NCBI GenBank assembly: GCA_022822005.1
Contig: JAJECO010000014.1
Coordinates: 1-52,107 of the forward strand
Direction of reading: 5' to 3'
From: Candidatus Poribacteria bacterium
GTDB taxonomy: Bacteria > Poribacteria > WGA-4E > PCPOR2b
DNA length: 52,107 nt
The notes under the pieces are model-generated. The model made no database searches. It saw only the letters and a list, made by a program, of their open reading frames with translations, and had not been told where the DNA came from. The position numbers were made by a program, and so were the translations under genes. Below, piece by piece: positions 1 to 52,107 of this stretch (position 1 is the first letter of the stretch; each line of letters starts with the position of its first letter).

Positions 1-12
1 GTTATAGGGACC

Positions 13-126
13 GTTGCAAACCGGGGGGAGAATCCCTCCCCGCTCGCAGTGGATTGACAAATCCACTGCAAACCCTCGTCCCAAATGGCTTGGATATGTC
101 TATCCAAGCCGAGCGGGTTTGGCAAC
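13..126. repeat. Cluster of nested hairpins in non-coding DNA
   Basis: Three hairpins stand in tandem. The first is GC-rich (22-28 pairing with 36-42). The second is a perfect 10-bp stem (46-55 with 60-69) with a 4-nt loop. The third is another perfect 10-bp stem (87-96 with 101-110) with a 4-nt loop. An outer arm at 13-23 (GTTGCAAACC) can pair with 115-126 (GGGTTTGGCAAC), closing the set. A second copy of the CAAACCC arm at 68-74 competes for the same 3' strand. No ORF is supported here. It may be a palindromic intergenic repeat or a structured RNA; the function is unknown. The rest of 1-233 shows nothing else I can name. Confidence 0.6.
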
Positions 127-204
127 TAGCAACTTAGGTTATTTTCCCAATCTATAATTGATAGAATTTTGCCATATTCAGGTCATCATTCCGGCGTAAT
201 TTCA

Positions 205-223
205 CACAGGTTCCGAACCTGTG
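205..223 (-). terminator. Terminator-like hairpin after sixA
   Basis: CACAGGTT at 205-212 and AACCTGTG at 216-223 form a perfect 8-bp stem with a 3-nt loop, just beyond the sixA stop codon on the minus strand. The T-tract that should follow on that strand is weak, so termination is only plausible. Confidence 0.35.
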
Positions 224-233
224 GATGGGGTTG

Positions 234-731
234 TTATTCTGAGTTGATTTCTTTTGGACGCCACAAATGCAACAACTCCCCTTCTACCTCATAATCCAGT
301 TCCGTCCACTGGTCGATGGGCAGGGCGACATGGGCAAGTGCCGCTGTCGGCATTGTCTCCATTCTACCTGTCAAGTGAGCAACCAGTGCCTCCATCCCCG
401 GATTATGTCCGACTACCATCACTCGCTCATCATGGTCTGATACGTTCTGCAAAACAGCGAGGTATGATCCCGGTCCCGCATGGTAGAATTCCGGTGTCAA
501 TTCGACCTTATCCTCGCGCTGACAGGCTTTGGCGACTGCTGTGGCGGTTTTTCGCGCCCGCTTGGCGGTTGAACTAATTATCCTATCCGGTGTCAAGCCT
601 TGCTGCAGTAAAAACTTTCCCATTCGCGGCGCGTCCTGTTTGCCACGTTTGTTGAGCGGACGATCATGATCCATTAGGGAGGAGTCTTTCCAGCTTGACT
701 TTGCATGACGCAATATTAGTAATGTTTTCAT
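234..731 (-). CDS. sixA: SixA-type phosphohistidine phosphatase (histidine phosphatase family)
   Basis: This 165-residue protein belongs to the histidine phosphatase (phosphoglycerate mutase-like) superfamily. In E. coli SixA removes phosphate from histidine phosphotransfer domains. The N-terminal LILRHAKS motif carries the catalytic RH pair near residue 9. DHDRPLNKRGKQDA follows, as in SixA, and the second catalytic histidine lies in VMVVGHNPGMEAL near residue 108. Length matches the family and there is no signal peptide, so it acts in the cytosol. An AGGATAAAC ribosome binding site precedes the ATG at 731. It stands alone on the minus strand, and a dispersed repeat lies upstream. The family call is firm; the true substrate is not known. 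Confidence 0.9.
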   Translation of the reverse strand: MKTLLILRHAKSSWKDSSLMDHDRPLNKRGKQDAPRMGKFLLQQGLTPDRIISSTAKRARKTATAVAKACQREDKVELTPEFYHAGPGSYLAVLQNVSDHDERVMVVGHNPGMEALVAHLTGRMETMPTAALAHVALPIDQWTELDYEVEGELLHLWRPKEINSE

Positions 732-820
732 GTTTATCCTGTTTCTTGTCGGAGTTATTTTGAGATTATGTTATCACATACTCAAAGGCGCATCCATACA
801 AAAGCTATTCCACTCCCCTA

Positions 821-930
821 GGGCTATTCAGTTTTAGGCTTATTACACATTTTGTTTGAAAAGTCGGAGTTGGGAAGTCGCTCATAGAGCGACGTGTCGG
901 GATTGGGAAATCCCTCCTACAGAAAAACTA
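821..930. repeat. Dispersed intergenic repeat, copy 1
   Basis: This stretch matches 35082-35196 over about 110 bp. Shared blocks include GGCTATTCAGTTTT-like starts, an identical CATTTTGTTTGAAAAG run, and a TGTCGGGATT...ATCCCTCCTAC block. It encodes nothing and resembles the short degenerate repeats scattered between genes in large environmental genomes. In this copy the middle part carries a small hairpin (GTCGCTC ATA GAGCGAC). Confidence 0.6.
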
Positions 931-1150
931 TGGTGAATTCTATAATGACTTATACACTTTCGACACACAACCAACCCCCTAAATCCCCAACCCCCTCACC
1001 CCCCTTGTCAGGGGGGAAGTACGGAAGCAACCGATTATCAGGGGGGAACCTTGTCAGGGGGACTTGATGAGTCTTCGATAAGTGGGACTATTGGTGAACG
1101 TCTACATATTTATATCGTTCACCATAAATGACCCTACCACTCCCCAGAAA
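931..1150. other. Gene-free stretch with C-rich/G-rich hairpin
   Basis: No credible coding region is seen between sixA and the PhyH gene. Around 972-1060 there are runs of C and G, including CCCCCCT TGTC AGGGGGG as a perfect hairpin, with further AGGGGGGAA-type runs downstream. This looks like repeat debris rather than a regulatory site for either neighbour. Confidence 0.5.
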
Positions 1151-1154
1151 CCTC

Positions 1155-1183
1155 TTGTCGAAAAATGGGAGTTTGGCTATAAT
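1155..1183 (+). promoter_or_regulatory. Sigma-70-like promoter for the PhyH gene
   Basis: TTGTCG at 1155-1160 and a perfect TATAAT at 1178-1183 are separated by 17 bp. The start of transcription would be near 1190, leaving a leader of about 140 nt before the ATG at 1331. Confidence 0.6.
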
Positions 1184-1330
1184 GAGCAGACGGTGCGCTA
1201 TTTGAGCAATGTTTTTCCAAGGTCCTTAGTATAGACTCATGTGTACTGATGAAGGTCGCTTGGGTAACCTGAAAGGTAGCAGCCAAACTCTGAGTACGAA
1301 GAGCTATCCCCAAAATTAGGAGATACGTGT

Positions 1331-2140
1331 ATGTCTATACCCACGACAAACGCCGACGAGAAACCGGCAGTAGAATTCACCGAAGATCAGAAATTCATCT
1401 TTGACACACGGGGGTGGATAGCTATCCCCGGCGTATTGACCGACGACGAAGTCGGTGAAATGCGAGATTTTTGCTACCGTCTGAAAAAGTCCCCGGAATC
1501 CATCCCTGAACATCATCGCTCCTCCATCGGTGGACCTCTCGAAAAATTGACTGACCATCCGCTTGTCCTCGGCTTCATGAACGAATTTGTTGCGACCGGT
1601 TATTCGGGCGAGGAGTGTTACGGTTTTCGCATGGAGGGGACGTTCCTAACAATTCGGCCCAAGGGACATGACAACTTCAGTCCTCACGGTGGACGGGGCA
1701 TATTGAATTTTCCGGGAAATTCACATACCTATCACATGCACCACGATAAGGCACATAGTGGATTGACTCGGGTTGTATGGGAACTAAACCCGGTCAAGGA
1801 ACGGAGCGGTGGCACTTTGTTCTTGACGGGAAGCCACAAGGGCGCTTTCCCTCCGCCAAAATCTGTACAAGACCGGGATTGTCCGCTGTGGGATGATTAC
1901 TCCTGCCCGGCGGGGTCAGTGCTGTTTTTCACGGAGGCGATTACTCACACAGGTGCACGGTGGGAGGATGATACGGCGGATCGGGTTGCTATTTTCAACT
2001 GCTACAATGTTGTCGGCAACAAATGGCATAAGTGGGAACCCCATCCGAAACAGCTCGCCGAAATGCCGTTCAAACGTTCCACACTCTTCCGCCCCGTCTA
2101 CTGTCAGGATAATGTGCTTTCACCATCGGACGATGTGTAA
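1331..2140 (+). CDS. Phytanoyl-CoA dioxygenase (PhyH) family protein
   Basis: This 269-residue protein is a predicted Fe(II)/2-oxoglutarate-dependent oxygenase of the PhyH family. The double-stranded beta-helix metal site is visible as HMHHDKAHSG near residues 137-146 (HxD motif). A distal histidine sits in EAITHTGARWEDD near residue 207, followed by the arginine-type 2-oxoglutarate contact in DRVAIFNCYN. The length fits the family. No signal peptide is present. An AGGAGATACGTGT stretch precedes the ATG. PhyH enzymes hydroxylate many small substrates; nothing here fixes which one. It is followed 180 bp later by an enolase-superfamily gene on the same strand, so the two may serve one catabolic route, but this is inference. 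Confidence 0.85.
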   Translation: MSIPTTNADEKPAVEFTEDQKFIFDTRGWIAIPGVLTDDEVGEMRDFCYRLKKSPESIPEHHRSSIGGPLEKLTDHPLVLGFMNEFVATGYSGEECYGFRMEGTFLTIRPKGHDNFSPHGGRGILNFPGNSHTYHMHHDKAHSGLTRVVWELNPVKERSGGTLFLTGSHKGAFPPPKSVQDRDCPLWDDYSCPAGSVLFFTEAITHTGARWEDDTADRVAIFNCYNVVGNKWHKWEPHPKQLAEMPFKRSTLFRPVYCQDNVLSPSDDV

Positions 2141-2320
2141 TAATTTAATGGTGTGGGTTTGCAAATGTTAATACGCTCATTCGTCAGAGACAGAGCGTGA
2201 AACGTGATGCGTAAAACGTGAAAAACCGTATCGATTTACCAATTTTATTTGGGACAATCAGCGAAATCTGCGTCCCTATCTGCTCTTATAACTGAAATAA
2301 TACTTAACTGGAGGGGGTAC

Positions 2321-3457
2321 ATGAAGATTACGGCAGTCAAACCGTTCATTGCATCAACGGGGAATTTTTTTGTAAAGATTGAGACAGACGAGGGTATTTA
2401 CGGCATTGGCGAAGGGGGCTTGCGACGACGTGGGCGCGCGATGGCGGAAGTTATCCATTCGTCAGAATCCACGCTACTCGGTCAAGACCCGTTTCGTATT
2501 GAGTATTTATGGCAGCGGATGTTTCGGGGCGGTTTCTTCCCCGGTGGCGTGATCCAATCTGCGGCGGTGAGTGCGGTGGACATTGCGCTGTGGGATATTA
2601 AAGGTAAGGCGTTGGGGGTGCCTGTGTACGAGTTGTTGGGGGGACGGACACGCGATAAGGTGGTCTGCTATCCCCACAACGGCGACCCGAACAGTATTGA
2701 ATCACTCGTCCAGAGTTGCCGGCAGACCTACGACGCGGGCTGGCAGTTTGTTCGATGGGGGTTGTGTGACCCGGAAGGCGACGGTCGGTTTGAGCCAGCA
2801 CGGGCAGTGCGATTTGGGATTGAGCAGGTAAAGGCGGTCAGAGAAGCACTCGGTGATGATGTCGAAATTCTGGTGGATGTCCACACCCGGTTAGATCCAC
2901 CTGCCAGTATTGAATTCTGCAAAGGGGTTGAAGAGTATCGTCCGTTCTTTATTGAAGACCCGCTCCGCAGCGAAAATCCTGCCAGTCTGAGGTTGGTTCG
3001 ACAAAATACATCGCTCCCGATAGCGGTGGGCGAACAGTTTGACAGTAAATGGAGTTTTCGGGAAGTGATCGAAGAGGACTTGATGGATTATTGTCGAGTT
3101 GATCTCTGCATCGCCGGGGGTTTAACGGAAGCTCGGAAAATCACGGGGTGGTGTGAAACGCACTACATCCACATCGTTCCGCACAATCCGCTCGGTCCTG
3201 TTTCAACGGCAGCCTGTCTTCATCTCTGTTTAGCGTCGGCTCTGGTTGGGGTGCAAGAGCTGCCGCGTCCACCGATGACGAGTCTAACCGACCTCTTTCC
3301 GGTTCAGATGCCGTTTGCTGACGGCTATTTACTTCCACCTGAGGGTCCCGGACTTGGTCTTGAGTTCAATGAAGACGCGCTCATCAACGATGCAGCACCG
3401 ACTTCAGGCCCGCCTTCCGGTTACCAAAGGGACGATGGGTCGTATACTAACTGGTAG
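2321..3457 (+). CDS. Mandelate racemase/muconate lactonizing enzyme family dehydratase
   Basis: The 378-residue product is an enolase-superfamily sugar-acid dehydratase or racemase. The N-terminal capping domain (MKITAVKPFIAS, about 1-120) is followed by the barrel. Metal ligands are visible as EILVDVHTR, FFIEDPLR and IAVGEQFDS. The ending HIVPHNPLGPVSTAA carries the catalytic histidine, as in galactonate and mannonate dehydratases. The ATG at 2321 is preferred over an upstream start at 2249 because GGAGGGGG lies just ahead of it and the family begins there. Between the PhyH gene and this one, about 2193-2230, there is a short AACGTGA-rich low-complexity repeat. Family is clear; the substrate is not. 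Confidence 0.88.
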   Translation: MKITAVKPFIASTGNFFVKIETDEGIYGIGEGGLRRRGRAMAEVIHSSESTLLGQDPFRIEYLWQRMFRGGFFPGGVIQSAAVSAVDIALWDIKGKALGVPVYELLGGRTRDKVVCYPHNGDPNSIESLVQSCRQTYDAGWQFVRWGLCDPEGDGRFEPARAVRFGIEQVKAVREALGDDVEILVDVHTRLDPPASIEFCKGVEEYRPFFIEDPLRSENPASLRLVRQNTSLPIAVGEQFDSKWSFREVIEEDLMDYCRVDLCIAGGLTEARKITGWCETHYIHIVPHNPLGPVSTAACLHLCLASALVGVQELPRPPMTSLTDLFPVQMPFADGYLLPPEGPGLGLEFNEDALINDAAPTSGPPSGYQRDDGSYTNW

Positions 3458-3554
3458 GTTGATTCTGCGACTTTGGTAATGTATTGCATATATATTAACA
3501 ACTGAAATTTTTCGATCTGCATAGCGGCTTGGGTGACGATAACGTAAAATTTAC

Positions 3555-3583
3555 TTGGAAACCCAGAAAAATTCTGGTAAAAT
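3555..3583 (+). promoter_or_regulatory. Sigma-70-like promoter for phoH operon
   Basis: TTGGAA at 3555-3560 and TAAAAT at 3578-3583 are separated by 17 bp. The spacer itself contains CCAGAA/TTCTGG, a short palindrome that could be an operator. The phoH start lies about 70 bp downstream. Confidence 0.55.
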
Positions 3584-3653
3584 TAGGGGTGACGTTAGTT
3601 TCTGACAGAGGCGACAGTGGCTACACCCACCCATAAACAGGAATAATAGCGTA

Positions 3654-4643
3654 TTGCAGAATCAAGAATCCTTAAAAATACCGATACAAAGCACCACAGA
3701 AGCCCAGGTTCTTTTTGGGCAATCTGATGCCTTTCTGAACATTGTTGAAGCACGTTTTAACGTCAAGGTGCTGTTAAAGAGCGAAGGCTTGGAGATCACA
3801 GGCAATAATTTTGATGACGTTAAGTGCGTGACGAAAACGTTTGAGTCGTTACTCCATCTCATCCGGAGTGGACAACCCATCAATGCGAATGATGTCAAGT
3901 ACGCGATTCGCACTTCCAGAGGGGATACGCCCGTCCAGCTGGAAAAGCCGACCAATGAAACGATCTCTGTCTTTTCCAAGCGCGGTGTTGTGCGGCCGAA
4001 GACCCCTACCCAGAAACGCTATGTAGCCGCAATCAAATCTCATGATCTTGTTTTTGGCATCGGTCCTGCTGGAACTGGAAAAACGTATCTCGCGATGGCG
4101 ATGGCAGTTTCTGCCTTGAAAAGCGGTCAGGTTAGTCGAATCATCCTAACTCGACCCGCAGTCGAAGCGGGCGAAAGGCTCGGTTTTTTACCCGGCGATA
4201 TTGAAGCGAAAATTAACCCCTATCTCCGTCCTTTATACGACGCGCTCTACGATATGGTCCCTCCTGAGTCCCTTGAGCGTTATGTTGAACGTAATGTGAT
4301 TGAGGTGGCTCCGATCGCCTTCATGCGGGGACGAACGCTGAATAACTCGTTTGTCGTTCTTGATGAGGCACAAAATGCAACCATTGAGCAGATGAAGATG
4401 TTTCTCACGCGACTTGGGTTTGATTCCAGAGCCGTTGTTACGGGGGACATAACGCAAACAGACTTGCCGACCGATACAAAGTCGGGACTTGTTGATGCAC
4501 AGTCGGTGTTGTCAGATGTTGATGGTATCGCATTCATCCATTTTTCAAAAGAGGATGTTGTCCGACACGAACTTGTACAGCAAATCGTAGAAGCGTACGA
4601 GGAGCGCGATGCCCAAAGGTTGAGACAAACCAATAGCATCTAG
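3654..4643 (+). CDS. phoH: PhoH family ATPase
   Basis: This 329-residue protein is a PhoH/YbeZ-type P-loop ATPase linked to RNA metabolism and usually found beside ybeY. The Walker A motif GIGPAGTGKT is near residues 136-145 and the Walker B FVVLDEAQN near residue 235. The signature TRPAVEAGERLGFLPGD and the sensor VTGDITQTDLP are both intact. The N-terminal 110 residues carry the KH-like region seen in the long form. The start is a TTG, with AGGA about 12 bases upstream. ybeY follows after 48 bp, the standard arrangement for a ribosome-maturation pair. Confidence in family is very high. Confidence 0.95.
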   Translation: MQNQESLKIPIQSTTEAQVLFGQSDAFLNIVEARFNVKVLLKSEGLEITGNNFDDVKCVTKTFESLLHLIRSGQPINANDVKYAIRTSRGDTPVQLEKPTNETISVFSKRGVVRPKTPTQKRYVAAIKSHDLVFGIGPAGTGKTYLAMAMAVSALKSGQVSRIILTRPAVEAGERLGFLPGDIEAKINPYLRPLYDALYDMVPPESLERYVERNVIEVAPIAFMRGRTLNNSFVVLDEAQNATIEQMKMFLTRLGFDSRAVVTGDITQTDLPTDTKSGLVDAQSVLSDVDGIAFIHFSKEDVVRHELVQQIVEAYEERDAQRLRQTNSI

Positions 4644-4691
4644 CTTTGACCTTCAAATAGGATTAACCGTCTGTCGTAACGGCGACTGCCG

Positions 4692-5123
4692 ATGGTATTC
4701 ATTAATAACAAATGTCAAAATATTGATTTTGATGAAGCGATTGTGTATAATGCGACGTTGACCACGCTAAAGGCTCACGATTCTGCTGATTGTGAAGTGA
4801 GCATTCTTCTAACGGATGATGCCGAGATCCAGGTGCTTAACCACCAATATCGCCACATTGATAAGGCCACTGATGTGCTTGCCTTCGCGATGCGAGAAGG
4901 TGTCGGTGCAGATTTGAATCCTCAATTGCTTGGCGATTTGGTTATATCCGTTCCAACAGCCCAGCGTCAATCGGTTGTGCATGGGCATTCACTGGATATT
5001 GAGCTTGCCATATTGAGTGTACACGGTGCGCTTCATCTTCTCGGTTATGATCACCAAACCCCAGAAGAAGCGGAAATCATGTTTGAGCAACAGGAAACGC
5101 TGCTTCGTTCGATTAACACCTAA
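4692..5123 (+). CDS. ybeY: rRNA maturation endonuclease YbeY
   Basis: YbeY is a zinc-dependent single-strand endoribonuclease needed for 16S rRNA 3' end maturation and 70S quality control. The 143-residue product shows the zinc motif HGALHLLGYDH near residues 115-125 and the family block YRHIDKATDVLAFAMRE near residues 53-69. Length is normal. It lies between phoH and a CBS-domain membrane protein, as in many genomes. The ribosome binding site ahead of the ATG is weak, so translation may depend on coupling to phoH. Confidence 0.95.
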   Translation: MVFINNKCQNIDFDEAIVYNATLTTLKAHDSADCEVSILLTDDAEIQVLNHQYRHIDKATDVLAFAMREGVGADLNPQLLGDLVISVPTAQRQSVVHGHSLDIELAILSVHGALHLLGYDHQTPEEAEIMFEQQETLLRSINT

Positions 5124-5215
5124 TTTTTTGTCCCTAATAGAGTATGGGCTGAATTAGGTTCTGATTTTTCGCGGACTCTGGTTGACAAGTTGTACTTGGG
5201 GGTGTAATCCCACGT

Positions 5216-6490
5216 TTGGACGATATAGACATAATTAATCTGGTTAGCTTGGTTGTTTTTTCAATCTTCGCGGTGTTGTTCTCTGTCGTGGAGGTACTTA
5301 TCAACCGGCTGAGCCGGAGCGAAATACTGAATATCGCGGAAACTGGGGGGCCGCAGCATGAAATTTTAACCTCTCTACTGCGCCACCCGCAGAGATCTTC
5401 CGCAACGATTATCGTCGCCAAGAGTGTATTAATTGTTTGTATTGTCGTCTTGCTGCTCTCCTTGTTCGATTTCAATTCTCTGAGAGATCGAATTATTGGT
5501 GCCCTCCTTGCGATCCTCCTTATTGTTGTTGTGACAGAGCTCATCCCAAAAAACTATGTACAGGGCAGCTCTGAAAACTCAACAATCTCTGCCCTCCGCT
5601 TTGTGCACGTAGTTTATTGGGTTTTATATCCTCTCATTAAACCGTTGACGCTGTTAAGCTATCTTGGCGTTCGAGTTTTAGGTGGCAAAGCCCGAACCGA
5701 ACAGGATAGCAGTGTCTCGCCGGAAGACCTTGAAGCGTTGGAAAACGTTGGTAGCGGTCAAGAGATCTTGGAGGAGGAGGAGCGAGAAATGATCTCGCGC
5801 ATCCTCGACCTCCCCGATAAGGTTGTCCGCGAAATTATGGTTCCCCGAACGGATGTGACCTGCCTTGATGTCTCCTCCCCAAAGGAGGTTGTACTTCAAA
5901 CTGCGATTGAATCTCGGCACTCGCGTATTCCCGTGTATGAGGAGCAGATTGACCGGATTATTGGTCTCCTCCATGTCAAGGATCTGTTAGATGGTTGGGC
6001 AAAAGACCAACCCCTCGACTTGAAGTCTATTGCCGCAGATCGACTTCCCCTTTTCACGCCAGAGAGCAAGAAAATATCGGATCTGTTCCAAGAATTGCGG
6101 GCAAACATGCAGCACATGGCAATCGTGGTTGATGAATACGGCGGTACGGCGGGCATTGTGACGCTTGAGGACATTATTGAGGAGATTGTTGGAGAAATCC
6201 AGGATGAGTACGATTTTGATGAGCAGGAGGAACTCATTGCTCTTGCCGAAGGTATCTATTCGGTTGATGCACGGATGAGTCTTATTGACCTGAATGAGCA
6301 GCTTGAGGCGCAGCTCGAGTCGGAGAGCGCAGACACGATTGGCGGATTTGTTTTCGATCATCTGGGAAAAGTTCCCGAACAAGGTAGCCAATTCTCTTAT
6401 CAAGGACTGACATTCACGATATTAGAAGTGGATGAACGGCGTATCCATCGGATCCGGATTCAGCGGTTGGAGGATACGGCGGAAAAATAG
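5216..6490 (+). CDS. CNNM/CorC-HlyC family membrane protein with CBS domains
   Basis: This 424-residue protein has a DUF21 (CNNM) membrane domain, a pair of CBS domains and a C-terminal CorC/HlyC domain. Hydrophobic segments lie near residues 8-28, 60-82, 90-110 and 125-145. The CBS pair spans about 205-330 and includes IMVPRTDVTCLD, RIPVYEEQIDRIIGLLHVKDLL and MAIVVDEYGGTAGIVTLEDIIEEIVGEI (split here for reading). The C-terminal domain is about 345-420. Such proteins are linked to magnesium or cobalt efflux. The start is a TTG at 5216, with GGGGGTG upstream. It follows ybeY, a conserved adjacency in which this gene is sometimes annotated as hemolysin-like. Confidence 0.88.
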   Translation: MDDIDIINLVSLVVFSIFAVLFSVVEVLINRLSRSEILNIAETGGPQHEILTSLLRHPQRSSATIIVAKSVLIVCIVVLLLSLFDFNSLRDRIIGALLAILLIVVVTELIPKNYVQGSSENSTISALRFVHVVYWVLYPLIKPLTLLSYLGVRVLGGKARTEQDSSVSPEDLEALENVGSGQEILEEEEREMISRILDLPDKVVREIMVPRTDVTCLDVSSPKEVVLQTAIESRHSRIPVYEEQIDRIIGLLHVKDLLDGWAKDQPLDLKSIAADRLPLFTPESKKISDLFQELRANMQHMAIVVDEYGGTAGIVTLEDIIEEIVGEIQDEYDFDEQEELIALAEGIYSVDARMSLIDLNEQLEAQLESESADTIGGFVFDHLGKVPEQGSQFSYQGLTFTILEVDERRIHRIRIQRLEDTAEK

Positions 6491-6500
6491 GAAAGCAGGC

Positions 6501-6529
6501 TTGACAGATGCTGGGGCGTATGATAAAAT
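6501..6529 (+). promoter_or_regulatory. Strong sigma-70-like promoter for the tRNA locus
   Basis: A perfect TTGACA at 6501-6506 and TAAAAT at 6524-6529 are separated by 17 bp. Transcription would begin near 6536 and pass through the decayed tRNA copy before the intact tRNA-Pro. Confidence 0.7.
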
Positions 6530-6550
6530 CACACGCTGTTTTGTCATAAT

Positions 6551-6600
6551 CGGGGCGTAGCGCAGTCTGGTTAGGGCGTTCCGATGAATCGGAAAGGTCG
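6551..6600 (+). pseudogene. Decayed tRNA copy (5' half of tRNA-Pro)
   Basis: The first 23 bases match the intact tRNA-Pro at 6645 at all but one position, covering the acceptor 5' strand and D arm. After that the copy degrades. The anticodon arm TTCCG/CGGAA closes only a 6-nt loop, the T arm lacks TTCRA, and no CGCCCCG strand exists to pair with the acceptor. It is therefore a remnant of a tandem duplication, not a working tRNA. Confidence 0.65.
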
Positions 6601-6644
6601 GAGATTACTTGTTCTCTGATTGATATGTTGTTAGGAGTTTATGA

Positions 6645-6719
<75 letters not shown>

Positions 6720-6830
6720 TATTTACCGGAAGTATGCCACTTCCATGGGACAATGGAACGGTCAACTACCCAACCCTAAAAGATTGGGCTTGTTGTCCGC
6801 GCTATTGTCCCATTTTATTATGGAGATGGA

Positions 6831-7586
6831 ATGCCAACTCAAAAAACAGAGGCGATTGTCATTCGCTCACATCCACTTGGTGAAGTGCATAAGATTATCC
6901 GGTTCTACACCATTGAGTTTGGCAAAGTCAGCGCAGTGGCACACGGTAGTAGGAGACCCAAGAGCCGCTTCGGCGGCAGCCTTGAACTCCTCAACTACGG
7001 TAACCTTGTGTTCTTTGAATACCCGAATAAAGACCTCCATAGGGTTGATGATTTTGACCTGATTGACACTTTTGACTTAATCAAAGCGGACTTTGATCGG
7101 ACCACTTATGGTTGTTATTTGGCAGAATTGGTTGATGCCACGGAGTTAGCGGGGCAATTAGCAGACCAAAGCGTTTTTCATCTGCTGCAGGAGGCATTGG
7201 AAGGGTTGACGCAGGTTGAAGATATCCCACTGTTAGCGCGTGCCTTTGAACTCCAATTTTTGGGGCTGGTGGGCTACGCGCCTCAACTTTCGCGATGCGT
7301 CGCTTGTGCGGAGATGTTCGACGGTGCCACAGTGCATTTCAGCCCAAGTCTTGGTGGCTTGCTCTGTACCAATTGTGAGGGGAAGGACACGACAGCGAGA
7401 CCGATTTCACGTGGGAGTTGCGAACTGATGAAGCAGTTACAAAAATTCGATTTTTCTTATCTACACCGCTTTCGTTCCTCCAATCTCAACCATAGGGAAC
7501 TCAAGTTTGTCCTTTCAAATTTTATCTCCTATCATACTGAGCGCACTTTGAAAAGCCGTGAATTTATTGATAATCTGAACGTGTGA
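6831..7586 (+). CDS. recO: DNA repair protein RecO
   Basis: RecO works with RecR (and RecF) to load RecA on SSB-coated single-stranded DNA. The 251-residue product has the N-terminal OB fold (KTEAIVIRSHPLGEVHKIIRFYT, read as two halves), the typical VAHGSRRPKSRFGGSLELLN block near residues 37-56, and the helical C-terminal domain. A zinc-binding set is visible as CVACAEMF and LLCTNCEG near residues 158-190. A GGAGATGG sequence precedes the ATG. In many bacteria recO is followed by glyQ/glyS; here those genes lie 14.7 kb downstream beyond a defence island. Confidence 0.93.
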   Translation: MPTQKTEAIVIRSHPLGEVHKIIRFYTIEFGKVSAVAHGSRRPKSRFGGSLELLNYGNLVFFEYPNKDLHRVDDFDLIDTFDLIKADFDRTTYGCYLAELVDATELAGQLADQSVFHLLQEALEGLTQVEDIPLLARAFELQFLGLVGYAPQLSRCVACAEMFDGATVHFSPSLGGLLCTNCEGKDTTARPISRGSCELMKQLQKFDFSYLHRFRSSNLNHRELKFVLSNFISYHTERTLKSREFIDNLNV

Positions 7587-7634
7587 AGTGGGGAAAAGGT
7601 GTTTTGTGGTGAGGTTGAAACGGGAGGAATCAAC

Positions 7635-7967
7635 ATGAAATCTTATCCTCAACCGGAATCGAAGAACGGCTTACCAGAACCCGTCCTCCAAAAGATACGC
7701 GCTGTCTTCTCGCGTTATCCACAGGTAGAAAAAGCGGTTTTGTACGGTTCACGCGCCAAAGGTGCCTACAAAAACGGTTCTGATATTGACCTAACCCTGC
7801 GCGGGGGAGATGATTTGACGCTGAATGTACTTTGCAAAATTGCCAATGATCTAGACGACCTGTTTCTGCCCTACATGATTGATTTATCTATCTTTCACGA
7901 CATCAGTGACTCTGACGTGATTGAGCGTATTGAGCGGGTTGGGGTGACGGTATATGAGCAGAGTTGA
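7635..7967 (+). CDS. MNT-type nucleotidyltransferase domain protein
   Basis: The 110-residue product is a minimal nucleotidyltransferase. VLYGSRAKGAYKNGSDIDLTL near residues 36-56 has the GS-x-DxD signature, and a further acidic residue lies in MIDLSIF. Proteins of this type act as antitoxins to HEPN toxins by AMPylating them. No HEPN partner is present: the next gene, 9 bp away, is a type III restriction subunit. The ATG at 7635 is chosen over an upstream start at 7599 because GGGAGGAATCAAC sits directly before it. It may be an orphan antitoxin or a regulatory part of the restriction locus; this is unresolved. Confidence 0.8.
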   Translation: MKSYPQPESKNGLPEPVLQKIRAVFSRYPQVEKAVLYGSRAKGAYKNGSDIDLTLRGGDDLTLNVLCKIANDLDDLFLPYMIDLSIFHDISDSDVIERIERVGVTVYEQS

Positions 7968-7976
7968 CGGAAATAT

Positions 7977-10547
7977 ATGATGGCTGAAAAGTTTTTGTGC
8001 GAAACACTCGATTCTGTATCCGAAATGGGATTTCTGAACAAGGAGATTCCCGATTATCTCAAAGACAACCTGAATCCTGCGTTTGAACTCCGTCCGTATC
8101 AGAAAGAAGCCTTCGCTCGCTTCTTTCACTGTCTTGACAACCCCTTTCCGGGCAAGGAAAATCCCTTGCATTTTCTGTTTAATATGGCGACCGGCAGCGG
8201 CAAAACACTTATCATGGCGGGCTTAATTCTCTACCTCTATGAAAAAGGTTATCGAAATTTCCTCTTCTTCGTCAACTCCACCAATATCATCGAAAAGACA
8301 AAAGACAATTTTCTCAATCCCCTGTCTTCCAAATACCTGTTCAATGAACCCCTCCACTTCGGATCGGTTCGCGTCCCCGTGACGCCGGTTTCCAATTTTG
8401 AAGGGGTCAACGAAAACGATATCAATATCTGTTTTACTACCATCCAACAGCTACATATTGATCTGAACACACAGAAAGAGAATGGCTTAACATACGAGGA
8501 TTTCAAAGACAAAAAGATCGTGCTCTTAGCTGACGAGGCACACCACATCAATACCAGTACGAAAGCTGGACAGGAGCTGATAGTAAGCTGGGAAAATACG
8601 GTGGAGCGTATCTTTAATCAGAACAGGGACAATCTGCTACTTGAATTTACCGCCACCCTCGATTATACCCATAGCAGCCTTGTCGATAAATATCGTAACA
8701 AGGTATTATATAGGTATGATCTGCGACAGTTCCGCAATGATGGCTATTCCAAGGATGTCTTTATCGTTCAAGCGGATTTTGAGGAGAAAGGTCGGATCAT
8801 ACAGGCACTTATTCTCAACCAGTATAAACAGGAGGTGGCGGCAAAACATCAGATTAATCTCAAGCCGGTAATTCTGTTCAAGGCACAGCGCACGATTGAA
8901 CAGTCACAAAAGAACAAAGCGGATTTTCACAAACTCATTGATAACCTCACGGCTCCGGACATCGCTAACCTCCGTCGATCAGATATTCCGCTGGTGCGAC
9001 GGGCATTTCAATTTTTTGACGATAATGACATTAGCGATGAGCAGTTGGTCGGACGCCTAAAACGGGAATTTCAGGAAGACTACTGCCTCTCGGTCAACGA
9101 TGAACGAGAGAAAGAGAACTATCAGATTCTGGTCAACACGCTTGAGGACAGCGACAACCGTATCCGCGCCATCTTTGCCGTGCAGAAACTCAACGAAGGT
9201 TGGGATGTCCTAAATCTGTTTGATATTGTTCGATGTTACTGCACCCGCGACGCAAAGGCAGGGAAACCGGGCAAAACAACCGTTGCAGAAGCGCAGTTAA
9301 TCGGACGCGGGGCGCGGTATTTCCCCTTTGTTACTGACGATAATCCTGATCAATACCGACGGAAATTCGATAAAAACCTGACGGCGGACCTACGGGTGTT
9401 GGAAGAGCTGCACTATCACAGTGTCAACGATTCCCGCTATATCTCTGAAATCCGCACCGCCCTGATCGATGAAGGGATGCTTGACGAACGGGCAGTGGAA
9501 AAACCGCTTAAATTGAAAAGGAAATTTAAGAAAACCGATTTTTACAAACATGGGATCATCTACATCAATGAACGGGTCGAGAACAAGAATGAATCTGTCC
9601 GCTCATTTGCCGACATGGGTGTCTCGTCAAGGAATTACCACCATTCACTCGCCACCGGCAGGGGGGTTGTTGAGGCGGCTCTGGATGACAACGCTGATGT
9701 TCAACAGATTATAGAACCGAGTCAAAGAAATATCTCAGTGAGAGATATACCGTTCCATATCGTTAGGGCTGCAGTTACCCAAAACCCCTTTTTTGCTTTC
9801 AAATCCTTAAAGACCTATTTCCCACACATTAAATCTATCCGTGAGTTCATTGAAGCGGAGGAGTATCTCGGCGGACTGTCAATCACCCTTCAGGGCGGTG
9901 AAAGATATCCCTTATCGAATGAAACGCACCTTGCTGCGATGACGGGATTGCTTGACCAAATTGCATCTGAATTGCGTCAAAATAGGACGGAATACAGGGG
10001 CACAGAAACTTTCGAGCCAAGTAATGTCAATTCAATCTTCACCGACAAAACCCTCAAATTGGTTGAAGGCAGCGAAAGAGCGGATGGCGACGAGCAATTA
10101 GTCTCGGATGAGGATAGGGAATGGTATGTATTCAATGCCAACTACGGCACCCGCGAAGAAAAGGATTTTGTTCGAACCCTCGATGCCCAGATAGGTAAGC
10201 TAAAAGAAAAGTACGACGGGATATATCTGATCCGTAACGAGAGACATTTCAAAATTTACAACTTTGATGATGGACAGGCGTTTGAACCCGATTTTGTGCT
10301 GTTTCTGCGTGAGAAAAACGGAAATACCCTCGTCCGTCAGATATTTATTGAACCCAAGGGAAAGTATCTGCAAGCACACGAAAAATGGAAAGCGGACTTC
10401 TTAGAACAGATTAAGGAAAAATTCGCAGGGGAAGTGCTGGTGCTTAAAACCCGAAGCGGAACGCAGAAGCACAGGCCAATTGGCGTGCCCTTCTATGACA
10501 ATCAAGATGAAATACAGTTCATGGAAAGCCTTGAATCTGTATTATGA
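7977..10547 (+). CDS. res: Type III restriction enzyme Res subunit
   Basis: This 856-residue protein is the ATP-dependent translocase/nuclease of a type III restriction system. The N-terminal superfamily 2 helicase has Walker A ATGSGKT near residues 71-77 and the DEAH box ADEAHH near residue 185. The second RecA domain has LNEGWDVLNLF and AQLIGRGARYFPF near residues 405-450. A C-terminal PD-(D/E)xK nuclease is visible as FEPDFVLF near 767 and FIEPKGKYL near 790. It cuts unmodified DNA only in complex with Mod. Mod normally precedes Res; here Res comes first, with a protease gene between. Length is within family range and no frameshift is seen. Confidence 0.9.
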   Translation: MMAEKFLCETLDSVSEMGFLNKEIPDYLKDNLNPAFELRPYQKEAFARFFHCLDNPFPGKENPLHFLFNMATGSGKTLIMAGLILYLYEKGYRNFLFFVNSTNIIEKTKDNFLNPLSSKYLFNEPLHFGSVRVPVTPVSNFEGVNENDINICFTTIQQLHIDLNTQKENGLTYEDFKDKKIVLLADEAHHINTSTKAGQELIVSWENTVERIFNQNRDNLLLEFTATLDYTHSSLVDKYRNKVLYRYDLRQFRNDGYSKDVFIVQADFEEKGRIIQALILNQYKQEVAAKHQINLKPVILFKAQRTIEQSQKNKADFHKLIDNLTAPDIANLRRSDIPLVRRAFQFFDDNDISDEQLVGRLKREFQEDYCLSVNDEREKENYQILVNTLEDSDNRIRAIFAVQKLNEGWDVLNLFDIVRCYCTRDAKAGKPGKTTVAEAQLIGRGARYFPFVTDDNPDQYRRKFDKNLTADLRVLEELHYHSVNDSRYISEIRTALIDEGMLDERAVEKPLKLKRKFKKTDFYKHGIIYINERVENKNESVRSFADMGVSSRNYHHSLATGRGVVEAALDDNADVQQIIEPSQRNISVRDIPFHIVRAAVTQNPFFAFKSLKTYFPHIKSIREFIEAEEYLGGLSITLQGGERYPLSNETHLAAMTGLLDQIASELRQNRTEYRGTETFEPSNVNSIFTDKTLKLVEGSERADGDEQLVSDEDREWYVFNANYGTREEKDFVRTLDAQIGKLKEKYDGIYLIRNERHFKIYNFDDGQAFEPDFVLFLREKNGNTLVRQIFIEPKGKYLQAHEKWKADFLEQIKEKFAGEVLVLKTRSGTQKHRPIGVPFYDNQDEIQFMESLESVL

Positions 10548-10624
10548 AAAATTGCGGTTTTTGGATATCCGATTGTTTTTCAGCAAGCTCTCATTGAGAT
10601 TAAACTGAGTAATTAAGAGCACAA

Positions 10625-11443
10625 ATGGCAAACCAATATTTTGAACATTATATAGCTTATATAACTGCCAAAATTGACATTGAATCACCCGATGCAGCTA
10701 ACTCCATTGGAACAGGATTTTTTTATCTGGCCCAGGTTCCCTTGAACGATGGAACAAATCGTACAAAAATGTTGCTGATATCGAACAAACATGTATTTGG
10801 CGACCAAAAAGGGAGATTGAAGATTAACCTGAATCGTAGGAAGGAAGATGACACACCAGATTTTGGGAATATAATAACATTCCATCTGCCTATACTTGAA
10901 ACCCCGTATTTCGCTCATCCTAACCCAGAGGTTGATTTGGCGTGTGTTGATGTTTCCCGTATTACACATACAGATGCTTTTTATAAGTACCTAAACGACG
11001 ATCTCTTAACGCCAATAGACTACCAAAAAGTAGCTTCGGGAAGTGACGTTATATTTGTAGGATACCCGGAAAATCGTTACGATGTTGTGAACAACTTGCC
11101 GCTAATCAGAAGAGGATCAATAGCATCAATGCCTAATGTTGACTTTAACGGAAGGGGTCAAATTGTTATTGACGCGCAGGTATTTCCTGGGTCAAGTGGT
11201 AGCCCTGTTTTTGTTGCTTGGGACAACAAATATTCACTACTTGGTGTTGTTTCTCAAACAATGATTCGCCATTCACAACTTCAAACCTTACCAACAAATA
11301 CACCACCGGTTGGCATCCAACAAATACTAGGTCTCGGTATTGTTGTAAAGCAAAAGCATGTGCGAGAGCTTATAGATTACACTATTAACGAATGTATACA
11401 GATAGTGAGTTTATACGAACATCTCCAAGTTCCTAACAAGTAA
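10625..11443 (+). CDS. Trypsin-like serine protease within the restriction locus
   Basis: The 272-residue product has a chymotrypsin-fold catalytic triad. The histidine is in LLISNKHVFGD (H56), the aspartate in PEVDLACVDV (D104) and the serine in FPGSSGSPVF (S191). There is no signal peptide and no PDZ domain, so it should be cytosolic. It sits 77 bp after res and 78 bp before mod on the same strand. Trypsin-like domains without export signals occur in defence loci, often as proteases triggered by a sensor partner, so a regulatory or abortive-infection role is possible. The base composition is more AT-rich than its neighbours, suggesting a separate arrival. Its substrate cannot be read from sequence. 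Confidence 0.82.
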   Translation: MANQYFEHYIAYITAKIDIESPDAANSIGTGFFYLAQVPLNDGTNRTKMLLISNKHVFGDQKGRLKINLNRRKEDDTPDFGNIITFHLPILETPYFAHPNPEVDLACVDVSRITHTDAFYKYLNDDLLTPIDYQKVASGSDVIFVGYPENRYDVVNNLPLIRRGSIASMPNVDFNGRGQIVIDAQVFPGSSGSPVFVAWDNKYSLLGVVSQTMIRHSQLQTLPTNTPPVGIQQILGLGIVVKQKHVRELIDYTINECIQIVSLYEHLQVPNK

Positions 11444-11521
11444 ATTTTCTGATGCGATTGACTAATGGGTCTGTGATTTCGCTCGGGTCCAAAGAGCAAA
11501 AAGATTTATAAGGACCAAACC

Positions 11522-13504
11522 ATGCCAAAGTCTTTTCACGAAAAACTAATCAATCTCCTCAAAACCGCCCCCCGTTTCGTTGATGAAGAAGGCGAGTTGG
11601 TCAAAGCGGCGGTGATAGATCAAGCGTGGAAAATTGACCATGATCTCGTGAGGCTGCTGCTGCGTGAACCTGATATAAAGGCGAAATTCTTTGACGAGGT
11701 CGAAAGGCACTGGGTCTTCAACACCAACACCTTCATCGACTACATCTCTGATAAAAACTTCCTTGCCAACTCCTATACCCGCTTCCGCAACAAAATCGGC
11801 TTGAACATTGAGGATAAATTTTTGCCTGAACGGGGTGAGGTGTCTCTGGTCTGGCCCTACAAAGATTGCGTGCTGGAGGGCGGGCAGACAAAGGAGGAGG
11901 AGAAGCGCAAGGAGATATTTTTCAATGAAATCTTAGCGCAAGATGAGATTGACCGCCTCTTTGATCCAAAGGTGCTGACCCGTTGGAAACGCCATACGAT
12001 TGATGGTGGGCAAGAATTAACGGAGATTAAACGCGATGAAAACGGTATAATACAGGAAAACCTACTCATCAAGGGGAACAATCTACTGGCACTGCATACG
12101 CTCAAACAGCAATTTCGCGGAAAAGTCAAACTGATTTACATTGACCCGCCGTATAACACAGGAAGCGATAGTTTCGGCTATAACGATAACTTTAATCATT
12201 CCAGTTGGCTAACGTTTATGAAGAATCGGCTGGAAGTGGCGCGGGAATTGTTGAGGGATGACGGGGTAATCTTCATTCACATTGATGACCAAGAGATGCA
12301 CTATTTGAAATTGGTGGTAGATGGTATATTCGGCAGAGATAACTTTATCGCTACCGTTCCGAGAAAGACGCGGAGCGGAAAAAGTGATGTGCCTTATAAA
12401 CTATCGCAGGATTTTGACTGGATGCTGATGTACACAAAAAATGCCTTAAAGACAGATGCACTTTTCGGACGCAGCATTGCAAGGAAATATCACAAGACCC
12501 CCGATTTTCCTAACGATGAATGGAGATTAACTGACCTGACTACTCAACGCACAATTTATGAACGCCCCAACTCAAATTTCATACTGGTGAATCCGAGAAA
12601 TGGACAAGAATTTCCTGTGAATCCTAATCGTTGCTGGGGTGTTACTAAAGATTCAGTAGATGAATATCTGAGGAAAGGAAAAATTGTTTTCCCCGGCGAT
12701 TACGATTTTCATGACCTGAAACGTCCCGCCATGCGAGTTTTTAAGTCCGAAGATATGGGAAAAAAGGCTTATGTATCATCGGATTTTCTGAATCAAGCGA
12801 TGGATGAATTGCTGAAAAGCATGGTCAACAGGAAAGGCACGGATGAAATTGTAGAATTGTTTGGAGAGAAGGTGTTTGCATACCCTAAGAATGAAGGGCT
12901 TATTGAGCGCATCATTGAATACACAACAGAAGAAGGGGATACTGTTTTAGATTTTCACGTCGGGAGTGGTACAACCGCCGCAGTTGCCCATAAGATGAAC
13001 CGACAATGGATAGCTGTTGAACAGATGGATTACGCAGAAACCATCACGATGGAGAGGCTCAAGAAAGTTGTCGGCAAGAAGGTTGAGGCAGAGGGAAAGC
13101 TAATCGAAGAAATTGATTACGACACCGGCGGCATCTCCGAATCCGTCAACTGGCAGGGTGGCGGCGACTTCATCTATTGTGAACTGATGCCATACAACCA
13201 AGCCTTTATGGACAAAATCCAAGCTGCTCAATCCTCCGAAACACTTGTAGCACTCTGGCGGGGCATCGCCGAAAACTCATTCCTAAACTGGTACGCCAAC
13301 GCAGAAATCCCAGAGGATGCGGTAAAGGATTTCATCAAAATCGGTAAAGGCGAAAATGGGTTGGAGAAGCAGAAAAAACTACTGATGGGACTACTGGATA
13401 AGAACCAGTTGTATGTGAATCTTTCGGAGATAGAGGACGCGGATTTTGGCGTCAGTGAGGGAGATAAGGCGTTGAATCGGGCGTTTTATGATGATGCTTC
13501 CTAA
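11522..13504 (+). CDS. mod: Type III DNA N6-adenine methyltransferase Mod
   Basis: This 660-residue protein is the modification and recognition subunit of a type III system, methylating adenine on one strand of an asymmetric site. Motif IV IDPPYNTGSD is near residues 207-216 and motif I VLDFHVGSGTT is near 473-484, the beta-class order. The central variable stretch, about 280-440, is the likely target recognition domain. A histidine replaces the usual proline or phenylalanine spacing residue in motif I (DFHVGSG, commonly DFFAGSG), which should be tolerated. An AAGGACCAAACC site precedes the ATG. No repeat tract for phase variation is visible. Confidence 0.92.
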   Translation: MPKSFHEKLINLLKTAPRFVDEEGELVKAAVIDQAWKIDHDLVRLLLREPDIKAKFFDEVERHWVFNTNTFIDYISDKNFLANSYTRFRNKIGLNIEDKFLPERGEVSLVWPYKDCVLEGGQTKEEEKRKEIFFNEILAQDEIDRLFDPKVLTRWKRHTIDGGQELTEIKRDENGIIQENLLIKGNNLLALHTLKQQFRGKVKLIYIDPPYNTGSDSFGYNDNFNHSSWLTFMKNRLEVARELLRDDGVIFIHIDDQEMHYLKLVVDGIFGRDNFIATVPRKTRSGKSDVPYKLSQDFDWMLMYTKNALKTDALFGRSIARKYHKTPDFPNDEWRLTDLTTQRTIYERPNSNFILVNPRNGQEFPVNPNRCWGVTKDSVDEYLRKGKIVFPGDYDFHDLKRPAMRVFKSEDMGKKAYVSSDFLNQAMDELLKSMVNRKGTDEIVELFGEKVFAYPKNEGLIERIIEYTTEEGDTVLDFHVGSGTTAAVAHKMNRQWIAVEQMDYAETITMERLKKVVGKKVEAEGKLIEEIDYDTGGISESVNWQGGGDFIYCELMPYNQAFMDKIQAAQSSETLVALWRGIAENSFLNWYANAEIPEDAVKDFIKIGKGENGLEKQKKLLMGLLDKNQLYVNLSEIEDADFGVSEGDKALNRAFYDDAS

Positions 13505-13872
13505 ATCGCCGGATTGAAAGAAAGAAGTGTAATGCCATCGGATATTTAGACCAGTGTCTAAATCAAGATTGTGATGCAAAACCGAGTTGCTACTTATTGA
13601 AAATCCATCGACTATCCCGTAGGGACGGGGTTTCCCCGCCCGTCAAAGATTTTACCTTTCGCTCCAGTTGCTTTGAATTCCGATCCTATCGGGGCGGAGC
13701 GATATGTCTATAGAATGCCGAAACCTCCTCTCAAAATGGGAAAACCTACCCCTTGAAAACGCAGCTTCTCTTTTTAGTCATTGATTTGCAAACCGCTATC
13801 CAGAATTCAGCCTGAACTTCAGTAACCTCCCTTCCCCTTTCCTGTTTTAATTTTGCAGCAACCCTCCTTTTT
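13505..13872. other. Gene-free stretch between mod and CBASS
   Basis: A perfect 8-bp hairpin lies at 13544-13551/13556-13563 (ATTTAGAC, loop CAGT) about 40 bp after the mod stop and may end the restriction transcript, although it lacks a T-tract. A GC-rich palindrome with GACGGG and CCCGTC arms lies near 13624-13645. No ORF is credible. Confidence 0.5.
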
Positions 13873-13932
13873 CCTTGACAAATCGATTTGCATGGTTTAC
13901 AATTTGGCATATTTTCAGGATTTTTGTCAACC
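13873..13932 (+). promoter_or_regulatory. CBASS promoter with three operator-like half-sites
   Basis: A perfect TTGACA (13875-13880) and TACAAT (13898-13903) are spaced by 17 bp, about 120 bp before the effector gene. Three half-sites of the form GGTTKACAAA occur: CCTTGACAAA at 13873, GGTTTACAAT at 13894, and inverted TTTGTCAACC at 13923-13932. They cover the -35, the -10 and the start of the transcript, which is ideal for repression. The region aligns without gaps to 19288-19347 (42 of 60 identical), upstream of the XRE/ImmA regulator gene. Confidence 0.75.
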
Positions 13933-14031
13933 AATCTTTCTGTTGGTCAAATTGTGCCGTGAGTCTATCTACAAGTTTACACTCTCGTTGATTTTAATTG
14001 CTTTTTCGGGCAGCATAAGGGAAATGTTTCT

Positions 14032-15543
14032 ATGGCAAAAGCTATTATTGCACGAAGAAAAGGGGATGAATACCAAGCCAGATTCTTCTGGTTGAAGCTG
14101 CTTGAACTCAGAACTAGTGATTATGTCGAATCCGTTACCTTGGAAAGCGATCAAGTCTCTTTTGTTGATGATGTTGTTGTTTCTTACTGTAAACCAATAA
14201 TGGAAAAACAGACAAGGAAGCGAGTTGTTTGTGACCTGTTTCAGTGTAAATATCACATGACACAAGACAGCGTATTTAACCATGAAAATCTAATTGATCC
14301 GGATTTTATTAATTGCAAGAGCTCGATGCTACAACGCTTGTATGATGCGTATGTAAGTTTGTCAAAAGAATTAAGTCCAGATACATTTCGATTGTACATT
14401 TTCTCTAACTGGCATTGGGATCATCAAGACGTAGTTGCTGAGTATTTGCACGAGGAGATGCTTCGTCCAACTTTTTATGAAAAGGGACCGCGGTCGAAAA
14501 GGGGTATGATACGTTCAAAATGGGCACAGCATCTTTCTGTATCACCGGAAGAACTTCGTTCATTCTTAGAGACTATTCGGTTTAGTCTCGGAAAAAATCT
14601 AATTGATTTAACAAGGGAAATAGAGCTGCGTCTTAAATTGGCCGGTCTGCAACCGATTGACTTAACTGTGACTAACATCGTTTATGATGACCTTGCTTGG
14701 AAGCTTTTTGGGCAGGGGCATAACTCGTTTGATAGAAGTTCTTTGGATCAAATGATACAGGAAGAACAACTAATTGCTCCACCATCTACAGACCATAGTG
14801 AAATCTCTATTCAAAGTTTTGCACAATTTGCACGGAGGCCCCACGATCTCCAAGCAACGCATCTCGATTTATGCGGACTTTTTGATGGTCGTTTTCCAAA
14901 AGATAATTCGTATTGGAAAAAGAAGATTCCTGAACAGATTTCGGCATTCATGTTGAATGAAGACTTAAGCAATTTGTCCCAACCCATTCACATTTTCTTT
15001 GATTGTCATTTGAGTATTGCTTTCTTTGCTGGGCATTTGATTAGTCCTAAACATCGCATTCAAATTATACCAACACAGAAAGAAGGAAGTAACTACGCGC
15101 TTTGGGAGCCGAATAAATCCGATATCAATGATGACCTTTGGCATCTCGAAATCGTTGGAGAAATAGATAGGGAGTTGATCTTGGGGATTTCTGTGACGCA
15201 TCAAATACAGACAGATCTGCAGCCCTACCTAGAGGCGGAAAACCTAAACGATTTGCCTCAAGTTTTAGTTTCTCCAACGGGAGGTGCTGGTCCCCGAGCC
15301 ATATGTGATGGGGACCATGCTTGGCAGCTTGGATATCAGCTTGCTAAACGGCTTAGCGAGATACTCCCACATGCGTGTCATGCGATACACCTCTTTTTTG
15401 CGGGGCCCGTTGCATTAGGATATATTCTGGGACACACACTTCGTCATATCACCTCACAGATTCAACTTTATGAACACGATTTTGAAGGGCAGCGTAGCGG
15501 ACAGAGATATTATCCAAGTCTACGCATTCCTTATCAATCTTAA
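14032..15543 (+). CDS. cap4: CBASS effector Cap4 (endonuclease-SAVED)
   Basis: The 503-residue protein is a cyclic-oligonucleotide-activated DNA endonuclease. The N-terminal DUF4297-like nuclease shows FVDDVVVSY near residues 45-52 and DLFQCKYH near 68-75, giving the D...QxK active site. The C-terminal half is a SAVED sensor domain. Its marks are PIHIFFDCHLSIAFFAGHLI near 323, VLVSPTGGAG near 425 and HLFFAGPVALGYILGHTL near 453. Binding of the second messenger made by the adjacent CD-NTase should trigger DNA degradation and host death or arrest. It is the first gene of the operon and is followed by the CD-NTase after 19 bp. An AAGGGAAATG site precedes the ATG. SAVED effectors also occur in type III CRISPR, but the context here is clearly CBASS. 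Confidence 0.92.
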   Translation: MAKAIIARRKGDEYQARFFWLKLLELRTSDYVESVTLESDQVSFVDDVVVSYCKPIMEKQTRKRVVCDLFQCKYHMTQDSVFNHENLIDPDFINCKSSMLQRLYDAYVSLSKELSPDTFRLYIFSNWHWDHQDVVAEYLHEEMLRPTFYEKGPRSKRGMIRSKWAQHLSVSPEELRSFLETIRFSLGKNLIDLTREIELRLKLAGLQPIDLTVTNIVYDDLAWKLFGQGHNSFDRSSLDQMIQEEQLIAPPSTDHSEISIQSFAQFARRPHDLQATHLDLCGLFDGRFPKDNSYWKKKIPEQISAFMLNEDLSNLSQPIHIFFDCHLSIAFFAGHLISPKHRIQIIPTQKEGSNYALWEPNKSDINDDLWHLEIVGEIDRELILGISVTHQIQTDLQPYLEAENLNDLPQVLVSPTGGAGPRAICDGDHAWQLGYQLAKRLSEILPHACHAIHLFFAGPVALGYILGHTLRHITSQIQLYEHDFEGQRSGQRYYPSLRIPYQS

Positions 15544-15562
15544 CCATTAGGAGGGTTAAATC

Positions 15563-16696
15563 ATGGAATTACCAACCTATTTTACAAGATTTCTCCAGGC
15601 GATTCGTCCAACGAAGGATCAAAAGGAAGATTGCAAAACAGGGCATCAAACACTACGTGATCGGCTCACGGCAGATGAACAGTTGAAACCGATTATTGTA
15701 AGCACAGTTCTACAAGGAAGTTACCGTCGAGCGACCGCCCCTCGTCCAAAAGGGGAAGCTAAGTTGGATGTAGATACTATCGCAGTCACTCGAATTAATC
15801 AATCCGATTACCCAAATCCAGATGATGCGATGGATCTTTTCGTTCCTTTTTTGGATAAACACTACAAAGACAAATATCAAAGGCAGGGACGTTCATTTGG
15901 GATCGAGCTTTCGTATGTGAATCTTGACCTAGTCATTACTTCAGCACCGTCCGAAGTTGAAGAGGAGATTTACGAAAGCAAGGCAGTTAGAACAGACTTT
16001 ACGCCTGAGGATATTGACGATTGGCTATTGACGAAATCTTGGATTCCGCCGGGTGAAAGGACAAACCAAGCTGCTTTCTTTGAGAGCTTACGTAGTGCAG
16101 AATGGCAAACCGAACCGTTATGGATTCCAAACCGCGATGCTGGTAAGTGGGAACGAACGCATCCATTAGAGCAAATCAAATGGACCTGGGCAAAGAATGC
16201 CATTTGCAATAAGCACTATGTCAATGTTGTTAAGGCGATTAAATGGTGGCAGAGAGTTCATCATGAAGATGATCGACCCAAAGGATATCCGCTTGAACAT
16301 CTTATGGGTGTCTGTTGTCCTGATGCCATAACGTCTGTTGCGGAAGGAGTTACGCTGACATTAGAGGCTATCGTCGCGAATTACAGTGTGTATGCTCTAC
16401 TTAAGCAAGTTCCCTGTCTCCCCGACCATGGTGTTCCTGAACACAATGTTTTGGGGCGAGTGTCTGGCGAAAAGTTTGCTGAATTTTATGAACATGCCAA
16501 GAAAGCTGCTGAGATAGCACGTGATGCTCTTGATGCTGATGACAAAGAGAAGTCTATTGAGAAGTGGTGTGAATTGTTTGGCAGTAAGTTTCCGGATTCT
16601 GATGATAATGGGAATAAGGGAAATAGTTCTAGGGGTCCCTTTGAGCAGTCCCCTAGGAACCAGACTGGTGATTTAACACCTCGCAGATATGGATAG
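15563..16696 (+). CDS. CBASS cyclic oligonucleotide synthase (CD-NTase)
   Basis: This 377-residue protein is a cGAS/DncV-like nucleotidyltransferase that makes a cyclic di- or trinucleotide on phage infection. The active site is QGSYRRATAP (G52-S53), KLDVDTIAV (D69 and D71) and VNLDLVIT (D122). The helical core continues to about residue 320, and the tail from about 345 is polar and probably disordered. The last residues are TPRRYG. A C-terminal glycine is what Cap2 needs to conjugate the enzyme to a target, so the ending fits the neighbouring gene. An AGGAGGG site lies before the ATG. The stop overlaps the cap2 start by 8 bp. The clade and product cannot be fixed from sequence alone. Confidence 0.92.
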   Translation: MELPTYFTRFLQAIRPTKDQKEDCKTGHQTLRDRLTADEQLKPIIVSTVLQGSYRRATAPRPKGEAKLDVDTIAVTRINQSDYPNPDDAMDLFVPFLDKHYKDKYQRQGRSFGIELSYVNLDLVITSAPSEVEEEIYESKAVRTDFTPEDIDDWLLTKSWIPPGERTNQAAFFESLRSAEWQTEPLWIPNRDAGKWERTHPLEQIKWTWAKNAICNKHYVNVVKAIKWWQRVHHEDDRPKGYPLEHLMGVCCPDAITSVAEGVTLTLEAIVANYSVYALLKQVPCLPDHGVPEHNVLGRVSGEKFAEFYEHAKKAAEIARDALDADDKEKSIEKWCELFGSKFPDSDDNGNKGNSSRGPFEQSPRNQTGDLTPRRYG

Positions 16697-18539
16697 GATG
16701 CCAAGCCAGAACACAATCCCTGATATTGTGATAGAAGCCTATAGCTCTCTGCGACAACACCGGATTGTTGAAATTAGCAAACCGATTGATTGGAGTCAGG
16801 GCGAAGATGCTCCGGGTTGGGTATTTGAGTGTGCGGCCAAAGTGCCCTATCCCAATCAGGAGGAGGTGCCCTGTGACGTTCCTTTACGCGTCTTGATTCC
16901 TGAAACATTTCCAATGCAACCAGTTGAAATCTTTTCTCTATCTGAACAAGTGAGTGGTTTTCCTCACCAAGAGGCTGGGTCGAAAAAATTATGTTTACCA
17001 GAAGAACATCTAGTTCCTCGGGACGCCCAACGGCTTGTTTGCTACGTTAAATGGGCAATTGAATGGCTCGAAGATGCAGCAAATGGGACGCTGCTTAAAC
17101 CGGATGAGCCGTATGAATTGCCTGCCTTTAGTTATGGACTTTCCCCAATAAAGTGTCCTGTAATCTTTGAGGAGTCATTAGACTCTTACAAGAAATGGGA
17201 GTCTCATATAGGTCAGTGGGGGCACGTTGAGTTCTTTTGTGGAGTGGAAATTCCGGCGATATTCGCTGTCAGATTTTGCCATAAAGATGGTTCACTGGTT
17301 AGAGAATCAGAATTCTCTCCGAGTATTCTGAAAAAAGATGATAAAATTGACGGGAGGTGGATCCTTATACCCGACATCCGTTATATCAGACACCGCCCAC
17401 CTCAAACCTATCAGGAGATGACTGAACTGTGTTCAAAGAATGATTTGGACTTTTATGCAGTTCTCAAGGAAGCTTGGAATCATAAACATTCCCATCAGTT
17501 TGGAATTCTGCTCATCGGTTTTCCAATTCCCAAAATTGTTGGAGAGCCGCCCACCGAAATCCATTGGCAACCTCTGCTTTTTAAGAATCTCAAACAGCAT
17601 CTTAAGGAATTCAATGCCCCGGGCGCCAGACGAAGATCAAAAGGTCAATCTCAGAAACCTAGAAAAATATGGGAGAGATTGATAAACAACGGCGATTTTT
17701 CAGCCTCTCAACAGCTGCCGTGGGGAACAGTTGAAAATGTTGCCTACGAGAGATTATATGCAAGAGGCGCCCACCCTCCAAAGGTTCAATCAACATCTAT
17801 TGCTTTTTTCGGTTGCGGCGCATTAGGGAGTTCTGTTGCAGAATTACTTGCACGGGGTGGTGTAAACCAACTGAACCTATTTGATCCGGATTTAACAAAT
17901 TTTGGTAATCTCTGTCGTCATACCCTTGACGGTTCATCTGTCAGTGTGAATAAAGCAGGGGCGTTAGCAGCTAGACTTTCGCGAGCGAATCCCCTTTCGA
18001 CGATAAAAGGGTATCCTGAAAGAATACCACTAAACTTACGATCGGATGAGGCAATTCATCAAGTGTTTGCGAAGACAGATGTATTTGTCGATTGCACCAC
18101 GAGTGAGGCCGCATTTGATTGGTTGAATCAATATGCTGTAGAAAACAACAAACGTTTGATTTCCTTGTTCTTCAGTTTCCATGCGGAATTGCTAACAATT
18201 TGTATATCAGGTGATTCCACGCCATGTGGAGACATATTTGCGGATCTAAAGTATGCTGTTCAAGAGAAATATACATCGCTTGACCCCAAGGAGTACTTTC
18301 GTGTTCCTTCAAAGGAAGTACAAATTATAGAAGGTGCCGGATGTTGGCATCCGACTTTTCCTGCTCGAAATGCTCATGTCCAAATTCTAGCGGCATACGC
18401 TGTAGATATTCTCAGCCATTCAATAGACTCTAAGCAAAAGATAGGGCTTGCAGCAATTATTAAGAGGCGGTCGATGACGCAAAACGGTGTCCAACCGGGA
18501 TCACTTGTTGAGGTGGTATGGACAAAAGAATATCCATGA
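16689..18539 (+). CDS. cap2: CBASS ancillary protein Cap2 (E2-E1 fusion)
   Basis: The 616-residue product is a ubiquitin-transfer-like E2-E1 fusion that primes the CD-NTase by attaching its C-terminus to cellular targets. The N-terminal E2-like domain carries the candidate catalytic cysteine in SKKLCLPEEH (C102), followed by CYVKWAIEWLEDA. The E1-type adenylation domain begins near residue 372 with IAFFGCGALGSSVAELLARG and NLFDPDLTNFGNLCRH, a ThiF-like nucleotide fold. Candidate E1 cysteines are in FVDCTTSEAAFDW near 468 and in GDSTPCGDIF near 514. It overlaps the CD-NTase by 8 bp and cap3 by about 20 bp, so the operon is tightly coupled. A second ATG at 16698 is a possible start. Confidence 0.9.
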   Translation: MDRMPSQNTIPDIVIEAYSSLRQHRIVEISKPIDWSQGEDAPGWVFECAAKVPYPNQEEVPCDVPLRVLIPETFPMQPVEIFSLSEQVSGFPHQEAGSKKLCLPEEHLVPRDAQRLVCYVKWAIEWLEDAANGTLLKPDEPYELPAFSYGLSPIKCPVIFEESLDSYKKWESHIGQWGHVEFFCGVEIPAIFAVRFCHKDGSLVRESEFSPSILKKDDKIDGRWILIPDIRYIRHRPPQTYQEMTELCSKNDLDFYAVLKEAWNHKHSHQFGILLIGFPIPKIVGEPPTEIHWQPLLFKNLKQHLKEFNAPGARRRSKGQSQKPRKIWERLINNGDFSASQQLPWGTVENVAYERLYARGAHPPKVQSTSIAFFGCGALGSSVAELLARGGVNQLNLFDPDLTNFGNLCRHTLDGSSVSVNKAGALAARLSRANPLSTIKGYPERIPLNLRSDEAIHQVFAKTDVFVDCTTSEAAFDWLNQYAVENNKRLISLFFSFHAELLTICISGDSTPCGDIFADLKYAVQEKYTSLDPKEYFRVPSKEVQIIEGAGCWHPTFPARNAHVQILAAYAVDILSHSIDSKQKIGLAAIIKRRSMTQNGVQPGSLVEVVWTKEYP

Positions 18540-19039
18540 ATAAATCTTTGCTAAGATGGCGGTCTGACTGTAAACGGTATACGGTGCTTATCTCAAAGTC
18601 CTGCCTTCTTAAGATGACAGACATGGCACAGGAACATTACCCCAATGAAGTAGGAACATCGTTAGTTGGATGTTATTCTGATGATGGCTTTGAGGCTTCT
18701 GTTCTTGAACTTGCACCCTTGAGTCCAGACTCGAAAGGTTCACGAACTTCGTTTTATAGAGGAATTGCAGGTTTGCGAAATTTCTTTACAAAACTGCGAA
18801 AGACTTTCTCTGGTAGACGGTACTATGTGGGTGAGTGGCATAGCCATCCAGACGGTAAACCTATTCCGAGCGGTACGGATAACCGTAATCAGTTGGAGAT
18901 TGCAAAAGATACCAAAACAGACTGTCCTGAATGTATTCTTATTATTATCGGAGGTACAGATTCTAACTTCGATAAAATAGGTGTTTTCGTGTATTCACGA
19001 AAGCACGGACGGGTTATGCTCTACAACACAGATAGATGA
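18518..19039 (+). CDS. cap3: CBASS ancillary protein Cap3 (JAB/JAMM isopeptidase)
   Basis: Cap3 is a zinc isopeptidase that removes the CD-NTase from its conjugates, opposing Cap2. The 173-residue product has the JAMM motif GEWHSHPDGKPIPSGTD with ligands H108, H110 and D121. The general base is probably E44 in YPNEVGTSLVG. Length is typical. The start at 18518 has GAGGTGG very close upstream; an ATG at 18536, which overlaps the cap2 stop as ATGA, is an alternative that would shorten it by six residues. It completes a type II CBASS set. No gene follows for about 340 bp. Confidence 0.9.
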   Translation: MDKRISMNKSLLRWRSDCKRYTVLISKSCLLKMTDMAQEHYPNEVGTSLVGCYSDDGFEASVLELAPLSPDSKGSRTSFYRGIAGLRNFFTKLRKTFSGRRYYVGEWHSHPDGKPIPSGTDNRNQLEIAKDTKTDCPECILIIIGGTDSNFDKIGVFVYSRKHGRVMLYNTDR

Positions 19040-19287
19040 ACAACGATCTAAAACACCGGGGTATAATCGGAAAGATTACTGGGATGTCTCTGAGGTACAT
19101 AAATTTTTAGATAATGGCTTCTGTGTGAGTAGTCACCGTCCTGTGTGCGGAAGTTCTACATAACCAATAACGACGACTGACGTGATTTTCGAGACTCAAT
19201 TCAGTAGTCGCCTAATGCCTTTCTGGCATCCTCCTCCTTTTCCCACTTTGACTGTGCAGGAAATTCCTCTTCTCCTTAGATTTTTTC
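19040..19287. other. Gene-free stretch after cap3
   Basis: No supported gene is seen. An imperfect inverted repeat (GACGACTG and CAGTAGTC arms, about 19173-19214) lies midway and may end the CBASS transcript, although no T-tract follows. The right end merges into the regulator promoter. Confidence 0.4.
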
Positions 19288-19347
19288 CCTTGAAAAATTA
19301 ATCCGTTTGATTCATAATTAGGCAGATTTGAGGGCTGTTTGTAAACC
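19288..19347 (+). promoter_or_regulatory. XRE/ImmA gene promoter sharing the CBASS operator array
   Basis: TTGAAA (19290-19295) and CATAAT (19313-19318) have a 17-bp spacer. Half-site-like sequences CCTTGAAAAA at 19288, GATTCATAAT at 19309 and inverted TTTGTAAACC at 19338-19347 are spaced 21 and 29 bp apart. These are exactly the spacings at the CBASS promoter. The 60-bp alignment has no gaps. The natural reading is that one regulator, probably the protein encoded just downstream, binds both. Confidence 0.7.
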
Positions 19348-19381
19348 CAATTCTTCATTGAATCCATGTGAGGACAAAATA

Positions 19382-20914
19382 ATGTCAACTAAACATGACG
19401 AAACTGCCAAATTTATTGCGGCTCAGAAAGGCGTTTCTTATAATCAGGGACCAGGTCCCGATATCAGAACGCCTCGTCAAATCATTGAGGTGGAAACAGC
19501 CGACACCATTACAAATGCTGCTCAGCAGCTTCGAGGGTACAGAGGTCCTGTCTACGTAGTTGGGGTGGACGCCAAAGCTACTGAGGCGGCTTTGGAGCAC
19601 TACAAAGAGACAACAATTGGAGTGATGGATGCTTCCGGTAAAATCCTGAAGCCCTCGACACGCAAGAGGGCGTCTTCAATGGACACTAGCAAAGAAGAGT
19701 CTACAACTGAACAAAGAGATACTGCAATCATGGTGGGTGAACGGTTGAAACGATTTAGGCTTGCCCGTGGCGTGTCTCTTGATGATTTAGAGGCTGCCAT
19801 TGATGGATTAGTTAGCAAGCAAGCACTTTCAAAGTATGAACGCGGGAAGATGCAACCCAAGGTAACGACACTCAATCAAATCGCTGCCGCATTGGGAGTG
19901 AAATCCGCTCAATTATGGGGCGAATCAACTTGGCAGGTGGAGTGGGTTGCCTATCGAAAACGCACTCGCATGGGTAAGAAAGAACAAGAACAGCTACAAA
20001 GTCTTGTCGCTGAAGTGTTGGAAAAACGGGTCTCCCTACTGGAGCGGCTGGGTGAGCGGAACAGCGTCGAACTCCCGATTCGAGAGTTTCCTGTTTCTAA
20101 AATAGAAGACGCCGAGGGTGCCGCTCTTGCGCTTCGCCAACAGTGGGACCTTGGGGTTGCCCCGGTTACAAACCTTGTGGGTGTGCTTGAAGACCATTTC
20201 ATCCACATCATTGAGGTTGAGGCGATTGAAACCTTCGATGGCATTTCTGCTGTGGTGCGAGATAACGACAAAAATGTGCTATCGGCAGCAATTGCAACGC
20301 GCCGAGGCACACCGGGAGACCGGCATCGACTCAACATCGCACACGAGCTTGGACATCTAACCCTAAAATTAGAGGAAGGTGTTAATGCGGAGAAAGCCGC
20401 TTTTCGATTTGGTGCTGCTTTCCTCGCGCCAGCCGAGGAGTTGCGTCGGGAAGTCGATGAGAAGCGAAGCCGCATTCAATCAGAAGAGCTCCAGTACCTC
20501 AAGTGGCGTTATGGAATGAGCATCCAAGCAATTCTGTATCGACTGAAGGATTTACGGATTATTACCGATTCCTACTATAAACAGTGGTGCATGAAAATCA
20601 ACAAATTGGGTTGGAAAAAGCGTGAGCCGATTGAAATCTCCCCTGAAAAACCGAAACGGTTTCATCAGCAGGTATTTCGTGCACTCTCCGAAGGATTGAT
20701 AGAGGAAAGGGAAGCCGAACAACTCCTTAACGACACACTTGAGACCGCTTCAGCCCCGTCACTGATTGAACGGCGTGCTTTCTTTGAACTGCCAACGGAT
20801 TTGAGACGCAGCCTATTGAGGGAACAGGCGAAGCAGATGGCGGATTACTACCAAGATGATCCCGAATGGCGCGAACTTGAAGGGGGAGACCTTGTTGAAT
20901 ACGAATCCACCTAA
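19382..20914 (+). CDS. XRE helix-turn-helix/ImmA-type metallopeptidase regulator with nuclease-like N-terminus
   Basis: The 510-residue product has three parts. Residues 1-95 form a small alpha/beta domain with GPGPDIRTPRQIIEVET (D27, E36, E38), like a PD-(D/E)xK fold but lacking the usual lysine. Residues 117-180 are an XRE helix-turn-helix (VGERLKRFRLARGVSLDDLE... SKQALSKYERGK). Residues 240-360 are an ImmA/IrrE-type zinc peptidase with LNIAHELGHLTL (H321, E322, H325) and a downstream acidic ligand near E337. The ATG at 19382 has TGAGGA upstream; a longer frame from 19328 lacks one. It follows CBASS and overlaps a MazF-like gene. CapH (HTH) and CapP (ImmA-like peptidase) control some CBASS operons as separate proteins; here both are in one chain. 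A toxin-antitoxin role with the next gene is the main alternative. Confidence 0.85.
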   Translation: MSTKHDETAKFIAAQKGVSYNQGPGPDIRTPRQIIEVETADTITNAAQQLRGYRGPVYVVGVDAKATEAALEHYKETTIGVMDASGKILKPSTRKRASSMDTSKEESTTEQRDTAIMVGERLKRFRLARGVSLDDLEAAIDGLVSKQALSKYERGKMQPKVTTLNQIAAALGVKSAQLWGESTWQVEWVAYRKRTRMGKKEQEQLQSLVAEVLEKRVSLLERLGERNSVELPIREFPVSKIEDAEGAALALRQQWDLGVAPVTNLVGVLEDHFIHIIEVEAIETFDGISAVVRDNDKNVLSAAIATRRGTPGDRHRLNIAHELGHLTLKLEEGVNAEKAAFRFGAAFLAPAEELRREVDEKRSRIQSEELQYLKWRYGMSIQAILYRLKDLRIITDSYYKQWCMKINKLGWKKREPIEISPEKPKRFHQQVFRALSEGLIEEREAEQLLNDTLETASAPSLIERRAFFELPTDLRRSLLREQAKQMADYYQDDPEWRELEGGDLVEYEST

Positions 20915-21257
20915 TCCGCGTCGGGGAGAGGTTTGGGATCTAAACTTCGATCCGACGATTGGCGCAGAAATTCAGAAAATCCGTCCTGCTGTAGTTATTA
21001 GCTCCGATCGCGTAGGACATTTGCCAATTAAGTTGGTTTCCCCAATTACCGGTTGGCAAGACCGGTTTTCAAGAAACATCTGGCATGTTCGTATCAATCC
21101 CAACAGTGTCAATGGTCTGACAAAGATTTCAGCCGTTGACACGCTGCAAATTCGCGGGGTAGATGTGAGACGCTTTATTAGCAGACGAGGCAGACTCAAC
21201 GCAATACTCATGCAAGAGATTACCGCGGTAATCGCTGCAATTATCGAGTATGAATAA
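20892..21257 (+). CDS. MazF/PemK-family toxin
   Basis: This protein of about 121 residues has the MazF/PemK endoribonuclease fold. Marks are RRGEVWDLNFDPTIGAEIQK, KIRPAVVISSD, and KLVSPITGW near the middle. MazF toxins cleave mRNA at short motifs. No MazE-like antitoxin precedes it; the overlapping upstream gene is the XRE/ImmA protein, which may fill that role. The start is placed at TTG 20892 because AGGGGGAG lies five bases ahead; an ATG at 20856 lacks a binding site and would extend the overlap. Translation is probably coupled to the upstream gene. Confidence 0.82.
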   Translation: MLNTNPPNPRRGEVWDLNFDPTIGAEIQKIRPAVVISSDRVGHLPIKLVSPITGWQDRFSRNIWHVRINPNSVNGLTKISAVDTLQIRGVDVRRFISRRGRLNAILMQEITAVIAAIIEYE

Positions 21258-21438
21258 AACCAAGCTCCTACACAGTTATGAACTATAGGGTTATCAAATG
21301 AACGTCCCATAATTCATACAGAACTACTGTTCCATTCTTATAGCGCAACAGCGCAAAATAACGCAAAACCAATTCTTAAAAACCCGCACAGTGTCAAGGT
21401 TTACACTACCCGACATATTGCGCTAAGGAGAAAAACAG

Positions 21439-21669
21439 ATGAAAAAGCGCAAAAAAAATCCATACCAACTCACAGATGAAGAAAAACTTGCTGTCGTCGA
21501 TCTATATGCCCAATTTCAGACAACGTCCCAAATCGTCGATCAAGTCATGGGTTGGAAATCCCATGCCACCACCGGCGACACAGAGAAAGACCGAAAATAC
21601 GTTCGCGATGCCATTCGCACCTGCAGCCCTAAATCGACCGTCTTTTCGTTTCAAATCATAGTAACCTGA
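21439..21669 (+). CDS. Small hypothetical protein, possibly frameshifted
   Basis: The 76-residue frame starts at ATG 21439 with an AAGGAG site. Its first 60 residues (lysine-rich start, then LTDEEKLAVVDLYAQFQTT) look like a helical DNA-binding or phage-type protein. The tail from about residue 65 becomes unlikely (KSTVFSFQIIVT). In another frame nearby the DNA reads HSNLIEEWLTDSEAEVWKQG, which looks like a natural continuation and runs up to the antitoxin start. A single indel near 21635 may have broken the gene. Function is not recognised. Confidence 0.45.
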   Translation: MKKRKKNPYQLTDEEKLAVVDLYAQFQTTSQIVDQVMGWKSHATTGDTEKDRKYVRDAIRTCSPKSTVFSFQIIVT

Positions 21670-21724
21670 TTGAAGAATGGCTGACTGATTCGGAGGCCGA
21701 AGTATGGAAACAGGGAGAAACACA

Positions 21725-21949
21725 ATGACATCTTCAAAAGTAGCGGATTTAACAATTGACGAGTTTAGAGACCTTGTTCGGGTAGTTGTCATACAAACGC
21801 TATCAGAAATGCTAGGCGACCCCGATGAAGGATTGGAATTGCGCGATAACTTCTCCGAAGAGCTTCTGGGCTCCCTTGACGCTGTGAAAACTGGTGGCAA
21901 AACCGTTTCTGCACAAAAAGTCGCCGAAAAACTGGGGTTGGCTTGGTAA
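21725..21949 (+). CDS. RelB-like antitoxin
   Basis: The 74-residue protein is small, acidic and helical, with LTIDEFRDLVRVVVIQTLSEML and an end of SAQKVAEKLGLAW. It lies directly before a RelE-type toxin with a TAATG stop-start overlap. The sequence is not a textbook RelB, so the call rests mostly on position and size. The ATG at 21725 has CAGGGAG upstream and is preferred to 21704. Confidence 0.7.
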   Translation: MTSSKVADLTIDEFRDLVRVVVIQTLSEMLGDPDEGLELRDNFSEELLGSLDAVKTGGKTVSAQKVAEKLGLAW

Positions 21950-22212
21950 TGTATAATGTGGTATTTACACCCAACGCTGAAGCCGACTTGGGGCGTTTGA
22001 ATGCGAGAGATGCACAGCGGGTACTCAAAAAACTGCGGTGGTTAGCCGAGAACTTTGATGCGATTAGCCCGGAAGCACTTACTGGACGATGGCAGGGCGT
22101 GTTCAAATTACGTGTTGGCGATTACCGTATCCTCTACACCTATGACCGGGAAAAACCAGAGATTGTTGTTCACTTTGTCAGGCATCGCCGTGAGGTGTAC
22201 AAGGTTAGATAG
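21949..22212 (+). CDS. RelE/ParE-family toxin
   Basis: The 87-residue product has the RelE fold: MYNVVFTPNAEADLGRLN at the start, GVFKLRVGDYRILYTYD in the core, and IVVHFVRHRREVYKVR at the C-terminus. The conserved arginine and tyrosine residues expected for ribosome-dependent mRNA cleavage are present. It overlaps the antitoxin stop by one base and ends the defence island, 96 bp before glyQS. Confidence 0.88.
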   Translation: MYNVVFTPNAEADLGRLNARDAQRVLKKLRWLAENFDAISPEALTGRWQGVFKLRVGDYRILYTYDREKPEIVVHFVRHRREVYKVR

Positions 22213-22308
22213 GAAGGACACTCAGCTTTTCAGACATTGACGATGAAGATATAGCATTACCGAAAAACACAAGACCTTAAACAAAAGATACTGTAAGGAA
22301 TCATAAGG

Positions 22309-25300
22309 ATGACGTTTCAGGAAATAATACTTGCTTTGGAGAGATTTTGGGCGGATTACGGATGCACCATTCAGCAACCGACTGATGTTGAGGTTGGTGC
22401 GGGAACGTTTAATCCTGCCACCTTTCTGCGCTGCCTTGGACCGGAGCCGTGGCAGGTCGCTTATGTCGAACCTTCGCGCCGTCCTGCCGATGGTCGGTAC
22501 GGCGAAAATCCGTTTCGGCTTGGAGCGTATTACCAATATCAGGTGATTCTTAAACCTGCGCCGACAGATGTACTGCCGCTCTACTTGGAAAGTTTACAGC
22601 ATTTGGGAATTGATTCCCGCCGCAATGACTTCCGTTTTGTTGAGGACGATTGGGAAGCGCCGACATTAGGTGGTTCTGGACTCGGCTGGGAGGTCTGGTG
22701 GAACGGTGCCGAAGTGACGCAGTTCACCTACTTCCAACAGATGGGAGGGATTGAGTTAGACCCGATTTGCGCTGAATTGACATACGGACTGGAACGGATC
22801 GCGCTTTATCTGCAAGATGTCGGCAGCTTCTTTGACATCAAATGGAACGATCAACTGGTCTACGGGGATGTACATCACCAAAGCGAAGTAGAGTACTCTA
22901 AATATCAGTTTGAGAGTGCGGACGTTGAGACGTTGTTTAGCCTCTTTGACGCTTACGAAAAGGAAGCGTCAGCCTGTGTTGCATCCGGTTTAGTACTACC
23001 GGCGACGGACTATGTTCTGAAATGCTCGCACACGTTTAATGTCCTCGATGCCCGCGGTGTCATTAGCGTGACGGAGCGTGTCGGCTACATTGAGCGCGTC
23101 CGTCGTCTCGCACAACGGACCGCGCGTGCTTATGCCGCGCAACGTGAGGAGATTGGGCATCCACTGCTGAATCGTTGGAAACCCAAGGCAGCGGAAGGTG
23201 TGGATGAAGAAAGGGCTTTAGACTCTCATTCAGAACCTGAGAAGCGGACTGAAGCGCAAACTGGAAGCGAAGCACCTGTAGATTTCCTCTTAGAGATTGG
23301 AACGGAAGAGATTCCGGCGGGCTATATTTCGCCAGCCTTGGACCAGCTTCGTGCGGTTGCTGCCCAATCTCTTAGGGCTGCTCGGCTTCCGTTTGAGGAT
23401 ATCCGGACGTTGGCAACCCCACGTCGTCTAACGTTATGGATCAAGGGGTTAGCAGGCTTACAGCCGGATCAGGTGAGTGAGGTGGTTGGTCCTCCGAAAC
23501 GTGTTGCGTACGATGCGGACGGTAATCCTACTAAAGCGGCGCTCGGTTTTGCAAATACACAGGGGGTCAACATCGAAGATCTGAAAATCGTTGAGACACC
23601 GCGTGGGGAATATGTTGCCGCGGATAAGCTCGAAAAGGGTCAATCTGTGCATGACTTGCTGAAAACAGAGATCCCTGAGTGGATTCAATCATTAAATTTT
23701 CCAAAAACAATGCGCTGGGATAATCTGAGGTTCGCACGTCCCATACGGTGGCTGGTCGCCTTGCTGGGGGATGGGGTGGTTGATTTTCAATTGGATACCT
23801 TGCGTTCAGGCAGGCAGACGTACGGGCACCGTTCGTTGAACCCGGATCCGGTTGAACTTTCCTCAGCTTCGCTTGAAGACTATATTGAGAGTCTACAGAC
23901 GGTCAACGTGACTGTGGATCCGGAGGCACGACGACAGGAGATCGAGAGCCAAGTTATGGAGATTCTTACAGCCGAAGGGTGTTTAACGGTGATTGATCCA
24001 GAGTTGCTGGATACCGTCAATTTCCTTGTCGAGAGCCCCCAAGCAGTTGTGGGTGGTTTCAGTGAATCTCATCTTGCGCTGCCGACCGAAGTTTTGATCA
24101 CTCCCATGAAGACACAGCAACGCTACTTTCCGATGTGGCAGTCTGATGAAAAGCTGGCGGCACAGTTTATAACGATTTCCAATGGGACAGATGGCAACCT
24201 TGATGGCGTGCGTCACGGCAACGAACGGGTCTTACATGCTCGGCTCAATGACGCAGCGTTCTTCTATAACGAAGATCAGAAGACCTCACTTGCGGATAAG
24301 GTAGATCGACTGCACAACGTTGTTTTTCAGGTAAAACTTGGCTCACTTCACGACAAAATCACTCGATTGAAGGCGCTTGCTACATTCATTGCGGAACAGA
24401 TTGGTGTTGACGAGAGCGTCAAAGACAGTGTCATTCGAGCGGCCTCGCTCTGTAAGGCGGATTTGACGACGCAGATGGTGATTGAATTTCCATCGCTGCA
24501 AGGGATTATCGGGAAGTATTACGCCGAAAATTCCGGTGAATCCAACGCCGTTGCTGTGGCGATTGAAGAACACTATCAGCCTATTGCCGCTGACGCTCCC
24601 ATCCCGCGTACCGACGCAGGGACAATCGTTGCGCTTGCGGACAAAATTGACACCATCGTTGGATATTTTGGTATTGATGAGCGGCCAACAGGTTCTCAAG
24701 ATCCGTATTCACTCAGGCGTCATGCAATCGGAACGATACGCATCCTGCACGAACGCAATCACCGTCTTGCATTAACTGCTGTTATTGAGAAGGCGATTGA
24801 ACTATATCAGGTTGATTTCGTCGAAGATACAAAGACCGCTGTGCTTGATTTTATCAAAGGTCGGATGGAGGTACTTCTGCAAGGGGAGAGTTATATGCCA
24901 GATCTTGCCTACGCGCCAGACCTTATTGATGCAGTCCTTGCAACAGACGAGGTGGATGTAATTGATATTCTGGAGCGAGCGGCGGTTCTTCAGGCCTTCC
25001 GTGAGCAATTGGACTTTGACAGGATATATCCAGCACTGAATCGCGTTCTGAGAATTTTACCGGATCAGCCCCCGACAGAGATCCAACCCAATCTTTTTCA
25101 GGACGAAGCTGAAAAGCAGTTGGGGAGAGTTATGGATGCTGCGGAGGCGGAGCTAAGCATATCTGTTCAGAAACGCGACTATGAAGAACTTCTTACCCAG
25201 CTCGGTGAACTTCAGCCTGCAATCGACCAATTTTTCGATGATGTAATGGTCATGGCGGAAGATAATGCCATCCGCTCCAATCGGCTCGCCCTGCTGAACG

Positions 25301-25362
25301 CTATAGCGCAGAAGGTGTACCCGCTTGCCGACCTGACGAAGTTAGTCATCGCGGGGAACTAA
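22309..25362 (+). CDS. glyQS: Glycyl-tRNA synthetase, alpha and beta subunits fused
   Basis: This 1017-residue enzyme charges tRNA-Gly. Residues 1 to about 290 are the alpha subunit: [39 protein letters not shown] and [20 protein letters not shown], the catalytic class II domain. A charged linker of about 35 residues follows. From about 325 the beta subunit begins with [16 protein letters not shown] and runs to the end, including the HD-type region and the DALR-like anticodon-binding tail. Most heterotetrameric enzymes are encoded by two genes; fused forms are known in Chlamydia and others. The frame is open throughout. An AAGGAATCATAAGG site precedes the ATG. No T-box leader is seen. Confidence 0.95.
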
Positions 25363-25436
25363 ATTAATCAAATGCCTAGAACTTACGCTTTATGTTTTAC
25401 GTTTTTCGCACTAACATATAAAAAGGGAGATAAAAA

Positions 25437-28400
25437 ATGAAGCAAAAATTAGTTCTGTTTATCGGTTTTGTGCTGATAATCAGCGTCCTCACCGGCTGTG
25501 CCGAGAAGGAAGATAGAAACATTCTTGAAGCGCGAGCAGCAATTGCAAGGGCGGATTACGCTGCCGCTCAGGGTGCGATAGAAACTGCACCTGATCTTCC
25601 GGAAACGCGATCTTTACGAGCATTACTTCGGCTACACAGTGCTTCGGGGTGGAGTACTGACATGACTGCTTGGCATGACACTGTCCAAAAGGTCGTTGAG
25701 TATTTACAGCCACTGAACGCGGATATAAAAACATTGGAGACGCAAGAAGATCCGGACTCTGACGATCTTGATCGCTTGGAACGACTCATCCGATCTAGAA
25801 ATTCGATTGCGGGTCTCCTCGCAACTTCACTTGCTGCAGCCACTGAAAAAAGTGCCAATCTCCCTTCGGAACTGATTAATCAGTCCGACTCCGCTGCGAT
25901 CGTAGGACTCTTGGAAGCTGAGAAGTGCTTCGACGCGGAGGCCAGTGGCGCGGCGATGACGCTAATTAAAAATCTCGGCAATACACCGACGGTTTCTAAT
26001 CTACTGATCAGTGCGACGCAGCACCCGGACGCTGATATTAGAAAGGGAGCTGTCAGACATTTGGGGGATTTGAGCGATCCGAAACTCATCCCTACATTTG
26101 AATCGATTCTGAAAAACAAGAACGAATCTCCGTATGTGTTGTACAACGTGATTGTTGCTTTGGAACGGCTTAGGGAAGAGCCAATTGTACCGGCCCTCAA
26201 GTTAGCAACGCAGACTAATGCTGGGCAGGTGCGGATGCATGCAGCAAAATTGATTGGTCAACTCAAAGCGGAGGAAGCGCTTCCCTCACTGATTCACCTG
26301 TTGGCGGACCTTGATGCAAATGTGAGAACTGCATCAATCAATGCACTGACGGAAATAGGTAATCCGTCTATAGAGCCTCTCATTGAGGTGCTCGACTCCG
26401 GCGCCCAGAATGTCCTTCCAGATGAGAATTCAGATGAGTTTCTCCAACTGACGTCGGAGTACCAATACCTTGCAAACGCGTATATCGACACAACTCGGCG
26501 TAAGAATCATCGTATTAACACGCAAGCTGCTGCAGCACAGGCGCTTGGTGCATTGAAAGCCGAAGCAGCAATTTCCCGGCTAATTAGCCTGCTTGATAAC
26601 GATGACCTCCGTGGGAGTGCGGGGGCTGCATTGCGGGCGATGAAAGGGGTAGCAGTGCCGGGGCTCGTCAATGCCTTGAAGGATCCAAGGGATAATGTGA
26701 GGATTCGAAGCGCGGAGGTGCTTGCCGGTATCGCTGACTTGCGTTCAGTGGATGGTCTCAGCGAGGCGTTGATGACCGATCCTCGAAAGGATGTAAGAGC
26801 GGCGTCTGCCAAGACGCTTAGTGTCTTGAGGGGGCGTGGTACGGATAACAGCGCACGCGATGCACTGATTCAGGGGTTGAAGCTGGATGATACAACCGCT
26901 GCGAACGCTGCTACCGCGCTGGGTCAGATCCAGATCAGTACTGATGAAGCGATTCAGGAACTGATTACAATGGCCATGGATAAACGGGGGCGTGAAACCG
27001 TGCGGAGTGCTGCACTATCTGCTTTGACGAGACTGGCGGCGGTCCAAGCGGTGCAACCGATGCTGCTCTTAATGTTGAGTGATGAGACCAGTCCTGTCCT
27101 CCGCAAGGGTGCTGTAGCCGCGTTGGGAGAAATCAAGTCACCGGATTCAGTTCCTGCCCTTGTGTGGGTTTTGGGAACGCGCTATGAAGATATTAAAGAC
27201 TTTCAAAGACACCTGAAAAGGGAGTATAACACCCTCGCACGATTGAAGGAAGCGATTGCGAACTTGGGGGTTGAGTGGACAGGCGAATACGCGCCCCCTG
27301 ATTATCGAACGTGGGGTGAGCTTAAACCAATTCCGAGCCTTGTTCGTAGTGAAGTTGCGCTTTCACTCGGCAAAATTAAAGGAGACGCGGTTGTGCAGCC
27401 GTTGATTGATTCGCTCAAAGGGGACGAGCGCGCTGCTGTGCGTAAGAGTGCCGCCTTTGCTTTAGGAGACGTTGGTGGTCAACTTGTAGTTGATCCCTTG
27501 ATCGAAGCGCTCAGGAACGACAAACAAGGAATTGTACGGCAAGAGGCTGCGGTTGCCTTGGGGAAAATTAAGGGGGACAAAGTAATAAATCCTTTGCTAA
27601 CCACGCTCAAGAAGGATAAATTTGAAGGAGCGCGCAAGCAGGCAGCCATTGCGCTACGTGAGTTGCCGGCTGAACTTGCCGACGATGGACTGGTTGATGT
27701 TCTGAAAAAGGGCTGGGGGACGTTTGAAGAAAAACAGGAGGTCTTATCTGTTCAGACGGAGGTAATTACGTCCTTAACCAAGCTCGGCAATGAGACGACA
27801 GCAAAATCTATAATAAATGCACTCAGATCTGTGGAGGACGACTGGACGCGCTGGAAATTGGTGTTTGCGCTTGGGAGGCTTGAAGAAAACTACGAAACAC
27901 CTGTAGATGCGATGAGTGCTGAGTTGGAACACCCAAACTACGTTATTCGCAAAGAGGCTGTGCTTGGACTTGGACTCAGCAAAGATCGGAAATCTCTTGA
28001 GATATTGACCGGTATTCTTGGGGACAAAAGTGAGTACAAATCGATCCGTGCGAGTGCGGCAACAGCACTGGGTGCGCTGCTTGATGAACGCGCAGCCCCG
28101 TCACTCCTTGCTGCTCTGGACGATAAGCATATTGAAGTCCGAACGCAAGTTGTTGCTGCGTTAGGTGCCATCAGAGAAGCTCGGGCGGTCGATAAACTTA
28201 TTGAAATGTTTTACGCACCTCTGGAGGATAAAGTAGTAAAAGCGGCTTGTGTGACCGCACTTGGATTGATTGGGAGCGAAAAAGCGGAGACGGTACTCCT
28301 TGACATTTTGGAAACGGATACGGAAAAAGGAGCTATCTTCACGAACGCGGTTACGGGGCTCGGAGAGTTGAAGAGCACAAGAGCCGTTCCGAAGCTAATT

Positions 28401-29276
28401 GAAATCCTCGAAGATCAAAGCTTGGAAATGGATGTCCGTACGGACGCACTTGTGAAACTTTCCGCTCGCACAAAAGCCGCCATAGCACTTGCCAACATTA
28501 AGGATCAACGTGCTGCCGAAGCGTTTGGAAGACGGCTCGTTGACGAATCGGAATATGGTATTGCAATAGTGGACAAAGACGGTAAGAAAATTCCAAAACA
28601 CAATTGGGGTTGGGAAAACTTTGTGATAGCCACAAAACCGTTCCGATTGCCTGCGTTTGTTGCGCCCAAGATGATTCAACGAATTGAAGACCCGCTGGAA
28701 GAGTGGCCTGTGAAGGCATATGCGGCGAATGCCCTGGCAAAATCCGACGCTCCAGATGTTGTACCGAGAATCAGAGAATTGCTTGCTAGTCCAACCGTAC
28801 AGATCCGTCAACACACGGCGCTCGGCGTCGGTGAAGGCAATCTCAGCGAATTCAAGGACGATCTTGTAAAAAAGATGCTGGGTGATGGCGAAGCCAACGC
28901 TGATGTGCGACGTTGGGCGACACAAGGACTGGGAGATCTGGGTGACCCTTCTGTGGTGGCAGCTATTGCAGAGACACTGAACAATGATGCGAATGTGATA
29001 GCCCTCCGTCAGGATGCGGCCCTTGCTCTTGGGAAGATAGGAGGTGATGCTGCCGTCACTGCGCTGTCTGAAAAGCTGAAAACCCTGCAAGCGAGTCAAT
29101 CGGAGAAGAAGTTGCGGATAGACCTCCTCAAGGCACTTGGCGAAGCAAAGAGCCAAAAAGCTGTACCGGCTCTCAAGACAGCTTTGGAGGATTTGGATGG
29201 GGACATCCACTTCTGGGCGGCGGATGCCCTATATAAAATCACGGGTGATGGGCATGGTTATCACCGTGTAGGATAA
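25437..29276 (+). CDS. Large HEAT-repeat lipoprotein
   Basis: This 1279-residue protein begins with a lipoprotein signal (hydrophobic run ending SVLTGCAEK, cysteine 21). The rest is mostly HEAT/PBS-lyase-like repeats of about 30 residues, with recurring motifs such as VRKSAAFALGDVG, VRQEAAVALGKIKGD and IRASAATALGALLDE. Such solenoids bind proteins or act as scaffolds, here probably at the outer or inner membrane surface. A break in the repeats near 595-640 (TGEYAPPDYRTWGEL) and another near 1040-1080 suggest two hinge insertions. A GGGAG site precedes the ATG. Partners are unknown. Confidence 0.85.
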   Translation: MKQKLVLFIGFVLIISVLTGCAEKEDRNILEARAAIARADYAAAQGAIETAPDLPETRSLRALLRLHSASGWSTDMTAWHDTVQKVVEYLQPLNADIKTLETQEDPDSDDLDRLERLIRSRNSIAGLLATSLAAATEKSANLPSELINQSDSAAIVGLLEAEKCFDAEASGAAMTLIKNLGNTPTVSNLLISATQHPDADIRKGAVRHLGDLSDPKLIPTFESILKNKNESPYVLYNVIVALERLREEPIVPALKLATQTNAGQVRMHAAKLIGQLKAEEALPSLIHLLADLDANVRTASINALTEIGNPSIEPLIEVLDSGAQNVLPDENSDEFLQLTSEYQYLANAYIDTTRRKNHRINTQAAAAQALGALKAEAAISRLISLLDNDDLRGSAGAALRAMKGVAVPGLVNALKDPRDNVRIRSAEVLAGIADLRSVDGLSEALMTDPRKDVRAASAKTLSVLRGRGTDNSARDALIQGLKLDDTTAANAATALGQIQISTDEAIQELITMAMDKRGRETVRSAALSALTRLAAVQAVQPMLLLMLSDETSPVLRKGAVAALGEIKSPDSVPALVWVLGTRYEDIKDFQRHLKREYNTLARLKEAIANLGVEWTGEYAPPDYRTWGELKPIPSLVRSEVALSLGKIKGDAVVQPLIDSLKGDERAAVRKSAAFALGDVGGQLVVDPLIEALRNDKQGIVRQEAAVALGKIKGDKVINPLLTTLKKDKFEGARKQAAIALRELPAELADDGLVDVLKKGWGTFEEKQEVLSVQTEVITSLTKLGNETTAKSIINALRSVEDDWTRWKLVFALGRLEENYETPVDAMSAELEHPNYVIRKEAVLGLGLSKDRKSLEILTGILGDKSEYKSIRASAATALGALLDERAAPSLLAALDDKHIEVRTQVVAALGAIREARAVDKLIEMFYAPLEDKVVKAACVTALGLIGSEKAETVLLDILETDTEKGAIFTNAVTGLGELKSTRAVPKLIEILEDQSLEMDVRTDALVKLSARTKAAIALANIKDQRAAEAFGRRLVDESEYGIAIVDKDGKKIPKHNWGWENFVIATKPFRLPAFVAPKMIQRIEDPLEEWPVKAYAANALAKSDAPDVVPRIRELLASPTVQIRQHTALGVGEGNLSEFKDDLVKKMLGDGEANADVRRWATQGLGDLGDPSVVAAIAETLNNDANVIALRQDAALALGKIGGDAAVTALSEKLKTLQASQSEKKLRIDLLKALGEAKSQKAVPALKTALEDLDGDIHFWAADALYKITGDGHGYHRVG

Positions 29277-29280
29277 GGTC

Positions 29281-29316
29281 TCGCGTCGTTCACCCCACAT
29301 CCCAATCGGGACGCGA
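29281..29316. other. Hairpin between HEAT gene and hsp20
   Basis: TCGCGTC (29281-29287) pairs with GACGCGA (29310-29316), and a smaller CCC/GGG pair can form inside the loop. It directly follows the HEAT-gene stop. There is no T-tract, so it may be an mRNA-stabilising end rather than a terminator, or part of the hsp20 leader. Confidence 0.4.
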
Positions 29317-29370
29317 CGTTCAAGTAATACGCTTGTGGTCGATCAAAATCGATGAAAGGAGGATAAACAG

Positions 29371-29883
29371 ATGAAATCAAATCCGAATCGACTCATTGAT
29401 CATTTCTTTCAAATGCAGGAAGAGATTGACCGTCTTTTCGATGATTTTAAGGAACCGTCCCAGGATTTAACAAATGAAACGGCGCACTGGCGACCGCCGA
29501 TGGACATTTATGAGACGGTCGATAGTTTTGTTGTTAAGATTGAAATCGCAGGCATAGAACCGAGCGAAGACCTCAAAGTCCAACTGAATCGGAATGTCTT
29601 AACCCTCAAAGGATATCGACAAGATCGGACTGCTCTGAAGAAAGAACATTACCATCAAGCTGAATTGAATTACGGTCCCTTTGAGCGATCGATTGTCCTA
29701 CCGAATATCTTCGCTGAGGATGTGGAGCCAGTTGCAAGTTATGCAAATGGCTTTCTTGAGATCCGTATTCCAAAGGCACCGATAAATGAGCCCAAGGAGA
29801 TTGTTGTCGAAGCGAAGCAAGAGTTGGAGATTGTTTCCCCTGAAACTCCAGGGCGAAAGGAGCTTGATGATGGCGAAGGATAA
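29371..29883 (+). CDS. Small heat-shock protein (Hsp20/alpha-crystallin)
   Basis: The 170-residue product is an ATP-independent holdase. The alpha-crystallin domain spans about 45-150, with WRPPMDIYETVDSFVVKIEIAG at its start and YANGFLEIRIPKA holding the A-x-x-x-G-x-L motif. The tail beyond 150 is acidic and lacks a clear IxI motif. AAAGGAGG precedes the ATG. The end overlaps lon by 17 bp, so chaperone and protease are made from one transcript, fitting a hand-over of damaged proteins. Confidence 0.92.
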   Translation: MKSNPNRLIDHFFQMQEEIDRLFDDFKEPSQDLTNETAHWRPPMDIYETVDSFVVKIEIAGIEPSEDLKVQLNRNVLTLKGYRQDRTALKKEHYHQAELNYGPFERSIVLPNIFAEDVEPVASYANGFLEIRIPKAPINEPKEIVVEAKQELEIVSPETPGRKELDDGEG

Positions 29884-32248
29884 AGACAAACAGGAGAGGA
29901 ACGTGGAAGAGCCGAAAGAACTGCCAATTATTCCTGTTCCGGGCGATCTGGTTATCTTCCCGTATATGCCGCCGGTGCCTCCGTTTCCGCCGCATCACGT
30001 TGTGTTATCGGGAGAGAGCATTACATCGGCTGTCGACGAAGCACTCATCGACGGGTCACGGCTGCTCTGTATCTTTAAGCTCCGGTCGGAGGATGACGCA
30101 GCGGAGCTGACGGTTGAAGACTTCAACACGGTTGGAACGCAGATTCATATTATCAAGTGTCGCAAAGAGGATGAGAACGTTTTGTTTCTTGCACAGGGAC
30201 GCGCAAGGGTTGAAATTGAAGAGATTACACAGACTGATCCATTTATCAAAGGGCGTGTGCGGATCATTGAGGAGCAGGAGGAAGAAACGACTGTTGAAGT
30301 AGAAGCCTTGATGCGTAGTGCTACCTCGTTATTTGAGAAGATTGTGGAGTTATCATCACGCTATCAGGAAGAGTTCAGTATTATTGCAGACAATATTGAG
30401 GAACCGGGGCGCTTGGCAGATTATATCGCTGCGACGCTCGATCTCAAACCTGAAGATAAACAGATACTCTTAGAAACTCTCTCCCCCACGGATCGATTGA
30501 CTCAGTTAATGACTTCACTCACTAAAGAACTCGATCTGCTTGAATTGGAAACCAAGATACAGTCCGATGCCCAAGGCGTGATTAACCAAGGTCAACGTGA
30601 ATACTTTCTCCGTGAACAGATGAAAGCGATCCAAAAAGAGCTTGGTGAGACCGACGATCTGTTGCTGGAGGTTGAGGAGATGCGTGAGCAGATTGAAAAG
30701 GCAAACATGCCTGAAAAAGTGCACACCGTCGCGGAAAAAGAACTCAATCGCCTCTCCAAAATGCACTCAGCTTCGCCGGAGTCAACCGTTTCACGAAATT
30801 ACCTTGATTGGCTCATTAATCTTCCTTGGGATGCCAACACACAAGATAAGCTCGATATCGCTCATGCGAAGCAAGTTCTGGATGAGGATCACTATGACTT
30901 GGAAAAGGTCAAAGACCGGATTCTGGAATACCTTGCGGTGCGGCTGCTCAAGGAAGATATGAAGGGACCGATCCTCTGCTTTGTGGGACCACCGGGGGTT
31001 GGGAAAACCTCGTTGGGGGCATCAATCGCCAGGGCGATGGAGCGAAAGTTTGTGCGAATTTCGCTGGGTGGGGTTCACGACGAGGCAGAGATTCGAGGAC
31101 ATCGACGGACCTACATCGGTTCAATGCCGGGGCGTATCGTAAAGAGTTTACGCCAAGTGGAATCCAATAACCCGATTTTTATGTTGGACGAAGTTGACAA
31201 ACTCGGCTCGGATTTCCGTGGTGACCCCGCTGCTGCCCTACTTGAAGTGCTTGATCCGGAGCAGAATTTTGACTTTGTGGATAACTATCTTGAGGTGCCC
31301 TTCGACCTCTCGAAGGTGATGTTTATTACTACTGCTAATCAGCTACACACTATTCCCCCGGCTTTGCTTGACCGCCTCGAAATTCTTGAACTCCCCGGTT
31401 ATACCGCCAATGAGAAATTGATGATAGCCAAGCAGTATCTCATTCCGCGTCAACTTGAAGCACACGGGATTGGAGAGGATACGCTCTCGATTGCGGATGA
31501 CGCACTTCATCAGGTAATTGACAAATACACCCGTGAGGCGGGTGTCCGAAATCTTGAACGTGAGATGGGAACAATCTGCCGAAAGGTGGCTCGCCAGATC
31601 GCCGAGGGGAAGGAGAAGCCAACCCGTGTGACGGTCGACGATGTGCCGGACTATCTGGGACCAACCAAATTCTTTTCTGAGATTGCTGAACGGAAAGAGG
31701 AGATTGGTGTTGTAACCGGTATGTCCGCTACTGCTTATGGGGGTGAAATTCTGTTTATCGAAGCAACGAGCATGGCTGGTGAGGGGAAGTTACTTCTCAC
31801 AGGTCAGCTCGGTGATGTGATGCAGGAATCTGCCCAAGCGGCGCTGAGCTATGTCAAGTCTCAATCGGAGGCATTACATTTCGATCCCAGTTTCTTCCAA
31901 AAGCATGACATCCACGTTCATGTGCCAGCCGGGGCAAGTCCGAAAGATGGTCCTTCCGCGGGCATTACAATTGCCACGGCGCTCGCTTCTCTGGCGACGA
32001 GGCACAGCGTTATCCCTGGAGTTGCGATGACCGGCGAAATTACGTTGCGAGGGCGTGTGCTACCGATTGGTGGTTTGAAGGAGAAAACCCTCGCTGCCAA
32101 GCAGGCGGGGATTAAGACTGTTATCCTACCCGAACGCAACCAGAAGGATCTGGTTGAGGTGCCCGATGAGGCTAAGGATGGGCTTGAGTTCATATTTGTT
32201 GATCATGTGGATGAAGTCCTTGATCGCGCCCTTAAATTGGACAATTAA
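29867..32248 (+). CDS. lon: ATP-dependent protease Lon
   Basis: Lon degrades misfolded and regulatory proteins in the cytosol. The product has about 793 residues. The N-terminal LAN domain begins with ELPIIPVPGDLVIFPYMP. The AAA+ module has Walker A GPPGVGKTS near residues 350-358 and Walker B IFMLDEVDK near 420. The proteolytic domain has the catalytic serine in PKDGPSAGIT and the lysine in GGLKEKTLAAKQAG. The start at 29867 (or the adjacent ATG 29870) has AAAGGAG just upstream and lies inside the hsp20 end. A longer frame from 29786 has no support. Residues 1-10 are lysine-rich and charged. Confidence 0.95.
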   Translation: MMAKDKDKQERNVEEPKELPIIPVPGDLVIFPYMPPVPPFPPHHVVLSGESITSAVDEALIDGSRLLCIFKLRSEDDAAELTVEDFNTVGTQIHIIKCRKEDENVLFLAQGRARVEIEEITQTDPFIKGRVRIIEEQEEETTVEVEALMRSATSLFEKIVELSSRYQEEFSIIADNIEEPGRLADYIAATLDLKPEDKQILLETLSPTDRLTQLMTSLTKELDLLELETKIQSDAQGVINQGQREYFLREQMKAIQKELGETDDLLLEVEEMREQIEKANMPEKVHTVAEKELNRLSKMHSASPESTVSRNYLDWLINLPWDANTQDKLDIAHAKQVLDEDHYDLEKVKDRILEYLAVRLLKEDMKGPILCFVGPPGVGKTSLGASIARAMERKFVRISLGGVHDEAEIRGHRRTYIGSMPGRIVKSLRQVESNNPIFMLDEVDKLGSDFRGDPAAALLEVLDPEQNFDFVDNYLEVPFDLSKVMFITTANQLHTIPPALLDRLEILELPGYTANEKLMIAKQYLIPRQLEAHGIGEDTLSIADDALHQVIDKYTREAGVRNLEREMGTICRKVARQIAEGKEKPTRVTVDDVPDYLGPTKFFSEIAERKEEIGVVTGMSATAYGGEILFIEATSMAGEGKLLLTGQLGDVMQESAQAALSYVKSQSEALHFDPSFFQKHDIHVHVPAGASPKDGPSAGITIATALASLATRHSVIPGVAMTGEITLRGRVLPIGGLKEKTLAAKQAGIKTVILPERNQKDLVEVPDEAKDGLEFIFVDHVDEVLDRALKLDN

Positions 32249-32318
32249 CGACTCAGGTTAGTTCCTTGTTTTCAGATGTTTGCAAGAAATTTCTCAACTA
32301 AATAAAGGAGAATTCATT

Positions 32319-32975
32319 ATGGCAGTTAAGATAGAAAAGATGTTTGATTTTCCGGGACCCCAACCAAACGGTATGCAAGCGACAGAGGAAGGGATCTGGT
32401 TTCTGGATCAGGTCTCAAACCAAGCACTCCTCGTTTCCTACGAAGGGGAAACTATACGCGCTATCGACACAGATTCTGAACACGGGAGCGGCGTTACGGT
32501 GGACGGCACGAACCTTTGGCTCGCATCAACGTTTGTGCCGACGCGCATAGAAGCCGATGGTCCAGTAATTCTAAAAGTCGATCCAGCAACTGGGGAGACT
32601 CTTGCTTCCTATCCGACAGCAGGCGCCGAGAAGTCAGGTGCGCACGGATTGGAGTGGCGCGATGGCAAGTTGTGGATGGCGGTGCCGCCTTCAGCGACCG
32701 TTTATCAATTAGATCCAGAGAACGACCTCGCTGTCCTGCATTCTTTCCCAGCTCCCGGGGTCCGTCCGCACGGTATCGCGTGGGAAGGGGACGATCTTTG
32801 GTGCGTTGAGACAAATCACCGCGCCTTCTATCGCATGAGTCTCAAAGATGGTTCGACCATTGACAAGATCGAAATTCCCGAACCACATCCAGAGCCGCAC
32901 GGTATGACACGCTGGGATGGATGCTTCTTGTACTGCGATGCGGGATCTGGGGCGGTTTGCCGGGTGTCTGTGTAG
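32319..32975 (+). CDS. Cytosolic beta-propeller protein (SMP-30/glutamine cyclotransferase-like)
   Basis: The 218-residue product shows repeated propeller strands: PQPNGMQATEEGIWFLDQ, GSGVTVDGTNLWLAS, AHGLEWRDGKLWMAV, RPHGIAWEGDDLWCVE and EPHGMTRWDGCFLYCD. The spaced HG motifs resemble SMP-30 or glutaminyl cyclase-type propellers. No signal peptide is present. An AAGGAGAATTCATT site precedes the ATG at 32319, chosen over 32280. It lies alone between lon and an ABC gene. The activity is unknown. Confidence 0.75.
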   Translation: MAVKIEKMFDFPGPQPNGMQATEEGIWFLDQVSNQALLVSYEGETIRAIDTDSEHGSGVTVDGTNLWLASTFVPTRIEADGPVILKVDPATGETLASYPTAGAEKSGAHGLEWRDGKLWMAVPPSATVYQLDPENDLAVLHSFPAPGVRPHGIAWEGDDLWCVETNHRAFYRMSLKDGSTIDKIEIPEPHPEPHGMTRWDGCFLYCDAGSGAVCRVSV

Positions 32976-33014
32976 TAGCTCAAATTGCACAGCGGTTCTT
33001 TATGGGAGTAAAAG

Positions 33015-35081
33015 GTGAAACACCCTACCCCCCTATTGCGCGTTGACAACCTCAAGACCTACTTTCGCACTGCGGAAGCTTCCGATTCTCGGAATTCCGG
33101 CACGTCGGGACTTGCGCGTGCTGTCGACGGTGTGTCCTTTGAGATTCAGCATAACGAGATTTTTGCGATTGTTGGAGAGTCCGGCTGCGGCAAGAGTGTG
33201 ACAGCGTTATCAATAAGTCAACTCGTGCCGCAGCCAGCAGGATTTATTGCCGGTGGGGAGATTCATTATAAGGGCAGAGAAATCACCCGGTTGCCAGAGG
33301 TAGAAAAGCGCAAGATTCGCGGTAACGAGATTGCGATGATCTTCCAGGAGCCGATGACGAGCCTCAATCCTGTGTTTACGGTTGGGAATCAAATCTTGGA
33401 AGCGATTCAGCAGCATCAGAAGATCGGCGGAGATGCTGCGAAAAACGCTGCTATTGAGATGTTGGATCTGGTCGGCATTCCTGAACCAGCGCGGCGTTTT
33501 GACGAGTACCCCCACCAACTGTCGGGCGGCATGAGGCAGCGTGTCATGATAGCGATTGCGCTGTCGTGTCGGCCCGGTTTGCTGATTGCGGATGAGCCGA
33601 CAACTGCATTGGACGTTACGATTCAGGCACAAATTCTTGATCTGATCAAGAGTCTCCAACGCGAATTCGGCATGGCGGTGCTGCTGATCACGCATGACCT
33701 TGGCGTTGTCTCCGAGATGGCGGATCGTGTCGCGGTCATGTACGCCGGAAAAATTGTCGAAACCAGCGATTGGAATACGCTTTACCACAATCCCCGCCAC
33801 CCCTATACGACCAAGCTGCTTGACTCGCTCCCCTCACGTCAAAAGCGCGGCGATGCCTTGCAAACCATCCAAGGACGTGTTCCGCAAGCGACACGATATC
33901 CGGATGGGTGTCGTTTTGCTGATCGGTGTCCGCAAGTGATGGATGGTTGTGATATCGTTTTGCCGCCATTGATTGAAATTGATGCGAAACATCATACCGC
34001 ATGTCATCTGTATAACCCTGATTTTAACCGCACTGACCAGATGGCAGAGGGTGCTACATCAATCCCAACTACTACGGTGCCGTCTCCCATTCCCGAACCT
34101 GACATCACTGGTGAACCGTTCATTCAGGTGGACAGTCTGCGCGTCCATTTTCCAATTGTAAAGGGAATACTCAAGCGGACGGTTGGCCATGTCTATGCGG
34201 TGGATGGGGTCAGTCTTACCATCCCTAAAGGGAAAACCCTTGCGCTTGTTGGGGAGTCTGGGTGTGGGAAAACGACGCTCGGCAAGGCGGTTCTGCGGCT
34301 TGGTGTTCCAATTCAAGGGGAAATCCGTTACGATGACGTTGATCTTGCGGGGTTGAGCAGATCTGAACTGCATCCGTATCGACGGAAACTTCAGATTATC
34401 TTCCAAGACCCTTATTCATCGTTGAATCCGCGTGCGATGATTGGGCAGACGATTCAGGAAGGGATGATAACCCACGGCATTGGAGAGAATCGGTCTGAGC
34501 GAGAGGACCGTGTGCGCGAACTGATGCAGCGTGTGGGATTGTCGCCTGACATGGTCAATCGGTATCCTCACGAGTTCTCCGGCGGGCAACGTCAACGGAT
34601 CGGCATCGCGCGGTGCTTGGCGGTTGAACCGGAATTTATCGTTTGTGATGAGGCGACGAGCGCGCTTGACGTTTCCGTCCAGGCGCAGATTTTGAACCTG
34701 CTCAAGGAACTTCAGGACGACTTGGATCTGACCTATCTGTTTATCACCCATAACCTCTCTGTTGTGGAGTATCTTGCGGACGAGGTGGCGGTGATGTATC
34801 TCGGTCGAATTGTTGAGCGGGGAACTACTGAAGAGATCTTTGACGGACCCAAGCACCCTTACACCCGGGCACTATTATCGGCTGTACCGAAGATTGATCC
34901 GGAGACAGGGATCGCAAAGATCCAACTTGAAGGGGATGTGCCGTCCCCAATTAACCCGCCGAAGGGCTGCCATTTTCATCCACGTTGCCCCGATGCGATG
35001 CCGCATTGCAGTGAGGCGTATCCTGACGAAATCGCGTTCACAGAAACTCATTCGTGTCGATGCTACCTTTACGATATATAG
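33015..35081 (+). CDS. Oligopeptide/dipeptide ABC transporter, two ATPase domains fused (DppD-DppF type)
   Basis: This 688-residue protein contains two complete nucleotide-binding domains. The first has Walker A GESGCGKS near residue 55 and signature LSGGMRQR; the second has GESGCGKT near 413 and FSGGQRQRIG. Each is followed by the oligopeptide-transporter C-terminal extension with a cysteine cluster (CRFADRCPQVMDGC and CHFHPRCPDAMPHC). It should power an inner-membrane peptide importer, but no permease or binding protein lies nearby. The start is GTG at 33015 with GGGAG upstream. A dispersed repeat begins right after the stop. Confidence 0.92.
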   Translation: MKHPTPLLRVDNLKTYFRTAEASDSRNSGTSGLARAVDGVSFEIQHNEIFAIVGESGCGKSVTALSISQLVPQPAGFIAGGEIHYKGREITRLPEVEKRKIRGNEIAMIFQEPMTSLNPVFTVGNQILEAIQQHQKIGGDAAKNAAIEMLDLVGIPEPARRFDEYPHQLSGGMRQRVMIAIALSCRPGLLIADEPTTALDVTIQAQILDLIKSLQREFGMAVLLITHDLGVVSEMADRVAVMYAGKIVETSDWNTLYHNPRHPYTTKLLDSLPSRQKRGDALQTIQGRVPQATRYPDGCRFADRCPQVMDGCDIVLPPLIEIDAKHHTACHLYNPDFNRTDQMAEGATSIPTTTVPSPIPEPDITGEPFIQVDSLRVHFPIVKGILKRTVGHVYAVDGVSLTIPKGKTLALVGESGCGKTTLGKAVLRLGVPIQGEIRYDDVDLAGLSRSELHPYRRKLQIIFQDPYSSLNPRAMIGQTIQEGMITHGIGENRSEREDRVRELMQRVGLSPDMVNRYPHEFSGGQRQRIGIARCLAVEPEFIVCDEATSALDVSVQAQILNLLKELQDDLDLTYLFITHNLSVVEYLADEVAVMYLGRIVERGTTEEIFDGPKHPYTRALLSAVPKIDPETGIAKIQLEGDVPSPINPPKGCHFHPRCPDAMPHCSEAYPDEIAFTETHSCRCYLYDI

Positions 35082-35196
35082 AGCTATTCAGTTTTCGGCT
35101 TTTTAACATTTTGTTTGAAAAGGCGCAACGGGGAGATCCCTCCTACAGTGAGATGTCGGGATTCGGAGATCCCTCCTACGGTAAAACTAAATGACC
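35082..35196. repeat. Dispersed intergenic repeat, copy 2
   Basis: This copy matches 821-930, sharing GCTATTCAGTTTT, the 16-nt CATTTTGTTTGAAAAG and an internally duplicated GATCCCTCCTAC block. It begins one base after the ABC-gene stop codon. Confidence 0.6.
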
Positions 35197-35246
35197 CTAT
35201 ACGATATAGAGGGTACAACTGAAATAGAATAAGCGAGCGGTATCCA

Positions 35247-35286
35247 TAAAAAAAGAGGAGACGGATCCTTACGGATCCATCTCCTC
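35247..35286 (-). terminator. Rho-independent terminator of degP
   Basis: GAGGAGA and GGATCC arms at 35255-35268 pair with GGATCC and TCTCCTC at 35273-35286 with one mismatch and a 4-nt loop. Read on the minus strand, it is followed by a run of seven T residues. It lies 33 bp beyond the degP stop. Confidence 0.85.
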
Positions 35287-35319
35287 TCTGATCTGTGAAG
35301 CAGGTTACATCTGTCTCTC

Positions 35320-36879
35320 TTAGTCTGACTGGTTTTCCAGCGTGACGAATGCGGCGCCCCTATTGTTTGGCAGCCTGACGTATAGCAGAACCTTTGGTTG
35401 ATTTTTAACTGCTTGGATCCGCTCCCGGTAGTCTTTGATGTCTGATATTTCCACATCTTCAATTTCTTGGATCAAAGTGCCGACACCAATCCCTGCCCTT
35501 GCAGCGGGGCTGCGTCGCTCAACCGCAGCGACGATCACGCCGCTTTCGTCTTCATATCCATATCGTGCTGCCAGTTCATTGGTCAAATCCTGTACATGGA
35601 TATCTGCAAACGCTCCTACATCCGCCTCATCGGGGATAAAACGTTCTGCCCTACCACCTAACCGCGCAAGCACTTCTGGGGTGCGTTTTTCAAGCTTGAC
35701 CTTTAGGATTTTTTCTGCCCCTTTGCGGCTGACCTTCACTTCAACCGTTTCGCCAACGCCTGTTTCGGCGACAACGTGCATGAGATGATTCATATCACGG
35801 ATGGTCATCTTATTGAACTCGACAATCACATCCCCACGGCGGATACCGGCTTTGTGTGCTGGCGTTCCTTTGTACGCCTCTCGAATCAGTGCGCCACGCG
35901 GTTCCTCAAGTTTTAACTTCTCTGCCAAGTCGTAGTCGATAGGCTGAAGCGAAACGCCCAACCAGCCGCGTTCAACTTCCCCTTTCTCAATTAATTGGGT
36001 CATGACTCGCTTTGCGAGATTAGTCGGGATGGCGAATCCGACCCCGACATTGCCGTATGAGAATCCGCCCCCGGTGGCGATTGCGGTATTAATGCCAATT
36101 AACTCACCACGGATATTAATGAGCGCGCCGCCGCTGTTACCGCGATTGATTGCGGCGTCGGTTTGGATAAAGTCCATATACGCGATGTCAATACCAGGAG
36201 CAGGAGAGGTGCGTCCTTTTGCACTGACCATCCCGCGTGTTACTGTTTGGGCAAGTCCGAATGGGCTTCCGATGGCAATCACCCACTCTCCGATCTCAAG
36301 GTCTGCCGAGTCACCAAGAGGCAAAATGGGTAAATCATTCCCATCAATCTTCAGGACAGCGAGATCGGTTCCTTGGCGACCTGCGTCTTTTCCAACCACC
36401 TCTGCCCGATATTCGCGTCCGTTGGGTAGGACCACCATGATATCTTCGGCGTTTTCAATAACGTGGTTGTTCGTCAAGATGTAGCCATTTTCGCTGACGA
36501 TAACGCCGGATCCAAGCCCTCTCTGTTCTTCTCTCTCTTGAGGTTCATCTTGACCTCGCCGTTCGCTGCGCTCTCGGGGACCGAACCAAAATTCGAACCA
36601 ATCATCGCTAAAAGGATCGGACCGATTCTGTCGGGTTGGGACAGATCGGGTGGTTGCAATCTGCACAACGGCGGGTTTGGCGCGATTTACCACTTTGATG
36701 AATGCACGATTTGCCCGCTCTAAGTATTCAAAGTCCTGATTCGGACTATCATTGGTTTGGCCAATTGCAGTCTGAGGGGTAAATGTCGGATTATCTGGGC
36801 TTATCGTTATACCGACAGCGATTATTAATGCTATAACTACGAGTGAAATTGTCCATTTGGTTGAATTTGACTTAAACAT
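35320..36879 (-). CDS. degP: Periplasmic serine protease DegP/HtrA
   Basis: The 519-residue product is an exported quality-control protease. An N-terminal signal or anchor segment (WTISLVVIALIIAVGITI) precedes the trypsin-like domain. The triad is H in ILTNNHVIENA, D in GTDLAVLKIDG and S in NRGNSGGALIN. Two PDZ domains follow, the first with RGWLGVSLQPIDYD and the second near the end with GIGVGTLIQEIEDVE. The ATG at 36879 is preferred because AAAAGGAGGG lies just before it; an upstream start at 36912 does not fit. It follows a second hsp20 on the same strand, separated by a terminator, so it may have its own promoter. Confidence 0.93.
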   Translation of the reverse strand: MFKSNSTKWTISLVVIALIIAVGITISPDNPTFTPQTAIGQTNDSPNQDFEYLERANRAFIKVVNRAKPAVVQIATTRSVPTRQNRSDPFSDDWFEFWFGPRERSERRGQDEPQEREEQRGLGSGVIVSENGYILTNNHVIENAEDIMVVLPNGREYRAEVVGKDAGRQGTDLAVLKIDGNDLPILPLGDSADLEIGEWVIAIGSPFGLAQTVTRGMVSAKGRTSPAPGIDIAYMDFIQTDAAINRGNSGGALINIRGELIGINTAIATGGGFSYGNVGVGFAIPTNLAKRVMTQLIEKGEVERGWLGVSLQPIDYDLAEKLKLEEPRGALIREAYKGTPAHKAGIRRGDVIVEFNKMTIRDMNHLMHVVAETGVGETVEVKVSRKGAEKILKVKLEKRTPEVLARLGGRAERFIPDEADVGAFADIHVQDLTNELAARYGYEDESGVIVAAVERRSPAARAGIGVGTLIQEIEDVEISDIKDYRERIQAVKNQPKVLLYVRLPNNRGAAFVTLENQSD

Positions 36880-36956
36880 TGCTGGACCCTCCTTTTCTGG
36901 TTCAAAACACACCGTTATCGAAATGAAAGTTTCAAAAAAGTACAGCGTGTTTGACA

Positions 36957-36996
36957 GAAAAAAAGCGTCCTACGTTTAGACGCAGGACGCTTTTTT
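36957..36996 (-). terminator. Bidirectional-type terminator after minus-strand hsp20
   Basis: GCGTCCTACGT at 36965-36975 pairs with ACGCAGGACGC at 36980-36990 with one mismatch and a TTAG loop. A-runs and T-runs flank it on either side, so it can work in both directions. It separates hsp20 from degP. Confidence 0.85.
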
Positions 36997-37009
36997 GCAA
37001 ATCAGGTGA

Positions 37010-37456
37010 TTATTCGACACTGATTTGAATCTCTTTGGGTTGAACCTCTTTTGCTTTTGGAATGGCTACGGTCAACACGCCGTTCGTGAATTTGGCTTTG
37101 ATGTCTTCAGGATCCAAGTTTGCTGGCAATGTGAAAGACCGTTGGAATCGACCATAGCTCCGTTCCACACGATGGTATTTCTGGTCGTTTTCGTCGCTTT
37201 CCTGCATTTTTTCGCCTTTGAGTGTGAGGACATCATCCGTCACAGAGACTTGGACATCCTTCTCAGAGAGTCCCGGAATTTCGGCACGGATTTCGACGTG
37301 ATCATTCGCTTCTAAAATATCAACAACCGGCATCCAATCCAAAGTCTCACCCTCTGCACGATAGCGCGCGGGTCTTGTCCAGTTATCAAACAATCGACTC
37401 ATCTCATTGTGAATGCTAAAAAGGTCTTGTATCGGTCTCGTGGTTAGGCTTTTCAT
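37010..37456 (-). CDS. Small heat-shock protein (Hsp20), second copy
   Basis: This 148-residue holdase has its alpha-crystallin domain at about 42-140, with DWMPVVDILEANDHVEIRAE at the front and FTNGVLTVAIPKAKE (the A/F-x-x-G-x-L motif). The C-terminus ends EIQISVE, close to an IxI motif. The ATG at 37456 has TTGGAGGAGC upstream and replaces a longer frame at 37525. It differs from the 29371 copy, so it is not a recent duplicate. A very strong sigma-54 promoter lies about 60 bp upstream of the start. Confidence 0.92.
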   Translation of the reverse strand: MKSLTTRPIQDLFSIHNEMSRLFDNWTRPARYRAEGETLDWMPVVDILEANDHVEIRAEIPGLSEKDVQVSVTDDVLTLKGEKMQESDENDQKYHRVERSYGRFQRSFTLPANLDPEDIKAKFTNGVLTVAIPKAKEVQPKEIQISVE

Positions 37457-37528
37457 TTTTTTGCTCCTCCAATTTTTCGATTTATGGTTGGTTTTGTGAG
37501 TATTGTCACTCAGACGATCTAACATGGG

Positions 37529-37543
37529 GCAAGTGTCGTGCCA
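37529..37543 (-). promoter_or_regulatory. Sigma-54 promoter for minus-strand hsp20
   Basis: On the minus strand the site reads TTGGCACG-ACAC-TTGCC. It matches every position of TGGCACG-N4-TTGC, with GG and GC ten bases apart. Transcription should start near 37517, giving a leader of about 60 nt. Confidence 0.75.
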
Positions 37544-37687
37544 AACTCTGTTTCTTGTGCCAATTAGAAAAAGGAAATATCGCTCAATCCCTGTGAAGAC
37601 GCGGGTTTCAGCAGAGCTTGAGCGATGGGATCTATTATAAATCTGAAGGACTCGCAGACAGGTTTACCGTTTGTTGTCTAATCACTG

Positions 37688-37751
37688 TATGTCATTATGA
37701 CATGGTTTATGGTCGAATCATTGCACTACAACGATATGTCATTTTGACCTG
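37688..37751. promoter_or_regulatory. Candidate enhancer sites for the NtrC-type activator
   Basis: A near-perfect palindrome TATGTCATTATGACATG at 37688-37704 and a related TATGTCATTTTGACCTG at 37735-37751 lie 47 bp apart. They sit between the divergent sigma-54 promoters, very close to the kinase promoter and about 150-200 bp from the hsp20 promoter. Fis-type activators bind such dyads. The link to the neighbouring regulator is inference. Confidence 0.5.
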
Positions 37752-37756
37752 TTTCT

Positions 37757-37772
37757 CGGCACGATTGTTGCC
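37757..37772 (+). promoter_or_regulatory. Sigma-54 promoter for kinase-regulator operon
   Basis: CGGCACG-ATTG-TTGC at 37757-37771 matches 10 of 11 consensus positions, with GG at 37758-37759 and GC at 37770-37771. The kinase ATG is about 200 bp downstream. The rest of 37457-37979 has no gene; a 15-bp direct repeat CTTGAGCGATGGGAT occurs near 37617 and 37864. Confidence 0.7.
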
Positions 37773-37979
37773 ACTGCGTTATACCAATCCTGCGCTCTTC
37801 CGTTGTTAACCTTATGCAGGCTTGAAACTTTTGCAGATGTTCCCGCTGGGGTAGGGCGCGACTTGAGCGATGGGATAATCTGTTGGCGAGGAGATATGCA
37901 CGAAAATATTTCCAATCCATTCCGTTTTGTGCGAAAATAGCTTCTCTATCAAGGCATAGCGTCGAAGGAGACAGTTCCA

Positions 37980-40900
37980 ATGAAACCGGTATTGTCACGG
38001 TTCCTGCTGATTGGACTTTTACTTTTTTGCGAAGTATGGGAGGCAGCTGCCCAATCGCAGGGGGAGGCAGCTGGCATCGTCGGCACCATCTTTATGCCTG
38101 TCCCTGATCACACAACCCCGCATGTCGCGGTGCTTGTCCAAGCCGTTAGAGATGGGGCAGTGGTTGGCACAACGTTGAGCGATGCAGCAGGTAGATTTTC
38201 GTTTGCCAACCTGAAAACGGGACAGTACCGGGTGCGCTGTCAAACGCCAATGGGGTATGTCTATCCAGCGGGAGGAGAAACACATCGGATTGCCGCTGGA
38301 GAAACGCTTCAAGTGCATTTCCACCTAAGTTCTTTCAAAAAAGGTACGTGGAAACACTATGATATCCTTGATGGTTTGGCGGATAACGATGTCACTGCCA
38401 TCTATCGAACCTCCGATGGTGTGATGTGGTTCGGTACCGATGGCGGCGGTGTTTCTGTATACGATGGCGAGCGGTTCAATACCTTCACAACTCAGGACGG
38501 ATTGGCCAGTAATTTCGTCCGTTCCATCTATAGCCCAGACGATACCACTATCTGGTTTGCAACCCAAGGCGGTGTATCTCGCGCCCGCGGGGGCGACAAA
38601 ATGACTTTCACCAGTCTGACGGAAGAGGAGGGATTAATAGATAACGATGTCCGCACGATTTATCAGACAGCAGATGGGATGCTGTGGTTTGGAACCGCAG
38701 GCGGCATTTCCCGATACAACGGCAAAGAATTTGTCAATTTAACGGAGGTATATGGATTGTCACACAACCAGATCCACGCTATCTGCCAAACTTCAGATGA
38801 CGTGCTATGGTTTGGGACACACGAGAGCGGTGTGTTTGGGTATGATGGAGAGAAAATTATCAAACGGCTGATGGAAGAAGATGGCTTGGTAGACAACCAT
38901 GTTCATACCATCTATACCACTCCTGATGATACACTGTGGTTTGGCACTGACGGGGGTGTCTCCGTATACGATGGAAATGAATTTGTCACGCACCTCACGG
39001 AGAGCGATGGATTGGTGGGCAGCCCTGTGCAAGCCATTTGTCGGGCATCGAATGGAGTGATGTGGTTCGGCACACCAGCGGGTGCGTCTCGGTACGACGG
39101 AAAGATAGTTGTCAATTTCACCACAGGGGATGGTCTGGAACATAACTCTGTTGCCGCAATCGACCCCGCACCTGATGGGACGATATGGTTTGGGACATTG
39201 GGCGGCGGCGTTTCCACCTACGACGGGAGTAGCTTTGTCAGCTTCACTACGGCAGATGGACTGGCAGGTAACTGGATTTATGATATCCATCAGGTGTCGG
39301 AAGGGGCAATATGGTTTGGGACATCAGATGGAGTTTCTCGGTACGATCTTCAGCCGGTACTCGGGACAGATGGACGCAGATTTGTTAATCTCACGGTTCA
39401 GGAGGGTTTAGCAAATAACACTGTACGAACTATTCATCACGATGCGGATGGGACCATGTGGTTCGGCACGGATGGCGGCGTGTCTCAATACAATCCAACG
39501 CATCATACTGACGGCGGGCTATTCGTTCATCTCACTACACAAGATGGCTTAATCAACAATACCGTAAGAGTCCTCCATCGTGCACCCGACGGGGTGATGT
39601 GGTTTGGCACGGATGGGGGTGTCTCTTCGTATAACGGAGAACAGTTCTCCAACCTCACCATCCGAGACGGATTGGTAGACAACCGCATTCATGCCATCTG
39701 TGACGGGTCCGATGGCACGCTGTGGTTTGGGACCTACGGCGGGGTGTCCCGTTATTATCCCACAGTTCGTGACGGTGAAAATCGGTTTATCAATTTCACT
39801 GGCGCAGAGGGGCTACCGAGTCATTTCGTTAACGATTTCCTACCCACGCCCGATGGTATGATGTGGTTTGCGACATACAGCGGTGTATCTCGATACAATG
39901 CGTCCCCTCCTTCCGATGGAGTGCCATTTGTCAATTTTACAATTACGGATGGATTGGTGGATAACGAGGTCAACACCCTTTATCGGAGTGCCGACGGGGT
40001 GATGTGGTTTGGCACGGATGGGGGCATTTCTATGTACGATGGAGTTGCGTGGAGTTCTTTGGATACATGGGAGGGATTGGTCTTCCCCAATATAACGGCG
40101 ATTCTCGAAGACGCAAACGGCCTCTTATGGTTTGGAACGACCGAAGGTATAACACGCTACCGTCGAAACACTGTACCGTCAACGGTTCGTATCGTAGCTG
40201 TCAATGTTGCGTCTGTCGGAGCGAATAGGCAATATACACCTTCTGAAAAGATTCCATCTATCACGGTTGGCAGCACCGTCACCATCGAATATCAAGCTAT
40301 CGATTTCAAAACCCACCCACAGAAGCGGCAGTACCGTTATCGAATTCAAGAAATTGACAGGGACGGGCACTCCTCTGTGCGCCCCTATCTCTCACCAACT
40401 AAGGAAACACTGTTTGCGTGGACACCTCAAAAAGCGGGCACCTATATTTTTGAAGTCCAAGCGATTGATCGCGATTTGAACAGATCTGTTTCCGCGAGTA
40501 TAACCTTGAAAATCGTGCTACCATGGTATCTCAACAGTTGGATCGCTATCCCCTCCACGATGGGGATTGCGGGAATCTTCACTCTGGTTATCATTTTCGC
40601 TGGGCGTTACTATGTTAGACGCCGCGAAGCGCAGCAACTACGTCAGGAGATGTTGAGACAGGAGCAAAATGCCCGTGAACAGGCGGAGAGAAACGCCAAT
40701 ATACTTCGTAGTCTCGCCCATGCTGTTAAAAATCCGTTGGCAATCATCGAAGCCTGTTCGGATAATTTAACGATGTTAGAGGAGACAACACCGACGGTAA
40801 CCTATTCGGAAGGGCCCCCGAGCAAATTCTTGCAGAGGATTCGAGAACAGGTGGATCACGCACGTCAGACGGTCAATCAACTGCTTGAGGCAGCGGCGCA

Positions 40901-41399
40901 GCCTGAATTTCAACTTTTTGATCTACGCCTTGAGATGGAGGTTCTGCTGCGCGAAACATTGCAAAGAAATCCGAATTGGGAACATAAAATCACGCTGAGT
41001 AGATATTACGAGGCGATCCCCCACATTCATGGAGATGCAGATAAGCTGCGGATAGCATTTGAGAACCTTGTTATTAACGCGTGTGAAGCGATGGAGGAGA
41101 CCGGGGGCACCCTGACCCTCCGAATGAATCGGACGGTTGATATTGTCCGGATTGGTATACAAGATACCGGCTGCGGTATTGACGCGAAAGCGTTGCAAAA
41201 TGTCTTTAAGCCGCTATATTCAACGAAAAGAGATAGAGGTGGTACCGGATTAGGCATGTGGATTGCACAGCAAATTATCAATGAACACCGCGGGCAAATT
41301 GATATTCGGTCAAAACCCGGTGTTGGAACAACCATCTATGTAGAGTTGCCAATTTTTTTACTACGACAACGACGAGATATATCACTACTGTCAGGGTAA
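37980..41399 (+). CDS. Membrane sensor histidine kinase with double propeller sensor
   Basis: This 1139-residue kinase has a signal peptide (ending about residue 24) and a carboxypeptidase-regulatory-like beta-sandwich (about 30-115). A sensor follows with 14 copies of a WFGT/WFAT-centred repeat (about 120-740), enough for two seven-bladed propellers. Next come a Y_Y_Y-type domain (about 765-845), one membrane helix (about 853-875), a HisKA-like segment with LAHAVKNPLAII (histidine near 914) and an ATPase domain with ENLVINACEAMEE, DTGCGID and GGTGLGMWIA. The sensor is that of Bacteroides hybrid regulators, but here the receiver is on a separate protein and the H-box is NtrB-like. GAAGGAGA precedes the ATG. 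The ligand is probably periplasmic. Confidence 0.93.
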   Translation: MKPVLSRFLLIGLLLFCEVWEAAAQSQGEAAGIVGTIFMPVPDHTTPHVAVLVQAVRDGAVVGTTLSDAAGRFSFANLKTGQYRVRCQTPMGYVYPAGGETHRIAAGETLQVHFHLSSFKKGTWKHYDILDGLADNDVTAIYRTSDGVMWFGTDGGGVSVYDGERFNTFTTQDGLASNFVRSIYSPDDTTIWFATQGGVSRARGGDKMTFTSLTEEEGLIDNDVRTIYQTADGMLWFGTAGGISRYNGKEFVNLTEVYGLSHNQIHAICQTSDDVLWFGTHESGVFGYDGEKIIKRLMEEDGLVDNHVHTIYTTPDDTLWFGTDGGVSVYDGNEFVTHLTESDGLVGSPVQAICRASNGVMWFGTPAGASRYDGKIVVNFTTGDGLEHNSVAAIDPAPDGTIWFGTLGGGVSTYDGSSFVSFTTADGLAGNWIYDIHQVSEGAIWFGTSDGVSRYDLQPVLGTDGRRFVNLTVQEGLANNTVRTIHHDADGTMWFGTDGGVSQYNPTHHTDGGLFVHLTTQDGLINNTVRVLHRAPDGVMWFGTDGGVSSYNGEQFSNLTIRDGLVDNRIHAICDGSDGTLWFGTYGGVSRYYPTVRDGENRFINFTGAEGLPSHFVNDFLPTPDGMMWFATYSGVSRYNASPPSDGVPFVNFTITDGLVDNEVNTLYRSADGVMWFGTDGGISMYDGVAWSSLDTWEGLVFPNITAILEDANGLLWFGTTEGITRYRRNTVPSTVRIVAVNVASVGANRQYTPSEKIPSITVGSTVTIEYQAIDFKTHPQKRQYRYRIQEIDRDGHSSVRPYLSPTKETLFAWTPQKAGTYIFEVQAIDRDLNRSVSASITLKIVLPWYLNSWIAIPSTMGIAGIFTLVIIFAGRYYVRRREAQQLRQEMLRQEQNAREQAERNANILRSLAHAVKNPLAIIEACSDNLTMLEETTPTVTYSEGPPSKFLQRIREQVDHARQTVNQLLEAAAQPEFQLFDLRLEMEVLLRETLQRNPNWEHKITLSRYYEAIPHIHGDADKLRIAFENLVINACEAMEETGGTLTLRMNRTVDIVRIGIQDTGCGIDAKALQNVFKPLYSTKRDRGGTGLGMWIAQQIINEHRGQIDIRSKPGVGTTIYVELPIFLLRQRRDISLLSG

Positions 41400-41416
41400 C
41401 CCTCGTGGTTACCCTG
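41392..41416 (+). terminator. Intercistronic hairpin over the kinase stop codon
   Basis: CAGGGTAACC pairs perfectly with GGTTACCCTG over 10 bp with a CTCGT loop. The kinase TAA lies within the left arm. Only a short TTT follows, so it is probably an attenuator or mRNA-stability element that sets the kinase-to-regulator ratio. Between it and 41549 lie GC-rich repeat fragments (GGCGGGA-type runs). Confidence 0.5.
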
Positions 41417-41548
41417 TTTGGGTTGTCTGTGTTTTTGGGCGGGTACAAGACCCCGATAAATCCCCGACTTATCGGGACAGGCGGGACTCCGACAAGCCGA
41501 GAGCAGGCAGGCGGGATTAAGAAACCTGCCCCTACTGGGGGTGAAATC

Positions 41549-42949
41549 ATGTCAGATGAACCGGGAAAAATTCTCATCATTGAGGACGAAGAAATCTATA
41601 CAGACGTGTATAGCGCAAAGCTGACTCCGTTAGGATATCAGATTGAGACAGCAACGGATGTGTCAATCGCTTCTCATAAACTACGGTCATTCCAGCCGGA
41701 TATAATCATCCTCGATTTGAGATTACAGCGTCAAGATAGTGAAGAAGGGCTTGCGTTTCTAACAGAGATTACGGGGTACAACTCTGCCATCAAGGTGATT
41801 GTTGTCACCGTTGAAGGAACGATAGAAAATGCCATGAGAGCTCATAAGCTGGGGGCTTATGACTTCATTGAGAAGAAAACGCAAGGCTATAACGAACTTC
41901 CCTTCCGAGTCAATCAAGCTTATGAGAAATTGCAGTTAGAACGCCGAATCGCAGCCCTACAACAATCCGAAATTAATCGCATAAAAGGATATCGCTACGG
42001 ACCCGACAAAGTCATCGTTGGGGATTCCGAATCCATGCACCGCTTGTTTGAGAGTGTAGACCGCGTCGCCTCAACGGACGCAACCGTTCTCGTCCAGGGC
42101 GAAAGCGGAACGGGGAAAGAACTTATCGCCCAAGCGGTTCATCATCGCAGTTCCAGAGCCAAGCATCCCTTTGTTACGGTTGCCTGCGGACAAACGGACA
42201 GTGCCCTGCTCGGCAGCGAACTCTTTGGACATGAACGGGGGGCATTCACCGGCGCAACTGGGCGGAAGGGTGGAAAATTTGAGGACGCGAACCGCGGTAC
42301 CATCTTCCTTGATGAAATTGCTGAACTGGATGCGGAGTCTCAAGTAAAGTTCCTGCGCGTCTTGCAGGAGAGAAAGTTTGAACGGCTCGGCGGCAAGCAG
42401 ACCATTGAAGTGGACGTCCGAGTGATTGCAGCGACCAATAAAAATCTGGATCAGGCGGTCCAAGAAGGCACATTTCGCGAGGATCTCTACTATCGACTCA
42501 ACGTTTTTCCGTTATACGTTCCGCCGTTACGCGAGCGCAAATCCGATATACCCCTACTCGCCACTCACTTTCTCACTCAAAGATCGCAGCAGATCAGAGG
42601 CTTTCAGGAAGCAACAATGGCATTTTTAATGAGCTACGCATGGCCAGGGAACGTCCGTGAACTGGAGAACCGTATCGAACAGGCGATGGTCTTAGCCACA
42701 GGTGATTGGATTTCTGCCGCTGACCTCCGGATTGACACCGCTGGAAAATTCGATATCGAAAACAAAGGACTCACTGAATTGGTTGATGAGTACGAGCGAA
42801 TTTTAATCATTGATGCGCTTGAAAGTGCTGTAGACCAGCAGGCTGCGGCGGCCCATCTCGGTATCCCTGAGTCAACGTTGAGACGTAAAATGGATAAGTA
42901 CAGTATTGAGAGAAGTCAATCCAGAAAAGTTCGCCAGAAGCTGCAATAA
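41549..42949 (+). CDS. NtrC-family sigma-54-dependent response regulator
   Basis: The 466-residue product has a receiver domain (1-125) with phosphoacceptor D56 in IIILDLRLQ, a sigma-54 activator AAA+ domain, and a Fis-type helix-turn-helix. The AAA+ domain shows GESGTGKE near 183, the sigma-54-contacting GAFTGA loop near 232, and GTIFLDEIAEL. The C-terminal helix-turn-helix is QQAAAAHLGIPESTLRRKMDK near 431-451. The ATG at 41549 has GGGGGTG upstream; a longer frame from 41405 reads through repeat DNA and is rejected. It pairs with the propeller kinase and should drive the sigma-54 promoters found on both sides. Confidence 0.95.
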   Translation: MSDEPGKILIIEDEEIYTDVYSAKLTPLGYQIETATDVSIASHKLRSFQPDIIILDLRLQRQDSEEGLAFLTEITGYNSAIKVIVVTVEGTIENAMRAHKLGAYDFIEKKTQGYNELPFRVNQAYEKLQLERRIAALQQSEINRIKGYRYGPDKVIVGDSESMHRLFESVDRVASTDATVLVQGESGTGKELIAQAVHHRSSRAKHPFVTVACGQTDSALLGSELFGHERGAFTGATGRKGGKFEDANRGTIFLDEIAELDAESQVKFLRVLQERKFERLGGKQTIEVDVRVIAATNKNLDQAVQEGTFREDLYYRLNVFPLYVPPLRERKSDIPLLATHFLTQRSQQIRGFQEATMAFLMSYAWPGNVRELENRIEQAMVLATGDWISAADLRIDTAGKFDIENKGLTELVDEYERILIIDALESAVDQQAAAAHLGIPESTLRRKMDKYSIERSQSRKVRQKLQ

Positions 42950-42953
42950 CGAG

Positions 42954-43071
42954 AATTTGCGTCGCCAAAAATGGCGAAGTGCCGGAGTCCAGTGGCCACA
43001 AGGCTTTGCGGGTTAATTTACTACCATATACTGCCATAACACGAAATTTGCGTCGCCAAAAATGGCGAAGT
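42954..43071. repeat. Two identical 27-nt hairpin repeats
   Basis: An identical 27-nt unit occurs at 42954-42980 and 43045-43071, each containing the dyad TCGCCA-AAAA-TGGCGA. The similarity extends about 12 bp further upstream. The first copy directly follows the regulator stop. The rest of 42950-43366 holds a sigma-54 promoter and no gene. Confidence 0.6.
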
Positions 43072-43206
43072 TACAGAATAGGCACGTGAGAAGTGATGAG
43101 AATGGGGTCAAATTCCACTCAAATTAACAAATCCCGTGTGGCGGAGAGACCAGGGGCGGCACGGCACAAGCCAGTTAAGTCTAAAAAGTTGACCTCCTTC
43201 AAAATG

Positions 43207-43223
43207 TTGGCGTGGGGCTTGCG
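43207..43223 (+). promoter_or_regulatory. Sigma-54 promoter for secreted propeller gene
   Basis: TTGGCGTG-GGGC-TTGCG has GG at 43209-43210 and GC at 43221-43222 and matches 9 of 11 consensus positions. Transcription would start near 43234, with a 130-nt leader before ATG 43367. In that leader CTCCTTT (43338-43344) can pair perfectly with the ribosome-binding AAAGGAG (43355-43361). Confidence 0.6.
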
Positions 43224-43366
43224 CTAAATAGGGCGAAGCCAAGTTATCAACACTACGAACACTTGGTGAGAAAGAGAACCATACATTAAAAAACCACGTC
43301 CTGTCTCACTGGACACGCAAACGGTCACAAAGACAACCTCCTTTAGAATAGAATAAAGGAGTCGCT

Positions 43367-44344
43367 ATGCGAATTGCTATCCTCGTGGCTTGTCTCTGGC
43401 TTGCCACGAGCCCCCTTTGGGGCAAAATTGCTTTTTATTCCACGCGGGATGGAAACAGTGAAATTTACACGATGCACTCTGACGGGAGCGGCCAGACGCG
43501 GCTGACGTTCAACGCGACGAGGGATAATGCTCCCTCCTGGTCCCCCAATGGGCGACAGATTGCGTTTCATAGCTCCCGCCATGATGATAATGACCCGCAT
43601 ACGGCTGAGGAAAACACGGAGATTTATGTGATGGACGCCGATGGAGGTAACCAACGGAGACTGACCCACTACACCGGACTGGATACCTGTCCAGATTGGC
43701 ATCCCGACGGTTCACAAATTGCGTTTACTAGCACTCGGGACGGGAATTTCAACATTTATGTGATGGACACCGATGGAAGCAACGTGAAGCAGGTCACAGA
43801 TCTGAAGTTTGCCGCAAGACCAAGGTGGTCGCCGGATGGGAAACGGATTGCCTTTGAAGGATATATGGGTGGCAATCAACGGAACATTTACGTCATCAAC
43901 GCCAATGGCACCGCTCCGTTCAGGGTGTCAAAGCCGCGGCCTAAGGCGCACATGTTTTTGGGAGATTGGTCTCCTGATGGGAAACAGGTTCTGTATAAGG
44001 AAACGGTTAACGCCAACCTTGCGAACTCCTTTGCGGTCATTGCCACGCTGAACTTGGTTGGGCAAAGGAAGGTGAAGCATTGGGACCGACTGCTAGTCCC
44101 ACGGATGCCCTTCCAAACTACTACCTTCTCCGCCGATGGGAAGTCCATCCTTTTTGCGGGCAAGAAAGATAACGACTGGAATATCTACCGTTTTCGTCTG
44201 GTAGATCATGCCTTGATACAGTTGACCGACACTCCGGGCAGCGATAAAACTCCCCACGAATGGAATCCCCGTTTGTCCGTTAGACCCCAGCGGTTACTCC
44301 CCCTGTTCTGGGGTGAGATTAAATCTAACCGATTACGGCACTGA
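43367..44344 (+). CDS. Secreted TolB-like PD40 propeller protein
   Basis: The 325-residue product has a signal peptide ([17 protein letters not shown]) and about six WD40-like PD40 units with repeating [20 protein letters not shown] and [10 protein letters not shown] motifs. This is the TolB/DPP-type propeller fold without catalytic residues. It should be periplasmic or released. An AAAGGAG binding site lies before the ATG but can be masked by an upstream hairpin. It lies downstream of the NtrC-type regulator and a sigma-54 promoter, and a truncated paralogue follows at 44373. Confidence 0.85.
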
Positions 44345-44372
44345 GGATTGGCTTCGTCGTAAGGGAGTCGTT

Positions 44373-44702
44373 ATGCGAATGACTATCCTCGGGGCTTGTC
44401 TTTGGCTTGCCACGAGCCCCCTTTGGGGCAAAATTGTGTTTTATTCCAAACGGGATGGAAACCTTGAAATCTACACGATGAACTCGGACGGTAGTAACCA
44501 AACACGCCTTACGTTCAACAATGTGAGCGATTCCTCTCCCACTTGGTCTCCCAACGGACGCCAGATAGCATTCGAGAGTTATCGGGATGACGATCGAGAA
44601 ATATACATCATGGACGCCGATGGGAAGAACCAACGACGCCTGACACATCACCCCAGAAAAATTCGCCAAAATCTGTGCAATTGTCAGATCAACAATAAAT
44701 AA
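44373..44702 (+). pseudogene. Truncated paralogue of the PD40 propeller protein
   Basis: The 109-residue frame has the same signal peptide ([18 protein letters not shown]) and first two PD40 units as the gene at 43367. It then stops after RRLTHHP with an unrelated tail ([15 protein letters not shown]). A full propeller cannot form. It is a partial duplicate cut at its third blade; it could still be expressed, as its ribosome binding site is intact. Confidence 0.75.
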
Positions 44703-44750
44703 TAGGATTTACGCGCTGTCAGCTTGTAATCGGTCAATTTATCGCCCTAT

Positions 44751-44850
44751 ATGACCCTTCTAATCGCTGCGCTGGCTTTTTCGTATCTTTCCGTTAAAAA
44801 CTTAATACTGATTTTGGGATGCTGTTGTTTGCTTGGCATGGTAATTGCTC
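44751..44850 (+). promoter_or_regulatory. Sigma-54 promoter region, duplicated copy A
   Basis: TTGGCATG-GTAA-TTGCT, with GG at 44835-44836 and GC at 44847-44848, matches 10 of 11 consensus positions. Transcription would begin near 44860, 80 bp before the next ATG. About 100 bp ending at this site are clearly homologous to 46369-46470, with the promoter core the best-conserved part. Confidence 0.7.
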
Positions 44851-44939
44851 ATACTGATTCCGCCTCCGGTACCCTTAGCACCACAGTTATCCTTGTGCCT
44901 TACTTTATCAACACTTTACAGACGAAGGAGGAACAATCC

Positions 44940-46004
44940 ATGTGCTATCGGTTAATACTTATAGCGATTGTTATACTGCCCAACGTTGCCCACAGCGCAG
45001 TATGGACAGGACTCAACCATCACCCGCTTCCTTCGCCTGATGGTGAACATGTTGTCTCAATCAGTGAGCGAAGATACCACCCCGATAAGAATGATTACTC
45101 GCAGACGCAGAGCGAATACTCACTGACACTCTGGACCGCTAACCCACCACCTGGTTATGTTTTGACTGCTTTTAGCCTCACCCCCCGGATCCGTGATGTC
45201 ATCGTCCCCCCGGATGGAAAGGTGATTGCTTATTTGGCTCTCGATATTCACAGCTGGTATGGCATCTATTTTTATTATCCCGACAGCGGTGAGGTTGTCG
45301 GTATTGCGTATTGTTCCACAGGATCCGTGATAGAGGCGTTCCAGTTGTCCACCGATTTAGAGTACATCCGTTACTATGTCGAACCGAATGTTGATATTGA
45401 CAAACCGATCTATGATGCGGCCCCAAATCTCCCGACCAAGAAGTCCTTCAAGCAACGGCTCGTCGGCGCGATAAACGGGGAATGGGTCGGAATGGCACTC
45501 AATCCACCTGGGGGGTATCTTTTCTCCAAGCAAGAGCAGGACCAAATCGACTGGGCGCCGATCCAAAGACCGAAAGAAATCCCCGCCTTTTTGGCACAGC
45601 CCGTGCCAAAAATCCAACAGGATACGCAGATGCAGTGGTCGCCAGACTCCAAGAGCCTTTATCTCTTGGATGACCAAGGGATCTGGCGGAGTGACATCGG
45701 TAAGCAGCGATATGTCTATCAATGGACTCAGATTGTAAAAAAACGCGCCATTTCGCGGTTTCAACTGTCGCCCACAGGGACACACTTGCTCTACGAAGTT
45801 CGGGTCGGACAGGAGATAGAACACGAGATCTGGATTGTCAACCTTCAATCCGATTCATCAAACAAAATTGGAAAGGGCTGGACAGCGACTTTCCGTCATG
45901 ATGGCAACACTCTCTTTTACGGGAACTTTAAGGAGTATTACGAGTACAATCTCGATGGTACGCAAGCTCAGTTCCTGGGGTGGGTCAGTTGGACACCTGA
46001 GTGA
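44940..46004 (+). CDS. Secreted propeller-like protein of unknown function
   Basis: The 354-residue product has a signal peptide (LILIAIVILPNVAHSA) and WD-like segments such as LPSPDGEHVVSIS, PPDGKVIAYLAL, WSPDSKSLYLLDD, LSPTGTHLLYEV and FRHDGNTLFYG. It looks like a divergent PD40/TolB-type propeller. The ATG at 44940 has AAGGAGGAAC upstream; a longer frame from 44751 would read through the promoter and is rejected. A strong terminator follows at 46184. It is one of several exported propellers that seem to belong to the sigma-54 regulon. Confidence 0.75.
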   Translation: MCYRLILIAIVILPNVAHSAVWTGLNHHPLPSPDGEHVVSISERRYHPDKNDYSQTQSEYSLTLWTANPPPGYVLTAFSLTPRIRDVIVPPDGKVIAYLALDIHSWYGIYFYYPDSGEVVGIAYCSTGSVIEAFQLSTDLEYIRYYVEPNVDIDKPIYDAAPNLPTKKSFKQRLVGAINGEWVGMALNPPGGYLFSKQEQDQIDWAPIQRPKEIPAFLAQPVPKIQQDTQMQWSPDSKSLYLLDDQGIWRSDIGKQRYVYQWTQIVKKRAISRFQLSPTGTHLLYEVRVGQEIEHEIWIVNLQSDSSNKIGKGWTATFRHDGNTLFYGNFKEYYEYNLDGTQAQFLGWVSWTPE

Positions 46005-46183
46005 ATGAATTCCGATTTGTGTCTGCATGTATCATCACCTTTGCCTTTACGCGCACGCGCACCCTACTCACACCGTTGACAATGACAATTGGGGTTTTCC
46101 TATTTTTTCAATACGTTGCTCAACCGACGTGGTATGCCGTTAGTTGATTTACAGTAGAGGGTCGTCTTAAATCAATACAACCC

Positions 46184-46226
46184 AGCGGTATCATCCCCTT
46201 TTTCACGGGTATGATACCGCTTTTTT
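46184..46226 (+). terminator. Rho-independent terminator
   Basis: GCGGTATCAT at 46185-46194 pairs perfectly with ATGATACCGC at 46211-46220, extended by CCC/GGG, and is followed by TTTTTT. It ends the transcript of the 44940 gene after a 180-nt trailer. Confidence 0.9.
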
Positions 46227-46262
46227 ATGCTTATATCGACGGTCGCTTTCTTGTTGAGATAA

Positions 46263-46382
46263 AAGCTTCAACGCTTTGTTGATGAATCCGAACGGATTTT
46301 AATCATTGACGCGCTTGAGGGAGCTGCGGACCAAAAAGCTGTAACAAACCCCCTCGGTCCTCCTGATATAACGCCGTTCTAA
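46263..46382 (+). pseudogene. Remnant 3' end of a second NtrC-type regulator
   Basis: In one frame the DNA reads VDESERILIIDALEGAADQK and then LGPPD. The intact regulator has VDEYERILIIDALESAVDQQ and LGIPE near residue 412. A stop codon lies just before at 46260 and another at 46380. Only about 35 codons survive, and the helix-turn-helix is destroyed. It is a decayed copy of the regulator end. Confidence 0.75.
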
Positions 46383-46470
46383 CCGCCGTGCTGGCTGTTT
46401 CGGATCTTCCCGTTAAAATTTAATACTGACTTTGAGACGTTATTGTTTCATTTGGCATGGTAATTGCCCG
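46369..46470 (+). promoter_or_regulatory. Sigma-54 promoter region, duplicated copy B
   Basis: TTGGCATG-GTAA-TTGCC, with GG at 46454-46455 and GC at 46466-46467, matches 10 of 11 consensus positions. It is homologous to 44751-44850. It would transcribe toward the small genes from 46731. The remainder of 46005-46730 contains the terminator, the regulator remnant and no intact gene. Confidence 0.65.
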
Positions 46471-46730
46471 GTATTATCGTACAAGTTGAGCGTGGCGAAG
46501 TCGTAACCAATCAAATCGTGAAATTCAAATTTGTAGTCACACAATTCAACCTGTGCCATATACCAACAGCTCACCATACACTGTAGCGCAACATGCTGGA
46601 TATTTGCTAAATTGCCGAATAAAGTGTAACTGCCTCCTGATTTATCGAGATCAAAATAATAGTCGAGTTGTGCTGAAATAACTCAAATTTCCACTCCGAT
46701 AAATCGGGATTTCTAACAGGAGGATATGCC

Positions 46731-47069
46731 ATGAAATTAAGGGTTGCAATTATCGTTGTTATGGTCTCCGTAGCTGCGGGGTTATCCCTCTATTTCAGAC
46801 AAAGCCCGACAGAGAAAATCACTCACGAAGTGAAGGAATCAGCGTCAGAGGAATCTGTGTTGCCTGATGATTCCGATAACTCGGATTTCGATGATATCCC
46901 CACCCAACAGGAACCCAAAAGCCCTGACAGGGTTCCGCCCGTACATTTCCCCACTCGCGTGGCAGCTCTCGAAAAGCGGTTAACACCTGCTCTGCCCCAG
47001 CCGATAGGGTTGAAATGGAGCGGAGGCATGAATCGTAAAGCAGAGGACAATCCAGGTTCACAGATGTAG
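46731..47069 (+). CDS. Small exported or membrane-anchored protein
   Basis: The 112-residue product has an N-terminal hydrophobic segment (RVAIIVVMVSVAAGLSLYF) and then an acidic, proline-rich, low-complexity stretch. It looks like a membrane-anchored tail without a folded domain. An AGGAGGATATGCC site precedes the ATG. No family is recognised. It is the first gene after sigma-54 promoter copy B. Confidence 0.6.
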   Translation: MKLRVAIIVVMVSVAAGLSLYFRQSPTEKITHEVKESASEESVLPDDSDNSDFDDIPTQQEPKSPDRVPPVHFPTRVAALEKRLTPALPQPIGLKWSGGMNRKAEDNPGSQM

Positions 47070-47116
47070 CAATTGGCAATCAACCGTCAACAGCCCTCCG
47101 GGCAAGGAGTCAGAAA

Positions 47117-47311
47117 ATGACAATGCATGAGTATCTCAACCTGCGGATAAATCAGGTAGACAGAATAGCAGCGAAACAATCCGGGCTTCCGACTCTATTC
47201 TACACTATCAAGCGATGCTACGGAGATAATGAGGCATCAAACTATCTCCATACCTACAAGAACGCCATGCCTGCCAGAAAACGATTGGTGGACGCTTTTT
47301 CATCGCGGTAG
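47117..47311 (+). CDS. Small hypothetical protein
   Basis: The 64-residue frame begins at an ATG with AAGGAG upstream. The sequence is hydrophilic and helical (HEYLNLRINQVDRIAAKQSG, then NAMPARKRLVDAF), with no signal peptide. It lies 47 bp after the preceding small gene. Function is not recognised. Confidence 0.5.
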   Translation: MTMHEYLNLRINQVDRIAAKQSGLPTLFYTIKRCYGDNEASNYLHTYKNAMPARKRLVDAFSSR

Positions 47312-47382
47312 GGAATACAACTCGTTTTTAGGGAGATTTGTCTGTGTTATTGGCACTTCTATTGTGAAAGGAGGTCATAGCA

Positions 47383-47577
47383 GTGTCTGATTACTACGTG
47401 GGAATGAGGCACGAAACCTTCTTAGCGCGCAACAGGAACAATATACTCCGCAGTGATCTACTGTTCGACTATGAGGGCGGGAGTGCGTCAGAATACCAAT
47501 GGAATGACGGCAGCATAATCCTTATCCTATGGCAATCCCGGTTGAATCAACTCCGTATCATTTATATTGAGGAATAA
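47383..47577 (+). CDS. Small hypothetical protein, GTG start
   Basis: The 64-residue frame starts with GTG behind a strong AAAGGAGG site. It carries YEGGSASEYQWNDGSIILIL and ends IIYIEE, suggesting a small beta-rich fold. No signal peptide and no family are recognised. Confidence 0.5.
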   Translation: MSDYYVGMRHETFLARNRNNILRSDLLFDYEGGSASEYQWNDGSIILILWQSRLNQLRIIYIEE

Positions 47578-47579
47578 AA

Positions 47580-47732
47580 GGGAGTAAATCGCTGGTAAGA
47601 CGGTATCACGTTATCCTCGTAGTTTGCCTCCGGCTTGCCATCAGCCTCCTTCAGGGGCAAAATTGTGTTTTACTCCCAGCGGGTTGGATACTGAAATCTA
47701 CACGGTGAACTCCGACGGGAGCAACCAATGGT
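47580..47732 (+). pseudogene. Decayed third copy of the PD40 propeller 5' end
   Basis: The DNA closely follows the start of the genes at 43367 and 44373. The signal-peptide part reads VILVVCLRLAISLLQGQ, and the GGCAAAATTGTGTTTTA block is shared with 44373. The start codon is lost, and a frameshift comes before the first PD40 unit. It cannot be translated as a propeller. Confidence 0.7.
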
Positions 47733-47795
47733 ATTTTGAAACCTTTGCAAGATCGGTAAGATGAAACACAATCTGAGGTAAGGAGGGAAAAGACT

Positions 47796-47939
47796 ATGTT
47801 AGTTCGTATGTCATTCACAATAACGATGTCTATTTTCTTCGCGGGCTGGATCTGTTGCATCATGTTTGGTTGTAATGATCAATTAGCGGCATCACCGAAA
47901 TGTCAACAGAACCTAGCAATTTGCGTTAAAGTAGATTAA
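47796..47939 (+). CDS. Very small predicted lipoprotein
   Basis: A 47-residue frame starts at ATG 47796 behind AAGGAGGG. It has a hydrophobic signal (FTITMSIFFAGWICCIMFGC) with a possible lipobox FGC at cysteine 26. The mature part would be only about 22 residues with two more cysteines. Its binding site and signal make it likely to be real. Function unknown. Confidence 0.5.
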   Translation: MLVRMSFTITMSIFFAGWICCIMFGCNDQLAASPKCQQNLAICVKVD

Positions 47940-48064
47940 ACGGGGTTTTTTGTCATTTTAGGGGCAAAATCAACCGATTTTGAGGGTATTGACCCGTGAA
48001 GTGAAAGCTTTCTGAGATTAATCCCGATTCATCAGGACAGTTCCTAAGGTGAGAGGGGTATCAA

Positions 48065-48859
48065 ATGAGACAGAATCTGTTTTATATCGTATCGCTCTGT
48101 TTTTTTAGCCTGATGGTGAGTTGTGGCGATGGCGAAGGTGAACCGTCGATGAATGTTTTAACAGAGCCAATGGACGATCCGGAGGAAAAGGGCCCCAATC
48201 CTGACGGCGAGGACCTTGGACGAACTGACCCCGGCGCGGAGTCCGCTGAAAATCCCAATCCAGAGAAGGAAATGGAGGTACCTGAGCCAGTGTTTGTCGA
48301 GCCCGAAGTGGAGGGGGTTGATGTAGCCCTTCAGGAGGCCATTGATGGGGTTTTGGAACGCTTGCGTGATGGGTATGAAAATGAGGACTTGGAACTGTAT
48401 CTGAGCGCATTCTGGATGGAGGGGTTTGAGTACACTTCTGATATGGGGACATTCGCCGATCTATTCGACGATGTGGTGTTTAACGAACTCAAAGATGAGG
48501 GAAAATCTGCAGCGCGGGTTTTCGCAATGTACCGGGATATTGAGTTGGAGCTTTCCTTTCCCGTTGACATTGGCAGCGCAGCGCCCAAACAAATCGAAGC
48601 CTCTAACCATTATCGGATCCAAGGGTTCGCTAACGAGGGGCACGCCCTAGAGGGTGGATTTCTTGGATGGTTCGCAGAAGGGGATAACAAGTTCACCTTT
48701 GAGTTGCGTCGGGGCGAGTGGCGGATTACAAAATGGGTGGATGAAGCCTTTGGCGCAGAAGCGATAAAGGCTGCAGCAAACAAAGACCTTGATCCTGGCG
48801 CCGCTGCTCAACTCCACGGGCAAGTGGTAGCGATGTGGGGGCACATTAAGATAAGATAG
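48065..48859 (+). CDS. Lipoprotein with NTF2/SnoaL-like domain
   Basis: The 264-residue product has a lipoprotein signal (FSLMVSCGDG, cysteine 20), an acidic proline-rich linker (about 25-80) and a C-terminal domain from about 85. That domain reads IDGVLERLRDGYENEDLELY, then a beta-rich part ending RRGEWRITKWVDEAF, typical of NTF2-like folds that bind small ligands. A GAGAGGGG site lies near the ATG. A propeller gene follows after 20 bp, so the two are likely co-transcribed. Confidence 0.7.
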   Translation: MRQNLFYIVSLCFFSLMVSCGDGEGEPSMNVLTEPMDDPEEKGPNPDGEDLGRTDPGAESAENPNPEKEMEVPEPVFVEPEVEGVDVALQEAIDGVLERLRDGYENEDLELYLSAFWMEGFEYTSDMGTFADLFDDVVFNELKDEGKSAARVFAMYRDIELELSFPVDIGSAAPKQIEASNHYRIQGFANEGHALEGGFLGWFAEGDNKFTFELRRGEWRITKWVDEAFGAEAIKAAANKDLDPGAAAQLHGQVVAMWGHIKIR

Positions 48860-48879
48860 TGCTTAAGGGGAGAGATAAT

Positions 48880-50643
48880 ATGGGACATCACATTGCCTCT
48901 TTTACGATAGGTCTCACTCTCATCGCACTGCTTGCAAATGCAGAAGAGCAGATCCTATTTGTATCCAAGCGAGATGGGGATCAAGAGATATACAGGCAGG
49001 TCCTCGGCGACAGACCCAAGAGACTGACATTTAAGGAAGGATCGGATTTTGATCCAGTGTTGTCACTGGATGGGACCAAGATGGCTTATGTCTCGACTAT
49101 CAATCGAATCTTTGAAATTGCTATCATGGACCTCAAATCTAGGGAGCATCAGCAACTTACATTTTCACTAAAGAGCAATCTGCATCCAACCTGGTCCCCG
49201 GACGGAAAACGGATCGCATTCGCTTCAGATCGAGATGGTAGCTTCGATATTTATATCATGGATGCAGCAGGAGAAAATATCACGCAGATGACTGATAACT
49301 TCCCTTGGGATGATAGTTGGCCCCATTGGTCGCCAGTCAGCGAAGAAATTGTGTTCACATCTGACCGACACGGTGGAGATGATGTCTATCTGCTTAATGT
49401 ACGGACCGGGGATCAGAAACAACTCACTAACTTAAACTATCGGACAGCTTATCCCAAATGGTCGCCGGGTGGAACAAAGATTGCTTTCTTTTCTGCAACC
49501 CGCGAGGAGATATTACCCAGGGACCGACTAATTTGGCAAATGAAATCCGATGGCACGGATTTAGAGGCGTTGGTTGTAGATGGAGCGTCCAATGATGAGC
49601 CCACATTCTCACCTGACGGTAAGTGGCTCGCTTTTACATCTGCAAGGGATAAAAATGAGGAAATTTATTCGATCAATATTGATACCCAGCAAATTATCCG
49701 TCTGACAAATCACCCGGACCGGGATTATCTACCCGATTGGTCCCCGGATGGTGAAAGCATCGCTTTTGTATCCCGTAGAGATGGTAATCCTGATATTTAC
49801 ACAATGACTGTCAACGGCGAGCAGCTAACCAATCTGACCAAAAGCGAAAGATTTGAAATGATGCCTGCTTGGTCCCCCGATGGCGAGCAGATAGCGTTTG
49901 AGCAGGAGACCGTAGATGGTCAGTATGAGATTCATGTCATGGATAAAAACGGAAAAAATCAGGTTAAAGTAGCGGATATACCGTTTGCAAATGGTTTTCC
50001 AACATGGTCTCCGCAGGGGGATAAAATCGCCTTTGTCAATCTCCCGGAAAAGGGCGTTGAAACTACCCGAATTTACGCCATTAGCGTTGATGGGCAAAAT
50101 CAGCGACTCTTGTTTGAAGACCGAGACGGTTTGATTGGGAAAATCCGTTGGTCTCCGGATGGCACACAAATCATCTTTGGCGATTCTCACCATAGAACTC
50201 AACATCATAGCGGTCCTAGGATCGGCTTACTGGATTTTAAGAAGCGAGAAGTCCGCACTATTGAAGTTTCCGTATCATTTCCTAGGAACGCCGCTTGGTT
50301 GCCCAACAGTCAAGAGATTGTTTTCTCTGCCTTTCCACCGTTTCCGGAGACTCGTCACGGCGTTTTCATAATCGATCGTGATGGAAATCCCTTACGAACC
50401 ATTTTAATGGACACGCCGCCATCAACGACCAATGGGCTTGCTTGGTCACCGGGCGGGGATAAGATTCTCTTTGGTCGGGAGGGTGGATTATACACACTTG
50501 ACCTGAATAGTGGAGCGATCGGGCTATTCCTCGAATCCGCAACTACTCCTGACTGGCAAGATCCGTCACGTCCTCGCTCTGTTTCTCCGCGAAATAGGCT
50601 AAAAACGACGTGGGGCGAGATCAAAAAACGTGATAAAAGATGA
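48880..50643 (+). CDS. Secreted TolB-like PD40 propeller protein, long form
   Basis: The 587-residue product has a signal peptide (SFTIGLTLIALLANAEE) and about eleven PD40 units with [20 protein letters not shown]-type repeats. That is enough for more than one propeller. No peptidase domain follows, so it is probably a binding protein of the envelope. The ATG at 48880 has AAGGGGAGAG upstream and is preferred to a GTG at 48859. It follows the NTF2-like lipoprotein, and a TPR gene begins 37 bp downstream. Confidence 0.87.
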   Translation: MGHHIASFTIGLTLIALLANAEEQILFVSKRDGDQEIYRQVLGDRPKRLTFKEGSDFDPVLSLDGTKMAYVSTINRIFEIAIMDLKSREHQQLTFSLKSNLHPTWSPDGKRIAFASDRDGSFDIYIMDAAGENITQMTDNFPWDDSWPHWSPVSEEIVFTSDRHGGDDVYLLNVRTGDQKQLTNLNYRTAYPKWSPGGTKIAFFSATREEILPRDRLIWQMKSDGTDLEALVVDGASNDEPTFSPDGKWLAFTSARDKNEEIYSINIDTQQIIRLTNHPDRDYLPDWSPDGESIAFVSRRDGNPDIYTMTVNGEQLTNLTKSERFEMMPAWSPDGEQIAFEQETVDGQYEIHVMDKNGKNQVKVADIPFANGFPTWSPQGDKIAFVNLPEKGVETTRIYAISVDGQNQRLLFEDRDGLIGKIRWSPDGTQIIFGDSHHRTQHHSGPRIGLLDFKKREVRTIEVSVSFPRNAAWLPNSQEIVFSAFPPFPETRHGVFIIDRDGNPLRTILMDTPPSTTNGLAWSPGGDKILFGREGGLYTLDLNSGAIGLFLESATTPDWQDPSRPRSVSPRNRLKTTWGEIKKRDKR

Positions 50644-50679
50644 TACGATTCCAAACCATTTTCCAAAGGAGGAGCTCTC

Positions 50680-52107
50680 ATGTTTGAACGTCAAAAACAA
50701 CTGACAATCTCTGTTCTGTTTCTCTGCTGTTTCGTGTCTGTGATTGCCCATGCTCAAGATGAAGCGGTTGATGAAAAAATCGTGATGCGCTACAAGCAGA
50801 TGCTGGAGCGCAAACCGAAGGAGGGCAGCACATTTGACCGCTTGTATCAGCTTTACCTTGAAGGGGTGGGCTTAGAACAGATGGTCGTTGATTATCAAAC
50901 GGAGGTGGGGGCAAAACCGGAGAATCCGAACCTGCAGTTGATTCTGGGACACATCTACAAGCGATTGGGCAAGAATACGGAGGCAATCGTGGCGTATCGG
51001 CGTGCCGTTGATTTGGCATCGGACGATTACTATCCACATTTTGCGCTTGGGCAGATGTATGCGACGTTGCGGCAGCATGAGGGAGCCATTGCTGCACTCA
51101 CGAAAGCGACAGATCTTGCGATAGCATCACAGTCTGCCACACCCGATGAGTTGACGGCAACCTATAAGGCACTCGGACGCGCCTATTTCCGTCGCGATCG
51201 GATAGATGAGGCGATTGCGGCATGGGTCAAAATCGCTGAACTGGATCCAGAGAACATCTTCTCCCGCATTGAGTTGGCAGATCTGTTTCGTGAACAGAAA
51301 CTTTATCCCCAAGCCATCGAACAACACGAGGTGATCATCGGATTAAAGCAGGAGGATCCGTATCGAGTCTGCTTGAGTCTGCGGGAGATTGGGAAAATTC
51401 AGGAGGAGATGGGGGAATACGATGCTGCTATCCAGAGCTACGACAAAGCCCTCGCGTTGACGGGGCAGGGGAATTGGCTGCGAAAGGACATTCAAGGACG
51501 AATTATCGGTATCTACGCCGCCGAAAGTGATTGGCCCGGATTAATCGCCTACTACCAAGAGAAACTCACTGAAACGCCAAACGATGTGGAGTTAATCGGC
51601 TTGCTCGCCTCGGCGTATACCGAAAACCAGCAGGTAGATGAAGGCATTGCCAAGTACCGAAAGGGGTTGGAACTTGCGCCGACGGACGCCGGGCTCTGCT
51701 TGAACCTCATCGCTGTTTTCCGTAACGCTGAGAGATTTGAAGAAGCGGCGGCGGAGTATGAAATCCTCAGCGAGGCACAGCCTGACAATTTTGGGATCTA
51801 TCGTGAGCTTGGTGAGTTGTATCTGCAACTGGAGGACGAAAACCGGGCGAAGGCGACCTATCAGCGGATGATTGATCGCGATCCAGATAACGCAGGAACG
51901 CATCTCACTCTCGCCGAAATTTACACGAGGCATGAATGGATAGATGACGCTGTCGCAGCGTATGAAAAAGCAATTTCGCTCGCACCTGACAATCTCGACT
52001 ATCTCGAGTATTTCGGCGAATTCTATTTTCATCAGGGCAATCGTGAGAAGACCGTTGAAACGTGGAATCGGATGGTCGCCGGAGAGGATGCAATCGCCGA
52101 GAATTAT
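50680..52107 (+). CDS. Exported TPR-repeat protein, cut by window end
   Basis: An open frame runs from ATG 50680 to the end of the window, at least 476 residues with no stop. AAAGGAGGAG precedes the start. A signal peptide (ISVLFLCCFVSVIAHAQD) is followed by many tetratricopeptide repeats, for example LQLILGHIYKRLGKNTEAIV, YKALGRAYFRRDRIDEAIAA and IYRELGELYLQLEDENRAKA. TPR arrays hold protein partners together. It probably shares a transcript with the PD40 gene upstream. The C-terminus is unseen, so a further domain is possible. Confidence 0.87.
   Translation, partial: MFERQKQLTISVLFLCCFVSVIAHAQDEAVDEKIVMRYKQMLERKPKEGSTFDRLYQLYLEGVGLEQMVVDYQTEVGAKPENPNLQLILGHIYKRLGKNTEAIVAYRRAVDLASDDYYPHFALGQMYATLRQHEGAIAALTKATDLAIASQSATPDELTATYKALGRAYFRRDRIDEAIAAWVKIAELDPENIFSRIELADLFREQKLYPQAIEQHEVIIGLKQEDPYRVCLSLREIGKIQEEMGEYDAAIQSYDKALALTGQGNWLRKDIQGRIIGIYAAESDWPGLIAYYQEKLTETPNDVELIGLLASAYTENQQVDEGIAKYRKGLELAPTDAGLCLNLIAVFRNAERFEEAAAEYEILSEAQPDNFGIYRELGELYLQLEDENRAKATYQRMIDRDPDNAGTHLTLAEIYTRHEWIDDAVAAYEKAISLAPDNLDYLEYFGEFYFHQGNREKTVETWNRMVAGEDAIAENY

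Follow-up and report, generated by a model that had tools for sequence, protein, structure and literature searches.

A stand-alone trypsin-like protease of the PDC-S45 family between the type III restriction genes of a Poribacterium

A putative mobile effector protease lies within a type III restriction locus. In the window analysed here, a stretch of 52,107 nucleotides from a sponge-associated Candidatus Poribacteria bacterium (contig JAJECO010000014.1), the gene for a trypsin-like serine protease separates the res and mod genes of a type III restriction-modification (RM) system (Table 1). The reading that we favor, with a probability of roughly 0.55, is that the protease is an autonomous, mobile cytosolic effector, probably defence-related, which entered the res-mod junction a single time and now resides in a defence island. 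Counting for it are a catalytic triad kept in 68 to 70 of 70 aligned sequences, the lack of a conserved neighbour, carriage by phages and plasmids, and Poribacterial copies that sit beside varied nuclease and restriction genes. Counting against it, carriage by prophages also fits other moron functions, including action against host defence, and the close same-strand spacing without terminators could reflect one operon and would then permit functional coupling.

Table 1 Features of the type III restriction locus and its surroundings in the window
Feature	Position	Strand	Remarks
MntA-like nucleotidyltransferase, 5' of res	7599..7967	+	domain match
Res, type III restriction subunit, 856 aa, intact	7977..10547	+	ResIII helicase; C-terminal EPD...EPK nuclease-like motif
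res-protease spacer, 77 bp	10548..10624	+	without terminator-like site or flanking repeat
Trypsin-like serine protease, stand-alone	10625..11443	+	PDC-S45 / phrog_7688 family, triad H56-D104-S191
protease-mod spacer, 78 bp	11444..11521	+	AAGGA ribosome-binding-like sequence ahead of mod
Mod, type III methyltransferase, 660 aa, intact	11522..13504	+	MTase_III match
CBASS operon (SAVED-endonuclease effector, CD-NTase, E1-E2, JAB)	14032..19039	+	domain/profile matches

The gene encodes a predicted cytosolic protease with an intact triad

The open reading frame (ORF) begins with ATG and encodes a single-domain protein of 272 amino acids that matches the Pfam family Trypsin_2 (9.3e-9). Its catalytic residues H56, D104 and S191 are conserved in 69, 68 and 70, respectively, of the 70 sequences in an alignment made up of the query and 69 relatives from viral contigs. 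The AlphaFold2 model (pLDDT 88.4) has a chymotrypsin fold with a C-terminal helix, and its top PDB fold matches are DegQ, DegS and trypsin-like proteases (E ~1e-8 to 1e-7); with both the His-Asp-Ser triad and the fold, the protein belongs to the S1/chymotrypsin-fold proteases. It resembles HtrA, DegS and DegQ in this fold but differs from them in lacking both an export signal and a PDZ domain. No N-terminal hydrophobic stretch or signal peptide was found in the protein, where the best 19-residue Kyte-Doolittle mean was 1.14, at residue 180, and a Pfam scan returned no PDZ domain. An earlier note, made from the letters of the window, had described an intact protease at this position, without export signal or PDZ domain and with about 77 bp on each side, and ORF, Pfam, alignment, fold, hydropathy and spacer lengths all agree with that description.

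Relative to the copy in a sister species (genome G018), the gene has a dN/dS of 0.29, which indicates purifying selection. Because of this ratio and the large homologous family, the ORF is not a chance frame, and the product is a real and probably active cytosolic protease. The gene is GC-poor, with 39.2% GC and 32.6% GC3 against 45.4% and 52.2% for Res and 45.1% and 51.7% for Mod. The independent arrival that the earlier note had suggested from base composition is borne out by this difference (39.2 versus ~45%) and by a family that is at home in prophages and plasmids.

Operon structure and neighbouring genes

The flanking genes were readily assigned, Res matching REase_III at 1.9e-146 and Mod matching MTase_III at 2.2e-176. 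All three genes share the + strand, with gaps of 77 bp upstream and 78 bp downstream of the protease. Since neither spacer contains a terminator-like site, a single res-protease-mod operon is plausible, and it would allow functional coupling. A promoter scan returned no more sites than in shuffled sequence, and neither repeats nor a target-site duplication were found flanking the protease.

The wider neighbourhood has several other features. The CBASS operon looks complete, is common to G018, and is followed on its 3' side by XRE/ImmA genes (19328-20914) and a PemK-like gene (20856-21257). The MntA-like gene stands alone, and no HEPN partner was identified in its immediate vicinity; in G018 the recO and res ORFs are separated by 114 bp, and no ORF was called there. 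Just ahead of the recO-res island, 28 nt at positions 6551-6578 repeat the 5' end of tRNA-Pro with 93% identity; they lie 94 bp upstream of the tRNA itself (6645-6719) and are possibly a relic tRNA or an integration scar.

Linkage to type III restriction reflects a single ancestral event

In order to survey other type III systems, Res and Mod loci were collected from 85 Poribacterial genomes, and all ORFs of the fetched loci were compared with the family profile. Besides the window genome, only G018 had the order res-protease-mod, followed by the same CBASS operon. In the ~40 other Poribacterial type III loci, the protease was neither between nor beside res and mod. The earlier note had proposed looking for the same insertion in other type III loci and had counted its absence from all of them among the signs against its proposal. 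That is nearly what was found, the orthologous sister-species locus being the sole exception among the Poribacterial loci scanned.

Between the window and G018, dS is 0.57 for the protease, 0.63 for Res and 0.48 for Mod; as the value for the protease is close to that for Res, the gene arrived before the two species split and was then kept with the locus. Two congeners have no protease, with Res proteins 89% (G020) and 82% (G022) identical to that of the window. G022 also encodes a Mod orthologue of full length (86% identity), which means that this Res and this Mod occur together in a genome with no protease between them, and the Res identities to the window copy (89, 87 and 82%) show no split between carriers and non-carriers. 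From these comparisons, the linkage is a single old ancestral event in two sister species. A third type III RM component is thus not supported, as recurrent linkage to res or mod in independent loci was not seen, only the window and the orthologous G018 locus; a type III-specific protease was rejected, since only the sister-species locus matched among the 85 genomes.

Several observations concern the same locus in these relatives. The mod gene of G018 (L018:10618-12600) has a TGA at codon 36, which is either a sequencing error or a recent inactivation; its res and protease ORFs are open. The res-mod slot of G020 contains an 82-aa ORF, HicB-like by eye, adjoined by duplicated intergenic sequence (L064:8716-9072). 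In G022, five mod genes in tandem come directly after res (L065:6354-19499, corresponding to G022:C1:2840853-2854073); their ends are conserved and their middle parts vary, as if for switching type III specificity, and the last of the five is the orthologue of the window Mod.

The protease belongs to a family carried by prophages and plasmids

The protease matches PDC-S45, listed by PADLOC as a candidate defence family, over the full length of the profile (residues 1-254 of the protein, 5.2e-52), with weaker matches to LmuA of Lamassu (4.6e-9) and RT-Protease_XI (1.6e-7). Among PHROGs it matches phrog_7688 (4.1e-38), which is annotated as of unknown function. One scan of viral contigs yielded 71 relatives, and 21 records of a plasmid collection contain one. 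Members are single genes, the 69 viral-contig relatives being mostly 238-325 aa, and the fused sensor or constant partner is absent from the protease and from the family, as in stand-alone PDC-S45 genes. Across the 69 viral-contig loci there was no conserved partner gene, and Res or Mod was found near none of them. Neighbours of the viral and plasmid relatives included integrases, resolvases, portal, phage structural and lysis genes, with defence genes only occasionally immediate neighbours in prophages. The sole match in the phage collection was a part-length relative in phage SfII, located between lysis genes and an HNH gene.

The window protease is thus like PDC-S45 / phrog_7688 proteins in its full-length profile match, size, triad and stand-alone gene, but is only 24-33% identical to most phage and plasmid copies and differs from them in its location between res and mod. 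PDC-S45 has been reported in prophages (PMC12429752); we found no published phage-resistance test or reported function of the family in the literature. Judged by its gene neighbourhoods, the distribution of the family is the pattern of a prophage and plasmid cargo gene.

Protease relatives were present in 10 of the 85 Poribacterial genomes (E<=1e-8). In G051 the relative and a type ISP/IIG-like restriction-methylation gene are transcribed towards each other, and likewise in G034, where the copy is broken; these convergent pairs (L019:8500-12897 and L023:9632-12710) come from two Poribacterial genera. The relative in G080 adjoins PDC-S54 and a REase-fold fragment, and that in G075 adjoins a REase-fold gene. 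Copies were also broken in G070 and G044, but these are metagenome-assembled sequences in which assembly errors may underlie the broken copies as well as the mod stop in G018. Only two neighbour sharings occurred among the Poribacterial loci, each between a pair of loci. From this gene content, the family accompanies restriction and nuclease genes in Poribacteria without a fixed partner.

The mod-res junction serves as a cargo slot in Poribacteria

About 30 of the 41-42 readable Poribacterial type III loci have at least one ORF of at least 100 aa between the two genes, a count in which a few loci depend on simple ORF calling and from which L154 (split res) and L109 (weak mod) should be discounted. 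Most loci with cargo are arranged mod-cargo-res. Among the genes found there are DUF4411 with XRE/ImmA, TIR with DUF1883, Uma2, DUF3800, RRXRR and transposase-like genes, and none of the cargo genes of other type III loci matched the protease profile. A recurrent gene of 463-525 aa occupies the slot in ~12 loci (for example L108:1545-2960, L148:5212-6603 and L146:9727-11250). It has no Pfam or PADLOC match, but the motif R-x4-H-x-G near its C-terminus, invariant in 8 members, suggests a HEPN-type RNase, an assignment by motif without Pfam support. Another, of 950-1215 aa, recurs in ~11 loci (for example L128:5690-9254 and L119:5618-9265), frequently preceded by a gene of ~212 aa; one member has a weak partial match to Dsr1, outside the Dsr1 N-terminus. 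In several plasmid type III systems the mod-res gap is only ~9-44 bp by match coordinates. On the evidence of gene content, the junction of res and mod is a cargo slot in Poribacteria.

Effector-like genes inside RM operons have been described; PrrC is one, in EcoprrI, and HEPN proteins of at least 16 clades are others (PMC3710099; PMC12707154). PrrC-EcoprrI resembles the window locus in that an extra enzyme gene is embedded among RM subunit genes, but it combines a type Ic RM system with a HEPN RNase (an anticodon nuclease), whereas the window has a type III system with a protease and no recurrent linkage.

Possible roles of the protease

We suggest that this mobile PDC-S45 / phrog_7688 protease, which was inserted a single time, in the common ancestor of two Poribacterial species, would act alone and not as a type III subunit. 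Before infection it may be silent or only slightly active; a signal from the infection, either a phage protein or oligomerisation that such a signal brings about, would then let it cleave a single essential protein of the host or the phage. The working analogy is Lit, the lone protease of E. coli prophage e14, which cuts EF-Tu on meeting the T4 Gol peptide. Both would be lone, prophage-type cytosolic proteases serving as exclusion effectors, but Lit is a metalloprotease and we do not claim homology. It is by such analogy that we infer a defence role, a trigger and a substrate.

Alternatively, the gene could be a non-defence moron, functional in lysogeny or plasmid upkeep and a neutral passenger here. 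Heterogeneous prophage neighbourhoods and the broken copies in G034, G070 and G044 are consistent with this, but most genes next to the Poribacterial copies have restriction or nuclease functions and the window copy is under constraint, and we consider it rather unlikely. Coupling of the kind seen in PrrC, in which the type III complex silences the protease until a phage block of Res or Mod frees it as a back-up abortive effector, draws on its position inside an RM locus like that of prrC in EcoprrI (PMC3710099; PMC12707154), on the frequency of HEPN toxins in RM operons (PMC3710099) and on the maintenance of the arrangement in two species. There was only one insertion, however; G022 has orthologous Res and Mod without the protease, family relatives occur without any RM system, and in G018 the protease is open and constrained despite the stop in mod. 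Such coupling is improbable, and its broader form, in which an RM-guarded protease is one of several interchangeable slot effectors (HEPN-like, TIR, DUF4411-ImmA, Uma2) and cuts an essential protein once freed by phage anti-restriction, is quite doubtful.

It is similarly doubtful that the protease cuts Res or Mod to tune or alleviate restriction, or began as an anti-defence protease of a prophage or plasmid. The family resides mainly on such elements, and proteolytic control of restriction is known from ClpXP acting on HsdR (PMC4231737), but the protease has long coexisted with intact res in both species, and the Res proteins of carriers are not distinct from those of non-carriers. Trypsin-like proteases are established as defence effectors where a sensor fusion and an MBL pro-nuclease partner go with them (PMC12799240). 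Hachiman (HamA), AVAST (Avs1b), Lamassu (LmuA) and DRT share with the window locus an intracellular, defence-associated protease of the Trypsin_2 type (PMC12799240), and the weaker profile similarity to LmuA and RT-Protease_XI could point to a protease that activates a gated MBL nuclease in the same way. The window protease has neither sensor fusion nor nuclease, and such a pair is highly improbable. No MBL nuclease was found among the scanned neighbouring genes in the window, which largely refutes this pairing for the locus; nor is a HamA, Avs, LmuA or RT fusion compatible with a single-domain protein of this length.

The earlier note's idea of an effector in a defence locus stands insofar as an active-type cytosolic protease of a candidate defence family lies in a defence island. 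A function for the restriction system is unsupported, given the single ancestral linkage, the congeners with Res (and in one case Mod) but no protease, and the relatives without Res or Mod; control of Res or Mod by the protease, or coupling as in PrrC, is possible but unsupported.

Widespread in prophages and plasmids and with a nearly invariant triad, PDC-S45 is therefore a good candidate for a single-gene defence test. The Poribacterial mod-res slot repeatedly contains toxin- or effector-like genes, which, if coupled to restriction, would extend the PrrC-type combination of RM plus a second line to type III systems.
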